A program made the position numbers and the translations under genes. From Clostridiales bacterium (GTDB taxonomy: Bacteria; Bacillota; Clostridia; Christensenellales; Borkfalkiaceae), in assembly GCA_022508285.1 (NCBI GenBank), contig JAFLVN010000010.1, forward strand, positions 1 through 51,483: a DNA stretch of 51,483 nucleotides, written 5' to 3'. Positions 1 through 51,483 of this stretch are shown here, piece after piece; position 1 is the stretch's first letter; every line of letters starts with the position of its first letter. The notes beneath the pieces were generated by a model that saw only the letters and a list, made by a program, of their open reading frames with translations, made no database searches and was not told where the DNA came from.

Positions 1-1
1 C

Positions 2-574
2 TACGACTTGGAGTGCGGCGACGAATACGGTATAGGTTCAACGAACGAGCGCGCCGAACTCTTGCGTCGTTGCGAGGCGGAAGGAATCGGCGTAACGGTA
101 ATGAAGCCCTTTCACGGCGGACAGCTTTTAAGCGAAAACACCTCCCCGTTCAAACAGGCTCTTTCAAAAAATCAATGTATTCAATATTGTCTTGACCGCC
201 CTGGGGTTCTTGCAGTTGTGCCCGGGGTAAGAAATCTCAACGATTTGTACGAACTGTTAAAATATCCCGCATCTACAAGCGAGGAGCGCGATTATTCGGT
301 TATAGGTAAATTTACGCCCGAATCGGCGGTGAGTAACTGCGCTTATTGCAATCACTGTCAGCCCTGCCCTGCCGGTATTGATATAGGTATCGTCAATAAG
401 TATTACGATTTATCGCTTGCAGGTGATAAAATGGCGCATAACCACTACGATAAGCTCGCAGTTAAGGCGGACGCCTGTTTAAAATGCGGACATTGCGATA
501 AACGGTGTCCTTTCAAGGTAAAACAGCAAGATAAAATGAAATCAATAGCCGGATACTTCGGCAAAGGAGTTTGA
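2..574 (+). CDS. Aldo/keto reductase with C-terminal 4Fe-4S domain (5'-truncated by window edge)
   Basis: The reading frame is open from base 2, so the gene starts left of the window and only about the last 190 residues are seen. The first visible part (VMKPFHGGQLL, then VVPGVRNLNDL) is the end of an aldo/keto-reductase TIM barrel. It is followed by two Cys clusters, CAYCNHCQPCP and CLKCGHCDKRCPF, of the type that binds [4Fe-4S] centres. In the family this architecture is an NAD(P)H-dependent oxidoreductase fused to a ferredoxin-like module; the substrate cannot be told. A short leaderless-looking start at base 8 is only an artefact of the window edge. Downstream DNA is decayed. Confidence 0.88.
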   Translation, partial: YDLECGDEYGIGSTNERAELLRRCEAEGIGVTVMKPFHGGQLLSENTSPFKQALSKNQCIQYCLDRPGVLAVVPGVRNLNDLYELLKYPASTSEERDYSVIGKFTPESAVSNCAYCNHCQPCPAGIDIGIVNKYYDLSLAGDKMAHNHYDKLAVKADACLKCGHCDKRCPFKVKQQDKMKSIAGYFGKGV

Positions 575-576
575 AT

Positions 577-778
577 ATGATTGAAAACGTTTCTTGACGG
601 ACATACGATTTGTCTTTGTAAAGAAAGTAAGTGCATTTTCAGCGCAAAGCGTGGCATTGCAACGATGATGAATTTTATTGCAGACGGCGTTGACCTTTCA
701 GGCTATTCCGTTACGGATTAAGTCGTGGGTAAAGCGGTGGCTCTGCTTTTATTGTCGAAAATAGACTTCAATAGGTAG
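577..778 (+). pseudogene. Decayed DUF1893-family gene
   Basis: The ATG at 577 meets a stop within seven codons. The frame starting at 581 reads LKTFLDGHTICLC..., then SAKRGIATMMNF, DLSGYSVTD, a TAA stop at 719-721, then VVGKAVALLLLSKID. This order (surface strand, S-x-RG, GxS-x-D-x-VVGKAAALL helix) matches my recollection of the DUF1893 (TM1506-like) family. It therefore carries at least one frameshift, one in-frame stop and a lost C-terminal half. The remaining homology stops at the left end of the inverted-repeat element at 774. It lies 2 bases after the reductase stop, so it was probably its operon partner. Confidence 0.6.
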
Positions 779-901
779 ATGTCACAAAGTTTAATAGGCT
801 TTGTCGAAAAATATTCTTAAAGTCGTGTCGAAAGGTTATACTTTTTTGTGAAACTACACGAATTACAGAATAAATTTATTTATAACATATTGACATCTAC
901 C
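774..901. mobile_element. Candidate MITE-like element, 128 bp, 11-bp terminal inverted repeats
   Basis: GGTAGATGTCA at 774-784 is the exact reverse complement of TGACATCTACC at 891-901. The 106 bases between are AT-rich and non-coding. The left end abuts the broken DUF1893 reading frame, and the right end abuts another short open fragment (902-970, ending DPTRGYGIGIDKM...). I see no clear target-site duplication and no second copy in the window, so a mobile origin is an inference from shape and position. Confidence 0.4.
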
Positions 902-970
902 CACGTGTTCGTCAACGACCCGACCAGAGGCTATGGTATAGGTATAGATAAGATGACAAATTCATATTAA
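902..970 (+). pseudogene. Short coding-like remnant, unidentified
   Basis: The frame beginning exactly after the right inverted repeat reads HVFVNDPTRGYGIGIDKM and then five more codons to TAA at 968-970. The composition looks like a real protein C-terminus rather than random AT-rich DNA. I do not recognise the family. Upstream sequence is the inverted-repeat element, so the 5' part is missing. Confidence 0.3.
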
Positions 971-974
971 TTTT

Positions 975-1006
975 AAATTCCTCATATAATTGTATATGAG
1001 GAATTT
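975..1006. repeat. Perfect 14-bp inverted repeat over the start of the SpoIIM-like gene
   Basis: AAATTCCTCATATA (975-988), a 4-nt loop (ATTG), and TATATGAGGAATTT (993-1006) form a perfect hairpin. The likely ATG (996-998) sits in the right arm together with a GAGG that could pair with the ribosome. There is no good T-tract, so it is more likely an operator or a translation-blocking stem than a terminator. Confidence 0.5.
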
Positions 1007-1538
1007 TCATAAAAAGGCATTTTCAGGCGATAAAAAGTTTGCGTTGGCATTTATAATAACGCTGATTTGCGCTATTATATGTGGCATAGTACTATACAAA
1101 CCGGTATTAAATAACATTTATTTCAAGGATTTTGCCGATAATTATATTTATTACGTCTTTAACTTTAAAAATTCAAGGTTGTTGTTTACACACCTTTTGA
1201 GCGACCTTGTTTACCTTTATATAATATTTTTTATTTGCTATTTTACAAAATTCAAATATATTACTCTTATACTCATATTTTTGAGAGGGCTCTTTTTCGG
1301 GGTATATGCGGCAATTTTGTTCGGTGCCTCTGCCTTCGGCGGAACAATTGCGGCTATATTTGTGTTTGTGCCCGTAACGGTAATTTCACTTATAATGTGT
1401 TATATCGTTGCCGATTTCTGCAATGTTATCCTTAAAAAATACGTATTATTCATGCCGTTAGCGTTATCGCTGATTAATTTAATCGTTCATGCTCTTTTAA
1501 TAAACGTACTGTTCAGAATTATAATAGTCATTGTATAA
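996..1538 (+). CDS. SpoIIM-like multi-pass membrane protein
   Basis: 180 residues, mostly hydrophobic. There is one membrane segment at about 16-36, then a polar stretch, then four or five more segments from about residue 65 to the end. The block FLRGLFFGVYAAILF...VFVPVTVISL...YIVADF resembles the middle of stage II sporulation protein M (LKGVVVGF..., then P-rich and GTIS-like helices). The neighbour at 1567 is a DacF-type carboxypeptidase, and spoIIM lies in the dacF region of Bacillus, which supports the call. SpoIIM is part of the engulfment machinery in spore formers. I chose ATG 996 over TTG 990. The start is buried in the 975-1006 hairpin. Similarity is weak, so a generic membrane protein remains possible. 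Confidence 0.5.
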   Translation: MRNFHKKAFSGDKKFALAFIITLICAIICGIVLYKPVLNNIYFKDFADNYIYYVFNFKNSRLLFTHLLSDLVYLYIIFFICYFTKFKYITLILIFLRGLFFGVYAAILFGASAFGGTIAAIFVFVPVTVISLIMCYIVADFCNVILKKYVLFMPLALSLINLIVHALLINVLFRIIIVIV

Positions 1539-1566
1539 TTAATCCGATTAACCGCATACTAAGGGT

Positions 1567-2730
1567 ATGAAAAAATTGTTTGGTATTATTTCTGCCTGTC
1601 TTGCCGTTGCCGCTTCGGGTGCGACGTTGACGGGTGTAACAACCGCAAGCGCCGCTGAATTGGCGTTAACTAAGGGCTGCAAGTCTGCCTACCTTATGGA
1701 TTTTAACTCCAAAGAGTGTATTTATAAAGAGAATGAAACTGCAAGAATGCCGATTGCCAGCGTATGCAAAGTTATGACTCTGACTCTGTGCTTTGATGCA
1801 ATTGAGGATGGAAAAATTGCGCTGGACAGTATTGTTACCGTAAGCGATAATGCTGCCGGTATGGGCGGTTCGCAAGTATTTTTGGAGAGTGGACTCGAAT
1901 ACTCTGTTGACCAGTTGATTAAATCTATTATCGTTTGCTCTGCGAACGACAGTTGCGTAGCTCTTTCCGAGACGATCTCGGGAAATGAAGATGAGTTCGT
2001 TGCAAAAATGAACAAAAAGGCGGAGGAACTCGGCTGTACCGATACACTTTTTGCCAACTGCACGGGTCTGCCGAGGGAAACTCAGTATTCATGCGCCAAA
2101 GACGTAGCTTTAATGTTCGGAAATCTTTTATCACACGAAGATTATTTCAATTACAGCAAAATCTGGCTTGAAGATTTTGAGCACCCCGATAACAGAACAA
2201 CTTCGATGACAAACACAAATAAGCTTATAAGAAAGTACGGCTTCTGTGACGGAGGAAAGACGGGCTTCACCAACGAAGCGGGTTTCTGCCTTGCTTCAAC
2301 GGCAAAGAAGGACGACTTGAGGCTTATATCGGTTGTACTCGGTGCATCCTCAAGCGACGACAGATTCGATTCGACAATAAAGATGTTTGATTACGGATTT
2401 GCAAATTATAAGAACAGAATCGTACTCGATAAAAACGTAACTCTGAACGATGAGTTTGCGGTAGTCGGCGGAAAGAAGGAGAGTTTTGCAGTCCGCCCCG
2501 AAAGAAATTGCTACGTGTTCTCGGCAGTAGACAAAACTCCCGAAATCACTCATAACGTAATTTCCTATAAGGTCAAAGCGCCTGTTGCATGCGATCAGGT
2601 AGTTGGCGAAATTGAAGTATTCAAAGACGGAGTATTAATTGACAGAGTAAACGTTGTTGCGGCTGAATCGGTTAAAAAAGCAAGCTTCGGCGACAACTTC
2701 AGAAGAAACGCAAGAGAATGGGCTCTTTAA
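1567..2730 (+). CDS. dacF: D-alanyl-D-alanine carboxypeptidase (DacF/PBP5 type, serine peptidase S11)
   Basis: 387 residues with a signal peptide (basic MKK, hydrophobic core, cut near ASAAE at about 30). It has the three S11 motifs: SVCK at 65-68 (nucleophile Ser65 and Lys68), SAN in CSANDSC, and KTG in GGKTGFTNEAG. The C-terminal part is the beta-rich PBP5 domain. The enzyme trims the terminal D-Ala from peptidoglycan stem pentapeptides outside the membrane. The C-terminal amphipathic anchor is not obvious. It lies 28 bases after the SpoIIM-like gene and ends before a strong hairpin. The gene symbol is by context and is tentative because a second S11 enzyme lies at 6493. Confidence 0.9.
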   Translation: MKKLFGIISACLAVAASGATLTGVTTASAAELALTKGCKSAYLMDFNSKECIYKENETARMPIASVCKVMTLTLCFDAIEDGKIALDSIVTVSDNAAGMGGSQVFLESGLEYSVDQLIKSIIVCSANDSCVALSETISGNEDEFVAKMNKKAEELGCTDTLFANCTGLPRETQYSCAKDVALMFGNLLSHEDYFNYSKIWLEDFEHPDNRTTSMTNTNKLIRKYGFCDGGKTGFTNEAGFCLASTAKKDDLRLISVVLGASSSDDRFDSTIKMFDYGFANYKNRIVLDKNVTLNDEFAVVGGKKESFAVRPERNCYVFSAVDKTPEITHNVISYKVKAPVACDQVVGEIEVFKDGVLIDRVNVVAAESVKKASFGDNFRRNAREWAL

Positions 2731-2751
2731 TTTAATAATTCAAGATATAGA

Positions 2752-2782
2752 GGCGCACGGCATTGCCGTGCGCCGTATTTTG
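2752..2782 (+). terminator. Intrinsic terminator after the carboxypeptidase gene
   Basis: GGCGCACGGC (2752-2761), loop ATT, GCCGTGCGCC (2765-2774), then GTATTTTGTG. The 10-bp GC-rich stem is perfect; the T-tract is short. Confidence 0.75.
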
Positions 2783-2814
2783 TGTATTTATATTATATTG
2801 ATAAGTTAAAATAT

Positions 2815-2843
2815 TTGACTATTAAGCAGTGGTTTGGTAAAAT
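2815..2843 (+). promoter_or_regulatory. Sigma-A promoter for the M50-scpA-scpB operon
   Basis: TTGACT (2815-2820), 17-nt spacer, TAAAAT (2838-2843). The predicted transcript start, about 2850, is 2 nt before the only usable start codon (ATG 2852), so the first gene should have almost no leader. Confidence 0.7.
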
Positions 2844-2851
2844 AAATATGT

Positions 2852-3592
2852 ATGGTATATACGGTTCTTTACTATCTAACGGCGATAATTGCCGTAATAT
2901 TCGTATTTGCTCCACACGAGTTTGCGCATGCGTACGTCGCATACAAATGCGGCGACGCTACGGCAAAGATGCGCGGCAGGCTGACGTTGAACCCCTTGAA
3001 GCATCTCGATTGGTACGGATTTTTACTTTGCGCGATCGCCGGCTTCGGCTGGGCAAAGCCCGTGCCTATCAATCCCGCCAACTTTAAAAATTACCGGAAA
3101 GGATTGTTTTTAACTGCTATTGCCGGCGTTGTTACAAATTATATAATTGCTTTTATCGGATATCTGCTTTTTGTTGTTGTGTTCAAATATGCGGCAAACG
3201 GTTTGATAGGTTACTTTTTAAATCAACTTTTCTTTAACATTTTTCTTTTTAATCTCGGCGTTTTTATATTCAATCTTCTTCCGCTGTATCCTTTGGACGG
3301 TTTCAGAGTAGTGGAGTCGCTGACAAGGGAAATTAATCCCGTGCATAGATTTTTGAGAACTTACGGAATGTATATTCTTATTGCGCTTGTTCTCGAAAGC
3401 TTTTTGTGTGGAGCGTTGGTTGACTATGCCGGAATTACTTTTGCAAAATACTTCGATATTTTAGGCTACGTTCAATGGTTTGCGATTAATATTTTAGGCT
3501 ATCCCATAAGATTGGTCTGGAATGCGATTTTCGGTTTTGGCGTTCCGTCGCTCATGCCGCTTGATTTTAACGTGCTTGATTTATTTCATTAA
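2852..3592 (+). CDS. Site-2 protease family (M50) membrane metalloprotease
   Basis: 246 residues with several membrane segments. HEFAH at residues 22-26 is the zinc-binding HExxH, and the LLPLYPLDGFR segment supplies the third ligand (Asp in the NPDG-type motif, here PLDG). This short form without a PDZ domain is common beside scpA/scpB in Bacillota; its substrate is unknown. A stop lies three codons upstream (2843-2845) and no other start precedes HEFAH, so the start is fixed at 2852. No Shine-Dalgarno sequence precedes it, consistent with a leaderless mRNA. scpA follows after 16 bases. Confidence 0.9.
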   Translation: MVYTVLYYLTAIIAVIFVFAPHEFAHAYVAYKCGDATAKMRGRLTLNPLKHLDWYGFLLCAIAGFGWAKPVPINPANFKNYRKGLFLTAIAGVVTNYIIAFIGYLLFVVVFKYAANGLIGYFLNQLFFNIFLFNLGVFIFNLLPLYPLDGFRVVESLTREINPVHRFLRTYGMYILIALVLESFLCGALVDYAGITFAKYFDILGYVQWFAINILGYPIRLVWNAIFGFGVPSLMPLDFNVLDLFH

Positions 3593-3608
3593 TTGATTTG
3601 GATAAATA

Positions 3609-4424
3609 ATGGCAAAAAATAATTACGAAAATTTTGAATCGGTTGTAGACTACAACACGGTGCTGGACGACTTTGAAGGTCCTCTCGATTTACTTCTGCA
3701 CCTTATAAATATTGCGCAGATAAATATCGAGGAGGTATTCGTTTCAAAGGTCACCGACCAGTTTTTAGACTACATTGAGTATATGAAAACCCAGCCCCGC
3801 CGCGACGTTGACAAGGAGAGCGAGTATCTTGCGCTTGCCGCACAGATTGTGTATATCAAGTCCAAAAGCATGGTGCCCGTAGTCGACGTTATGGGCGAGG
3901 AAATGGGCGGAGCAGACGAAGAGGAGCGTGCTTTCATCGAACAGCTCAAACAGCGTGAATTTGAGCTTATAAAGAGTGAAACTCCTAAGTTAAAAGAGCT
4001 TGAAACGATAGGATATTACTTCAAAGAACCTGATAAATCGCTCAATTCGGTAAGAATTGTTTATAAAGACTTCACTATAGACGGACTTTTAAAGGCGTTT
4101 GCAACCATGATGATGAGGAACGAGGGTTTGCAACGTGAGCGGGAGAATATAAAGGAAATCCCCAAGGACGAATTTACCGTAGAGGAAAAGGTCAAATTTA
4201 TAAGAGAAAAGCTGGTTGAAGTTCAGGAAGTTGAGTTTGAAAGCCTGTTTTCAACCTTTTCGAGAAACGAAGTTATAACAACTTTTCAGGCGCTTTTGGA
4301 GATGCTCAAGCATCAGTTTATAATGGTTGAACAGCGGGACAGCTTCGGCGCAATCAACATCAAACTCAATCCCGAGTGGGACTTAAAGGAAATAACAGAT
4401 GAGCAATTTGACGAATATAATTGA
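3609..4424 (+). CDS. scpA: Segregation and condensation protein A (kleisin of SMC-ScpAB)
   Basis: 271 residues. The N-terminus DFEGPLDLLLHLI (about 18-30) is the ScpA signature that contacts the Smc neck. It is followed by LALAAQIVYIKSKSMVP, a charged middle, and a C-terminal winged helix (VITTFQALLEMLKHQ). ScpA bridges the Smc heads and recruits ScpB to compact and separate sister chromosomes. The 3' end overlaps scpB by 26 bases, which suggests translational coupling. Confidence 0.95.
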   Translation: MAKNNYENFESVVDYNTVLDDFEGPLDLLLHLINIAQINIEEVFVSKVTDQFLDYIEYMKTQPRRDVDKESEYLALAAQIVYIKSKSMVPVVDVMGEEMGGADEEERAFIEQLKQREFELIKSETPKLKELETIGYYFKEPDKSLNSVRIVYKDFTIDGLLKAFATMMMRNEGLQRERENIKEIPKDEFTVEEKVKFIREKLVEVQEVEFESLFSTFSRNEVITTFQALLEMLKHQFIMVEQRDSFGAINIKLNPEWDLKEITDEQFDEYN

Positions 4425-5115
4425 GGCGATAATTTTTGCTTCAGGCGAGGCTGTGCCCGTAAAATACATAGTGGAAAAGCTCGGGTGTTCGTTGAAGGAA
4501 GTAAACGCAGCAGTCGCCGAGCTGAAAGAAAAATACGGCGAAGACTGCGGAATAAATCTTCTCACGTTCAACGGCAAAGTACAGTTTGCCTCTAATCCGA
4601 AGTTTAAACAGCAAATCTCCGAGGTACTTATTCCTATAAAAGAAAAGGAATTTACAAAAACAATTTTGGAGTGCGCCGCAATTATTGCCTATAAACAGCC
4701 GATAACTAAGCCCGAGCTCGAAGAAATAAGGCAGGTTAGCTGCGACTACGCCATACATACTCTCTTAGAGCTTGAAATGATAGTGCCCTGCGGCAGAAAA
4801 GACGCTGTGGGCAAGCCCATTTTATATGCGACAACCGATAACTTTTTAAAGAGGTTCAAGCTCAATTCCATTGACGATTTACCCGACTACGACGAACTGA
4901 TGGCTCAGATTGCCGAGCTCAATAATCAGATTCTCAACGATGACGAAGACGACGGCAACTACCTGTACAAAAAGGACGAGTACGTTGAGCCGGAAGCAGA
5001 GGCTAAGCCTAAACGCTCTGCGCCCGAAAAGGCTCCCGAGCCCAAGACAACCGAGGACGGCTACGAGCTTCCCGACTTCATTTCCGATGACGACGACGTA
5101 ATAAAAATAGATTGA
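4399..5115 (+). CDS. scpB: Segregation and condensation protein B
   Basis: 238 residues with two winged-helix regions: IIEAIIFASGEAVPV at the start, and ILECAAIIAYKQPITKPELEEIR around 93-115, a strong ScpB signature. After about residue 175 it has an acidic, probably disordered tail (DDEDDG..., PEPKTTEDG..., SDDDDV), longer than the minimal family form. It dimerises and binds ScpA. The start inside scpA is supported by the family N-terminus. Confidence 0.95.
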   Translation: MSNLTNIIEAIIFASGEAVPVKYIVEKLGCSLKEVNAAVAELKEKYGEDCGINLLTFNGKVQFASNPKFKQQISEVLIPIKEKEFTKTILECAAIIAYKQPITKPELEEIRQVSCDYAIHTLLELEMIVPCGRKDAVGKPILYATTDNFLKRFKLNSIDDLPDYDELMAQIAELNNQILNDDEDDGNYLYKKDEYVEPEAEAKPKRSAPEKAPEPKTTEDGYELPDFISDDDDVIKID

Positions 5116-5174
5116 TTAATCTGTTAAGTTGTAATTGAAAATACGATAAACATTAATTTAAGCATTAAACTATT

Positions 5175-5480
5175 ATGGATATTTATAATGAAATCGTAAA
5201 TGAGAAATTTAAAATAATTTCTCCCCAAAAATATGCGTTAGAGTTGAAAGAACGATTTTTAAATAATCCTGCATTATGGTATGAAAGAATTTCACCTAAA
5301 AGCAAAGCTGATGAATTTATAAAAGCTACTAACTGTGATTATTCAGAAATTTGGCACGATCATTGTGCGGTTTGTTTTAAACCGATAGATAAAGATACTA
5401 CGGAAAATGTTTACTTATCAGAAGATGAGTTTACTTGGGTTTGTGAAAGCTGTTTTAAAGAAATTCAATTAAGAAAATAG
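5175..5480 (+). CDS. Small hypothetical protein with two CxxC pairs
   Basis: 101 residues, not recognised. The N-terminal half is helical and charged. The C-terminal half has CAVC (about 71-74) and CESC (about 92-95), spaced like a zinc ribbon, with His and Trp nearby (EIWHDHC, FTWVC). By eye the gene is more AT-rich than its neighbours. It lies between scpB and a DUF2953-like gene, where related genomes usually have no gene, and is followed by its own terminator. It could be a recent insertion; no function is claimed. Confidence 0.65.
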   Translation: MDIYNEIVNEKFKIISPQKYALELKERFLNNPALWYERISPKSKADEFIKATNCDYSEIWHDHCAVCFKPIDKDTTENVYLSEDEFTWVCESCFKEIQLRK

Positions 5481-5534
5481 TTAGATAAATTTCAAATTAA
5501 CATTAGTCTCCACGAGACTTGTACAATATGTTTT

Positions 5535-5566
5535 AAGCCCGACTGCTTATTGCAGTCGGGCTTTTG
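5535..5566 (+). terminator. Intrinsic terminator
   Basis: AAGCCCGACTGC (5535-5546), 5-nt loop, GCAGTCGGGCTT (5552-5563), then TTG. It ends the M50-scpA-scpB-CxxC unit. Confidence 0.85.
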
Positions 5567-5614
5567 CTTAAATAAATATTGTATATTTAATTTTCTGTTA
5601 CAGATAATAATGTT

Positions 5615-6151
5615 ATGAATGAAGCAATGGTGTACTTGTCCGCCGTGGGCTTTGCTCTTGCGCTGTTTCCCGTACATTTTTATAACTACATTTATATAAA
5701 TACGGAAAGCAAATATGTAGGCTTTAATGTCAGCGTATACAGATTTTTTAGGTTTTACAACGCAAATACCGTAGAAAATAAGCCAGGCGAAATGCAGGTA
5801 AACGGCAAAAGCAAAAAATTTGACCTTCAACAAACTAAACGCAACGCTTACAGAATTTTCAATAAGCTGTGTATATTTAAGGTTGTACAGCTCGGAGATT
5901 TCGGACTTGTAAAGCAAAACAATGCTTACTTCGTGCTGGCGCAGAATGCTTTGACTACGGCAATTTACAAATTCATTCAGATAAACGGCGGTTATGCTAA
6001 ACTGAGAAATTACACAATTTTAAACCATGAACATGAATTTATAAGGTATTACTGTAAAGTAGTGACGATTATGAATTCGTTAGTAGTAGCAAAAATTTTA
6101 TTAATTCTTTTATGGGGGAAGTTAAATGCACTCAAAAATCAAGAAAAATAA
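5615..6151 (+). CDS. DUF2953-like protein
   Basis: 178 residues. There is a hydrophobic N-terminal segment (about 5-22), a polar central part rich in Tyr, Phe and Asn, and a hydrophobic C-terminal helix (VVAKILLILLWGK). Its position directly before a GerW/YtfJ gene and after scpB is the normal position of DUF2953 proteins in Clostridia, and the general layout fits. Sequence identity to the family is not something I can confirm by eye. It overlaps the next gene by 26 bases, so the two are coupled. Confidence 0.5.
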   Translation: MNEAMVYLSAVGFALALFPVHFYNYIYINTESKYVGFNVSVYRFFRFYNANTVENKPGEMQVNGKSKKFDLQQTKRNAYRIFNKLCIFKVVQLGDFGLVKQNNAYFVLAQNALTTAIYKFIQINGGYAKLRNYTILNHEHEFIRYYCKVVTIMNSLVVAKILLILLWGKLNALKNQEK

Positions 6152-6500
6152 GCAAAACGATTTCGATACACCCGCAATTTCAATAGACAAAGTTGCCGAT
6201 GCCGACACGGTTATCGGCAAGTCTATTATAACCGTAAGCGGAGCGCAGGTTATTCCGCTTTCTTCCGTTACCGTTGTAAATTTGAGCGGCGGCGGAGAGT
6301 ACGGCGACGTTAAAACCTATAAGGAGTCCGAAGGCTTCAAGCTCGCCGGCGGCAACGGCACGGTTGTAACAGTCAAACCCAAAGGTTTTCTTGTAGACGA
6401 CGGCAACGGTTGTAGACTTTTAAAAATGGATGAAGGAGCGTTGGACGCTTTGGTTGAAAAAACGGGAGAATTGGTCCATAAACTTACGGATAATGGTTAA
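6126..6500 (+). CDS. GerW/YtfJ family spore-type protein
   Basis: 124 residues. After a basic start it reads DADTVIGKSIITVSGAQVIPLSSVTVVNLSGGGEYG, then a Gly-rich stretch (GGNGTVVTVKPKGFLV) and a C-terminal helix. This is the GerW (YtfJ) fold pattern: G-x-x-I, then VIPxS-V, then GGG, then KPxxFLV. In spore formers the protein is needed for germination, but homologues also occur in non-sporulating lineages. Its stop overlaps the ATG of the next gene (ATGGTTAA). Confidence 0.85.
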   Translation: MHSKIKKNKQNDFDTPAISIDKVADADTVIGKSIITVSGAQVIPLSSVTVVNLSGGGEYGDVKTYKESEGFKLAGGNGTVVTVKPKGFLVDDGNGCRLLKMDEGALDALVEKTGELVHKLTDNG

Positions 6501-7506
6501 AAAGTGGGCAATATTTTGTAGTTTGGCGCTCTTAATATTTGTATCTGTCGGGATAGGTACGGGATATGCCAATGCGGAAAGCACTTCCGCCGAAATTGCA
6601 ATGGAGCTTACAACCGGCACGGTTTTAGAGGAACGCAATGCCGACGTGCAGCTGCCTATGGCAAGCACCACGAAGATAATGACGGCAATAATCATTATCG
6701 AGGATTGCGACCTTGACGAAGTAATTACCGTGCCGAACGAAGCTGTAGGAGTGGAAGGCTCAAGCATTTATCTTAAAAAGAATGAGCAGATTGATATAAG
6801 GGATTTAGTTTACGGATTAATGCTGCGCTCAGGCAACGACAGCGCAACGGCGCTTGCAATTCATCACAGCGGAAACATAGAAAAATTTGCCGAAGTCATG
6901 AATGAAAGGGCAAAGGAATTCGGAGCAGAAAACACAAACTTTAAAAATCCAAGCGGACTGCCTGATAGCGAGCACTATACGACCGCAAGAGATTTATGCC
7001 AGATAACACGCCATGCAATGCAGAACGAAACTTTCAAAGAAGTAGTTTCTACAAAGAATTACAGCGGAAAGTTCCGTACCTTTTCAAACAAAAACAAGAT
7101 GCTCTACAATTATGAAGGAGCAAACGGAGTAAAAACAGGTTACACCGTAAAGGCGGGCAGATGTCTTGTTTCCTCTGCGGAGAGGAACGGCATGGACGTA
7201 ATCTGCGTTGTATTAAACTGTCCCGACATGTACGAGCGTAGCTCAAAAATTTTAGATACCTGTTTAAACGGATATAAACTTGTAAAATTAGATGAAAATG
7301 CGCTATTTATGTCAGGCAAAGTACTTTGCAAAACTGCAAAATCAGTTGATTTTGTTATTAAATGCGACGAAAAACTGAATTATATTGTGAAGCCTTTAAG
7401 CGAAAATAAAAAAGTAAAGCGTGGGGATCTTGTTGCAAAACTTGAAATTGTCGGGCAAAATGGCTTGATTTTATCGGAGAATTTATATAGTATTATTGAC
7501 AGATAA
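6493..7506 (+). CDS. dacB: D-alanyl-D-alanine carboxypeptidase (serine peptidase S11)
   Basis: 337 residues from ATG 6493. A longer frame to 6430 exists, but the ATG at 6493 places a signal peptide at the N-terminus (MVKKWAIFC..., cut near ANAE) and overlaps the previous stop by 8 bases. Motifs: STTK in PMASTTKIM, SGN in LRSGNDSA, KTG in GVKTGYTVKAG. The C-terminal domain is present. It is paralogous to the enzyme at 1567. Its position after the GerW gene suggests a cell-wall or cortex role; the symbol is tentative. Confidence 0.9.
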   Translation: MVKKWAIFCSLALLIFVSVGIGTGYANAESTSAEIAMELTTGTVLEERNADVQLPMASTTKIMTAIIIIEDCDLDEVITVPNEAVGVEGSSIYLKKNEQIDIRDLVYGLMLRSGNDSATALAIHHSGNIEKFAEVMNERAKEFGAENTNFKNPSGLPDSEHYTTARDLCQITRHAMQNETFKEVVSTKNYSGKFRTFSNKNKMLYNYEGANGVKTGYTVKAGRCLVSSAERNGMDVICVVLNCPDMYERSSKILDTCLNGYKLVKLDENALFMSGKVLCKTAKSVDFVIKCDEKLNYIVKPLSENKKVKRGDLVAKLEIVGQNGLILSENLYSIIDR

Positions 7507-7526
7507 AATTGTTAAGGTACTTATAA

Positions 7527-8225
7527 ATGAGGATAAACAGATTTCTTGCGGCGGCGGGAGTTGCTTCAAGGCGGGAGTGCGATAAGCTGATCGCCGACGG
7601 GAAAGTTAAGGTTAACGGCAAAATGGCAACGCTTGGGCTTGAAGTAAAAGATGAGGACGAAGTATTCGTCGACGGCAAAAAAGTAGCAATTCAGAAAAAC
7701 GAATACTACATTTTAAATAAGCCCAAGGGCTATATCTGCTCCGTTTCAGACAATAAGGGCAGAAAGACCGTTATGGATTTAATGCCTGCAAACGTGGGCA
7801 GAATTTATCCCGTCGGTCGCCTTGATTACGACAGCGAGGGTTTACTTATATTAACTACCGACGGCGAGCTCGCCCAAAAACTTACTCATCCTTCAAACGA
7901 GATTCCCAAAACTTATCTTGTTAAAATAGAGGGTACGCTCACCGAGGCGGCTTTAAATCCCATAAGAAGCGGCATAGAAATCGATGGATACGTGACAAAA
8001 AAGTGCAAGGCGCACATTGTTGAGACTAATAAGGCGTATACCAAAGTCCACATAACCATTACCGAAGGTAAAAACCGTGAAGTAAGAAAAATGTTTGCGG
8101 CAATCGGTAAGGAAGTGCAGCTTTTGAAGCGTATAAAAGTAGGCGAGCTGACCTTGCGTGGACTCGACAGAGGCGCATACAGAAAACTTTCAAAACCTGA
8201 AGTTGACTATCTTATGTCATTATAA
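7527..8225 (+). CDS. rluB: rRNA pseudouridine synthase, RsuA/RluB family
   Basis: 232 residues. An N-terminal S4 RNA-binding domain (MRINRFLAAAGVASRRECD, then VKVNG) is followed by the catalytic core. The active-site Asp lies in GRLDYDSEGLL (about residues 94-104), and the family ending has EGKNREVRKM. It isomerises uridine in rRNA, probably 23S helix 89-90 if RluB. It begins 20 bases after the carboxypeptidase and ends at a shared terminator. Confidence 0.92.
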   Translation: MRINRFLAAAGVASRRECDKLIADGKVKVNGKMATLGLEVKDEDEVFVDGKKVAIQKNEYYILNKPKGYICSVSDNKGRKTVMDLMPANVGRIYPVGRLDYDSEGLLILTTDGELAQKLTHPSNEIPKTYLVKIEGTLTEAALNPIRSGIEIDGYVTKKCKAHIVETNKAYTKVHITITEGKNREVRKMFAAIGKEVQLLKRIKVGELTLRGLDRGAYRKLSKPEVDYLMSL

Positions 8226-8253
8226 AAAACGGGCGGAATTTACCGCCCGTTTT
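8226..8253. terminator. Bidirectional terminator between rluB and tmcAL
   Basis: AAAACGGGCGG (8226-8236), 6-nt loop, CCGCCCGTTTT (8243-8253). The A and T runs on either side serve both convergent genes. Confidence 0.88.
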
Positions 8254-8254
8254 G

Positions 8255-9412
8255 TTATATAAATTTTACGTAATCGAAGCCGCTTTCGGGCTGTTTTGCT
8301 ATAAAATTCCAAATTTTATACGAATTTTCGTCCGTTTTAAAGCATTTTTGTGCGGTTGGGTTTAAATCTTTCAAATTCCGTTGTTTCATAATTACAGGGA
8401 ATTCCGACTTTGCAAGTGCCGAAAGCATTTGGGCATCGTCTTTTTTTGCTGCGAGCGGTTTAATATAGAGAGATGATTGCAAGTAACTTTCGCAGTCGTT
8501 GCTATATAAATCCAATAGATTTGCGCAAAGTATGCGTTTAATCCTTGAAGCGGAATATCTGCGTGCGGTGGCACTTTCGATAATCTCGCCAAACGGAAGA
8601 AAAGCGGAGCTTATAAGTTTGTTTTCCAAGCCTTCGTTGCAACCGTAAATTTTTTGAAGATTTTCCGAGGCGGATTGCAGTAATTTGAAGCGTAAAAGCT
8701 CTTCAAAACGGTTATTTTCCTCCGAAAAATCCTTAAAACCGGCAAAAACGCAGTCGGGAAGATTATCTTTAATCAGCGGGTTGTTCGGATTATTTCTTAT
8801 TGCGCTCGCCGATGAAAAATTTAATTTTAACTCAGTATCGCCGTATTCTGCGCCTATGCGCTCAATGGGCAGAATTTCAATTTTACTTTTAAATTTTAAA
8901 ATTGATTTTGCGTATTCAATTCCCAAAATATTATTGGGGCGGGAGAGTAGATCTTTTTCGCCTCCGCATGCTTCAAACGCTGCCGCATAACTTCTTATAT
9001 AGCTTTCGCCTGCCGCAAGTTTTTCGCTTAAAACTGTTTTAAACTGTCCGCTTTCTTCGTTCAAAAGTATTGCCGCTTTAATAAAATCGGTTTTGGCGCT
9101 CTCGCACCCGAAAGCAAGGGTAGTAACCTCGGGTATCGAACTCAGAATTTTAATTGCGCCTCTTGCAAAAATTTCGGCGGGAGCAACGGAAAAAGTTGCT
9201 GGAAGCTCAATCACCCCGTCTGCGCCGCAAAGTATTGCATGTCGGGCACGCATAAACTTGTCCGATACGCATATATCGCCCCTTTGGGTGAAGCTTCCGC
9301 TCATTATGCAAAGAATCTTATCGCAACCTGAAAGCTCTTTTGCTCTTTGCAAAAGATATTTATGACCGTTATGGAATGGATTAAATTCACAAATTATTCC
9401 ACAAATTCTCAT
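8255..9412 (-). CDS. tmcAL: tRNA(Met) cytidine acetate ligase (YlbM family)
   Basis: 385 residues. The N-terminus ICEFNPFHNGH (7-17) is the nucleotidyltransferase HxGH motif of the family, followed by MSGSFTQRGD and the substrate-loop region FSVAPAEIFARG. TmcAL uses acetate and ATP to form N4-acetylcytidine at the wobble base of elongator tRNA-Met. It is transcribed away from pta-ackA, whose product is acetate; the neighbourhood recurs in Clostridia. The start CAT at 9410-9412 is the first Met. Confidence 0.92.
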   Translation of the reverse strand: MRICGIICEFNPFHNGHKYLLQRAKELSGCDKILCIMSGSFTQRGDICVSDKFMRARHAILCGADGVIELPATFSVAPAEIFARGAIKILSSIPEVTTLAFGCESAKTDFIKAAILLNEESGQFKTVLSEKLAAGESYIRSYAAAFEACGGEKDLLSRPNNILGIEYAKSILKFKSKIEILPIERIGAEYGDTELKLNFSSASAIRNNPNNPLIKDNLPDCVFAGFKDFSEENNRFEELLRFKLLQSASENLQKIYGCNEGLENKLISSAFLPFGEIIESATARRYSASRIKRILCANLLDLYSNDCESYLQSSLYIKPLAAKKDDAQMLSALAKSEFPVIMKQRNLKDLNPTAQKCFKTDENSYKIWNFIAKQPESGFDYVKFI

Positions 9413-9419
9413 TTTAAAC

Positions 9420-9448
9420 TTTACAATCTTAAAAAACTGTTATATAAT
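9420..9448 (+). promoter_or_regulatory. Sigma-A promoter for pta-ackA
   Basis: TTTACA (9420-9425), 17 nt, TATAAT (9443-9448). It lies in the 112-bp gap to tmcAL, giving a leader of about 70 nt before pta. Confidence 0.7.
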
Positions 9449-9524
9449 ATATCCGTTAATGTATCCGATAGACATATTATATATTATTCGGTCGGAAAAA
9501 TAAAGCATTTTAAGGAGAAATGAT

Positions 9525-10529
9525 ATGTCATTACTTGACGAAATCAAGGCAAAGGCGGCTTCCCGTAAAAAGACTATAGTTCTTTGCGAGGGAGAGGACA
9601 AGCGTGTAGTTGAGGCGGCAGCCCGCATCACCAAGGAGGGTATTGCCAAAATAGTTCTTGTCGGCAACAAGGAAGAGTGCAAAAAGGTTGCTCCCGGCGT
9701 TGACCTTACAGGAATTACGCTTATTGACCCGTTAACTTCGGAAAAGACCGCAAAATATGCGGAAATTTTATATGAAGCAAGAAAATCAAAGGGAATGACC
9801 GAAGAGCAGGCTAAAGAGCAGGCTAAGGACAGAACGATGTTCGGTGCGCTCATGCTTAAAGCCGGTGACGTTGACGGCTACGTTTCGGGCGCTTGCCATT
9901 CAACGGCAAACACCCTGCGCCCCGGCTTGCAGGTAGTTAAAACTGCTCCCGGCATCAAAACCGTATCGAGCTGCTTCATTATGATAGCGCCCGATAAGAG
10001 CAATCCCTACAATCCCGACGGCGTTGCTGTATTTGCGGATTGCGCTATAAATATCGAGCCTACGGCTGAACAGCTTGCAGATATCGCTATAAGTTCGGCT
10101 AAGACCGCAAAGGATATCGCAGGTATCGAGCCCAAAGTCGCAATGCTTTCATTCTCCACAAAGGGCAGCGGAAACGACGACAAGTTCACACAGTCCGTTC
10201 CCAAAGTTCAGCAGGCTACGGCTATTGCCAAGGAAGCCGCTCCCGACCTCGCACTTGACGGTGAGTTCCAGTTCGATGCGGCTGTCGCACCCGAAGTAGG
10301 TCAGCTCAAAGCTCCCGGCTCAAAGGTTGCAGGTCATGCAAACGTATTTGTATTCCCCAATATCAATGCAGGTAATATCGGCTATAAAATTGCACAGCGT
10401 TACGGCAACTACATGGCAATCGGTCCTATCTGCCAGGGCTTTGCAAAGCCCTTGAACGACCTTTCGAGGGGCTGCAACGTTGAAGATATAGTTGCAACCG
10501 TTGCTGTTACGGCATTACAGGCTGACTAA
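9525..10529 (+). CDS. pta: Phosphate acetyltransferase
   Basis: 334 residues, the usual length of the short single-domain Pta. The frame covers the whole PTA/PTB fold, including the typical VDGYVSGACHSTANTLRP and PDGVAVFADCAIN segments and the C-terminal GPICQGFAKPLNDLSRG. It converts acetyl-CoA and phosphate to acetyl phosphate in the cytoplasm. The strong ribosome site AAGGAGA is 8 nt before ATG. ackA follows after 30 bases. Confidence 0.97.
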   Translation: MSLLDEIKAKAASRKKTIVLCEGEDKRVVEAAARITKEGIAKIVLVGNKEECKKVAPGVDLTGITLIDPLTSEKTAKYAEILYEARKSKGMTEEQAKEQAKDRTMFGALMLKAGDVDGYVSGACHSTANTLRPGLQVVKTAPGIKTVSSCFIMIAPDKSNPYNPDGVAVFADCAINIEPTAEQLADIAISSAKTAKDIAGIEPKVAMLSFSTKGSGNDDKFTQSVPKVQQATAIAKEAAPDLALDGEFQFDAAVAPEVGQLKAPGSKVAGHANVFVFPNINAGNIGYKIAQRYGNYMAIGPICQGFAKPLNDLSRGCNVEDIVATVAVTALQAD

Positions 10530-10559
10530 TTTAAAATAATAAAGAGAGGAAAATTAAAA

Positions 10560-11756
10560 ATGAAAATTCTTGTAGTTAATGCGGGTAGCTCATCGCTTAA
10601 ATACCAACTTATTGATATGGAGACCGAGCAGGTCATCGCAAAGGGCGGCTGCGAAAGAATAGGAATAGAAGGCTCTCTGCTCAAGGCAAAGGGCAACGGC
10701 AAAGAAAAGGTTTATGAAAAACCCATGCCCAATCACAAGGTCGCTATAGAGCTTGTGCTCAGTGCACTCAAAGATAACGAAATCGGCGTAATCAAGTCTA
10801 TGGACGAAATCGGCGCTGTAGGTCACAGAATGGTAGCAAGCGGCGAGTTTTTTAACAAAACGACTCTCGTTACCGAGGAAGTTATTAAAACTCTTGAGGA
10901 AAAGACCTTCGAGCTTGCGCCCCTGCACAATCCTCCCGCAGTTACGGGACTCAGAGCATGCATGGAAGTTATGCCCGGCACACCCATGGCTCTCGTATTC
11001 GATACTTCATTCCACGCTACGATGCCTGAAAAGGCTTATCTCTACGGTATTGACTACGACGACTACAAGAAGTACGGCGTAAGAAAGTACGGCTTCCACG
11101 GCACAAGCCACAAGTTTGTTTCGGCTGAAGCTGCTAAATATCTCAAAAAAGACCCCAAGGATCTTAAAATCGTAACCTGCCACCTCGGCAACGGTTCGTC
11201 TATTTCGGCTGTTGACGGCGGCAAGTGCGTTGATACTTCCATGGGCTTCACACCCCTTGCTGGTATACTTATGGGCACTCGCTCGGGCGATATAGACGCT
11301 TCCGCAGTAGAATTTCTTGCAAGGAAGAAGGGTATGACCCATGCCGAAGTTATCAACTATCTGAATAAGAAGTGCGGCGTTGCGGGAATTTCGGGTGTTT
11401 CGAGCGATTTCAGAGATCTGCTTGCAGGACAGGAAGCAGGTAACGCTCGTTGCGCACTTGCACTCGATATGTTCGCATATCAGACTTTGAAGTACGTCGG
11501 CGCCTATGCTGCGGCTATGGGCGGACTTGACTGCATCGTATTCACCGCAGGCATCGGCGAAAATACGCCCACCGTACGCGAAGACGTTTGCAAGAATCTG
11601 AAATTCCTCGGCGTGGAATTTGACAGCAAGACAAACGACCAAAAGGCAAACGGCAGAATTTTGGAGATTTCCGCAAAGAAATCCAAGGTTAAGGTGCTTG
11701 TTATCCCCACCAACGAAGAACTTGTAATCGCAAGAGAAACGGCTGAACTTTTGTAA
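10560..11756 (+). CDS. ackA: Acetate kinase
   Basis: 398 residues, full length. Signatures: VNAGSSSLKYQL (5-16), HRMVASGE, DTSFHATMP, YGFHGTSHKFVS, TCHLGNGSS and GTRSGDID. It transfers phosphate from acetyl phosphate to ADP, the substrate-level ATP step of acetate fermentation. It is co-transcribed with pta (AGAGAGG ribosome site). A 309-codon frame on the opposite strand is only a shadow of codon bias. Confidence 0.97.
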   Translation: MKILVVNAGSSSLKYQLIDMETEQVIAKGGCERIGIEGSLLKAKGNGKEKVYEKPMPNHKVAIELVLSALKDNEIGVIKSMDEIGAVGHRMVASGEFFNKTTLVTEEVIKTLEEKTFELAPLHNPPAVTGLRACMEVMPGTPMALVFDTSFHATMPEKAYLYGIDYDDYKKYGVRKYGFHGTSHKFVSAEAAKYLKKDPKDLKIVTCHLGNGSSISAVDGGKCVDTSMGFTPLAGILMGTRSGDIDASAVEFLARKKGMTHAEVINYLNKKCGVAGISGVSSDFRDLLAGQEAGNARCALALDMFAYQTLKYVGAYAAAMGGLDCIVFTAGIGENTPTVREDVCKNLKFLGVEFDSKTNDQKANGRILEISAKKSKVKVLVIPTNEELVIARETAELL

Positions 11757-11785
11757 AAAATATACATTAAAGCCGTAAAAACAAG

Positions 11786-11814
11786 TTGACAAAGGTAATC
11801 CCTTATAATATAAT
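11786..11814 (+). promoter_or_regulatory. Consensus sigma-A promoter for DUF177-rpmF
   Basis: TTGACA (11786-11791), 17 nt, TATAAT (11809-11814): a perfect consensus with optimal spacing, fitting the high expression of a ribosomal protein gene. The leader to ATG 11833 is only about 12 nt and has no Shine-Dalgarno sequence. Confidence 0.85.
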
Positions 11815-11832
11815 TTTATAGTCGGCTTTGGT

Positions 11833-12240
11833 ATGGAAATTGAAGTAAGAAAGCTAAATGCGCTTAAAAAGTACGAAGGCGAATTTGAGTACGAATACGA
11901 ACCTAACGCAGACAGTTGCCTTGTGCCTTTATGCAAAATAGAGGGAAAGGTGAAAGTGTCGGGCTCGTTTGAAATTTACGAGGACGATAGCGTAGGGGTG
12001 AACCTGACCGTAAATTACAAAATTGTCGGACAGTGCTCGTATTGTCTGAGTGAAGCGCAAAAAGAAATAACTTTTACTCAAGAAATTCTGTACGTAACCG
12101 AAGAAGACGACGAAAATTATTTATACGACGGCATAAAAATAAATTTGAAATCCGCCGTAGACGAGGCAATACTTATAAGTCAGCCCAACATAATTCTTTG
12201 CAGAGAGGGCTGCACGGGTATTGACGTAACTAATAAGTAA
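11833..12240 (+). CDS. DUF177 (YceD) family protein
   Basis: 135 residues. The family pattern is visible: a variable N-terminal strand region, then VGQCSYCLSE (CxxC at about 65-68) and a C-terminal CREGCTG. DUF177 proteins nearly always precede rpmF and are linked to 23S rRNA and 50S biogenesis. The near-consensus promoter lies immediately upstream; rpmF follows after 16 bases. Confidence 0.88.
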   Translation: MEIEVRKLNALKKYEGEFEYEYEPNADSCLVPLCKIEGKVKVSGSFEIYEDDSVGVNLTVNYKIVGQCSYCLSEAQKEITFTQEILYVTEEDDENYLYDGIKINLKSAVDEAILISQPNIILCREGCTGIDVTNK

Positions 12241-12256
12241 AAAGAGGTGTTTAATT

Positions 12257-12445
12257 ATGGCAGTACCCAAGAGAAAACAGTCCAAAAGCAGAACTAATAA
12301 GAGGTTTGCAAATTATAAGGCGACGGCGCCCACACTCGTGGAGTGCCCTCATTGTCACCAGATGATGCAGGCTCACAGGGTTTGCGGTAATTGCGGTTAC
12401 TACAACAAGGTTGAAGTAGTTGCCGAGGACGCAAAAAAAGACTGA
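12257..12445 (+). CDS. rpmF: 50S ribosomal protein L32 (zinc type)
   Basis: 62 residues: MAVPKRKQSKSRTNKR start, then CPHC (34-37) and CGNC about 9 residues later, the zinc-binding form of L32. The ribosome site AAAGAGGTG is strong. A terminator follows directly. Confidence 0.97.
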   Translation: MAVPKRKQSKSRTNKRFANYKATAPTLVECPHCHQMMQAHRVCGNCGYYNKVEVVAEDAKKD

Positions 12446-12452
12446 AAATCAA

Positions 12453-12483
12453 ACGGACTGCCTGTATAGGCGGTCCGTATTTT
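12453..12483 (+). terminator. Intrinsic terminator of DUF177-rpmF
   Basis: ACGGACTGCC (12453-12462), 6-nt loop, GGCGGTCCGT (12469-12478) with one G-T pair, then ATTTTCG. Confidence 0.82.
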
Positions 12484-12507
12484 CGTGAATAAACAAGGAA
12501 CATAGAT

Positions 12508-13884
12508 ATGAAGCATATTGACATTAAGGAGCTTTTCCAACATTCCGAAAATTACGTTAATTCCGATCAGACCGTATGCGGCTGGGTGAGAACGTGGAGA
12601 GATTCCAAGAGCATTGCGTTTATCGAGCTCAACGACGGAACTTGCCTTAAAAATCTTCAGCTTGTATTCGACAAGGAAGAAATGCCCGCAGAGTCGTTCA
12701 AGGACGCTTTGGTTGTGGGCGCAGCTTTGCAGGTTGTAGGTAAATTTATTCCGTCCGAGAGAAACGGCTTTGAAATGGCGGTAAAAAACGTAACTGTTCT
12801 CGGCGGCTGTCCGCAGGACTATCCTCTGCAAAAAAAGCACCACACGCTTGAGTTTTTGCGCACAATTCCACATTTAAGACCCCGTACAAAGTACTTTGAG
12901 GCAGTATTTGCGGTGAGAGATAAGCTGTCATTCGCAATACACAAGTACTTTCAGGAGCACGGCTATAAATATGTGCACACTCCCATAATCACAGGCAGTG
13001 ACTGCGAGGGAGCGGGCGAAATGTTCCGCGCGACCACTATGCCGTGGAAAACCGATTTTAAGACCGAACAGGAGTACTACGCCGAGGACTTTTTCGGAAA
13101 GCGTGCAAATCTCACTGTGTCCGGTCAGCTTGAGGGCGAAATGGCGGCAACGGGGCTCGGAAAAATTTATACCTTCGGACCGACTTTCCGCGCCGAACAC
13201 AGCAACACCACAAGGCACGCCGCCGAGTTCTGGCAGATAGAGCCCGAGGTTTGCTTTGCAGACATTCACGATATCATAGAGATTGCCGAAGACTTTATAA
13301 AGTACATTATAAAATATGTAGTTGACAACTGCCCCGAGGAGCTCGAGTACTTCAACGAGCGCATCGAAAAGGGACTTTTGGATAAGCTCAACGCTGTAAT
13401 TTCAAGTGATTTCGCAAAAATCACCTACACTGAGGCAGTAAAAGTATTAAAGAAGTCGGGCAAGGAATTCAAGTTCCCCGTAGAATGGGGCAGCGACTTG
13501 CAGACCGAGCACGAGAGATATCTCACCGAAGAATACTATAAAAAGCCTGTGTTCGTTGTGGACTACCCCGCCGACATAAAGGCTTTCTACATGAAGCAGA
13601 ACCCCGACGGCAAAACGGTTGCCGCAACCGACCTGCTTGTGCCCGGCATAGGCGAGATAATCGGTTGCAGCGAGCGTGAAGCGGATACGGTTAAGCTTGA
13701 AAAGGCAATGAAAGTCCGCAATATGCCCCTTGAATCGTATAGGGAGTATTTGGATTTAAGAAAGTACGGCACCGTTCCCCACAGCGGATTCGGTCTCGGA
13801 CTCGAGCGCATACTAATGTACATTACAGGCGTACAAAATATAAGGGACACGCTGTTATTCCCCAGAACAGTAGGCAGCTTATAA
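12508..13884 (+). CDS. asnS: Asparaginyl-tRNA synthetase
   Basis: 458 residues. The N-terminal OB fold (VCGWVRTWRDSKSIAFIELNDG) is followed by the class II core: motif 2 TFRAEHSNTTRHAAEFW and motif 3 GFGLGLERILMYITG. The TTRH-EFW version and length fit AsnRS rather than AspRS. It charges tRNA-Asn. No T-box leader is seen in the 62-base gap. ansA starts 2 bases after its stop. Confidence 0.95.
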   Translation: MKHIDIKELFQHSENYVNSDQTVCGWVRTWRDSKSIAFIELNDGTCLKNLQLVFDKEEMPAESFKDALVVGAALQVVGKFIPSERNGFEMAVKNVTVLGGCPQDYPLQKKHHTLEFLRTIPHLRPRTKYFEAVFAVRDKLSFAIHKYFQEHGYKYVHTPIITGSDCEGAGEMFRATTMPWKTDFKTEQEYYAEDFFGKRANLTVSGQLEGEMAATGLGKIYTFGPTFRAEHSNTTRHAAEFWQIEPEVCFADIHDIIEIAEDFIKYIIKYVVDNCPEELEYFNERIEKGLLDKLNAVISSDFAKITYTEAVKVLKKSGKEFKFPVEWGSDLQTEHERYLTEEYYKKPVFVVDYPADIKAFYMKQNPDGKTVAATDLLVPGIGEIIGCSEREADTVKLEKAMKVRNMPLESYREYLDLRKYGTVPHSGFGLGLERILMYITGVQNIRDTLLFPRTVGSL

Positions 13885-13886
13885 AG

Positions 13887-14906
13887 ATGAAAAATAGAAT
13901 TTGTGTTATTTTTACGGGCGGCACGATTGGCTCGTATGCAACTGAAGATACAGTTGACTTAAGTACAGAAAATAAGAGCATTTTAATTGAGCTCTACAGA
14001 CAGAAATACGGTAGCGATATAAAGTTTGACGAACTCCGTCCTTTGGATATCTTAAGCGAAAACGTACAGTTTTCCGACCTCGACGCAATGGCGTCCTGCA
14101 TACGAGCGGTAAATAAAAACAAGTACGACGGAATTATTATTACCCACGGAACGGACACGTTGAGCTTTACGGCAAATCTGTTTTCGCAGATTTTCTGCGA
14201 TATATCCATTCCCGTGGTATTCGTTTCTGCTCTCTATCCTTTAAACGACAGCAGAAGCAAGGGTGTTGACAACTTTGCCGGTGCGGTTGCGTTCATCGAA
14301 AAGGAGGGGCTGAGCGGCGTTTACGTTTCCTTCAAAAACGATTTCGACAACTTGAACATTCACCTTGCAAGCCGTATTACGGGCGCCGAGCAGATAAGCG
14401 GACGCTTTGCAAGCGTGATGGGTGCGCCCCTTTGCGAACTGATTGACGGAGAGTTTGTATATACCGAAAGTCCGTACCTTCCCGCAAAGGAAAGTTTTTC
14501 TCTTCCCAGAAAGCCGTACGGCAAATACGATATCTGCAAGGATATCGTAACAATAAGAGCTCGCTCATTCCTTGATTTCAGCTATTTCAATTTCGGTCAG
14601 AAAAAGCCGAGAGCTGTTATAATCGAACTCTATCACAGCGGCACTGTGTGCACTGCGGGAGAGGAGACCAACGTTTTAAAGTTTATCGATTATTGCAGAA
14701 ATCTCGGCATAAGCGTAATTCTCTCGCCTGTCGACAGTCAGGCAAGGGTGTACGCAAGTGCGTTTGAGCTTAAGAGCAAGTGTATTCTTGCATACGATAC
14801 GAGCTTTGAGATGACCGTAATTAAAGTAATGCTTGCGCTCGGCAAGGATAAGGATATAAGCGAAGAGCTTGCCACAAATAATTTCTTCGAGAAAATTCAC
14901 GGTTAA
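13887..14906 (+). CDS. ansA: L-asparaginase, type I (cytoplasmic)
   Basis: 339 residues with no signal peptide. The first catalytic Thr is Thr13 in FTGGTIGS, and the second triad Thr89-Asp90 is in HGTDT (87-91). The segment SALYPLNDSRSKGVDN is also typical. It hydrolyses asparagine to aspartate and ammonia. The 2-base spacing to asnS implies coupled expression of the Asn-using synthetase and an Asn-degrading enzyme, possibly to balance the pool. Confidence 0.92.
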   Translation: MKNRICVIFTGGTIGSYATEDTVDLSTENKSILIELYRQKYGSDIKFDELRPLDILSENVQFSDLDAMASCIRAVNKNKYDGIIITHGTDTLSFTANLFSQIFCDISIPVVFVSALYPLNDSRSKGVDNFAGAVAFIEKEGLSGVYVSFKNDFDNLNIHLASRITGAEQISGRFASVMGAPLCELIDGEFVYTESPYLPAKESFSLPRKPYGKYDICKDIVTIRARSFLDFSYFNFGQKKPRAVIIELYHSGTVCTAGEETNVLKFIDYCRNLGISVILSPVDSQARVYASAFELKSKCILAYDTSFEMTVIKVMLALGKDKDISEELATNNFFEKIHG

Positions 14907-14930
14907 TTTAAAAAGATACATAATAATTTT

Positions 14931-15146
14931 ATGAAAAAGATAGTTCATATTGACGGAATGTGCTGCGAGCACTGCGCCAAAAGGGTGGAGGAAAAGCTTG
15001 CAACTGCGGCAAACGTGATTTCAGTTGACGTAAAATTCAAGAAAAAAATCGCAGTAATCCGCAGCCGTGAAGAGGTCTCGGACGAAGAAATCAAATCGCT
15101 CGTCGACACCGCCGGCTATACCGTAACGGCAATAGAGAGTAAGTGA
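14931..15146 (+). CDS. Heavy-metal-associated (HMA) domain protein, CopZ-like
   Basis: 71 residues forming a single ferredoxin-like HMA domain with the metal loop GMCCEHC at 9-15 (Cys12 and Cys15, plus an extra Cys11). Family members carry Cu(I) or other soft metals to P-type ATPases; none is encoded here. It lies 24 bases after ansA and just upstream of an ArsR-family regulator. Confidence 0.9.
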   Translation: MKKIVHIDGMCCEHCAKRVEEKLATAANVISVDVKFKKKIAVIRSREEVSDEEIKSLVDTAGYTVTAIESK

Positions 15147-15163
15147 CAAACTAACTGAATATA

Positions 15164-15196
15164 TGACATAATATGTCCTGCTAACGCTTTGACATA
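15164..15196. promoter_or_regulatory. Candidate ArsR-family operator
   Basis: GACATA-A-TATGTC (15165-15177) is a perfect 6-1-6 palindrome. TGACATA recurs at 15190-15196, overlapping the -35 box of the regulator gene. Such an arrangement suits autoregulation. Confidence 0.45.
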
Positions 15197-15218
15197 TAAG
15201 CATACCTCACTTTATAAT
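15189..15218 (+). promoter_or_regulatory. Sigma-A promoter of the ArsR-family gene
   Basis: TTGACA (15189-15194), 18 nt, TATAAT (15213-15218). Confidence 0.75.
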
Positions 15219-15237
15219 TAAAAGCGGAGGTAAAACT

Positions 15238-15576
15238 ATGCAGGATACAATGCTATTAGACAGACGTACGAAAGATTTAATAAGAGAGTACGTTCCGGAC
15301 GGCGACGTGCTGGACAGCATAGTATGCTTTTTCTCTATATTTGCCGACCCGACCCGTGTTAGAATGTTGTCTGCGCTTGCGATATCTGAAATGTGCGTGA
15401 CGGATATTTCACGTGTGCTTGATATCAATCAGACGACAGTGTCTCACCAGCTCAGGCTATTAAAAAATCTCGGCATAGTAAAGAGTGATAGGCAGGGTAA
15501 AATTATTTTCTATTCGCTCGTGAACGATACGGTGAACGACGTGATGCTAAAAGGCGTTGAATTTTTAGGATATTAA
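15238..15576 (+). CDS. ArsR/SmtB-family transcriptional regulator
   Basis: 112 residues with a winged helix: FADPTRVRMLSAL (about 36-48), then EMCVTDISRVLDINQTTVSHQLRLLKNLGIV (recognition helix about 66-80) and the wing RQGKIIFYSL. The usual ELCVCD metal site has one Cys here (EMCVTD), and the His/Asp ligands of the SmtB alpha-5 site are missing from the C-terminal helix. The effector is therefore unclear. AGCGGAGG precedes ATG. Confidence 0.88.
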   Translation: MQDTMLLDRRTKDLIREYVPDGDVLDSIVCFFSIFADPTRVRMLSALAISEMCVTDISRVLDINQTTVSHQLRLLKNLGIVKSDRQGKIIFYSLVNDTVNDVMLKGVEFLGY

Positions 15577-15578
15577 TA

Positions 15579-15608
15579 AAAAACGGAGACAATTTTGTCT
15601 CCGTTTTT
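15579..15608. terminator. Bidirectional terminator between arsR-like and groL
   Basis: AAAAACGGAGAC (15579-15590), AATTTT loop region, GTCTCCGTTTTT (15597-15608). Confidence 0.9.
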
Positions 15609-15625
15609 CATTGCTTATTATTTTA

Positions 15626-17263
<1,638 letters not shown>

Positions 17264-17269
17264 TTATAA

Positions 17270-17554
17270 TTACTCGACTATCGCCAGAATATCGCTCTGA
17301 CGGATTATCGTATATTCTTTATCGTCAACCTTAACTTCCGTGCCGCTGTACTTGGAAAGAAGCACTTTGTCGCCCACTTTAACCTGCATTTTAACTTCTT
17401 TGCCGTCGATAATTCCGCCGGGACCTACGGCAACGACAACGCACGTTGCGGGCTTTTCCTGCGATGCGGCGGTAAGGTAGAGACCGCTCTTTGTCTTTTC
17501 CTCGGCTTTCAGCCCTTCAACAACTACTTTATCGAATAAAGGTTTAATAGTCAT
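17270..17554 (-). CDS. groS: Co-chaperonin GroES
   Basis: 94 residues from ATG at 17552-17554 (MTIKPLFDKVVV), preceded by CGGAGGAATTTACA. A longer frame exists, but the ribosome site and family N-terminus decide this start. The mobile loop (EKTKSGLYL) and the VGPGG roof segment are present. Confidence 0.97.
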   Translation of the reverse strand: MTIKPLFDKVVVEGLKAEEKTKSGLYLTAASQEKPATCVVVAVGPGGIIDGKEVKMQVKVGDKVLLSKYSGTEVKVDDKEYTIIRQSDILAIVE

Positions 17555-17594
17555 TGTAAATTCCTCCGAATTGAAAATCATTTTAACTACAAAT

Positions 17595-17623
17595 ATTTTA
17601 TAAACAGTATGATTTTAAGTCAA
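17595..17623 (-). promoter_or_regulatory. Sigma-A promoter of groES-groEL
   Basis: On the minus strand: TTGACT (genomic AGTCAA 17618-17623), 17 nt, TAAAAT (genomic ATTTTA 17595-17600). No CIRCE inverted repeat is seen around it. Confidence 0.7.
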
Positions 17624-17641
17624 ACATTCTTGGATAAAAAA

Positions 17642-17670
17642 TTGATTTTTTTTGATATTTATGGTAGAAT
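17642..17670 (+). promoter_or_regulatory. Sigma-A promoter of the deaminase-cyclophilin-purB operon
   Basis: TTGATT (17642-17647), 17 nt, TAGAAT (17665-17670); divergent from the groES promoter. Confidence 0.65.
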
Positions 17671-17694
17671 AATTTTAAACTAAAGAGGTGTTAC

Positions 17695-18147
17695 ATGGAT
17701 AAGTGGGATAAGCGGTTTATGGAAATGACCGAGCTGATAGGTTCGTGGTCAAGCTGCTATCAGGAGAACAGACACGTCGGCGCAGTTATTGTAAAAAATA
17801 AGAGGGTTATTGCCACAGGCTACAACGGTGCGCCTCAAGGAATACAGAGCTGCGTTGATAAAAAGGAATGTCTTAGAAAAAAGCTCAACATTGCAAGCGG
17901 AACAATGCATGAGATCTGCTACGCCGTCCACGCCGAGCAGAACGCCATAATTCAGGCGGCGAGAGTGGGGTGCAGCGTTGAGGGCTGTACGCTCTATTGC
18001 ACACACCAACCCTGCGTCATCTGCGCAAAAATAATAATAAATTCGGGTATTTCCCGAGTTGTCTATAAAGAGGGGTATCCCGACGATTTTTCACTTCAAC
18101 TTTTCAAAGAGGCGGGCGTAACCCTGCAAAAATACAGCGATTTATAA
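17695..18147 (+). CDS. dCMP/deoxycytidylate deaminase family (ComEB-like)
   Basis: 150 residues. Zinc site His79-Ala-Glu81 in VHAEQNAI and the pair Cys107/Cys110 in PCVIC. The N-terminus RHVGAVIVKNKRVIATGYNG and the extra Cys-rich loop (CVDKKECLRK) are typical of dCMP deaminases. It converts dCMP to dUMP for dTMP synthesis. AAAGAGGTG precedes ATG. Confidence 0.9.
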   Translation: MDKWDKRFMEMTELIGSWSSCYQENRHVGAVIVKNKRVIATGYNGAPQGIQSCVDKKECLRKKLNIASGTMHEICYAVHAEQNAIIQAARVGCSVEGCTLYCTHQPCVICAKIIINSGISRVVYKEGYPDDFSLQLFKEAGVTLQKYSDL

Positions 18148-18156
18148 GGAGAAATT

Positions 18157-18678
18157 ATGCAAAATCCCGTAGTTACCATAGAAATGGAAGACGGCAAAAA
18201 AATCGTTGCCGAGCTTTATCCCGATAAAGCGCCCAATACGGTCAACAACTTTATCGACCTTGTTAAAAGCGGTTTTTACGACGGAATTATCTTTCAAAGA
18301 GTGATAAACGGCTTTATGATTCAGGGCGGCGATCCCGCAGGCGTAGGCACGGGCGGACCCGGTTATGCGATAAAGGGAGAATTTGCTTTAAACGGATTTA
18401 AGCAGAACGATATAAAGCATTTGCGGGGAGTGCTCTCGATGGCAAGAGCCATGAATCCCAACTCGGCAGGCTCGCAGTTCTTTATTATGCACCAAAACGC
18501 CGCTCACCTCGACGGTCAGTATGCGGCTTTCGGAAAGGTGATTGAGGGCATGGACGTTGTCGACAGCATCGCAACCGTTAAAACGGATTGGAGCGACAAG
18601 CCCAAAACGCCTCAAACAATGAAAAAAGTTACTGTAGAAACGTTCGGAGTTGACTACCCCAAACCTGTAAAAATTTAA
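18157..18678 (+). CDS. Peptidyl-prolyl cis-trans isomerase, cyclophilin type
   Basis: 173 residues, cytoplasmic (no signal peptide). Signatures FQRVINGFMIQGGDPAGVGTG (about 48-68) and GVLSMARAMNPNSAGSQFFI with the catalytic Arg and Gln-Phe-Phe. It catalyses proline isomerisation in folding proteins. It lies 9 bases after the deaminase with a GGAGAA ribosome site. Confidence 0.95.
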   Translation: MQNPVVTIEMEDGKKIVAELYPDKAPNTVNNFIDLVKSGFYDGIIFQRVINGFMIQGGDPAGVGTGGPGYAIKGEFALNGFKQNDIKHLRGVLSMARAMNPNSAGSQFFIMHQNAAHLDGQYAAFGKVIEGMDVVDSIATVKTDWSDKPKTPQTMKKVTVETFGVDYPKPVKI

Positions 18679-18695
18679 TTAACAACGGAGAAAAT

Positions 18696-20129
18696 ATGGA
18701 TAATTCGGTTTATCAGAACCCTTTAATCACGAGATACGCAAGCAAGGCAATGTCGGAAAACTTTTCCGATGAAAAGCGCTTTAAGCTTTGGAGAAAGCTG
18801 TGGATTGCCCTTGCCGAGTCAGAAATGGAGCTCGGGCTTAACATAAACAAAGAGCAGATTGACGAAATGAAAAAGTACGCCGAGGACATCAATTTCGAGC
18901 TTGCCGAAAAGTTTGAAAGGGAAGTCAGGCACGACGTCATGGCGCACGTCAAGGCGTTCGGCTCGCAGGCGACTTCGGCTATGCCGATAATTCACCTGGG
19001 AGCTACGAGCTGCTACGTTGACTGCAACTCCGAGCTTATAATTGCCTCCGATGCGCTTGAAATTATCAAGGCAAAGCTTGTCAACGTAATGGATAAGCTT
19101 GCAAAATTTGCTTTAAAATACAAGGATATGCCCGCATTGGGCTTTACTCACTTGCAGCCTGCTCAGCTAACCACGGTAGGTAAGCGTGCAACTCTGTGGT
19201 TGCAGGATTTAACCATGGACTACAACAACCTTGTCAACCTGCAAAAATCCTTTAAACTCCGCGGAGTAAAGGGAACGACGGGCACTCAGGCAAGCTTTAT
19301 GGAGTTGTTCGGCGGCGACGAGAAAAAAGTTAAGGAACTTGAAAAGAGAGTTGTTTCCAAACTCGGCTTTGAGAGCGTTTACGGAGTAACCGGTCAAACC
19401 TATCCCAGAAAATTCGATTATAACGTTCTCTGCGTGCTTTCCCAGATTGCGCAGAGCGCATACAAATTCTCCAACGATATCCGTATTTTGCAGAATATGA
19501 AGGAGATTGAGGAGCCGTTTGAAAAATCGCAGATAGGCTCTTCGGCTATGGCTTACAAGCGCAACCCCATGAGAAGCGAAAGAATGGGCTCGCTTGCAAG
19601 GTTTGTGATTTCTCTCCCCATGAATTGCGCCATAACGGCGGGCACTCAGTGGTTTGAAAGAACTTTAGACGATTCTGCAAACAGAAGAATAGTGATTGCG
19701 CAGGCATTCCTCGCACTTGACGGTATTCTCAATATTTATATGAACGTTTCGGAAAATCTTGTCGTGTACGATAAGGTTATTGCAAAGCATATTGCGGCGG
19801 AGCTTCCGTTTATGGCAACCGAAAACATAATGATGGAGTGCGTAAAGGCAGGCGGCAACAGACAGGAACTGCACGAGAGAATAAGAGTTCTTTCAATGGA
19901 AGCAGGTAAAAACGTAAAGGTTGAAGGCAAGGAAAACAATTTAATCGAGCTTATTAAAAAGGACAGTTACTTTAAAGTCGTGCACAATAAGCTTGACGAA
20001 ATTCTCGACGCTAAAAAGTTTATCGGCAGAGCGCCTTCCCAAGTGGTGGAATTTATTAAAAACGAAGTTCAGCCTATTCTCGACGACAATAAAAAAGTCC
20101 TCGGTCAAAAGGGCGAAGTTAAAGTCTGA
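18696..20129 (+). CDS. purB: Adenylosuccinate lyase
   Basis: 477 residues. The fumarase/lyase signature SSAMAYKRNPMRSERM and the substrate motif FTHLQPAQLTTVGKR are present. It releases fumarate from SAICAR and adenylosuccinate in purine synthesis. It is last in the operon, 17 bases after the cyclophilin, with an ACGGAG ribosome site. Confidence 0.96.
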   Translation: MDNSVYQNPLITRYASKAMSENFSDEKRFKLWRKLWIALAESEMELGLNINKEQIDEMKKYAEDINFELAEKFEREVRHDVMAHVKAFGSQATSAMPIIHLGATSCYVDCNSELIIASDALEIIKAKLVNVMDKLAKFALKYKDMPALGFTHLQPAQLTTVGKRATLWLQDLTMDYNNLVNLQKSFKLRGVKGTTGTQASFMELFGGDEKKVKELEKRVVSKLGFESVYGVTGQTYPRKFDYNVLCVLSQIAQSAYKFSNDIRILQNMKEIEEPFEKSQIGSSAMAYKRNPMRSERMGSLARFVISLPMNCAITAGTQWFERTLDDSANRRIVIAQAFLALDGILNIYMNVSENLVVYDKVIAKHIAAELPFMATENIMMECVKAGGNRQELHERIRVLSMEAGKNVKVEGKENNLIELIKKDSYFKVVHNKLDEILDAKKFIGRAPSQVVEFIKNEVQPILDDNKKVLGQKGEVKV

Positions 20130-20155
20130 ATTAAAAATCAATAATTGCAAAAGAA

Positions 20156-20186
20156 AAAATTCCAACCGATAATTGGTTGGAATTTT
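20156..20186. terminator. Bidirectional terminator between purB and tRNA-Trp
   Basis: AAAATTCCAACC (20156-20167), 7-nt loop, GGTTGGAATTTT (20175-20186). The A-run on its left gives a better U-tract to the minus-strand tRNA. Confidence 0.8.
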
Positions 20187-20260
20187 GGCAGGGGCGACAC
20201 GATTCGAACATGCAACCGACGGTTTTGGAGACCGCGACTCTACCGTTGAGCTACGCCCCT
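20186..20260 (-). tRNA. tRNA-Trp (anticodon CCA)
   Basis: 75 nt including an encoded 3' CCA. The acceptor stem AGGGGCG pairs with CGCCCCT, the discriminator is G, the anticodon loop reads CTCCAAA, and the T-loop is GTTCGAATC. A minus-strand promoter lies directly upstream. Confidence 0.95.
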
Positions 20261-20278
20261 AAAGATTTAACAACAGAA

Positions 20279-20307
20279 ATTATATAATATCAGCTTGTTT
20301 TAGTCAA
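20279..20307 (-). promoter_or_regulatory. Sigma-A promoter of tRNA-Trp
   Basis: Minus strand TTGACT (genomic 20302-20307), 17 nt, TATAAT (genomic 20279-20284). Confidence 0.78.
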
Positions 20308-20328
20308 CTGTTTTTTGCGAGGAAATGT

Positions 20329-21138
20329 ATGAAGAAAAAATTTAAACTCGGTGTTATCGGCTGCGGATATATGGGTTCGGCAATTATTCGGGGTGTAGTT
20401 TTATCCGACTTTATCAACCCCAAAAAGATCGTTGTATCCGATTTAATTGAAAATAATCTCGATAAAATCAACGAGTTGGGTGTTTTTACCTGTAACAGCA
20501 ATAAATACGTTGCCGAAAACAGCGAATATCTTCTTGTTGCGGTAAAACCTCAAAATTTTAATGCGCTTATTAACAGTTTAGGCGATTATAAGCCGGAAAA
20601 AATTATCTCCGTTATGGCGGGAATAAAAAAGCAAACTATTAAAGAAGCTCTGGGTCGATACACCGTGAGAGTTGCAAGGTGTATGCCCAATTTGCCTTGT
20701 TCAATAGGCAGCGGCGCTATGGGAATAGATATGTCCGACTTCAACGGCGACACCGACGACACCGATTTTATCAGTAATATTTTTAATAATCTCGGAGTTG
20801 TATTAAGTATTGACGAAAGCAAAATTGACGCAGTTATCGGCATAAGCGGCAGCGGACCTGCGTATGCGTTTATGTTTATCGACAGTCTTATCGACGCAGG
20901 CGTTCAACAGGGACTTTCTAAAGACGAAGCCAAAATTCTCGCCGTGCAGACGGTGCTCGGCGCTGCGGAAATGGTTCAGCGTGAGGAAGAGCCGCTGTCC
21001 GAGCTAATAATGCGGGTGTGCAGCAAGGGCGGCACCACGATAGAAGCCGTTAAGGTTCTTGAAGAAAACCGTTTCAGAGCTATAGTTTCGGGTGCGGTTG
21101 CAGCTTGTGTAAAGAGGGCAAAAGAGCTTTCGGAATGA
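20329..21138 (+). CDS. proC: Pyrroline-5-carboxylate reductase
   Basis: 269 residues. N-terminal Rossmann motif GVIGCGYMGSAII (8-20), middle VKPQNF and VMAGI, and the dimer-domain signature GSGPAYAFMFIDSL with GGTT-EAV near the end. It makes proline with NAD(P)H. GCGAGGA precedes ATG. Its stop overlaps the rnhA start. Confidence 0.95.
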   Translation: MKKKFKLGVIGCGYMGSAIIRGVVLSDFINPKKIVVSDLIENNLDKINELGVFTCNSNKYVAENSEYLLVAVKPQNFNALINSLGDYKPEKIISVMAGIKKQTIKEALGRYTVRVARCMPNLPCSIGSGAMGIDMSDFNGDTDDTDFISNIFNNLGVVLSIDESKIDAVIGISGSGPAYAFMFIDSLIDAGVQQGLSKDEAKILAVQTVLGAAEMVQREEEPLSELIMRVCSKGGTTIEAVKVLEENRFRAIVSGAVAACVKRAKELSE

Positions 21139-21581
21139 TGAAAAAGGTAATTTTATATACCGACGGCGCATGTTCGGGCAATCCCGGCGTAGGTGGCTGG
21201 GGTGCGGTTTTAATGTATAAAAACACCGAGAAACGCATATCTGGCGCGGACGGAAGCACTACTAATAACAGAATGGAAGTAACGGCGGTTATCGAAGGAC
21301 TCAAATGTCTTAAAGAGCCCTGCGATGTTGAAGTTTACAGCGATTCCGCATACACCGTAAACGCATTTTTGAACGGCTGGGTGGACGAGTGGATTAAAAA
21401 CGGCTTTAAAAAAGCCGACAATAAACCCGTATTAAACGAGGATTTATGGCGTATTTTGCTTGAGTTGACCTCTGTACATAAAGTAAAATTTATCAAAGTA
21501 AAGGGTCACGCCGACAACAAATACAACAATATTTGCGACAAGCTGGCGACGGACGCAATTAAAAATTTCAGAGCTCAATAA
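21135..21581 (+). CDS. rnhA: Ribonuclease HI
   Basis: 148 residues from ATG 21135 (ATGATGA overlap with proC); a longer upstream frame only extends into proC. Catalytic Asp10 (YTDGACSGN), Glu48 (NNRMEV) and Asp70 (YSDSAY) match E. coli numbering, with the C-terminal GHADN His loop. It cleaves RNA in RNA-DNA hybrids. Confidence 0.95.
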   Translation: MMKKVILYTDGACSGNPGVGGWGAVLMYKNTEKRISGADGSTTNNRMEVTAVIEGLKCLKEPCDVEVYSDSAYTVNAFLNGWVDEWIKNGFKKADNKPVLNEDLWRILLELTSVHKVKFIKVKGHADNKYNNICDKLATDAIKNFRAQ

Positions 21582-21616
21582 TAAAATATAAAAAAATAAA
21601 TATAATAATAGTGTTT

Positions 21617-22522
21617 ATGAAACGCATTGATGTTCTCAAACACTGTATAAATATTCTGGCAGTTGTACTTTTCGGTGCGGTTGCCTTTCTTTTTATTGCA
21701 TACGGACTCAATTACAAAAATACCGATTTTATATCGGAGTATTTCCGCATTCTGCTTTGGAGTTCGTTTGCCGTGTGCTCGGCTGTAATATTTGTAGGAA
21801 TACTGTTTTATCTTTTCAATAAGCGATCGTTATTTCGGCTTACGGTGTTTATACTGATATTTGCGGATATATTTGCCGGCATTTTTTATGCGCTTTGCGC
21901 ATCGGGATTGCTCGGCACGATAAACAGCGTGGAAGCTCTCCGCGAGGTAATCGGCAAAACAGGGAGTATGGCTGCGATTATTTTTATTATTTTCTGCTTT
22001 TTGCAGGTGGTATTGCTGCCAGTGCCCGGCTCGGTTGCCATAGGCGTGGGTGTTGCAATGTTCGGCCCGTTGAAGTGCGCAATTTTCAGCTTTATAGGCA
22101 TTGTACTCGGGTCGTTTCTTGCATTCGGAATAGGTCGTTGGGTAGGCTATAAAGCCGTGTGTTGGATAGTAGGAAAAGATTCCCTCGACAAGTGGCTTGA
22201 AAAGATAAAAGGAAAAGACTATCTTATACTTTCAATAATGTTTTTGTTGCCTATGTTCCCCGACGATATTCTGTGCTTTGTGGCGGGACTTTCGTCCATG
22301 ACCTGGGGGTATTTCTTAGTTATGATAACGTTAACAAGAGCAATTGCAGCATTTTCAACTGCGTATTCCTTCGAACTTATACCGTTTACAACGTGGTGGG
22401 GACTGCTGACCTGGGGAGCTTTGGCGGCGCTCGTAATTGTAGCATTCTGGCTCGTTTTAAAATATTCCGACAGGATAGACGGGTTCATAAAATCTAAATT
22501 TAAACTGCAAAAAGGTGACTGA
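21617..22522 (+). CDS. VTT-domain (TVP38/TMEM64, DedA-like) membrane protein
   Basis: 301 residues from ATG 21617 (a GTG two codons earlier is possible). There are three N-terminal membrane segments, then the VTT core: LPVPGSVAIGVGVAMFGP, FIGIVLGSFLAFGIGRWVGYK, and MFLLPMFPDDILCFVAGLSSM. In the family these proteins are thought to move lipid carriers or scramble lipids. No strong ribosome site is seen. The stop codon lies in the loop of the terminator. Confidence 0.85.
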   Translation: MKRIDVLKHCINILAVVLFGAVAFLFIAYGLNYKNTDFISEYFRILLWSSFAVCSAVIFVGILFYLFNKRSLFRLTVFILIFADIFAGIFYALCASGLLGTINSVEALREVIGKTGSMAAIIFIIFCFLQVVLLPVPGSVAIGVGVAMFGPLKCAIFSFIGIVLGSFLAFGIGRWVGYKAVCWIVGKDSLDKWLEKIKGKDYLILSIMFLLPMFPDDILCFVAGLSSMTWGYFLVMITLTRAIAAFSTAYSFELIPFTTWWGLLTWGALAALVIVAFWLVLKYSDRIDGFIKSKFKLQKGD

Positions 22523-22536
22523 ACGTCACCTTTTTT
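22509..22536 (+). terminator. Intrinsic terminator of the VTT gene
   Basis: AAAAAGGTGAC (22509-22519), loop TGAAC holding the stop codon, GTCACCTTTTT (22525-22535). Confidence 0.9.
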
Positions 22537-22548
22537 GATGTTAAAATG

Positions 22549-22568
22549 TATCAAAAAAATTTTTGATA
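22549..22568. promoter_or_regulatory. AT-rich palindrome upstream of the decarboxylase promoter
   Basis: TATCAAAAA-AA-TTTTTGATA, a perfect 9-bp inverted repeat about 20 bp upstream of the -35 box. It could be an activator site or just intrinsically bent DNA. Confidence 0.35.
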
Positions 22569-22586
22569 AAATATTATTAATTTAGT

Positions 22587-22614
22587 TTGATTTTATAATT
22601 ATTTTTGGTAAAAT
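22587..22614 (+). promoter_or_regulatory. Sigma-A promoter of the Na+-decarboxylase operon
   Basis: TTGATT (22587-22592), 16 nt, TAAAAT (22609-22614). Confidence 0.6.
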
Positions 22615-22651
22615 TATATATGAGGAATTTTGGCATTCAGGAGCAAAATTT

Positions 22652-24028
22652 ATGGACAAAATCAGCTTATTGCAGAAGCGTAAGCAACAACTTTCAGATG
22701 CGGGTAAAGAAGTCCGCAAGGATATAAACTCGCTCATTGATGAGGACAGCTTTGTAGAGCTTTCCTGTTTCAGTTTTTCAAAGAACGAATTTTACGGCGA
22801 GGAAGCGCAGGGAGAAGGAGTAATCACGGGCTTTGCAACAATTTCGGATTATCCTTTTTACATAATAGCGCAGAACGCCGCAGTACTTTCGGGCGGTGTA
22901 AGCAAGGCTAATTGCGAAAAGATTGAAAAATGCTTAAACCAGGCGGAAAAATCTTCAACTCCCGCAATTTGGCTGTTGTCCTCTCTCGGCGTTCAGCTTG
23001 GCGAGGGAGTAAGCGTACTCGAGGGGCTTGCAACTCTCATTTTAAAGGCTTCCCAGCTCAAGGGCTCAGTGCCTCAATATTTGGTTGTCAACGGTGAAGT
23101 TTACGGCCAGATCTCCGTGCTTGCGGGTATCTGCGACTTTACGTATTTTATCGATAAGAAAAGTGCGCTTGCGGCAACCAGCCCGTTGATTATTTCCGCC
23201 CGCGACGGAAAAAATATCAATAAGTTTGAACTTGGCGGAGCTTCCGGTCTTAAATGCGCTAATCTTGCAACCTTTACGGTAAAGGATTTCGGTGAAATAA
23301 AGCAGAGTATCACTGAAATTACGGAAATTCTTTCCGTTCCCGTAATCGACAGTGACGAACTTAACGTAAGCGTTTCTGAGCTTGATAAAGCGGTAAACGT
23401 AAAATCGCTCCTTAAAGTGTTCGATAAGGATACTGCAATAGAGCTCGGCGCAAGCTACGCGCCCGAAATCAAGTGCTATCTTGCAAGGGTTGGCGGAATT
23501 GCCGTTGCAGCAGCGGTGTTTGCCGACGGAAACGGAGTCGAACTCACCGCAAGTAGCGTTAGAAAATTAAAAGATTTCGCAGAGTTTGCAAGCTACTACG
23601 GTCTGCCTTACGTTACTTTTGTAAATGCGCTCGGCATAAAAGCAGATATCGCAACGAACAATAGCCTTGTTTTAAAGGAAATCGGCGAGTACGTATCAAT
23701 TCTCGACTGCATAGACGCCGCAAAAATTTCTGTAATCTACGGAAAGGCGGTGGGACTCGGATACACGCTGTTCGCCGCAAAGTCAATGGGATACGACTAC
23801 AGCTACGCATTTGCCAATGCAAAAATTGCACTGTTTGACAGCGTTCAAGGCGCTGAAATAGAGTATTCGGGCGACAAAAAGGCAAACAAAGCTAAGCTTG
23901 CCGAAAAGTATGCAGATGAAAATTCAGATCCTATAAACGCCGCAAAGGGCGGATATATAGATAATATAATTCAGCCATCGTTTGTAAAACAATATCTTGT
24001 CGCATCATTACAGATGCTTTTGAAGTGA
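22652..24028 (+). CDS. Divergent acyl-CoA carboxyltransferase-like protein (MmdA/12S family)
   Basis: 458 residues with two crotonase-like halves as in methylmalonyl-CoA decarboxylase alpha and transcarboxylase 12S (usually about 510). Recognisable points: LIDEDSFVEL, GEGVITGFA, LGEGVSVLEG (for the family's DSGGARIQEG), LPYVTFVNALG and the AKISVIYGKAVGLGY block. The Gly-Gly oxyanion motifs are altered (SSLGVQ for DSGGAR, and no GGAY). Carboxyl transfer to CoA substrates may therefore be changed or lost. It is first in the operon, 7 bases before oadG-like. Ribosome site CAGGAGC. Confidence 0.75.
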   Translation: MDKISLLQKRKQQLSDAGKEVRKDINSLIDEDSFVELSCFSFSKNEFYGEEAQGEGVITGFATISDYPFYIIAQNAAVLSGGVSKANCEKIEKCLNQAEKSSTPAIWLLSSLGVQLGEGVSVLEGLATLILKASQLKGSVPQYLVVNGEVYGQISVLAGICDFTYFIDKKSALAATSPLIISARDGKNINKFELGGASGLKCANLATFTVKDFGEIKQSITEITEILSVPVIDSDELNVSVSELDKAVNVKSLLKVFDKDTAIELGASYAPEIKCYLARVGGIAVAAAVFADGNGVELTASSVRKLKDFAEFASYYGLPYVTFVNALGIKADIATNNSLVLKEIGEYVSILDCIDAAKISVIYGKAVGLGYTLFAAKSMGYDYSYAFANAKIALFDSVQGAEIEYSGDKKANKAKLAEKYADENSDPINAAKGGYIDNIIQPSFVKQYLVASLQMLLK

Positions 24029-24035
24029 GGCGTAT

Positions 24036-24398
24036 ATGGGTAACGCTTTACTTGATATAACCTTGCATAATGACGGCAAATATTATTTTGACTCCTTCCC
24101 CGAGGCGCTTGTTTATGCACTGATAGGTTTTGTAATAGTCTTTGTCGGAATTGCAATCATTATTGCCGTAATATGGCTGATTGGACTTCTGATGCGCAAG
24201 ACTAATAACCTTGCTTTCCTTACCAATATCGGTAAAAAGAAAAAATCGAAACCCGAACCCGTACAGTCACAAACCGCTGTTCAGAACGAAGATATCCCCG
24301 ACGAGGTAAAAGCGGCAATTGTCGCCGCAATTATGGCTTATTACGAGTCGGAACAACCCAAATGTGAATTTAAAGTAAAGAGAATAAAGAGAATATAA
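24036..24398 (+). CDS. OadG-like gamma/delta subunit
   Basis: 120 residues. One membrane helix at about 26-50 (ALIGFVIVFVGIAIIIAVIWLIGLLM), then a basic stretch, a Pro/Gln linker, and a helix (EVKAAIVAAIMAYYESE) ending in basic residues. This is the layout of the small anchor subunit of oxaloacetate/methylmalonyl-CoA decarboxylases, which ties the biotin and carboxyltransferase parts to the beta subunit. Confidence 0.8.
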   Translation: MGNALLDITLHNDGKYYFDSFPEALVYALIGFVIVFVGIAIIIAVIWLIGLLMRKTNNLAFLTNIGKKKKSKPEPVQSQTAVQNEDIPDEVKAAIVAAIMAYYESEQPKCEFKVKRIKRI

Positions 24399-24409
24399 GG
24401 AGAACGATT

Positions 24410-24769
24410 ATGCGTAATTTTGTAGTGACGATAGATGGAAAAAGCTATCAGGTAGCGGTTGAAGAAGTAGGCGGAGGCGCTGCGGAAGTTAAAAATATTG
24501 CTCCCGCACAGGAAGTTAAAGCGACTGCGCCCGTAGCTAAGGCGGCAGTGCCCGCAAACGGTGAAAAGGTTTTATCGCCTTTCCCCGGACTTATTAAAAA
24601 TATTCTTGTTGCCGACGGTGCGTTTGTCAAAAAGGATCAGCCTATAATCGTTCTCGAGGCAATGAAAATGGATAACGAAATCACTGCTCCCTGCGACGGC
24701 AAAATAACTTTGAGTGTAGCAAAGGGTGCAACTGTTGAAACTAACGCAACTTTGGCGGTAATCGGCTAA
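24410..24769 (+). CDS. Biotin carrier protein of the decarboxylase
   Basis: 119 residues. The N-terminal strand region (FVVTIDGKSYQVAVEEV) is followed by an Ala/Pro/Val linker and the biotinyl domain with VLEAMKMDNEI; the Lys of AMKM (about residue 85) is the biotin site. It carries CO2 between the carboxyltransferase and the membrane pump. Free-standing, because the alpha subunit here lacks the domain. Confidence 0.93.
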   Translation: MRNFVVTIDGKSYQVAVEEVGGGAAEVKNIAPAQEVKATAPVAKAAVPANGEKVLSPFPGLIKNILVADGAFVKKDQPIIVLEAMKMDNEITAPCDGKITLSVAKGATVETNATLAVIG

Positions 24770-24780
24770 GCGGAGGGCAT

Positions 24781-26025
24781 ATGCAAAGTTTACTTGCTGT
24801 AGACTTTGGCGGTATATTCAGCGGTCTGTACGGGCAAATGGGCTTTGTACAGGGCAGTTGGCAAAACTACGTAATGATTTTAATATCGTTCGTGCTGATG
24901 TATCTCGCCATAGTTAAAAAATTCGAGCCGATGCTCCTTTTGCCGATTGCTTTCGGTATGTTTTTAATAAACATTCCGGGCGCAGAGAAGGTTCTTTGGG
25001 GTACTCATCCCGAAGGAAATAATTCCTATGATGATGTTAAGAATCAAGGACTTTTATGGTATCTCTATTTCGGCGTTGATAAGGTAATTTACCCGCCGCT
25101 GATATTCTTAGGCATTGGCGCAATGACCGACTTCGGTCCTTTGATTGCAAACCCCAAGAGTATGTTAATCGGTGCAGGCGCACAGCTCGGAATTTTCCTT
25201 GCGTTTATACTTGCAACAGCGTTCGGCTTCTCGGTTGCGGCTGCCGCCTCGATTGCAATTATCGGCGGAGCTGACGGGCCGACGGCAATTCTTGTCACAA
25301 CCAAGCTTTCGTCCGATTTATTGCCGATGATAGCTATAGCGGCGTACTCGTATATGGCGTTGATTCCGATTATACAAAAGCCGCTCATGAAACTGCTGAC
25401 TACAAAGAAGGAAAGGACTATCAGAATGAAGCCTCTCCGTCAGGTCAGCAAAATCGAAAAAATACTTTTCCCGATAGTTGTAACTCTCGTAATGGGAATA
25501 ATTCTGCCCGATTCTATCGCACTTTTGGGAATGCTCATGCTCGGCAATCTCCTGAAAGAATCGGGAGTAGTTGACAGGCTTTCTACGCAGGCGCAGAACG
25601 GACTGATGAATACGATTACAATATTCCTCGGAATTTCCGTCGGCTGCAAGGCAAAGGGCGAACTGTTTTTACAGGTTCAGACGCTTGAAATCATTGCGAT
25701 AGGTCTATTGGCATTCGTAATGGGCACAATCGGCGGACTTCTCGTTGCAAAACTCATGTGTAAAATAACAAAGGGACAGATAAATCCCTTAATAGGTTCG
25801 GCAGGCGTTTCGGCTGTGCCGATGGCGGCTCGAATATCAGAGGACGTCGGGCGACAATACGACCCGCAGAATCACTTACTAATGCATGCAATGGGACCTA
25901 ACGTTGCAGGCGTAATCGGTTCTGCTATAGCTGCGGGCGTACTGCTTGCATGTTTCTACAGTCCCGGATACGCCGACGGTAGTGCTGTATCGGCGGCAAT
26001 TCAAACTATAACTTCGGTAGCTTAA
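24781..26025 (+). CDS. oadB: Na+-translocating decarboxylase beta subunit
   Basis: 414 residues with about ten membrane segments. Key segments: AIIGGADGPTAILVTTKL, holding the Asp essential for Na+ coupling, and the C-terminal AMGPNVAGVIGSAIAAG, holding the conserved Asn. It decarboxylates carboxybiotin and exports Na+. CGGAGG precedes ATG. Confidence 0.95.
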   Translation: MQSLLAVDFGGIFSGLYGQMGFVQGSWQNYVMILISFVLMYLAIVKKFEPMLLLPIAFGMFLINIPGAEKVLWGTHPEGNNSYDDVKNQGLLWYLYFGVDKVIYPPLIFLGIGAMTDFGPLIANPKSMLIGAGAQLGIFLAFILATAFGFSVAAAASIAIIGGADGPTAILVTTKLSSDLLPMIAIAAYSYMALIPIIQKPLMKLLTTKKERTIRMKPLRQVSKIEKILFPIVVTLVMGIILPDSIALLGMLMLGNLLKESGVVDRLSTQAQNGLMNTITIFLGISVGCKAKGELFLQVQTLEIIAIGLLAFVMGTIGGLLVAKLMCKITKGQINPLIGSAGVSAVPMAARISEDVGRQYDPQNHLLMHAMGPNVAGVIGSAIAAGVLLACFYSPGYADGSAVSAAIQTITSVA

Positions 26026-26035
26026 CGGAGGAAAT

Positions 26036-27463
26036 ATGGAAGGCAAAAAAGTTTTAATTACAGATACAATACTGCGCGACGCGCACCAGTCGCACGCCGC
26101 AACGAGAATGAAGTTTGAGGAAATGGAACCGGTGCTCGATCTTTTGGATGATATCGGTTACTATTCGCTTGAAGCATGGGGCGGCGCAACCTTTGATTCC
26201 TGCCTCAGATTTTTAAACGAAGATCCGTGGGATAGACTGCGCAACCTCAAAAAGCACTTAAAAAAGACACCCATTCAGATGCTTTTGCGCGGACAAAATC
26301 TTTTGGGCTACAGACACTATGCAGACGACGTAGTTGAAAAGTTCGTTGATAAATCCATAGAAAACGGCATAGGCGTTATAAGACTTTTCGATGCGCTGAA
26401 CGATCCGAGAAACCTTGAAGCTTCTGTAAAAGCAATCAAAAAGTACGGAAAAGAAGGAAAATGCGTTTGTGAATGCGCAATTTCCTATACCACGAGCCCC
26501 GTACATACCACGGAGTACTTTGTAAAACTCGCAAAGCAGTTCGAGGATATGGGTGCGGACAATATCTGTATTAAGGACATGGCAAATCTTCTTTTGCCGT
26601 TCACTGCATACGAGCTTGTTAAAGAGCTGAAAGCTCAGCTCCGCCCCGAAACGAAGGTGCATCTGCACACTCATAACACGACCGGCACGGGCGACATGAT
26701 AAACCTTATGGCTATTCAGGCAGGTGTGGATATTGTAGACTGTGCACTGTCGCCTCTCGGCAACGGCACGTCGAACCCCGCAACTGAGCCGCTTGTAGCA
26801 ACTTTAAAAGATACGCCCTACGATACGGGAATAGATATTCAGAAACTGCTTCCCGCAGTAAATCACTTCAAGAAGGTTGCCGAAAGGCTTGAAAAAGACG
26901 GCTTCCTCAATCCCAAGGTGCGCTCGGTTGATATTAATACACTTTTATATCAGGTTCCCGGCGGGATGCTTTCCAACCTTATGAATCAACTCAAGCAGGC
27001 AGGCAAGGAAGATAAATTGTTGGAATGTCTTGCAGAAGTTCCCGTGGTAAGAAAAGACAGCGGCTATCCTCCGTTAGTTACTCCCACAAGTCAGATTGTT
27101 GGAACTCAGGCGGTTTGGAATGTGCTCTTAGGCAGATACAAGACCATAACCGCACAGTTCAAAGATATGATTTTAGGCAAGTACGGCGCAGTTTTGGGTG
27201 AAAAGAGCAAGGAAATTGAAAAGCTCTGCACTGAGCACGGCGAAGAAATTATAACCTGCCGCCCCGCAGATTTACTTAAAGACGAGTTTGAAGAACTTAC
27301 GCAGAAAGTAAAAGACATGGGCTTCTATAAGCAGGAAGAAGACGTTCTCTCATACGCTCTGTTCCCTGAAGTTTCAACTAACTTCTTCAAATGGCGCAAA
27401 GCAAAGGATACTGGGGTTGACACCGAAATGGCAGGCAATCCGAATAAAGTTTATCCCGTATAA
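26036..27463 (+). CDS. oadA: Carboxyltransferase alpha subunit (oxaloacetate decarboxylase/5S type)
   Basis: 475 residues. DTILRDAHQSHAATR (10-24), the carbamylated-Lys motif CIKDMANLL, and the metal motif HLHTHNTTGTG. It transfers a carboxyl group from oxaloacetate (or forms it from another 2-oxoacid) to biotin. It is shorter than E. coli/Klebsiella-type OadA because the biotin domain is encoded separately at 24410. Ribosome site CGGAGGA. Confidence 0.92.
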   Translation: MEGKKVLITDTILRDAHQSHAATRMKFEEMEPVLDLLDDIGYYSLEAWGGATFDSCLRFLNEDPWDRLRNLKKHLKKTPIQMLLRGQNLLGYRHYADDVVEKFVDKSIENGIGVIRLFDALNDPRNLEASVKAIKKYGKEGKCVCECAISYTTSPVHTTEYFVKLAKQFEDMGADNICIKDMANLLLPFTAYELVKELKAQLRPETKVHLHTHNTTGTGDMINLMAIQAGVDIVDCALSPLGNGTSNPATEPLVATLKDTPYDTGIDIQKLLPAVNHFKKVAERLEKDGFLNPKVRSVDINTLLYQVPGGMLSNLMNQLKQAGKEDKLLECLAEVPVVRKDSGYPPLVTPTSQIVGTQAVWNVLLGRYKTITAQFKDMILGKYGAVLGEKSKEIEKLCTEHGEEIITCRPADLLKDEFEELTQKVKDMGFYKQEEDVLSYALFPEVSTNFFKWRKAKDTGVDTEMAGNPNKVYPV

Positions 27464-27471
27464 AATGATTG

Positions 27472-27498
27472 ACGGCGTGAGCAGATTGTTCACGCCGT
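27472..27498 (+). terminator. Hairpin after the decarboxylase operon (weak terminator)
   Basis: ACGGCGTGA (27472-27480), 9-nt loop, TCACGCCGT (27490-27498). No T-tract follows, and the next gene starts 10 bases later. It may only partly stop transcription or protect the mRNA end. Confidence 0.45.
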
Positions 27499-27508
27499 AA
27501 GGTTTATT

Positions 27509-28735
27509 ATGAAAAACGTAGCGGTTATCGGCGCAGGTGCAGCAGGTCTTATGGCTGCATATGCCGCAGCAAAAAACGGCAATAAAGTTACCGTATTTGA
27601 AAAGAACGAAAAGTGCGGCAAAAAAATTTATATAACTGGCAAGGGAAGATGTAATTTGACTCACGACTGCGACGAGCAGGAGTTTTTGCAAAACGTCGTT
27701 TCCAACCCTAAGTTTATGACGGGCGCAATTTATAATTTGTCGCCCGAAAAGACTATGCACTTTTTCGAGGAAGGCGGACTTAAACTTAAAACTGAGAGAG
27801 GAGCACGTGTTTTTCCTTTATCGGATAAGGCAAGCGACGTAACTAAGTGCCTTGAAAATTATTGTAAAAATGCGGGCGTAAGCTTTAAATTTAACGAAAA
27901 AGTATTAAAAATTGATATTTTACATAGTACTCTGTCTAACATAATAACTGAAAAGTGTACCTATAATTTTGATTGCGCTATTGTTTGCACAGGTGGAATA
28001 AGTTATCCTCTAACAGGCTCAACAGGCGACGGCTATAAATTTGCGGAAGCTACGGGTCACAATATTATTCCGTTAAAGCAGGGGCTTTGCGGACTGAATT
28101 TAAAGGGTTCTTTTTATAAATCTCTGCAAGGTCTCTCTTTAAAGAACGTGTTTCTTACGGTATACAACGGCGACAAAGTAGTCAAAAATTTCTTCGGTGA
28201 GATGCTGTTTACCCATTTCGGCGTTTCTGGACCAATTATTTTATCTGCTTCAAGTTTAATAAACCGACTTGATTTATCAAAAATCCGTCTTGTTGTTGAC
28301 CTCAAACCCGCTCTTTCCGACGAACAACTCGATAAGAGGGTGCTCCGTGATTTCGAAGAGTATAAAAATAAGAATATTTTAAACTGTTTAAAGGAACTTT
28401 TGCCCATTGCTCTTATTCCCGAAATATTAAAAAGAAGCAATATTGACGGAGAAAAGAAGGTAAATTCGGTCACAAAAGCCGAAAGAGCGGCTTTATTGAC
28501 AAATATCAAAAATTTTGATATGTTTGTATCGTCTTTACGAGGCTTTGACGAAGCGATAGTTACTTGCGGCGGAGTAGACGTAAAGCAAATCGACCCTAAA
28601 ACAATGGAAAGCAAACTTATAAAAGGACTGTATTTCTGCGGCGAAGTTCTCGATTTGGACGCTTTTACAGGCGGTTTTAACCTGCAAATTGCATTTTCAA
28701 CGGGGTTTGCTGCTGGAAATTCAATAAAGGACTGA
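27509..28735 (+). CDS. FAD-dependent oxidoreductase, HI0933/YhiN (BaiN-like) family
   Basis: 408 residues. N-terminal dinucleotide fold VIGAGAAGLMAAYAAAKNG (5-23), the family motif KKIYITGKGRCNLTH, and the C-terminal FAD segment GLYFCGEVLDLDAFTGGFNLQ. The biochemical role of most members is unproven. It precedes cmk-plsC-ispH, as in many Clostridia. Confidence 0.9.
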   Translation: MKNVAVIGAGAAGLMAAYAAAKNGNKVTVFEKNEKCGKKIYITGKGRCNLTHDCDEQEFLQNVVSNPKFMTGAIYNLSPEKTMHFFEEGGLKLKTERGARVFPLSDKASDVTKCLENYCKNAGVSFKFNEKVLKIDILHSTLSNIITEKCTYNFDCAIVCTGGISYPLTGSTGDGYKFAEATGHNIIPLKQGLCGLNLKGSFYKSLQGLSLKNVFLTVYNGDKVVKNFFGEMLFTHFGVSGPIILSASSLINRLDLSKIRLVVDLKPALSDEQLDKRVLRDFEEYKNKNILNCLKELLPIALIPEILKRSNIDGEKKVNSVTKAERAALLTNIKNFDMFVSSLRGFDEAIVTCGGVDVKQIDPKTMESKLIKGLYFCGEVLDLDAFTGGFNLQIAFSTGFAAGNSIKD

Positions 28736-28739
28736 GTTT

Positions 28740-29747
28740 ATGATAGCAATCAGAGGCGCAACTACAGTTGATAGAGACTGTCCAGAACAGATTAAAGAGT
28801 GCGTTAAAGAGCTTTTACTTGAGCTCAAAGACCGCAATAATCTGACTTCGGAAAATATAATTTGCATTATTTTATCTAGTACTTCGGATATTCGGTCGTA
28901 TTATCCGGCAAAGGCGGCAAGAGAGGCAGGTTTTTATTCTGTTCCACTATTTTCGACTTCAGAACCTGATATTGACGGCGGGCTTAAGCTTTGTATCCGA
29001 ATAATGGTTCTTGCTGAAATTTCTACATCCGCAAATGCGGTCTATTTGAGGGGGGCTACGGTTTTGAGAAAAGATATCACTCAAATTTATAATATTGCGC
29101 TTGACGGTCCGGCAGGCAGCGGAAAGAGTACCGTTTCAAAGATTTTAGGTAAAAAACTTAATATTTTGTGCCTCGATACCGGGGCAATGTATCGGGCATG
29201 CGCTTTAAAATGTATGTACGAGGGCGTTTCGGTAAGCGATGAGACCGCCGTTTCATTTATAATGAAAAATATTAATCTTGAAGTGAAATACGAGAACGGC
29301 GAACAGCATACTTTTTTAGACGGTAAAGACGTTTCCGCAGATATCAGAAAGCCCGAAATTTCTATGCTTGCTTCCACAGTTTCCGCACTCGGTTGCGTGC
29401 GTGGAAAAATGGTTTGCCTTCAGCGGGAAATTGCCGCCAAAACCTCCTGCATACTCGACGGAAGGGATATCGGTACGAACGTGCTGCCCAACGCCAAATA
29501 CAAATTTTATCTCACCGCCTCGCCCGAAGTCAGGGCAAAGAGGCGTGTGGAGGACAACAGGCAAAAGGGTTTTGTTACGCCCTACGACGAAATTTTAAAA
29601 GAAATTATAGAGCGCGATAATCAGGATAAAAACCGCAAAATTGCGCCGTTATTGCAGGCAAAAGACGCAATTTTAATTGATTCTTCCCAAATGACGATAG
29701 ATGAAGTGGTATCGTTTATAGAAAATAAAATTCAGGAAAAGATTTAA
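28740..29747 (+). CDS. aroH-cmk: Fused chorismate mutase (AroH type) and cytidylate kinase
   Basis: 335 residues in one uninterrupted frame. Residues 1-112 are an AroH-class chorismate mutase. By comparison with Bacillus AroH the catalytic set is kept: Arg5, Lys58, Arg61, Glu75, Arg87 and Tyr102, with Ser replacing Cys75. Residues 117-335 are CMP kinase: P-loop GPAGSGKST (123-131), DTGAMYRA, and LDGRDIGTNVLP. There is almost no linker. The two activities are unrelated (aromatic synthesis and nucleotide salvage). A GAGGGGG 8-13 nt before an in-frame TTG (29064) could also start a free kinase. Confidence 0.9.
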   Translation: MIAIRGATTVDRDCPEQIKECVKELLLELKDRNNLTSENIICIILSSTSDIRSYYPAKAAREAGFYSVPLFSTSEPDIDGGLKLCIRIMVLAEISTSANAVYLRGATVLRKDITQIYNIALDGPAGSGKSTVSKILGKKLNILCLDTGAMYRACALKCMYEGVSVSDETAVSFIMKNINLEVKYENGEQHTFLDGKDVSADIRKPEISMLASTVSALGCVRGKMVCLQREIAAKTSCILDGRDIGTNVLPNAKYKFYLTASPEVRAKRRVEDNRQKGFVTPYDEILKEIIERDNQDKNRKIAPLLQAKDAILIDSSQMTIDEVVSFIENKIQEKI

Positions 29748-30460
29748 TGGACGAAGTAAAAACAGAGCCCTTGCAAAATGAAGAGCAACAGCCTCAAAAA
29801 CAGAAAAAAAAGAAGCTTACCAAGCTTGAAAAGTGGTTTCGCTTCATGCGCATCAATTATTACGTTTGGGGGCGTATTGTAGTACCGATTAAAAAATTGG
29901 GTAGATCTGAAAAATTCAACGACAGAGCTTATATATTCGTTGGTAATCACAGAAGCAATTTAGACGTTGTTCCTGTTGCCGCATCATTAAATAAACCTGT
30001 GCACTACATGGCAAAAAAGGAGCTTGCCGAAAAGCGTATCGGCAGATGGTTCACAAAAAAATGCGAGTGTATTTTGGTAAACAGAGACGGCACGGACGTG
30101 CGAGCCGTGATGCTTGCAATGAAATATCTAAAAAACGGCGAATCAATCTGTATTTTCCCCGAGGGTACACGTAACAAAACGGACGAAATTTTTCTGCCGT
30201 TCAAGAGCGGTGCGGCGGCGCTTTCCATAAAGACGAGAACGCCTATTGTCTTGATGGTTCAACGCAATAAAATCAGACTTTTCAGGCGCAACTATTTCTT
30301 TTATTCCGACCCGTTTGAATTTACCGAATATTACGATAAAAAGCTTACCGAAGAGGATATACTCGAAGCCGATGAAAAGCTCAAATCAAAGATGCTGGAA
30401 TTCTACTATCAGCTTGACGAAACGCTTAAAAATAAAAACAAGAAAAAAAGAAAAAAATGA
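29747..30460 (+). CDS. plsC: 1-acyl-sn-glycerol-3-phosphate acyltransferase
   Basis: 237 residues. The acyltransferase motifs are HRSNLD (His68, Asp73; HX4D) and FPEGTRNK. The N-terminus has a Gln/Lys-rich stretch, and the C-terminus ends in NKNKKKRKK, likely to bind the membrane surface. It makes phosphatidic acid. The start overlaps the previous stop (TAATG) and the stop overlaps the next ATG. Confidence 0.93.
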   Translation: MDEVKTEPLQNEEQQPQKQKKKKLTKLEKWFRFMRINYYVWGRIVVPIKKLGRSEKFNDRAYIFVGNHRSNLDVVPVAASLNKPVHYMAKKELAEKRIGRWFTKKCECILVNRDGTDVRAVMLAMKYLKNGESICIFPEGTRNKTDEIFLPFKSGAAALSIKTRTPIVLMVQRNKIRLFRRNYFFYSDPFEFTEYYDKKLTEEDILEADEKLKSKMLEFYYQLDETLKNKNKKKRKK

Positions 30461-32556
30461 AAGTAATCGTGGCAAAAAATAACGGTTTTTGCGTGGGAGT
30501 GAAGCATGCCGTTGACACAGCTATGTCCCTTGAAGGTGATAATTTGTTTGTGTTGGGTGAAATAATTCATAATCCCGACGTTGTAAATGCTATAGCCGAT
30601 AAGGGCATAAAAGTTGTGGAAAGTCTTGAGGAAATTCCCGACGGCTCCACCGTAATTTTCCGTTCGCACGGCGTTCCTGAAAATTATTTTGCCGAGTGTG
30701 AAAAAAGAAACATTAAAATTATTGATTGCACCTGCGGTTTTGTAAGGCGTACACAGAGCATTGTAAAAGAGCAGTATGCGCTCGGGAAGCATATTGTCAT
30801 TGTCGGAGAAATGGGGCATCCCGAGGTAACGGGGTTGCTCGGCTGGTGCGGGGGAACGGCTACGGTAATTAACAATTTTGAGAGCATTCCCGACGAGATT
30901 GCGCAAAAAGACGTTGCCGTTGTCTGCCAAACCACCTTTTCGGTCGAAAAATTTGAAAAAATAATAAAAAATATTGAAAAAGTCTGTAAAAAAACAGTTG
31001 CTGTTTTTAAGACGATTTGTTATACTACTATAGAACGGCAGAAAGAAGTAGAAGAACTCTCTTTGCAGTGTGAAGCTATTTTGGTAATAGGCGGGCTGAA
31101 CAGCAGTAACACCAATAAACTGTACGAGCTGGCATCTGTGCACTGCAAAAACGTTTTCCGACTTGCTTCGGCAGCCCAATTCAACTATTCAGAAATAAAA
31201 AATTTTAAAAGTGTAGGTATTGTTTCGGGGGCTTCAACCCCGAATGCGCAAACCCGGGAGGTTCTCTTAAAGATGGCAGAAAACACAGAAGTTAAGGCAA
31301 CTAACGCAATGGATGAAGTTGTTGCTAAAATCGACAGCGAGTCGAAATTTAAAAAGGGTCAAACCGTTGTAGCAACCATTTCGCAGGCTACTGAAGACGG
31401 GTTACAGATTCTTTTGCCATTCTCAAAAAAAGAAATTGCTCTTAGCAAGGACGAGCTTGACTGTGAGGAATACAACGTAGCCGACTATATCGGCAAAATC
31501 GGCGATACAATCGAGTTGCTCGTAGTAGAGCTTAAGCCCAGCCTTAAACTTTCACAGAAAATGATTAAGCTCTTGCAGCAGGAAGAAGCTTTAAGCTCAG
31601 AAATCGAAGGTGGCAAAGAGTTCTCCGTAGTCTGCACAGGCTTCAATAAAGGCGGTCTCACGGCTCAGCTTGGAACCTATTCGGTATTCGTTCCCGCAAA
31701 AGAAATCCGTCCCGGTTTTGTAAAGGATTTATCCAAATACGAAGGAAAGACTTTAAGACTTCGTGCCCTTGAAATTAAAAAATCGGGCAGAAAAGAAATT
31801 ATTGCTTCCCAGCGTGTAATTCTTCAGGAAGAGCACGATGCAAAAGAAGCGGCTAAACTTGCTAAGGAAGAAGAATTTTTTGCAAGTATTGCCGTAGGCG
31901 ATATCGTTGAAGGCAAAGTTGAAAGAGTAACGGCGTTCGGCGCATTCGTATCTGTAAACGGATTCGACTGCCTTGCCCACATTTCCGACCTTTCCTGGAC
32001 GGGAGTAGGCGCGGTTACCGACGTGCTTGAAATCGGTAAGACCTATCAATTCAAAGTATTGAAAATCGACGCTGAGAACAAAAAGGTATCAATCGGCTAC
32101 AAGCAGCTTCAGGCTCAGCCTTGGGATTCTGTTGCAGAGAAGTACGCTGTCGGCGAAGTTGTTCACGGCAAGGTTGTAAGAATAGTTCCTTTCGGCGCTT
32201 TTGTTGAAGTTGAAAAGGGAATTGACGGACTTGTTCACGTTTCGCAGATAAGCCACGACAGAATCGAAACTCCCGCAACCGTGCTTAGCGTCGGTGATGA
32301 AGTTGACGCTAAGGTCGTTGCAATCGATCCTGAGGCAAAGAAGATGAACCTTTCCATAAAGGCGCTTCTTCCCGAAGGTGAAAAGAGAAAGCCCCGCAAG
32401 GCTACCGAGGGTGAGGAAGGCGAAAAACCCGAAAAGCGCACCCGTGCTCCCAGAAGGAACAACGATGAAGAGTACTCCGACTGGTCCGACGTAGCCAGCG
32501 GCTCGGTTGGTATTTCTATCGGCGATATCCTTGCCGCTCAGAAAAACAATAAGTAA
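30457..32556 (+). CDS. ispH: IspH (HMB-PP reductase) fused to four S1 RNA-binding domains
   Basis: 699 residues. Residues 1-285 are IspH, with Fe-S Cys12, Cys93 and Cys188, plus His38, His71 and Glu123 of the active site and SxN near 217. It makes IPP/DMAPP in the MEP pathway. Residues from about 295 to 640 hold four S1 domains; the third and fourth are clearest (VEGKVERVTAFGAFVSV..., VHGKVVRIVPFGAFVEV...). A charged disordered tail follows. The LytB-S1 fusion is known in Clostridia and may stand in for ribosomal protein S1. It overlaps plsC by 4 bases. Confidence 0.95.
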   Translation: MKVIVAKNNGFCVGVKHAVDTAMSLEGDNLFVLGEIIHNPDVVNAIADKGIKVVESLEEIPDGSTVIFRSHGVPENYFAECEKRNIKIIDCTCGFVRRTQSIVKEQYALGKHIVIVGEMGHPEVTGLLGWCGGTATVINNFESIPDEIAQKDVAVVCQTTFSVEKFEKIIKNIEKVCKKTVAVFKTICYTTIERQKEVEELSLQCEAILVIGGLNSSNTNKLYELASVHCKNVFRLASAAQFNYSEIKNFKSVGIVSGASTPNAQTREVLLKMAENTEVKATNAMDEVVAKIDSESKFKKGQTVVATISQATEDGLQILLPFSKKEIALSKDELDCEEYNVADYIGKIGDTIELLVVELKPSLKLSQKMIKLLQQEEALSSEIEGGKEFSVVCTGFNKGGLTAQLGTYSVFVPAKEIRPGFVKDLSKYEGKTLRLRALEIKKSGRKEIIASQRVILQEEHDAKEAAKLAKEEEFFASIAVGDIVEGKVERVTAFGAFVSVNGFDCLAHISDLSWTGVGAVTDVLEIGKTYQFKVLKIDAENKKVSIGYKQLQAQPWDSVAEKYAVGEVVHGKVVRIVPFGAFVEVEKGIDGLVHVSQISHDRIETPATVLSVGDEVDAKVVAIDPEAKKMNLSIKALLPEGEKRKPRKATEGEEGEKPEKRTRAPRRNNDEEYSDWSDVASGSVGISIGDILAAQKNNK

Positions 32557-32570
32557 TCAATAAAATTATC

Positions 32571-32605
32571 GCCGCCGAAGCAAAGGTGCTTCGGCGGCTT
32601 TTCTT
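32571..32605 (+). terminator. Intrinsic terminator of the ispH operon
   Basis: GCCGCCGAAGCA (32571-32582), loop AAGG, TGCTTCGGCGGC (32587-32598), then TTTTCTT. Confidence 0.93.
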
Positions 32606-32695
32606 ATCAACTTATTAAATAAATTTATGTAGACAGTTTAATCGGATTATATTAAGGTTATTAAATAAGTGTTATACAATATCGGAGGCTGAACT

Positions 32696-34513
32696 ATGCA
32701 AAAACAAGGCAATATTAAAATTTCAAGCGAAAACATGATGCCGATTATTAAAAAGTGGCTGTATTCCGACAAGGATATTTTCCTTAGGGAAATAGTCGCA
32801 AACGGCGTGGACGCTATAACAAAATATAATAAACTCGTATCCATGGGCGAGGCGCAGTCGAGCGAGAGTGAATACTGCATAAAAATTTCAGTGGATAAAA
32901 AGGCAAAGACTCTCACCGTCGAGGATAACGGCATAGGTATGACTGCCGACGAGGTAGAAAGTTACATTACGCAGATAGCCTTTTCAGGAGCTTCGGACTT
33001 TCTTGAAAAGTACGAAAAGGCGGGCGGTGACGGCATAATCGGTCACTTCGGTTTAGGATTCTACTCGGCGTATATGGTGTCCGAGATGGTTGAAATTTTC
33101 ACAAAATCCTACAAGGACGAGCCTGCCGTACACTGGGAGAGCGACGGAAACTCTACATATACAATAGAGGAATGCGACAAAGCAGAGCGCGGTACGAAGA
33201 TAGTTATGCACATCGCTCCCGAAGAGAAGGAATTCCTTGACGAGAGCAACATTAAAAATCTTGTAAAAAAATATTGTTCTTTCATGCCCTACAACATTTA
33301 CGTCAATTACAAGGGCAATGACGATAAACCGCTCAACACGACAACTCCGCTCTACGCCAAAGCACCCAAAGATTGCTCGGACGAGGACTACAAAAAGTTC
33401 TATACAGATACTTTTATGGACTACAACGAGCCGATATTCTGGGTTCACCTGAATATGGATTACCCGTTCAAGCTGAAGGGAATTTTATACTTCCCCAAGG
33501 TAAAAAACAAGGTGGAGCTTGAGCGTGGAAAGGTTAAACTCTACTGCAATCAGGTGTTCATTGCCGACAACATAAAGGAAGTTATACCCGAATACTTAAT
33601 GCTTTTAAACGGCATAATCGACTGTCCCGATATTCCTTTGAACGTTTCGCGCAGCTTCTTGCAGAACGATAAACAGGTGCAGAAGATAAGTAAGCATATA
33701 GTAAAAAAGGTTGCCGATAAGCTTAACTCACTGTACAAAAGCGACAGAGAAAAGTTTGAAAAGTGTTGGGACGACGTTGCAAACTTCATTAAATTCGGCT
33801 GTATAAAGGATAGTGAATTTTACGACAAGGTAAAAGACATAATAATTTATAAGGACATAAACGGAAAGTTTTTAAGCGTTTCCGAGCTTATGCCCGAAAA
33901 ATCCGCCGAAGAAGCCGAAGATAAAGATAAAAAATCTACTGAACCTACAACTATTTATTACGTTTCCGACGAGGAGCAGCAGGCGCAGTATATCAAACTT
34001 TTCAAAGACCAAGGCTTGAACGCCATTTGCTGTGACAATTTCATTGACCCTCATTTTTTAAGCTTCCTCGAATATAAAACGCCTGATAAAATCAAATTTA
34101 TGCGCATAGATGCAGATATCGACGGTGCACTCAAGTCGGAGGACGGCGGCGAAGACAGCGTAATAATCGATATTTTTAAAACCTCGCTCGGTAACGACAA
34201 ATTGACAATAAAAACCGAAAAGCTGAAAAATTCCGAAGTCCCCGCAATAATCGTTGTGGACGAATACATGAGAAGATACAGCGAAATGGGTCAGTTATAC
34301 GGAATGAGTCAAGGCGATATAGGTAAGACGGTGATTGTCAATACCGCAAGTCCCGCAATCCAAAAGCTGAAAGAACTTGACGCCGACAGACAAAAGTTCG
34401 TTGCAAACTACGTTTATCTGCTTGCGCTTGCCGCTTTCAAAAAGCTATCGCCCGATGAGCTTTCCGAATTTCAGAAATACAACCTCGAGCTTCTCGGCAA
34501 TTATATAAAATAA
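32696..34513 (+). CDS. htpG: Molecular chaperone HtpG (Hsp90)
   Basis: 605 residues. The N-terminal ATPase has LREIVANGVDAITK (usual NASDA is NGVDA), DNGIGMT, and GHFGLGFYSAYMV. The middle domain (NVSRSFLQND) and C-terminal dimer domain follow. It refolds proteins using ATP. Single gene between two terminators, ribosome site CGGAGGC. The promoter is not clear (weak TTAAGG/TACAAT at 32652-32680), and there is no CIRCE. Confidence 0.95.
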   Translation: MQKQGNIKISSENMMPIIKKWLYSDKDIFLREIVANGVDAITKYNKLVSMGEAQSSESEYCIKISVDKKAKTLTVEDNGIGMTADEVESYITQIAFSGASDFLEKYEKAGGDGIIGHFGLGFYSAYMVSEMVEIFTKSYKDEPAVHWESDGNSTYTIEECDKAERGTKIVMHIAPEEKEFLDESNIKNLVKKYCSFMPYNIYVNYKGNDDKPLNTTTPLYAKAPKDCSDEDYKKFYTDTFMDYNEPIFWVHLNMDYPFKLKGILYFPKVKNKVELERGKVKLYCNQVFIADNIKEVIPEYLMLLNGIIDCPDIPLNVSRSFLQNDKQVQKISKHIVKKVADKLNSLYKSDREKFEKCWDDVANFIKFGCIKDSEFYDKVKDIIIYKDINGKFLSVSELMPEKSAEEAEDKDKKSTEPTTIYYVSDEEQQAQYIKLFKDQGLNAICCDNFIDPHFLSFLEYKTPDKIKFMRIDADIDGALKSEDGGEDSVIIDIFKTSLGNDKLTIKTEKLKNSEVPAIIVVDEYMRRYSEMGQLYGMSQGDIGKTVIVNTASPAIQKLKELDADRQKFVANYVYLLALAAFKKLSPDELSEFQKYNLELLGNYIK

Positions 34514-34518
34514 TCGAT

Positions 34519-34549
34519 TACGCCCTCAAAAGAAAACTTTGAGGGCGTA
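34519..34549 (+). terminator. Intrinsic terminator of htpG
   Basis: TACGCCCTCAAA (34519-34530), 7-nt loop, TTTGAGGGCGTA (34538-34549), then TCTTATT. Confidence 0.82.
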
Positions 34550-34588
34550 TCTTATTGGAAAATATTTCATTTTTTTTAAATATCTACC

Positions 34589-34617
34589 TTGAAATGCTCA
34601 TAATAATATGGTAAAAT
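34589..34617 (+). promoter_or_regulatory. Sigma-A promoter of glgBCDAP
   Basis: TTGAAA (34589-34594), 17 nt, TAAAAT (34612-34617). It is the only good promoter found for the 8.2-kb operon. Confidence 0.7.
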
Positions 34618-34639
34618 ATTATAAATATGGTAGGGCTTT

Positions 34640-36484
34640 ATGAGCAAAAATCCGTGTCTTAAAAATTTCCATAGCGGACTTGATTTTACGGCATACAGAT
34701 TTTTCGGCTGTCATAAAACCTTAAACGGTGATTACGTTTTCAGGGTGTGGGCGCCGCATGCAAAAGAGGTTTATATAAAAGGCAACTTTGGCGGAAGTGC
34801 GAAAACCCATAGAATGGAGAGGATTGACGACAACGAGAGCTTTGAAGTTACCGTTAAAGCGTCAGTCGGCGATACCTATATATATGAAATAGTCACTTGC
34901 GACAACCGCAGGCTATTAAAAGCCGATCCGTACGCCTTTAAATCCGATTTCCCCAATTCATTTAATTCGGTTGTTTACGACTTGCCCGAACCAACAGACT
35001 ATCCCGAGTTGTACAAGCCTTTCGACTATGCACAACCGATAAATATATACGAAGTAAATCTGCTTTCCTGGAAACGGCATAAAGATAACGGCTATTTAAG
35101 CTACAAAGAGTTGGAAAAAGAGCTTGTACCGTACGTAAAGCAAATGGGCTACACGCACGTGGAGTTTATGCCCGTTACGGAATTTCCGTTCGACGGCTCG
35201 TGGGGATATCAGGTGACGGGCTACTTTGCGCCCACGTCTCGCTTGGGCACTCCGCACGAATTTCAAAGCCTTATAAACGCATTTCATGCAAACGGAATTA
35301 AAGTTATAATAGACTGGGTTCCGGCACATTTTCCCAAAGACGACTTCGGTCTGTACGAGTTTGACGGTCAGCCGCTATACGAGTGCCCGCTGTGGGACAG
35401 AATGGAGCATAAGGGTTGGGGCACTCGCAGGTTTGATTTCGGGCGGGGAGAGATTGACAGTTTTCTTTTATCAAGCGCACACTGCTTTTTCGATATTTAC
35501 CGGATAGACGGATTGAGAGTTGATGCCGTAGCGTCTATGCTCTATCTCGATTACGATAGAAAAGCGGGAGAATTTACTCCGAATATTCACGGCGACAACC
35601 GCAACCTTGAGGCAATTGGATTTTTACGCAAATTCAATTCGTTAATTAAAAGAGAGTTCCCCGGAGCAATTACCATAGCGGAGGAATCGACGAGCTTTGA
35701 CGGCATTACAAGAAAAGTGCAAGACGGCGGGCTTGGGTTCGATTTCAAATGGAATATGGGCTGGATGAACGACACGTTGTTCTATTGCAGACAGGACCCG
35801 TATTTCAGAAATCACCACCACGATAAGCTGACGTTTTCGCTTATGTACGCGTTTTCGGAAAGGTTTATCTTGCCGCTTTCGCACGACGAAGTTGTGCACG
35901 TAAAGGGCTCGATTCTCAACAAAATGCCGGGCGAGTATGCAGATAAATTTACGGGGGAAAGAGAACTACTTGGCTTTATGTTTGCACACCCCGGTAAAAA
36001 GCTCAACTTTATGGGCTACGAAGTGGCTCAATTCAAGGAATGGGACTATCGTGAAGGCATAGAGTTTTTCCTTAAAAAGTTTGAAAAACACTCAAAAATG
36101 TCCGATTTCGTTCGGGAATTAAATATCTTTTACAAAACTTGCAAACCGCTTTATGAAGCTGACGAAAGCTGGAACGGCTTCGAATGGCTTGTTGTAGACG
36201 ACAGATATAATAATCTTTTAGCCTTCAATAGGTATTCAAAAGACGGCGAAAGCCTGACCGCGATTATAAACTTTTCGGGCGTTGATTTGCAGGGATACGG
36301 AATAGGAATCGAAAAGGGTAAATACAGATTAATTTTTAATACCGACTGCAAGAAATTCGGCGGTGAAGGAAAGCTGAAAAAGAAAGTTTTTAAAACAGTA
36401 AAACAATCAAGTCACGGAAAGGATTACACGTTAATAGTTGATATTCCGAGATTGACTTGTATTTATTTAAAGAAAGAAAAATAA
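34640..36484 (+). CDS. glgB: 1,4-alpha-glucan branching enzyme
   Basis: 614 residues. N-terminal CBM48 ([15 protein letters not shown]), GH13 barrel with WVPAHFPKD, nucleophile Asp in [10 protein letters not shown], acid/base Glu in ITIAEEST, and [10 protein letters not shown]. It creates alpha-1,6 branches in glycogen. Start at ATG 34640 after TAGGGC. First gene of the glycogen operon. Confidence 0.96.
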
Positions 36485-36503
36485 GTTTTGGGGGATTTTA
36501 GCA

Positions 36504-37706
36504 ATGCTGAGAAAAAAGGAATGTGTTGCAATGCTTCTTGCCGGCGGACAGGGCTCAAGACTGTACGCATTAACGAGTAATATTGCAAAACCTGCCGTAT
36601 CATTCGGTTCTAAGTACAGAATCATTGATTTCCCGCTGTCTAACTGTATTAACTCGGGAATAGACACTGTAGGCGTACTCACACAGTATCAGCCCCTCGT
36701 TTTAAATGAGTACGTCGGCAACGGACAACCCTGGGACCTTGACAGAACGTTCGGCGGGGTTCATATTCTTTCGCCCTACGAAGCCAAAAAAGATACGTCC
36801 TGGTACAAGGGCACGGCAAACGCAATTTATCAGAACATTAGGTTCATGCAGATGTACGACCCCGAGTACGTTTTAATACTTTCGGGTGACCATATATACA
36901 AGATGGACTACAATAAAATGCTGTCCGCCCATAAAGAGACAAAAGCCGACTGCACAATTGCATGTATGCAGGTGCCCATGAAAGATGCCTCAAGGTTCGG
37001 TATCTTAAATACCAATCCCGACGGCTCAATATACGAATTTGAGGAAAAACCCGCAAAGCCCAAGAGCGATTTGGCTTCCATGGGTATATACATTTTCACT
37101 GCGGAAAAATTGTTTAAATATCTTGAAGAGGACGATAAAGACCCCAACTCGGATAAAGATTTCGGCAAAAACATACTTCCCAAAATGCTTAAAGCTGGCG
37201 AAAAGATGTTTTCATACCGTTTTGACGGCTACTGGAAGGATGTCGGTACAATTTACTCTCTTTGGGAAGCAAATATGGATTTACTCGGCGCAGTTCCCAA
37301 CTTCGAGCTTGCCGATTCAGACAACGTAATCCATTCGAGAAGTCCTTTGGCGCCTCCTGCATTTGTCGAAGGGGAGGTTATCAATTCAATAGTTGCGACA
37401 GGCGGCGAGATAGAAGGTAAAGTTATAAACTCAGTCGTCGGTACTAACTGCACGGTTGAAAAGGGCGCGGAAGTGGTTGACAGCGTGCTCATGGGCAATA
37501 TCACCGTAAAGGCGGGCGCAAAACTCAACTATGCAATTGTAGACGAGGACGTAGTCATAGGCGAAAACGCAATAATAGGCGAGGCAAAGGAAAATGCTCA
37601 AAAGATTGAAAGCAAGACTTCGGGCATAATCGTGCTCGGCAGAGGAATAAAAGTCGGCAAAAACGGCAAGATTCCCGCCGGAGAAATAGTTGACCAAAAC
37701 GTATAA
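36504..37706 (+). CDS. glgC: Glucose-1-phosphate adenylyltransferase, catalytic subunit
   Basis: 400 residues. Pyrophosphorylase signature [14 protein letters not shown] (about 11-24), [19 protein letters not shown]-type segment, [19 protein letters not shown], and a C-terminal left-handed beta-helix. It makes ADP-glucose and is the usual control point. Its partner GlgD follows after 13 bases. Confidence 0.95.
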
Positions 37707-37719
37707 GGGGGAAAGATAG

Positions 37720-38826
37720 ATGGCTTCAATAGTTGGCGTTATATTTTCAAGTATTGTAGAACAGAATATCCCCGAGCTTACAAAAGTGCGGGCGACGGGC
37801 GCTGTGCCGTTCGGCGGAAGATACCGCCTTGTGGATTTTGCGCTCTCTAATATGGTTAACTCGGGAATTACGTCGGTCGGCGTTATTACCAAGTATAACT
37901 ATCAATCGCTTATGGATCATCTCGGCTCGGGCAAGTATTGGGATCTTGCAAGAAAGGAAGGCGGGCTTGTTATTTTACCTCCTTACAGCGGCGAGTCGGA
38001 AACTGTATACAAAAACCGCCTCGAAGCCTTAAAGGGCGCAACTTCTTTTTTAAAGAAAGCCAAAGAAGATTTTGTAGTGCTTGCCGACAGCGACGCTGTG
38101 TACAGGTTGGACTATAGCAAGGTTATCGAGGCGCACATTAAAAAGAATGCCGACATAACTATGGTATATCACAAGCACGAGCTTGTAAAGTCGCACTATT
38201 ATATGACTTTCGAGACCAACAAGACGGGCAGAATAACAGACATTCAAATTAATCCCGCAACGAGCGGAGAAAAGAAGAACTATATCAACGTGATGGTTGC
38301 CCGCAGGTCTTTCTTGTTAGGACTCATTCAGGACGCAATTCAGCACGGATATAGCAGTTTTGGCAAGGATATTTTAAGTCCCGGAGTAAAAAAATATAAT
38401 CTTTGCGCTTATAAATTTGACGGATATTATGCAAATATCAACTCTCTCAACGCATATTTCAACGCAAATATGGATTTGTTAAAGAAGGAAGTGCGGCACG
38501 AAATTTTCGGTGAAAGAGACGTTTATACGTACGTAAACGATAGCGCACCTGCAAAGTTTGCCGATACCGCCGTAGTTAAAAACTCGCTTATATCCGACGG
38601 CTGTTTAATTGAGGGAACTGTTGAAAACTGTGTTCTCTTCCGTGGCGTGAAGATAGGCAGGGGTGCGGTTGTTAAAAACTGTATTCTTATGACCGACGGT
38701 TTTGTTGGCGAAAACTGCAATCTCGCATACGTAGTAAGTGATAGGTCGGTTGTTATCCGAGATAACAGAGTACTTGCCGGTTGCGAAATTCAGCCCTACT
38801 TCATAAATAAGGGCTCACTCATTTAA
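37720..38826 (+). CDS. glgD: GlgD, regulatory subunit of ADP-glucose pyrophosphorylase
   Basis: 368 residues, paralogous to GlgC. The N-terminal GG-x-G-x-RL nucleotide loop is replaced by IFSSIVEQNIPELT, so it should be catalytically weak. The nucleotidyl fold (FGGRYRLVDFALSN, LADSDAVYRLDY) and beta-helix remain. In Bacillota GlgD boosts GlgC activity in a heterotetramer. Ribosome site AAGGGGGAAAG. Confidence 0.93.
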   Translation: MASIVGVIFSSIVEQNIPELTKVRATGAVPFGGRYRLVDFALSNMVNSGITSVGVITKYNYQSLMDHLGSGKYWDLARKEGGLVILPPYSGESETVYKNRLEALKGATSFLKKAKEDFVVLADSDAVYRLDYSKVIEAHIKKNADITMVYHKHELVKSHYYMTFETNKTGRITDIQINPATSGEKKNYINVMVARRSFLLGLIQDAIQHGYSSFGKDILSPGVKKYNLCAYKFDGYYANINSLNAYFNANMDLLKKEVRHEIFGERDVYTYVNDSAPAKFADTAVVKNSLISDGCLIEGTVENCVLFRGVKIGRGAVVKNCILMTDGFVGENCNLAYVVSDRSVVIRDNRVLAGCEIQPYFINKGSLI

Positions 38827-38845
38827 CTAAATTAAGGTGTATAAA

Positions 38846-40354
38846 ATGACTGCAAAAACCACTAAAACGACGGCAAAAAAGACGACTGCCGCAACGAAAA
38901 AGCCTAAAACAAACAGCAAAACGGCAAAAGCGGCAGAAAAGAAAAAAATTCTTTTCGTAGCTTCCGAATGCACCCCGTTTATTGCAACGGGCGGACTTGC
39001 CGAAGTCATAGGCTCGCTTTCAAAGGCGCTTGCCGCAACGGGCAGATTTGACGTGAGGGTGGTTATTCCGCTCTTTTCAGACATAAAAAAGGAGTACAGA
39101 GATAAATTCAACTATCTCGGAAATCTGTACGTTCATCTTGCATGGCGCAATCAGTATTGCGGAATTTTTGAATACGTAAATGACGGAGTTACATACTACT
39201 TCATCGACAACGAATTCTATTTCAAGCGCCCCGGCTGCTACGGATATTTTGATGACGGCGAAAGATTTGCGTTTTTCTCGAGAAGCGTTCTCGAAATTAT
39301 GCCTTTTTTGAATTTCTATCCCGACGTAATGCACTGCCACGACTGGCAGGCTGCGCTTGCGGCTATTTATCTTAAAACAAATTACTGCTTTAAAGAAGAG
39401 TACCAGTATATCAGAGCGCTGTTCACCATTCATAATATCGAATATCAGGGACAGTATTCGCTCGATTTACTCTGTGATTTGTTCGATATTTACGAAGGTT
39501 ATAAATATCTTGTCGAGTATAATAACAGCATCAATCTTATGAAGGGTGCAATAGAGTGCTGCGAAAGATTTTCAACCGTCAGCCCCAAGTATGCCGAAGA
39601 AATCAAGCATCCGTACTATGCGCACGGACTTGATCCGATTATAAGAAAGAATGAGTTTAAACTAACGGGAATTTTAAACGGAATAGACGATATAGGATAC
39701 AGCTCAACGCACGATACTCATCTGTTTGCAAATTTTACGCCCGAGGATTTTACAAATAAGGCGGTCTGCAAAAGTGAACTTCAGAAGATGTTAGGGCTTC
39801 CCGAAAAGCCCGAAACTCCCATAGTTTCCATGGTTTCAAGACTTGTTTCCCACAAGGGACTTGACCTTGTAACCGAAGTTATTGAGGAATTGCTGTGGGA
39901 CGACGTTCAAGTTATAATTCTCGGCACGGGCGATTCACATTTTGAAGGATACTTCCGCGACCTCGCAAACAGATACCCCGATAAGATGAGCGCAAATATC
40001 GTATTTAACGGAGATTTATCAAGAAAAATCTATTCGGGCTCGGATATTTTTCTGATGCCCTCCAAGTCCGAACCCTGCGGACTCTCGCAAATGATTGCCT
40101 GCCGTTACGGCACGGTGCCCGTTGTAAGGGAGACGGGCGGACTTTTCGACAGTATCAAACCGCTTCACAACGGATACACTTTTGCAAATTATAATGCGCA
40201 CGACATGCTTTTCGTAATCCGCAAAGCGTGTGCAGATTATAAAAATAAAGAAGAGTGGTCAAAACTTATGTACAGAGCGGCTACAACCGATTTCAGTTGG
40301 AGTCATTCTGCGCTTGATTATGAAGCTCTCTATCTGGATATGCTAAATAATTGA
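38846..40354 (+). CDS. glgA: Glycogen synthase (GT5) with Lys/Thr/Ala-rich N-terminal tail
   Basis: 502 residues from ATG 38846 (AAGGTG 7 nt upstream; a GTG three codons earlier lies inside this site). Residues 2-34 are a low-complexity basic tail of TAKTTKK-type repeats, unusual for GlgA. The GT5 core starts at ILFVASECTPFIATGGLAEV and ends with SGSDIFLMPSKSEPCGLSQ and YGTVPVVRETGGL. It adds glucose from ADP-glucose to glycogen. Confidence 0.95.
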   Translation: MTAKTTKTTAKKTTAATKKPKTNSKTAKAAEKKKILFVASECTPFIATGGLAEVIGSLSKALAATGRFDVRVVIPLFSDIKKEYRDKFNYLGNLYVHLAWRNQYCGIFEYVNDGVTYYFIDNEFYFKRPGCYGYFDDGERFAFFSRSVLEIMPFLNFYPDVMHCHDWQAALAAIYLKTNYCFKEEYQYIRALFTIHNIEYQGQYSLDLLCDLFDIYEGYKYLVEYNNSINLMKGAIECCERFSTVSPKYAEEIKHPYYAHGLDPIIRKNEFKLTGILNGIDDIGYSSTHDTHLFANFTPEDFTNKAVCKSELQKMLGLPEKPETPIVSMVSRLVSHKGLDLVTEVIEELLWDDVQVIILGTGDSHFEGYFRDLANRYPDKMSANIVFNGDLSRKIYSGSDIFLMPSKSEPCGLSQMIACRYGTVPVVRETGGLFDSIKPLHNGYTFANYNAHDMLFVIRKACADYKNKEEWSKLMYRAATTDFSWSHSALDYEALYLDMLNN

Positions 40355-40372
40355 TTACATCAGGAGACAAGA

Positions 40373-42811
40373 ATGAGCAATACCGCTATCACCGAAAAAG
40401 AAGTCAAGGAACAAATTAAAGGCAAGCTTGCCAGATATTTCGGAGTTGCCCCTGGCGAGGCTTCCAAAGACCAGATTTATAAGGCCGTGGTTATGGTAGT
40501 CAGGGATATCCTGCTTCAAAAACGTGTACAGTTTAATAAAAAGGTCAGAGCAAAACGAGCAAAAAAGGTTTACTATCTCTGCATGGAATTCCTTATGGGG
40601 CGTTCGCTTAAAAACAGTCTGTTTAATTTAAGCGTTACTCACGAATTTGACAAGGCTGTGGCGTCTTACGGACTTAAACTTGAAGATTTATACGAGCTTG
40701 AACCTGATGCGGGATTGGGTAACGGCGGTTTGGGAAGGCTTGCCGCATGCTTTTTGGATGCGCTTGCAACAGGCGATTATCCCGCTATGGGCTACTCGTT
40801 GAGATATGAATACGGATTATTCAAACAGAAGATAGTGGACGGCTGGCAGATAGAACTGCCCGATGCGTGGCTGCCCGGCGGCGAAGCGTGGCTCACGCAG
40901 AGAACGGATAAAAACTTTATTGTCCGCTTCAACGGTCAGATTGACGAGCAGTGGACGGAAAACGGACTTCAGACAAACTATATCAACTGCACCGAAATTC
41001 AAGCCGTAGCATACGACATGATGGTTTCGGGCAAGGATAGCGAGGCAGTTTCCGTTTTGAGACTTTGGAAAGCTAAGCCCGTGCAGGACTTCAACATGAA
41101 GCTCTTTTCGCAGGGTGAATATTATCAGGCAATGACGGGCGATAATGACGCCGATCTGCTAACAAAAGTTCTCTATCCCGCAGACAATCACACGGCAGGT
41201 AAATCGCTGAGGCTCAAGCAACAATATTTCCTCTGTTCGGCGTCAATACAGAACATAGTGGAAGATCACAAGCACAGATACGGTGATTTAAGAGATTTAC
41301 CCAAGCTTGCGGCAATCCATCTCAACGATACGCATCCCGCAATGGCAATTCCAGAGCTGATGAGAATACTTATCGACGAGTATTACTACGACTGGGATCA
41401 GGCGTGGGCAATTACAACTTCAACCTGCGCATATACCAACCACACCGTGCTTGCAGAAGCGCTTGAAACGTGGAGCGAGGATTTAATTTCCCGCATAATT
41501 CCGAGAATTCATTCAATTATCAAGGAAATTAACAGAAGGCTGTGCGAGCAGCTTTGGAACAGATTTCCCGGTGAATGGATTAAAATTTCACGCATGTCGA
41601 TTATCGAGCACGATCGCATCAAAATGGCAAATCTGTCCGTTTACGGCGGCCACAGCGTAAACGGCGTTTCGGCTCTGCACAGCGAAATAATCAAAACTTC
41701 CGTATTCAAAGATTTTTACGATTTTTCACCCGAAAAATTTACCAACGTCACAAACGGTATAGCTCACAGGCGCTGGCTCAATCAGTCAAATCCCGAGCTT
41801 GCCGAACTTTTAAACGAGTGTATAGGTGATTCTTATATATTGAACGGAGCTGCGCTTGCCGAGTTTAAAAAGTATGAAAACGATACGACTGTTTTAAAAA
41901 GACTTGACGAAATCAAGCTTTTAAAGAAAAAGCAGTTTGCCGAATACGCAAAAAAGAAGCAGGGAGTCATAATTGACCCTAATACAATGTTCGACGTTCA
42001 GGCAAAGCGTTTACACGAATATAAACGCCAGCTTTTAAACGTACTTAACATAATCGACACTTACCTTGATTTGCGTGACAATCCCGAACTCGACGTGTTG
42101 CCTAAAACTTATATTTTCGGCGCAAAAGCGGCTCCGGGATACGACATGGCAAAGAAGATAATACAGCTTATCAATTATCTTTCGGAAGATATTAAAAAGT
42201 ATCCGGAAATTAATAAAAAGCTCAACGTCGTCTATATGGAAGACTACAACGTCACCATGTCGGAAAAGCTCATGCCGGCGTCTGAAGTTTCCGAGCAGAT
42301 TTCACTTGCAGGCAAGGAAGCAAGCGGCACAGGCAATATGAAGTTTATGGTGAACGGTGCGCTTACAATCGGCACGCTTGACGGTGCAAACGTTGAAATG
42401 GCCGAAGCTGTCGGCGAAGACAACATATTTATATTTGGTTACAAGTCGAACGAAGTTGACGAGATTTGGCGCAACGGCTACAGCTCAAGTAAATTCTACA
42501 ACGAATCACCTAAATTAAGAAGAATTATCGAAGCGCTGATTTTAGGATTCAACGGTAAATCTTTTGCTGAAATCGCAAATTATCTGTTAACGGCAATTCC
42601 CGTAGCCGACCCGTATATGTGCATGGCAGACTTTGCCGCATACAGCAATAAGCAGCATGAAATTTCAGATCTCTATGCAACCGACAAAACCAAATGGAAC
42701 CAAATGTCTTTAAGAAACATTGCGGCTTCGGGAATTTTTGCGGCGGACAGAAGCATCTCGGAATACGCTGCAAATATCTGGAATTTAAAAAGTCTAAAAC
42801 ATAATAAGTAA
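40373..42811 (+). CDS. glgP: Glycogen phosphorylase (GT35)
   Basis: 812 residues. GLGNGGLGRLAACFLDA, HLNDTHPA, NGIAHRRWL, and the PLP-binding Lys in GTGNMKFMVNGALTIGTLDGANVE. It releases glucose-1-phosphate from glycogen ends. Last gene of the operon; 18 bases after glgA with an AGGAGA ribosome site. Confidence 0.97.
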   Translation: MSNTAITEKEVKEQIKGKLARYFGVAPGEASKDQIYKAVVMVVRDILLQKRVQFNKKVRAKRAKKVYYLCMEFLMGRSLKNSLFNLSVTHEFDKAVASYGLKLEDLYELEPDAGLGNGGLGRLAACFLDALATGDYPAMGYSLRYEYGLFKQKIVDGWQIELPDAWLPGGEAWLTQRTDKNFIVRFNGQIDEQWTENGLQTNYINCTEIQAVAYDMMVSGKDSEAVSVLRLWKAKPVQDFNMKLFSQGEYYQAMTGDNDADLLTKVLYPADNHTAGKSLRLKQQYFLCSASIQNIVEDHKHRYGDLRDLPKLAAIHLNDTHPAMAIPELMRILIDEYYYDWDQAWAITTSTCAYTNHTVLAEALETWSEDLISRIIPRIHSIIKEINRRLCEQLWNRFPGEWIKISRMSIIEHDRIKMANLSVYGGHSVNGVSALHSEIIKTSVFKDFYDFSPEKFTNVTNGIAHRRWLNQSNPELAELLNECIGDSYILNGAALAEFKKYENDTTVLKRLDEIKLLKKKQFAEYAKKKQGVIIDPNTMFDVQAKRLHEYKRQLLNVLNIIDTYLDLRDNPELDVLPKTYIFGAKAAPGYDMAKKIIQLINYLSEDIKKYPEINKKLNVVYMEDYNVTMSEKLMPASEVSEQISLAGKEASGTGNMKFMVNGALTIGTLDGANVEMAEAVGEDNIFIFGYKSNEVDEIWRNGYSSSKFYNESPKLRRIIEALILGFNGKSFAEIANYLLTAIPVADPYMCMADFAAYSNKQHEISDLYATDKTKWNQMSLRNIAASGIFAADRSISEYAANIWNLKSLKHNK

Positions 42812-42827
42812 AAAATTACAACAAAAG

Positions 42828-42851
42828 CCGAAGATTTTTCTTCGGTTTTTA
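42828..42851 (+). terminator. Intrinsic terminator of the glg operon
   Basis: CCGAAGA (42828-42834), TTTT loop, TCTTCGG (42839-42845), then TTTTTATT. Confidence 0.85.
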
Positions 42852-42907
42852 TTGTACTATGTCTGACATAACAACTGTTAAAATACAAATTTTTAATAAA
42901 ATGAACT

Positions 42908-42994
42908 TCAAATTTGTAAATTACATAACGATATAAAAATAATATAAAATTCCGCAATTTTCAGATTATAAATGCAAATTTCAATTAAAATCAC
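42908..42994 (-). CDS. Possible 28-residue hydrophobic small protein
   Basis: On the minus strand AGGAGGT lies 7 nt before a GTG start (42994). The frame reads VILIEICIYNLKIAEFYIIF and then eight more residues to TGA, a short peptide with a hydrophobic core. I do not recognise it, and no promoter is evident. The wider gap 42852-43146 is AT-rich with a 9-bp inverted repeat (TACAAATTT, 42884-42892 and 42910-42918). The good ribosome site is the main support; chance is possible. Confidence 0.25.
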   Translation of the reverse strand: MILIEICIYNLKIAEFYIIFISLCNLQI

Positions 42995-43028
42995 CTGAAT
43001 TACCTCCTGATCTATCTGTTTTTGGGTT

Positions 43029-43064
43029 TAACTATTCGTAAAAGCTGTGTTTTACGAATAGTTA
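43029..43064. repeat. Perfect 15-6-15 inverted repeat: candidate dif-like recombination site
   Basis: TAACTATTCGTAAAA (43029-43043), GCTGTG (43044-43049), TTTTACGAATAGTTA (43050-43064). There is no U-tract, and no gene ends nearby. Two arms around a 6-bp centre match the geometry of Xer sites (11-6-11). It lies 117 bp upstream of a XerS-like recombinase gene, the position of difSL next to xerS in streptococci. Confidence 0.5.
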
Positions 43065-43146
43065 GGCGTATTTATGTATTCCACCATTAAGCCAAAGTTG
43101 GGGGTATGCGAGTTGAGTTTTGAGCAATCAAATCCTATTACTCCAT

Positions 43147-43175
43147 TTGACTTATATTTCAATTTGTTTTATAAT
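43147..43175 (+). promoter_or_regulatory. Sigma-A promoter of the recombinase gene (leaderless)
   Basis: TTGACT (43147-43152), 17 nt, TATAAT (43170-43175). The expected transcript start (about 43182) coincides with the ATG. Confidence 0.75.
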
Positions 43176-43181
43176 TAAATT

Positions 43182-44237
43182 ATGGCAACGGGAAATTATT
43201 ACGTTCAGAGAAACAATAAAAATATTGAAACAATCGAGCGACTTTTGGACGAGGAATTGCCTTCCTTTTGCTACGATTATTTTTTGGCAATTGACGGTCA
43301 GACATCCACTCTAACCCGTTTAAACTACGCTCACGATTTAAAAATATTTTTCTACTTTCTTCAAGAAAAAAAATTCAGAAAATCAAAACAGGTTAAAGAG
43401 TTTACTCTTGAAGATTTAGAATCGGTTACGAGCAACGACGTTGAATATTTTTTGAGCTACCTCTCCCACTATTTTTATGCGGACAAAGGACATACCTGCA
43501 ACGAGCGGGCAAAAGCTCGTAAGCTTTTTTCAGTTCGGGCTATGTTCAAATTCTTTTTCAATAAAGGATTTATCAGCGTTGACAATACAGCAAAGGTTGC
43601 CACTCCCAAGCTCCACGAAAAACCTATAATCAGACTTGATAAAAACGAAGTTTTCAATATTCTCGATATTGCCGAAAGCGGCAGCGGGCTCACCCCTCAC
43701 CAAATGGCTTATCACGAAAAAAATAAGGTTAGGGACAGCGCAATTTTAACTTTGTTTTTGGGCACAGGAATCCGTATTAGCGAGCTTGTCGGGCTGAACA
43801 ACGACGATTTGAATTTTAAGGACAATTCCTTTATCGTTACCCGTAAGGGCGGCAGTAAATCCATTTTATATTTTGACGACGCCGTTGCCGACGCATTAAA
43901 GCGCTATCTCGAATATAAAGAAAATGGGTCTGAAATTCTTGAAGAGCCCAACGCACTGTTCATTTCCAATAACAGAAAGCGCATAACCGTTCGTGCGGTT
44001 GAGAATCTTGTTAAAAAATATGCCAAGATAGTCTCCCCACTCAAAAAAATTTCGCCCCATAAGCTCCGCTCCACTTACGGTACGCAACTCTATCAGGCGA
44101 CGGGCGATATTTATATTGTTGCCGACGTTCTCGGTCACAAGGACGTAAACACTACACGCAAGCACTATGCTGCAATTTCAGACGAAAACCGCCGCGGCGT
44201 AGTCGGCAAAGTAAAACTGAAACGTGACGACGAGTAG
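43182..44237 (+). CDS. Xer-type tyrosine recombinase, XerS-like
   Basis: 351 residues. An N-terminal SAM-like DNA-binding domain (TLTRLNYAHDLKIFFYFL) precedes the catalytic domain with all six residues: Arg198 (GTGIRISEL), Lys222 (TRKGGS), His293 and Arg296 (SPHKLRSTYG), His319 (LGHKDVNTT), and nucleophile Tyr329. The length, RDSAILTLFLGTGIRISE and TRKGG segments resemble streptococcal XerS, which resolves chromosome dimers alone. A stop two codons upstream fixes the start near 43182, and no Shine-Dalgarno sequence is seen. A phage-type integrase is the alternative, but no phage genes are near. Confidence 0.85.
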   Translation: MATGNYYVQRNNKNIETIERLLDEELPSFCYDYFLAIDGQTSTLTRLNYAHDLKIFFYFLQEKKFRKSKQVKEFTLEDLESVTSNDVEYFLSYLSHYFYADKGHTCNERAKARKLFSVRAMFKFFFNKGFISVDNTAKVATPKLHEKPIIRLDKNEVFNILDIAESGSGLTPHQMAYHEKNKVRDSAILTLFLGTGIRISELVGLNNDDLNFKDNSFIVTRKGGSKSILYFDDAVADALKRYLEYKENGSEILEEPNALFISNNRKRITVRAVENLVKKYAKIVSPLKKISPHKLRSTYGTQLYQATGDIYIVADVLGHKDVNTTRKHYAAISDENRRGVVGKVKLKRDDE

Positions 44238-44248
44238 CGATTATTAAT

Positions 44249-44279
44249 AAAAAACACGGCTATCAAAGCCGTGTTTTTT
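44249..44279. terminator. Bidirectional terminator
   Basis: AAAAAACACGGCT (44249-44261), loop ATCAA, AGCCGTGTTTTTT (44267-44279), serving the recombinase and the convergent Cys-rich gene. Confidence 0.92.
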
Positions 44280-44286
44280 AATATTG

Positions 44287-44457
44287 TTACTTTTTATCGT
44301 CAAGAATTATTCCGTCTATCTTAATCACTGCGTCGTCACGGATATCTAGGCACTGACCGCAATTATCGCACACCTTGTCAGGATTCAGGTCACAAACGTC
44401 ACACTCCCCGCAGTCAATACATTCTCTATCAAATAAAACGCACTCTTTTTTAGCCAT
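44287..44457 (-). CDS. Cys-rich mini-protein (ferredoxin- or zinc-like)
   Basis: 56 residues from ATG at 44457 (MAKKECVLFDREC), preceded by AGAGGTG; a longer frame to 44505 has no ribosome site. Eight Cys lie in the first 37 residues, mostly in paired form: CIDCGECDVC then CDNCGQC, followed by an acidic tail. This looks like an Fe-S or Zn binding module; the function is unknown. It is divergent from lexA with about 116 bp between starts. Confidence 0.75.
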   Translation of the reverse strand: MAKKECVLFDRECIDCGECDVCDLNPDKVCDNCGQCLDIRDDAVIKIDGIILDDKK

Positions 44458-44476
44458 TATCCGCACCTCTGTTACA

Positions 44477-44505
44477 ATAATATCACATATATTTTTAAAA
44501 AACAA
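44477..44505 (-). promoter_or_regulatory. Probable promoter of the Cys-rich gene
   Basis: Minus strand TTGTTT (genomic 44500-44505), 17 nt, TATTAT (genomic 44477-44482). Confidence 0.5.
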
Positions 44506-44516
44506 ATAAAAATTCG

Positions 44517-44551
44517 GAACAAGCGTTTGATTTTTATATAAACATATGTTA
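44517..44551 (+). promoter_or_regulatory. Two candidate LexA (SOS) boxes in the lexA promoter
   Basis: GAAC-AAGC-GTTT (44517-44528) fits the clostridial LexA motif GAACNNNNGTTT as I recall it, and overlaps the -35. AAAC-ATAT-GTTA (44540-44551) is a degenerate Bacillus-type box lying across the -10. Autoregulation of lexA is general. Confidence 0.6.
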
Positions 44552-44555
44552 CAAT
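44527..44555 (+). promoter_or_regulatory. Sigma-A promoter of lexA
   Basis: TTGATT (44527-44532), 17 nt, TACAAT (44550-44555); TGAGAGGTG ribosome site precedes ATG 44574. Confidence 0.68.
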
Positions 44556-44573
44556 AAATTTGAGAGGTGTTTT

Positions 44574-45161
44574 ATGAGAAAACTGAATAATGACGAAAAA
44601 GTATACCGTTTTATTATGGACTTTATAAACGAAAACGGCTATGCACCCACTGTGCGTGATATCTGCAAGGGTTGTGATATTAAGTCCACCGCCACCCCCT
44701 ATCAGATTATGAACAGACTTGTTGAGCGGGGACTTTTAAAAAAGACGGGCAATAAAAACCGTGCGCTATCGCTTGCAAAGCAAGGTCCTACTTTAAACGT
44801 TCCCTTAGTCGGTACGGTTGCGGCAGGTCAGCCCATACTCGCAAATGAAAATTGCGAGGAGTATTTTTCTATCCCGAGTAACTTTTTTGAGGGCGATGAC
44901 TTATTTATGTTGAACGTTAAAGGTTCCTCTATGATAAAAATCGGTATGTTTGACGGCGATAAAGTAGTCGTTAAAAAGCAGGAAACTGCCGATAACGGCG
45001 ATATCGTTGTTGCTCTCGTTGACGACTCCGCCACTGTTAAACGCTTTTTTAAGCGCAACGGAAAAATTATTCTCCACCCCGAAAACGACGATATGGAAGA
45101 TTTTATTTTGGACGACGTTCAAATTCTCGGAAAAGTCGTCGGATTAATGAGAAATATATAA
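44574..45161 (+). CDS. lexA: SOS repressor LexA
   Basis: 195 residues. An N-terminal winged helix (GYAPTVRDICKGCDIKSTATPY) and the S24 peptidase domain with the self-cleavage bond Ala84-Gly85 (TVAAGQPI), nucleophile Ser119 (GSSM) and Lys156 (ATVKRF). RecA filaments trigger its cleavage and induce DNA-repair genes. Confidence 0.95.
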   Translation: MRKLNNDEKVYRFIMDFINENGYAPTVRDICKGCDIKSTATPYQIMNRLVERGLLKKTGNKNRALSLAKQGPTLNVPLVGTVAAGQPILANENCEEYFSIPSNFFEGDDLFMLNVKGSSMIKIGMFDGDKVVVKKQETADNGDIVVALVDDSATVKRFFKRNGKIILHPENDDMEDFILDDVQILGKVVGLMRNI

Positions 45162-45175
45162 AGCATAAAATTAAT

Positions 45176-45213
45176 ATACCTTGACAAAAGTCAATTGACA
45201 GATGTCAAGGTAT
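45176..45213. promoter_or_regulatory. 38-bp composite palindrome over the promoter of the surface-protein gene
   Basis: ATACCTTGACA (45176-45186), AAA, GTCAA, TTGAC, AGA, TGTCAAGGTAT (45203-45213). Each half matches the other at 16 of 19 positions around a centre at 45194/45195, giving four TTGAC-like half-sites. As RNA it could also fold into a hairpin followed by TTATTAT and end lexA transcripts. Confidence 0.6.
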
Positions 45214-45223
45214 TTATTATAAT
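45195..45223 (+). promoter_or_regulatory. Consensus sigma-A promoter of the surface-protein gene
   Basis: TTGACA (45195-45200), 17 nt, TATAAT (45218-45223): perfect boxes. The -35 lies at the dyad centre of the palindrome, so a bound protein should block it. The leader of about 33 nt carries GGAGG at 45254-45258. Confidence 0.85.
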
Positions 45224-45262
45224 GTATATAAATGTAAATATATATAAATATATGGAGGCAAT

Positions 45263-48200
45263 ATGATAATTTCAAGAAAATCACTCATTTCTCTTTTAGC
45301 CTGTATCATGCTGGCTTGTTTGCTGGCATTCGGCATACATATAGGCAAACGATCGTCGACCTACGCTGCTTCATCCAGCAGTTCGACAGACGTCCACCAC
45401 TACTTCTATAATCAGCTGGCTGACGGAGATACGCAGAAAAGTGCTTTGAGAAAAAAGTTTTACGAAGCCATGGAGAAGATGTACAACGATAAGATCTTCA
45501 TCGGCGGCGGAGATCTCGACCTCACGGCAAACGGCTTTATCACACAGAGCCAGCTTGAAATGTTCAGCGAGACGGAGATTGTAAAGATGATGGGCGCGGC
45601 GCGCGACGCTTTCTATACCGACTACGCCGAAATCTTCTACGTTGATTTCGATTATCTTTCGTTGCGCGTAACTACGGACAACACAGGAAAGTATCACGCA
45701 TATCTCGGCTCAGGCAGAGCGGACACCTACTACACCCAAGGCTTCAAGAGCTCGCTGGACGTACAAAATGCAATAACCAAGTACGAGAATGCACGCGATA
45801 AAGTTGTTGAAGAAGCATTAGCAGCTAAGCCTACGGAAGAACAGGTCAATGCGTACGGTCAAGAAGTTGCTAACAAGGTTGCACAGATTCAGTATGCACA
45901 CAGCTGGATAGCGGAGAACACCATCTATAAACTTGAAGCAACCGCTACTCCCGGCAATGAAGGTCACGTAAGAACGCCCTACGGCGTATTCGTGGCAAAA
46001 CACGATGACGGTACTAAAGCTCAAGATCCAAGCGGATTAGGTAAATTTTTAGATGGCAATCAGGGCGAAGCCCTTTGCGAAGGCTACAGCCGCGCTTTCA
46101 AAGCCGTTATGGATAAACTCGGCGTCCCCTGTGTGCTCGTCAACGGCGTGTACCGTCATGGGGAAAACCAGGAAGAGCTGCATATGTGGTGCTACGTCCA
46201 GCTCGATGGCGAGTGGTATGCGGTTGACCAGACCTTCGATGACCTCAACCGCAGAGGCGCAAACGGCTTGTTACTTGAAGGTTTAGGCAATGCATACTCC
46301 GAGGATTACTTCTTAAAGGGCTATTCCCTTATGAACACACAGCACGCAACCAGCCGCTATAAGTCCGAAGCCGAATATCCCTTCACTTACCCTCAGCTTG
46401 CCAATCACAACCTCGGCTCGGTAGTATCCACCACGTTCGGCGCAGACATTGAGGCTGGAAAAGAATTATCCAACGGAATGATTAAGGTTACGCAGCATGC
46501 GTATGACGCCACGTTGAAGTCCACCACCATTGAGGTAAGCGTGTTCTGCGAAGCAACGGATGATAGATACGGTCTCGGTCTCGACACCGGTCTCGGTCTC
46601 GGAACCGGTCAAGGCGAATGGTGCGGATATCAGAAGGCGGCAGAAGAATACGGCTTATACATCGTAGTACGCTACGAAGGTAACTACCTGCCCGAGCAAA
46701 TCATGCGTGCAGGCGGCGATTTGTCGGGTGCCGAAGATTATGGTAAAGACTCGCCGCTTAACGGAAACGGATTAATGAGATGGAGCTACGTCAATTCCGT
46801 TCCCGGAGCTTCCGGCTACGTTGAAGAATTTGAAGATCACACCCTTATTAAGGACATCAGCCATCCCTACGGCTTTGAGTTTGCCATAACCACCGTGCCT
46901 CCACGCGAAGAGTATGATCCCGATGATAAATTTGGTTATACCGACCCGGACAAAATTGCCGAAATGTTCGCATTCCTCGGCGACCCGACGATGTTCGTTT
47001 CACGCACGGGATTCATTGAAACACTCTATGCCGGCGATAAGGACGAGTACTCTAATCCCTTCATCGCAAAGGCTACTCCCACCCCTTTGGGTAAACTTGC
47101 AATCGGTAGATCCTATGACGTTACGGTTGAATACGACCAGTATCTTAAGCTTATGGACGGCGCTGAAAAGCTCGAAATTTTTGTTTACGGAATGCGCGCA
47201 AATGGCGAATTTGTGAAAGGCACCAACGCAATCGTGCTTGAGAAAGTTGTAGATTTAAGTACCCTTACCTGGGACAGAGGCGAAGGTAATAATACTAACT
47301 TTATAAGAGGCGGACGTGTATCATTTAAGTTTACGCCTAGCCCCGAATATGCGCACGACAACGTAATGTACTATTTTAACTTCAATTTAGTGGGCGAAAA
47401 CTCCGGAAAACAGGTAAACTCCGCTGCTTTCTGCGCGGGTTACGAGAGTGACGCCATGTGCTATAAGGCAAACGGCTTCCACTGGAGCGTATACGCTCAG
47501 CCTCAACTTGTTGAAAGCGGCGACCTTTCTACGGAAGGTTGGAAGACGTCCGACGGTTACGACCTCAGCGATACGAAAAGCAGACTTGCGCTCGTCGTAA
47601 CTTCCCCTAGCAAAAAGCAGGAATCGCAGATGAACGATCTGCTTGAGCACGCACTCGACACGAATCAAGGCGACGTGGAAGACGGCGGATTCGAAAGCTT
47701 CACCTACAATATTTCTCTCACTATCTGCAAAGGTGTTTCCATCAAAACAGGTCAGGGCGTACGCATCGGTATCGGCTTCCCCGAAGGCTTCACGTACGAC
47801 GACTCCATGGACGGCGTTATGTTCGAGGCATACCACTTTATAAGAGACGCTCAGAACAACGTCGTTGAAGTTGAGAAACTCGAAGTTACCGTAACTCCTC
47901 TCGGACTTATCATTCTCGTCAAATCCTTCAGCCCGTTTGCGATCGTTGTAAGACAGGGCGAAGCGCTCGAGACGACGGACAAAACCGTAATCGTCACAAC
48001 CACGTCAGGCGGTAGCGCTCACGTTGATTTGTCTGAAGAAGAATTAAAAGAAGGTAAGCAAACCAACAATATGTTCAAGGTCGCAGAAGGCTCCTCACGC
48101 ACGCTCAAAATCAACGCCAAGGAAGGTTACGCTGTCGAGTCCGTCAAAGTAAACGGCAAAAAAGTTGAAGTCAGCGGTACCGAGCTGGAGCTCAAATACA

Positions 48201-48700
48201 ACGAATTGGACGTACAAACCATTATTGAAGTTAATTTTGTATCTGAAAATGTTAAGGCGGCTGAAGAATCACGTGGCGAGCACATAGTCATTAAGGAATT
48301 CAAACAAGCTGAAATCGTTGTTGCCGAAACTGAAAAAACACTCTCTTTAAATGCCGGAAAGGAAATAAAAATTGAACCTACGGTTAAGGTGTACGGTGAC
48401 ATAAACATTTATCAGTGGTATAAGGACGGCGTTGCGCTATCAGATCAAACCGATGCCACACTCTTTATCAAAAACGCAAAGACATCTGATTCCGGAGAAT
48501 ATACTTTAAAAATAACCTCGATATCGGGTGTTACTCCTATTGTTGCTGAAAGTGCGGCTATCAAAATAACCGTAACAGATCCACCCAAACCGGTAACAGG
48601 TTTAATAATTGTTGGTGTCGTTGCCGGATTATTGGTGGTTGCATTACTGATAACAATAGTTGTGTGTGTTAAAAAACCCAAATCAAAAAAACGCGCATAA
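45263..48700 (+). CDS. Large surface protein with transglutaminase-like and Ig-like domains, C-terminal membrane anchor
   Basis: 1145 residues. Signal peptide 1-36 (cut near TYAAS). At about 205-325 lies a transglutaminase-like (cysteine protease fold) domain with Cys272 in GEALCEGYSRAFK, His307 in ELHMWCYV and Asp322 in WYAVDQTFDD, so the catalytic triad is intact. A long beta-rich middle has no recognised domain. Near the C-terminus are a repeat-type beta domain (EGYAVESVKVNGK) and an Ig-like domain (QWYKDG... SDSGEYTLKI). A membrane helix (about 1108-1133) and a basic end (KKPKSKKRA) anchor it; there is no LPxTG. It probably faces outward and may cleave or cross-link proteins; the target is unknown. 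Confidence 0.85.
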   Translation: MIISRKSLISLLACIMLACLLAFGIHIGKRSSTYAASSSSSTDVHHYFYNQLADGDTQKSALRKKFYEAMEKMYNDKIFIGGGDLDLTANGFITQSQLEMFSETEIVKMMGAARDAFYTDYAEIFYVDFDYLSLRVTTDNTGKYHAYLGSGRADTYYTQGFKSSLDVQNAITKYENARDKVVEEALAAKPTEEQVNAYGQEVANKVAQIQYAHSWIAENTIYKLEATATPGNEGHVRTPYGVFVAKHDDGTKAQDPSGLGKFLDGNQGEALCEGYSRAFKAVMDKLGVPCVLVNGVYRHGENQEELHMWCYVQLDGEWYAVDQTFDDLNRRGANGLLLEGLGNAYSEDYFLKGYSLMNTQHATSRYKSEAEYPFTYPQLANHNLGSVVSTTFGADIEAGKELSNGMIKVTQHAYDATLKSTTIEVSVFCEATDDRYGLGLDTGLGLGTGQGEWCGYQKAAEEYGLYIVVRYEGNYLPEQIMRAGGDLSGAEDYGKDSPLNGNGLMRWSYVNSVPGASGYVEEFEDHTLIKDISHPYGFEFAITTVPPREEYDPDDKFGYTDPDKIAEMFAFLGDPTMFVSRTGFIETLYAGDKDEYSNPFIAKATPTPLGKLAIGRSYDVTVEYDQYLKLMDGAEKLEIFVYGMRANGEFVKGTNAIVLEKVVDLSTLTWDRGEGNNTNFIRGGRVSFKFTPSPEYAHDNVMYYFNFNLVGENSGKQVNSAAFCAGYESDAMCYKANGFHWSVYAQPQLVESGDLSTEGWKTSDGYDLSDTKSRLALVVTSPSKKQESQMNDLLEHALDTNQGDVEDGGFESFTYNISLTICKGVSIKTGQGVRIGIGFPEGFTYDDSMDGVMFEAYHFIRDAQNNVVEVEKLEVTVTPLGLIILVKSFSPFAIVVRQGEALETTDKTVIVTTTSGGSAHVDLSEEELKEGKQTNNMFKVAEGSSRTLKINAKEGYAVESVKVNGKKVEVSGTELELKYNELDVQTIIEVNFVSENVKAAEESRGEHIVIKEFKQAEIVVAETEKTLSLNAGKEIKIEPTVKVYGDINIYQWYKDGVALSDQTDATLFIKNAKTSDSGEYTLKITSISGVTPIVAESAAIKITVTDPPKPVTGLIIVGVVAGLLVVALLITIVVCVKKPKSKKRA
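46571..46606 (+). repeat. Two tandem 18-bp repeats inside the surface-protein gene
   Basis: GGTCTCGGTCTCGACACC and GGTCTCGGTCTCGGAACC encode GLGLDT-GLGLGT. Units are a multiple of 3, so copy changes keep the frame. Confidence 0.75.
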
Positions 48701-48730
48701 ACACTAACCGAAATGAAATCTTAGCAATAC

Positions 48731-48763
48731 AAAACCTCCTGCGTAATATCGCAGGAGGTTTTT
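48731..48763. terminator. Intrinsic terminator after the surface-protein gene
   Basis: AAAACCTCCTGCG (48731-48743), 6-nt loop, CGCAGGAGGTTTT (48750-48762), then T. Confidence 0.93.
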
Positions 48764-48794
48764 GGCTGATTTAAATTATTAGGTCAAAACAAGT

Positions 48795-48818
48795 GCCCTT
48801 CTCGTTTTAGAGAAGGGC
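48795..48818 (-). terminator. Terminator of tRNA-Thr
   Basis: GCCCTTCTC (48795-48803), loop GTTTTA, GAGAAGGGC (48810-48818); on the minus strand it is followed by ACTTGTTTTG. Confidence 0.75.
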
Positions 48819-48823
48819 AACAA

Positions 48824-48899
<76 letters not shown>

Positions 48900-48918
48900 A
48901 ATTCCAATTTACTAAAAT

Positions 48919-48947
48919 ATTATATTAAATAACGCTTTTAATGTCAA
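48919..48947 (-). promoter_or_regulatory. Consensus promoter of tRNA-Thr
   Basis: Minus strand TTGACA (genomic 48942-48947), 17 nt, TATAAT (genomic 48919-48924). Confidence 0.85.
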
Positions 48948-48999
48948 TTCATTTTTGCGGTTTACAAAAATTTTATAACAAAGTTTTATTATAAAAGCG

Positions 49000-49025
49000 G
49001 CGGGCAAAGTTTGTCCTTTGCCCGC
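49000..49025 (-). terminator. Terminator of the 60-residue gene
   Basis: GCGGGCAAAG (49000-49009), loop TTTGTC, CTTTGCCCGC (49016-49025); on the minus strand CGCTTTTATA follows. Confidence 0.8.
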
Positions 49026-49031
49026 AATATT

Positions 49032-49214
49032 TTATTTGTCGGTTTTGCGTTTTGCTATTGCTATTCTAATACGTTTATTGGGCTGTTCGGATGTCACTTC
49101 AGCAACTTCAACCTGTGTTTCAGCCGTTTCTTCAATTGAAGCCCCCTCTACCGCCTCGGTTTCAACGGGAATGTCAGTTTCAATTATTTTGTTATCATTG
49201 CTTTTTATTTCCAT
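49032..49214 (-). CDS. Small hypothetical protein, acidic body and basic tail
   Basis: 60 residues, not recognised. About 45 residues are rich in Glu, Thr and Val (ETDIPVETEAVEG...), probably disordered, ending in a basic NKRIRIAIAKRKTDK. An own promoter, an AGGAGAA ribosome site and an own terminator support a real gene. The basic end could contact nucleic acid or a membrane surface. Confidence 0.65.
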   Translation of the reverse strand: MEIKSNDNKIIETDIPVETEAVEGASIEETAETQVEVAEVTSEQPNKRIRIAIAKRKTDK

Positions 49215-49243
49215 ATATAAAAATTCTCCTATGCTTTTATTTA

Positions 49244-49272
49244 ATTATACAATATGCGTAAAAATTTATCAA
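49244..49272 (-). promoter_or_regulatory. Promoter of the 60-residue gene
   Basis: Minus strand TTGATA (genomic 49267-49272), 17 nt, TATAAT (genomic 49244-49249); it overlaps the stop of the upstream kinase gene. Confidence 0.7.
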
Positions 49273-50204
49273 GCAGTTAAGTGTATTTCTTTTACCTGCA
49301 ATGCGGAAAGAATTTCCTCATACTTATCCTTGACAAAAGATATACTGTCGGGCGTAGTCACGGCAGCCGTACCGGCGGCAACACCCTTGCGCAAAATTTC
49401 TTCAAGGGGCGCCCCTGCCGCAAGCGCCTGAGTTGCGGCGGCAACCATGCTATCTCCCGCACCAAGCGTCGAATTCATAGCCACGTTCACGCTCTTGCAA
49501 AAATAATTTTTCTCACCGTCCGTGATAATAGCTCCGCCCTTACCGAGTGAAAGCAATACGCGCTTAGCACCCATACGTATAAGCTCGTGGCAAGCCTTAA
49601 GCATTTCATCTTGAGTTTTTGCCGAGCGATTGAGCGTTCTTTCAAGCTCCTCAATATTGGGTTTAATTAAATCGACTCCGTATTTTAAGGATTCAAACAG
49701 TCTTTCTCCCTCGGTATCAACAACTTTTTTAACGTTTTCGGGGATTACTCTTAATATTTTAGCGTAATAATCGGCAGACATTCCCTTTGCAAGTCCGCCC
49801 GAAATTACTACCGCTTCACAAGACGGAGCAAGCTGACCGACAAGGTTTATCAAATCTTCTTGCTTCTGCTGGCTGACTTCGGCGCTGATATCGTCAATTT
49901 CCGTGAGCATAGATTTATGGTCGATAAATTTATAATTTTCACGCACTCTACCGTCATTCCAAACAAATTTATATGTAACGCCCTCTTTGTGAAGCTCCTG
50001 TTCGAACAGATGACCGTTCTCCTCGTACATAAAACCGGTTGCAAACGAGTCTGCTTTCAGCCTTGAAAGCCCGATTGCTACGTTTATCGCCTTTCCTGTA
50101 AAAAATACTCTTTTACTTATAATCTTATGTGTTTTGCCTGCGTTCAAAGACTCAACTTCAATATTTACGTCAATGCACGGGCTTAAACAAACAGTCAGTA
50201 TCAT
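49269..50204 (-). CDS. PfkB-family sugar kinase, 1-phosphofructokinase-like
   Basis: 311 residues from ATG at 50204 (MILTVCLSPCIDV), preceded by AGAGAGGAAATGTG; a longer frame upstream lacks a ribosome site. Family points: LSPCIDVNIEVESL, substrate loop FFTGKAINVAIGLSRL (usual GGKGIN is altered to TGKAIN), and the catalytic GAGDSMVAA near residue 245. It should phosphorylate fructose-1-phosphate, tagatose-6-phosphate or a similar sugar phosphate. It is 56 bases after pfkA in the same direction. Confidence 0.85.
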   Translation of the reverse strand: MILTVCLSPCIDVNIEVESLNAGKTHKIISKRVFFTGKAINVAIGLSRLKADSFATGFMYEENGHLFEQELHKEGVTYKFVWNDGRVRENYKFIDHKSMLTEIDDISAEVSQQKQEDLINLVGQLAPSCEAVVISGGLAKGMSADYYAKILRVIPENVKKVVDTEGERLFESLKYGVDLIKPNIEELERTLNRSAKTQDEMLKACHELIRMGAKRVLLSLGKGGAIITDGEKNYFCKSVNVAMNSTLGAGDSMVAAATQALAAGAPLEEILRKGVAAGTAAVTTPDSISFVKDKYEEILSALQVKEIHLTA

Positions 50205-50232
50205 CACATTTCCTCTCTGATATTTCATTATT

Positions 50233-50255
50233 AAAGCCGCTTTATTAGCGGCTTT
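50233..50255 (-). terminator. Hairpin between pfkA and the PfkB-family kinase
   Basis: AAAGCCGC (50233-50240), 7-nt loop, GCGGCTTT (50248-50255). The T-run is only three, so it is probably a partial attenuator within the operon. Confidence 0.5.
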
Positions 50256-50260
50256 GACAA

Positions 50261-51223
50261 TCACATAGAAATCATTTGAAGAGTTTGGTAAAGTTCATAA
50301 TTGAACTTTTTCTTCATACTTACTGCCTCGATTATATCCATGTCAATGATTTCGTTCTTGCGTATGCCAACAACCCTGTCGCCTATGCCGTCGTTTAAAA
50401 GTCGAACAGCTTTATTTCCGAACTGTGCCGCAAGCATTCTATCCGCCATCGTAGGCGAACCGCCTCTCTGAATATGCCCGATAACTGTTGAACGGACTGA
50501 ATACGCCGTAACCGATTGTAGCCGCTTTGAAAATTCATCCGCCGTACAAACGCCTTCGGCAAGGAGAATGATATTTGAGCGCTTACCGTCAACTCGAGAG
50601 CGGTTAATTCTCATTATAATATCTTCCATGTCGATTGGAACTTCGGGAACGATTATTATTTCAGCGCCGCTGGCAATACCAGCATAGAGGGCAATATCGC
50701 CGCAATGCCTGCCCATAACTTCGACTACGGAAATCCTTTCGTGAGAAGTCATAGTATCGCGCAATTTGTTTATGACGTCTAAACAAGTATTTACGGCGGT
50801 ATCGAACCCAAGCGTATAGTCGGTATACGCAAGATCGTTGTCAATCGTGCCGGGAATACCTATTGTGGGAATACCGTAATCTTCCGAAAGGCATTTTGCT
50901 CCTCTGAAGGAACCGTCACCGCCGATTACAACAAGCCCGTCTATTTTGCGGTTTTTAAGCGTTTTAACAGCCTTTTCCTGTCCGTCTTTTGTCAGCATTT
51001 CAAGACAGCGGGCAGTCATAAGCATCGTGCCGCCTCTTTGAACTATGTTCGATACGGAGCGCATTTGCATGGGTATCATATCGTCGTCAATCAATCCCTG
51101 ATATCCACGCTGGATTCCGTACACATCCATACCGAAATATAACGCAGTACGCACAACCGCCCTGATACAGGCATTCATTCCGGGAGCATCACCGCCGCTT
51201 GTAAGCAGCCCAATTCTCTTCAT
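50261..51223 (-). CDS. pfkA: 6-phosphofructokinase (ATP type)
   Basis: 320 residues. LLTSGGDAPGMNACIRAVVR (6-25), ATP-type GGDGSFRGA (PPi enzymes have GGDD), catalytic PGTIDNDL, and GHIQRGGSPTMADR near the end. It commits fructose-6-phosphate to glycolysis. AAGGGGGCGAAG precedes ATG. Confidence 0.96.
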   Translation of the reverse strand: MKRIGLLTSGGDAPGMNACIRAVVRTALYFGMDVYGIQRGYQGLIDDDMIPMQMRSVSNIVQRGGTMLMTARCLEMLTKDGQEKAVKTLKNRKIDGLVVIGGDGSFRGAKCLSEDYGIPTIGIPGTIDNDLAYTDYTLGFDTAVNTCLDVINKLRDTMTSHERISVVEVMGRHCGDIALYAGIASGAEIIIVPEVPIDMEDIIMRINRSRVDGKRSNIILLAEGVCTADEFSKRLQSVTAYSVRSTVIGHIQRGGSPTMADRMLAAQFGNKAVRLLNDGIGDRVVGIRKNEIIDMDIIEAVSMKKKFNYELYQTLQMISM

Positions 51224-51278
51224 TTAAAACTTCGCCCCCTTAAAAAACACAAAACACGTAATCATATTCCCATTTATT

Positions 51279-51307
51279 ATTATAGCAAAATGTGATAGAA
51301 ATTACAA
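51279..51307 (-). promoter_or_regulatory. Sigma-A promoter of pfkA and the kinase gene
   Basis: Minus strand TTGTAA (genomic 51302-51307), 17 nt, TATAAT (genomic 51279-51284). Confidence 0.75.
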
Positions 51308-51325
51308 CACTTTTTAAATATTATT

Positions 51326-51463
51326 TAGCCACACGAGAATCGAACAACATAAGTCTCCAAGAGCACCTTTTTTGTTCTTTCTGCGCTCCGCTCGCTTGTC
51401 GTACCGCTTAGTACGTCTGCACTCTCTCCGCTTGAAATCTCCAAAAAATGCGCTCTTGGGGAT
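51326..51463. repeat. Long imperfect hairpin next to a tRNA-3'-end-like sequence
   Basis: CCAAGAGC-ACC-TTTTTTG (51357-51374) pairs with CAAAAAA-TGC-GCTCTTGG (51442-51459), extended by G-T pairs to about 51353/51463. Inside is a small hairpin CGTAC-CGCTTA-GTACG (51400-51415). Beside it, on the minus strand, TGTTCGATTCTCGTGTGGCTA (51328-51348, read in reverse) resembles a tRNA T-arm plus acceptor end, but no complete tRNA can be folded. It may be a repeat element or structured RNA. Bases 51464-51483 show nothing recognisable. Confidence 0.4.
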
Positions 51464-51483
51464 GCTCGCAGTTTTGGTAGCGG

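What the first reader, a model, noticed from the sequence alone, without database searches (positions are those of the whole stretch)
43029..44237. Candidate single-recombinase chromosome dimer resolution locus (dif-like site beside a XerS-like gene)
A perfect 15-bp inverted repeat around a 6-bp centre lies 117 bp upstream of a tyrosine recombinase with an intact catalytic set. It does not act as a terminator (no U-tract, no gene ending there). Streptococcal XerS acts alone and its difSL site lies next to xerS; most Clostridia use XerC/XerD with a distant dif. The perfect symmetry would be unusual, because known dif arms are imperfect.
Basis: partly seen in the sequence, partly recalled or inferred. 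Interest (0 to 1): 0.72.

Follow-up and report, generated by a model that had tools for sequence, protein, structure and literature searches.

The report
Symmetric one-recombinase dif site in Clostridia
A Clostridia chromosome carries, where its GC skew marks the likely end of replication, one perfectly symmetric 36-letter DNA site beside the gene of a single recombinase that is predicted to cut and rejoin it to separate fused chromosomes; most families examined in its order carry the same pairing, and phage-like elements appear to have used the site as a landing place.

Summary
Window 43029-43064 is a perfect 15-bp inverted repeat around GCTGTG, 117 bp upstream of a 351-aa tyrosine recombinase. 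It is single copy in its assembly. Its core occurs exactly once in 73 of 93 genomes of the genus and never twice, and tracks the gene: 70 both, 15 neither, 5 gene only, 3 site only. It sits at the GC-skew switch (36 of 43 loci; control windows 1 of 58) and opposite dnaA in two single-contig genomes. Of 32 order families sampled, 29 have the gene and 26 of these a site with diverged but largely symmetric arms. Outer arm positions change together (343 of 410 complementary; shuffles at most 267).

New here: hybrid sites in three relatives, in one bracketing an element without a recognisable integrase; and lone arm copies at 22 of 60 recombinase promoters in the genus (0.1 expected), suggesting self-regulation.

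The protein misses the XerS cut-off. Binding, recombination and dimer resolution are untested.

The parts
43029..43043 (+). left arm of the dif-type site (TAACTATTCGTAAAA)
   Evidence: arm pattern across 82 distinct sites
43044..43049 (+). 6-bp asymmetric centre GCTGTG, the inferred crossover region
   Evidence: after turning each site so that CA falls at centre positions 3-4 where possible, C is at 3 in 78 and A at 4 in 76 of 82 sites; dif-type centres stand at the hybrid sites of three relatives
43050..43064 (+). right arm of the dif-type site (TTTTACGAATAGTTA)
43147..43152 (+). -35 hexamer TTGACT of the predicted recombinase promoter
   Evidence: 11 of 12 consensus matches with a 17-bp spacer; similar hexamers in several upstreams of the genus
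43170..43175 (+). -10 hexamer TATAAT; transcription would start at about the ATG (leaderless mRNA, inferred)
   Evidence: sequence
43182..44237 (+). XerS-like single tyrosine recombinase, 351 aa
   Evidence: PF00589 113.6 bits; best NCBIfam model XerS, 190.3 bits, below its cut-off of 267; catalytic residues invariant; model resembles XerA and XerH

Best explanation
The 36-bp perfect inverted repeat is very likely the chromosome's single dif site, lying at the GC-skew switch, and the XerS-like tyrosine recombinase encoded beside it most likely binds both identical arms and, acting alone, recombines the site within its 6-bp centre to turn chromosome dimers back into monomers. Shown by the calls: the sequence, single copy, position at the skew switch, co-occurrence with the gene, symmetric co-variation of the arms, an FtsK gamma domain in the genome, and hybrid sites in three relatives that keep one arm and a dif-type centre. 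Inferred: binding by this protein, cleavage at the edges of the centre, a tetramer on two sites, control by FtsK, and dimer resolution as the benefit. Because the arms are identical, the order of strand exchange could not come from arm asymmetry as in XerH/difH; the asymmetric centre would have to set it, as in Cre/loxP (recalled). The recombinase probably also regulates its own promoter through the site or a lone arm copy.
For: Exactly one exact core in 73 of 93 genomes of the genus, none in 20, reversed-pattern control 0. Gene and site together: 70 both, 15 neither, 5 gene only, 3 site only (tallied by hand; Fisher p 1.3e-10; genomes are related, so p is only a guide). GC skew plus on the left and minus on the right in 36 of 43 loci, control windows 1 of 58; the maximum of cumulative skew within the stretch lies within 600 bp of the site in 18 of 43. 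dnaA 0.47 and 0.49 of the contig length away in the single-contig G078 and G080. Of 29 order-level genomes with the gene, one per family, 24 have a site within 2.6 kb upstream, G050 one 54 kb away, G065 one on another contig. Outer arm positions 10-14 complementary in 343 of 410 cells; 2000 shuffles mean 238, maximum 267; 13 of 121 non-complementary cells are G-T, no excess as an RNA stem would favour. Core start 56 to 8,049 bp before the gene in the genus. Hybrid sites in G099, G042, G007; in G099 hybrid and intact dif bracket about 7.6 kb without a recognisable integrase. FtsK gamma domain 76.4 bits. XerD over cut-off in 0 of 81 genomes.
Against: No binding, cleavage or growth data. Fifteen genomes of the genus lack both gene and site, among them well-covered ones (G020 97%, G086 96%, G010 93% complete); assembly gaps could explain this but were not shown. 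Five have the gene without an exact site, three the site without the gene. Seven of 43 loci fail the skew sign test: G096 has only 243 bp of right flank; in G002, G028, G059, G063, G070 and G087 the right side is between about 0 and +0.024. Three of the 32 order families (G055, G066, G074) lack the gene, and three with the gene (G061, G076, G077, the last broken) showed no site. Eleven of 81 genomes carry a XerD-like gene of 200-280 bits. In G042 the hybrid's centre differs from that genome's dif by one base; the elements of G042 and G007 are not assembled through, and G007 has no exact full site in its assembly. In G083 a related element is not flanked by a clean hybrid.
Confidence: 0.92

Rival explanations
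1. The repeat is only a regulatory operator, or an RNA hairpin or terminator, of the recombinase gene.
For: It lies close upstream of the gene in many genomes, lone arm copies stand at the promoter in 22 of 60 upstreams of the genus, and a simple scan flags it as terminator-like.
Against: Within the genus the full site can be up to 8 kb from the gene, in G050 it is 54 kb away and in G008 and G065 on another contig, yet it stays single and, where tested, at the skew switch. No excess of G-T pairs, no Rfam match in 42500-44800, and the window's predicted transcript starts downstream of it. A regulatory role beside recombination remains likely.
Confidence: 0.04
2. The gene is the integrase of a mobile element or works a phase-variation switch, and the repeat is its attachment or inversion site.
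For: The protein is a tyrosine recombinase and elements sit at the site in some relatives.
Against: 69 of 81 genomes, own included, have a match at E<=1.2e-57 (tallied); lexA lies near in 57 and glgP in 47 of 75 loci, some genomes counted twice; exactly one site at the skew switch; in the window it lies between glgP and lexA; the 370 bp upstream of the gene match no phage record.
Confidence: 0.02
3. Chromosome dimers are resolved by a XerC/XerD-type pair at another dif, and this locus is an accessory system.
For: Eleven of 81 genomes have a XerD-like gene of 200-280 bits and the XerD cut-off is strict.
Against: Those genes are sporadic, one per genome except in G024, and none of that score is listed for the window's genome, whose three other tyrosine recombinases look like integrases.
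Confidence: 0.02

Closest known systems
XerS/difSL of streptococci and lactococci (PMC5357621, passages)
   Same: One recombinase of about 350 aa, site beside its gene; XerS is the best-scoring NCBIfam model.
   Different: Score below the XerS cut-off; three proteins over that cut-off fall outside this clade in the tree, with a long-branch warning. difSL arms are described as imperfect and unequal with an 11-bp centre; here arms are perfect with a 6-bp centre.
XerH/difH of Helicobacter and Campylobacter (PMC2731167 and PMC5241119, passages)
   Different: Sequence similarity weak (28.6 bits, below archaeal XerC-like 75.5 and XerD 72.5). difH arm asymmetry sets the order of cleavage; here the arms are identical.
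XerL/dif of Legionellales (PMC9765430, passages)
   Same: Single recombinase with long uninterrupted dif arms, used by an integrating element.
   Different: Arms of 10 and 12 bp against 14-15 here; in L. pneumophila dif and xerL are >400 kb apart. The two proteins were not compared.
XerCD/dif
   Same: 6-bp centre, one site at the terminus; FtsK gamma domain present.
   Different: Two recombinases on two unlike arms; XerD over cut-off in 0 of 81 genomes here.
Cre/loxP (recalled)
   Same: Identical arms around an asymmetric centre, one recombinase.
   Different: Phage plasmid system with an 8-bp centre; no terminus or FtsK link.

Membership tests
Single-recombinase Xer/dif dimer resolution (as a kind) | tyrosine recombinase with intact catalytic residues | tested here: met
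   R198 K222 H293 R296 H319 Y329 invariant in 22 aligned sequences
Single-recombinase Xer/dif dimer resolution (as a kind) | two inverted arms around a short centre | tested here: met
Single-recombinase Xer/dif dimer resolution (as a kind) | one site per chromosome | tested here: met
   exactly one exact core in 73 of 93 genomes, zero in 20, never two
Single-recombinase Xer/dif dimer resolution (as a kind) | site at the terminus / GC-skew switch | tested here: met
   36 of 43 loci, control 1 of 58; opposite dnaA in the two single-contig genomes looked at
Single-recombinase Xer/dif dimer resolution (as a kind) | no XerC/XerD pair | tested here: inconclusive
   0 of 81 over the XerD cut-off, but only 4 of 14 controls pass it and 11 of 81 have a XerD-like gene; the window's own genome shows none of that score
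Single-recombinase Xer/dif dimer resolution (as a kind) | recombination at the site | tested here: inconclusive
   hybrid sites in 3 genomes look like natural products; which enzyme made them is inferred
Single-recombinase Xer/dif dimer resolution (as a kind) | FtsK dependence; filaments when gene or site is lost | not testable with these tools
   only an FtsK gamma domain was shown
XerS (NF003462) | score above the curated cut-off (267 bits) | tested here: not met
   190.3 bits; 183.5-218.4 bits for 7 relatives
XerS (NF003462) | grouping with proteins that pass the XerS cut-off | tested here: inconclusive
   25 Clostridia rows form one clade (97/99) and three XerS rows lie outside, but the tree carries a long-branch warning and is unrooted
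difSL | imperfect unequal arms, 11-bp centre | tested here: not met
   perfect arms, 6-bp centre against PMC5357621 passages
XerH/difH | sequence relation to XerH | tested here: inconclusive
   28.6 bits over the catalytic part; fold alike
XerL/dif | sequence relation to XerL | not tested
   no XerL sequence was fetched
IMEX-type elements (for the G099 insertion) | insertion at dif with a hybrid site on one side and an intact dif on the other | tested here: met
   L256:2356 and L256:10001
IMEX-type elements (for the G099 insertion) | no integrase of its own | tested here: met
   none recognisable among ORFs of 80 aa or more; Pfam run on six of them; smaller ORFs not scanned

The most novel reading that the evidence does not exclude
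A whole order of Clostridia resolves chromosome dimers with a symmetric, loxP-like dif and one recombinase of its own clade, so that the order of strand exchange and its FtsK control must be read from six central base pairs; the same protein silences its own gene through lone arm copies parked at its promoter, and integrase-less filamentous phages of Gram-positive hosts have learnt to enter through this site.
Probability: 0.4. Interest if true: 0.8.

Novelty: new variant of a known kind. Interest (0 to 1): 0.68.

Why it matters
In the well-studied Xer systems the order of strand exchange follows from unlike arms: XerC against XerD arms, or the asymmetric difH arms (PMC5241119, passages). Here the two arms have stayed alike while both changed, so the system isolates the role of the centre and of FtsK. 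That makes the question of how a symmetric Xer complex knows which strand to cut first directly testable with a small, defined set of sites. It also gives dimer resolution and a terminus marker for a large group of mostly uncultured Clostridia with fragmented genomes, and shows phage-like elements apparently using a single-recombinase dif.

Tried and rejected
KOPS/AIMS search: strand-biased 7- and 8-mers in 760 kb of two contigs of the genus are mixed with coding bias; no convincing motif, and three recalled KOPS-type motifs show little bias. Orientation of the centre relative to the replichores was dropped, because a terminus looks the same after reverse complement and MAG contigs have arbitrary strand. 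The XerS model across the phylum with a strict E-value missed the window's own protein and found 3 of 149 genomes, so it says nothing about how widespread this clade is. Pfam and PHROGs did not name the P-loop protein of the inserted elements, nor did the names of its relatives. A viral-contig scan for the core gave 22 stretches, six or seven with arms symmetric beyond the core; unresolved. The Rep protein found no viral relative. Of four Lachnospiraceae-titled loci (L213-L216) a site was seen in one (L214, 11 of 15 pairs). Cre, integrases and other rows of the fold comparison were not pursued.

Limits of counts. The 82 sites were collected with a pattern that fixes much of the inner arm, so inner complementarity is partly by selection and only outer positions serve as a test; one of 83 collected sites (in L254) was dropped as a chance match. 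Centre orientation was chosen to put CA at positions 3-4. The 40 flanks of the skew test besides the window, G088 and G047 were picked by room on the contig and order-level spread, not at random, and not all possible ones were fetched. The tallies 70/15/5/3, 22 of 60, 16+2+2 of 20 and 69 of 81 were counted by hand from the named calls.

Full report
What is there. The repeat is at 43029-43064 as described: 15-bp perfect arms around GCTGTG, 117 bp before a 351-aa tyrosine recombinase at 43182-44237. It is the only one of its kind in the window, and the 36-mer has no second copy in the assembly at up to 3 mismatches. A predicted promoter TTGACT-17-TATAAT at 43147-43175 would start transcription at about the ATG, so the repeat lies outside that transcript. 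Upstream is a glgP-like ORF, downstream a small Cys-rich ORF and lexA.

Genome check. The assembly (1.47 Mb, 97 contigs, 97% complete) has four PF00589 hits: this gene and three of 308, 363 and 406 aa that look like integrases, without a family model run on them. An FtsK gamma domain is present (76.4 bits). The XerD model passes its cut-off in 0 of 81 genomes, own included; only 4 of 14 control genomes pass, and 11 of the 81 have a XerD-like gene of 200-280 bits. A conventional dif was not searched for.

The genus. The gene is found at E<=1e-40 in 75 of 93 genomes of the genus. The exact core TTCGTAAAA-N6-TTTTACGAA is found in 73 of 93, each time once, with none for the reversed pattern. Together: 70 have both, 15 neither, 5 the gene only, 3 the site only (Fisher p 1.3e-10; related genomes, so a guide only). 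These are MAGs with gaps; joint absence may be an assembly matter, but that was not shown.

The order. Of 32 order-level genomes, one per family, 29 have the gene at E<=1.2e-57 (G055, G066 and G074 do not, and G077's copy is in pieces). A site with a 6-bp centre lies within 2.6 kb upstream in 24 of the 29: 21 with at most 2 mismatches in the arms and 3 less perfect. Two more have one elsewhere: G050, 54 kb from the gene with perfect arms, and G065, on another contig. G061, G076 and G077 gave none. Arms differ between families (ATCTTTTCGCAAAA, ATCTTTGCGCAAAA, AACTATTCGCAAAA) but stay largely symmetric. Over 82 distinct sites, 45 have perfect 14-bp arms; at outer positions 10-14, 343 of 410 cells are complementary, against a mean of 238 and a maximum of 267 in 2000 shuffles. 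Shuffles ignore descent. Thirteen of 121 non-complementary cells are G-T, no more than chance mismatches would give, which speaks against an RNA stem. Two like arms that change together are what one protein binding both sides would leave behind.

Terminus. In the window the cumulative GC skew peaks 1.9 kb from the site. In 43 loci, 36 have positive skew in up to 10 kb on the left and negative on the right; 58 control windows from three genomes gave 1. The failures are G002, G028, G059, G063, G070, G087 and G096; G096 has only 243 bp on the right and the others a right side between about 0 and +0.024. In 18 of 43 the maximum within the stretch is within 600 bp of the site. In two single-contig genomes dnaA is 0.47 and 0.49 of the length away, taking the contigs as circles. 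On an 824-kb and a 656-kb contig of the genus, sampled at 49% and 61%, the switch falls at the site.

Probable recombination products. In G099 the site and the gene are 8 kb apart. About 7.6 kb lie between an intact dif and a hybrid: one good arm, the same centre CACAGC, and a foreign arm. In between are an HTH repressor-like ORF (my reading), a DUF2726 protein, a PAPS-reductase-like protein, a P-loop protein, membrane proteins that look coat-like (my reading) and a Rep_1 replication protein, with no integrase recognisable among ORFs of 80 aa or more. The P-loop protein has no Pfam name; the model of a 98% identical relative (P0121, pLDDT 91) matches Inoviridae Zot-type assembly ATPases at ranks 2, 3 and 5 of the viral library and a Zot domain at rank 2 of PDB, with TM-scores of only about 0.4-0.5, next to other packaging ATPases. 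'Filamentous-phage-like' is therefore an inference. G042 shares two of the G099 proteins (52-53% identity) and has a hybrid with centre GTTGTG against its dif's GCTGTG; G007 has a hybrid with centre GCTGTG and no exact full site in its assembly; neither element is assembled through. G083 has a related element (P-loop protein 48% identical) without a clean hybrid. Integration of inoviruses at dif by host XerC/D is known elsewhere (start of the abstract of PMC5666396).

A second use of the arms. In 60 distinct upstreams of the genus, 22 have a lone TTCGTAAAA arm 28-76 bp before the start codon, all in the same orientation and mostly just before a TTGAC hexamer; 0.1 is expected from 10 such words in 800 kb of two genomes. 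A 23rd (L193) is the arm of a degenerate dif and is not counted. None of 15 upstreams with dif within 130 bp has a lone arm, 6 of 24 with dif at 131-300 bp do, and of 20 with dif farther off or not seen 16 do and 2 more have a copy with a 9-bp centre. For one of those two (G008) the 6-bp site is on another contig, for the other (G083) it is 5.8 kb away. In two order-level loci the lone arm equals that genome's own dif arm (L075, L218). This suggests that the recombinase regulates its own gene through an arm. The rows share descent, so counts are not independent.

Against the literature. Passages read name XerS/difSL, XerH/difH, archaeal XerA and XerL/dif as single-recombinase systems. difSL and difH arms are described as imperfect or asymmetric; Legionella and Coxiella dif arms are 10 and 12 bp without interruption. 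In XerH the arm asymmetry sets the order of cleavage. Searches for XerS with Clostridia and dimer resolution, XerS with Lachnospiraceae, Coproplasma with recombinase, and inovirus with Clostridia and XerC gave 1, 0, 0 and 0 papers; the one paper (PMC3025954, passages) predicts XerCD dif sites. This covers only the open-licence library.

Verdict. A dif site of the single-recombinase kind, with the longest symmetric arms among those I read about, and a recombinase that is not XerS by the curated model. The novelty lies in the variant, its reach across the order, the promoter arms and the phage-like users, not in the principle.

Noticed in passing
L256:2356-10024 (G099); also L086/L087 (G042), L088 (G007), L108 (G083): Elements without a recognisable integrase (Rep_1, Zot-type ATPase fold, coat-like ORFs) sit at or near dif; a hybrid site marks one edge in G099, G042 and G007. 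Only the G099 element is bracketed on both sides.
   Followed up: partly
recombinase promoters of 22 of 60 upstreams of the genus; L075, L218, L090: A lone dif arm in fixed orientation stands at the recombinase promoter, mostly where the full dif lies farther away; likely self-regulation.
   Followed up: partly
L016/L192 (G008) and L108:550 (G083): Copies of the site with a 9-bp centre stand at the promoter while the 6-bp site lies elsewhere; perhaps operators that no longer recombine. Both loci also share a further dif-like site with centre AGAATG (CATTCT).
   Followed up: partly
viral contigs L290, L292, L298-L302; L286: Virus-labelled contigs with dif-like sites of other centres, arms symmetric beyond the core in six or seven; L286 also encodes a 29.5% identical recombinase beside its site. 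Host contamination and dif-carrying phages were not told apart.
   Followed up: no
G050, contigs C5-C9: Many copies of related palindromes (TCCGCAAAA-N6-TTTTGCGGA and TCCGAAAAA-N6-TTTTTCGGA), several in clusters, beside its single TTCGCAAAA-type dif; nature unknown.
   Followed up: no
L003:246-1367 (own genome, contig C3): An ORF that reads like a reverse transcriptase next to a 308-aa integrase-like tyrosine recombinase; no family model was run.
   Followed up: no
window 44287-45161: A small Cys-rich ORF and lexA follow the recombinase; lexA lies near it in 57 of 75 loci, some genomes counted twice, which may tie dimer resolution to the SOS response.
   Followed up: partly
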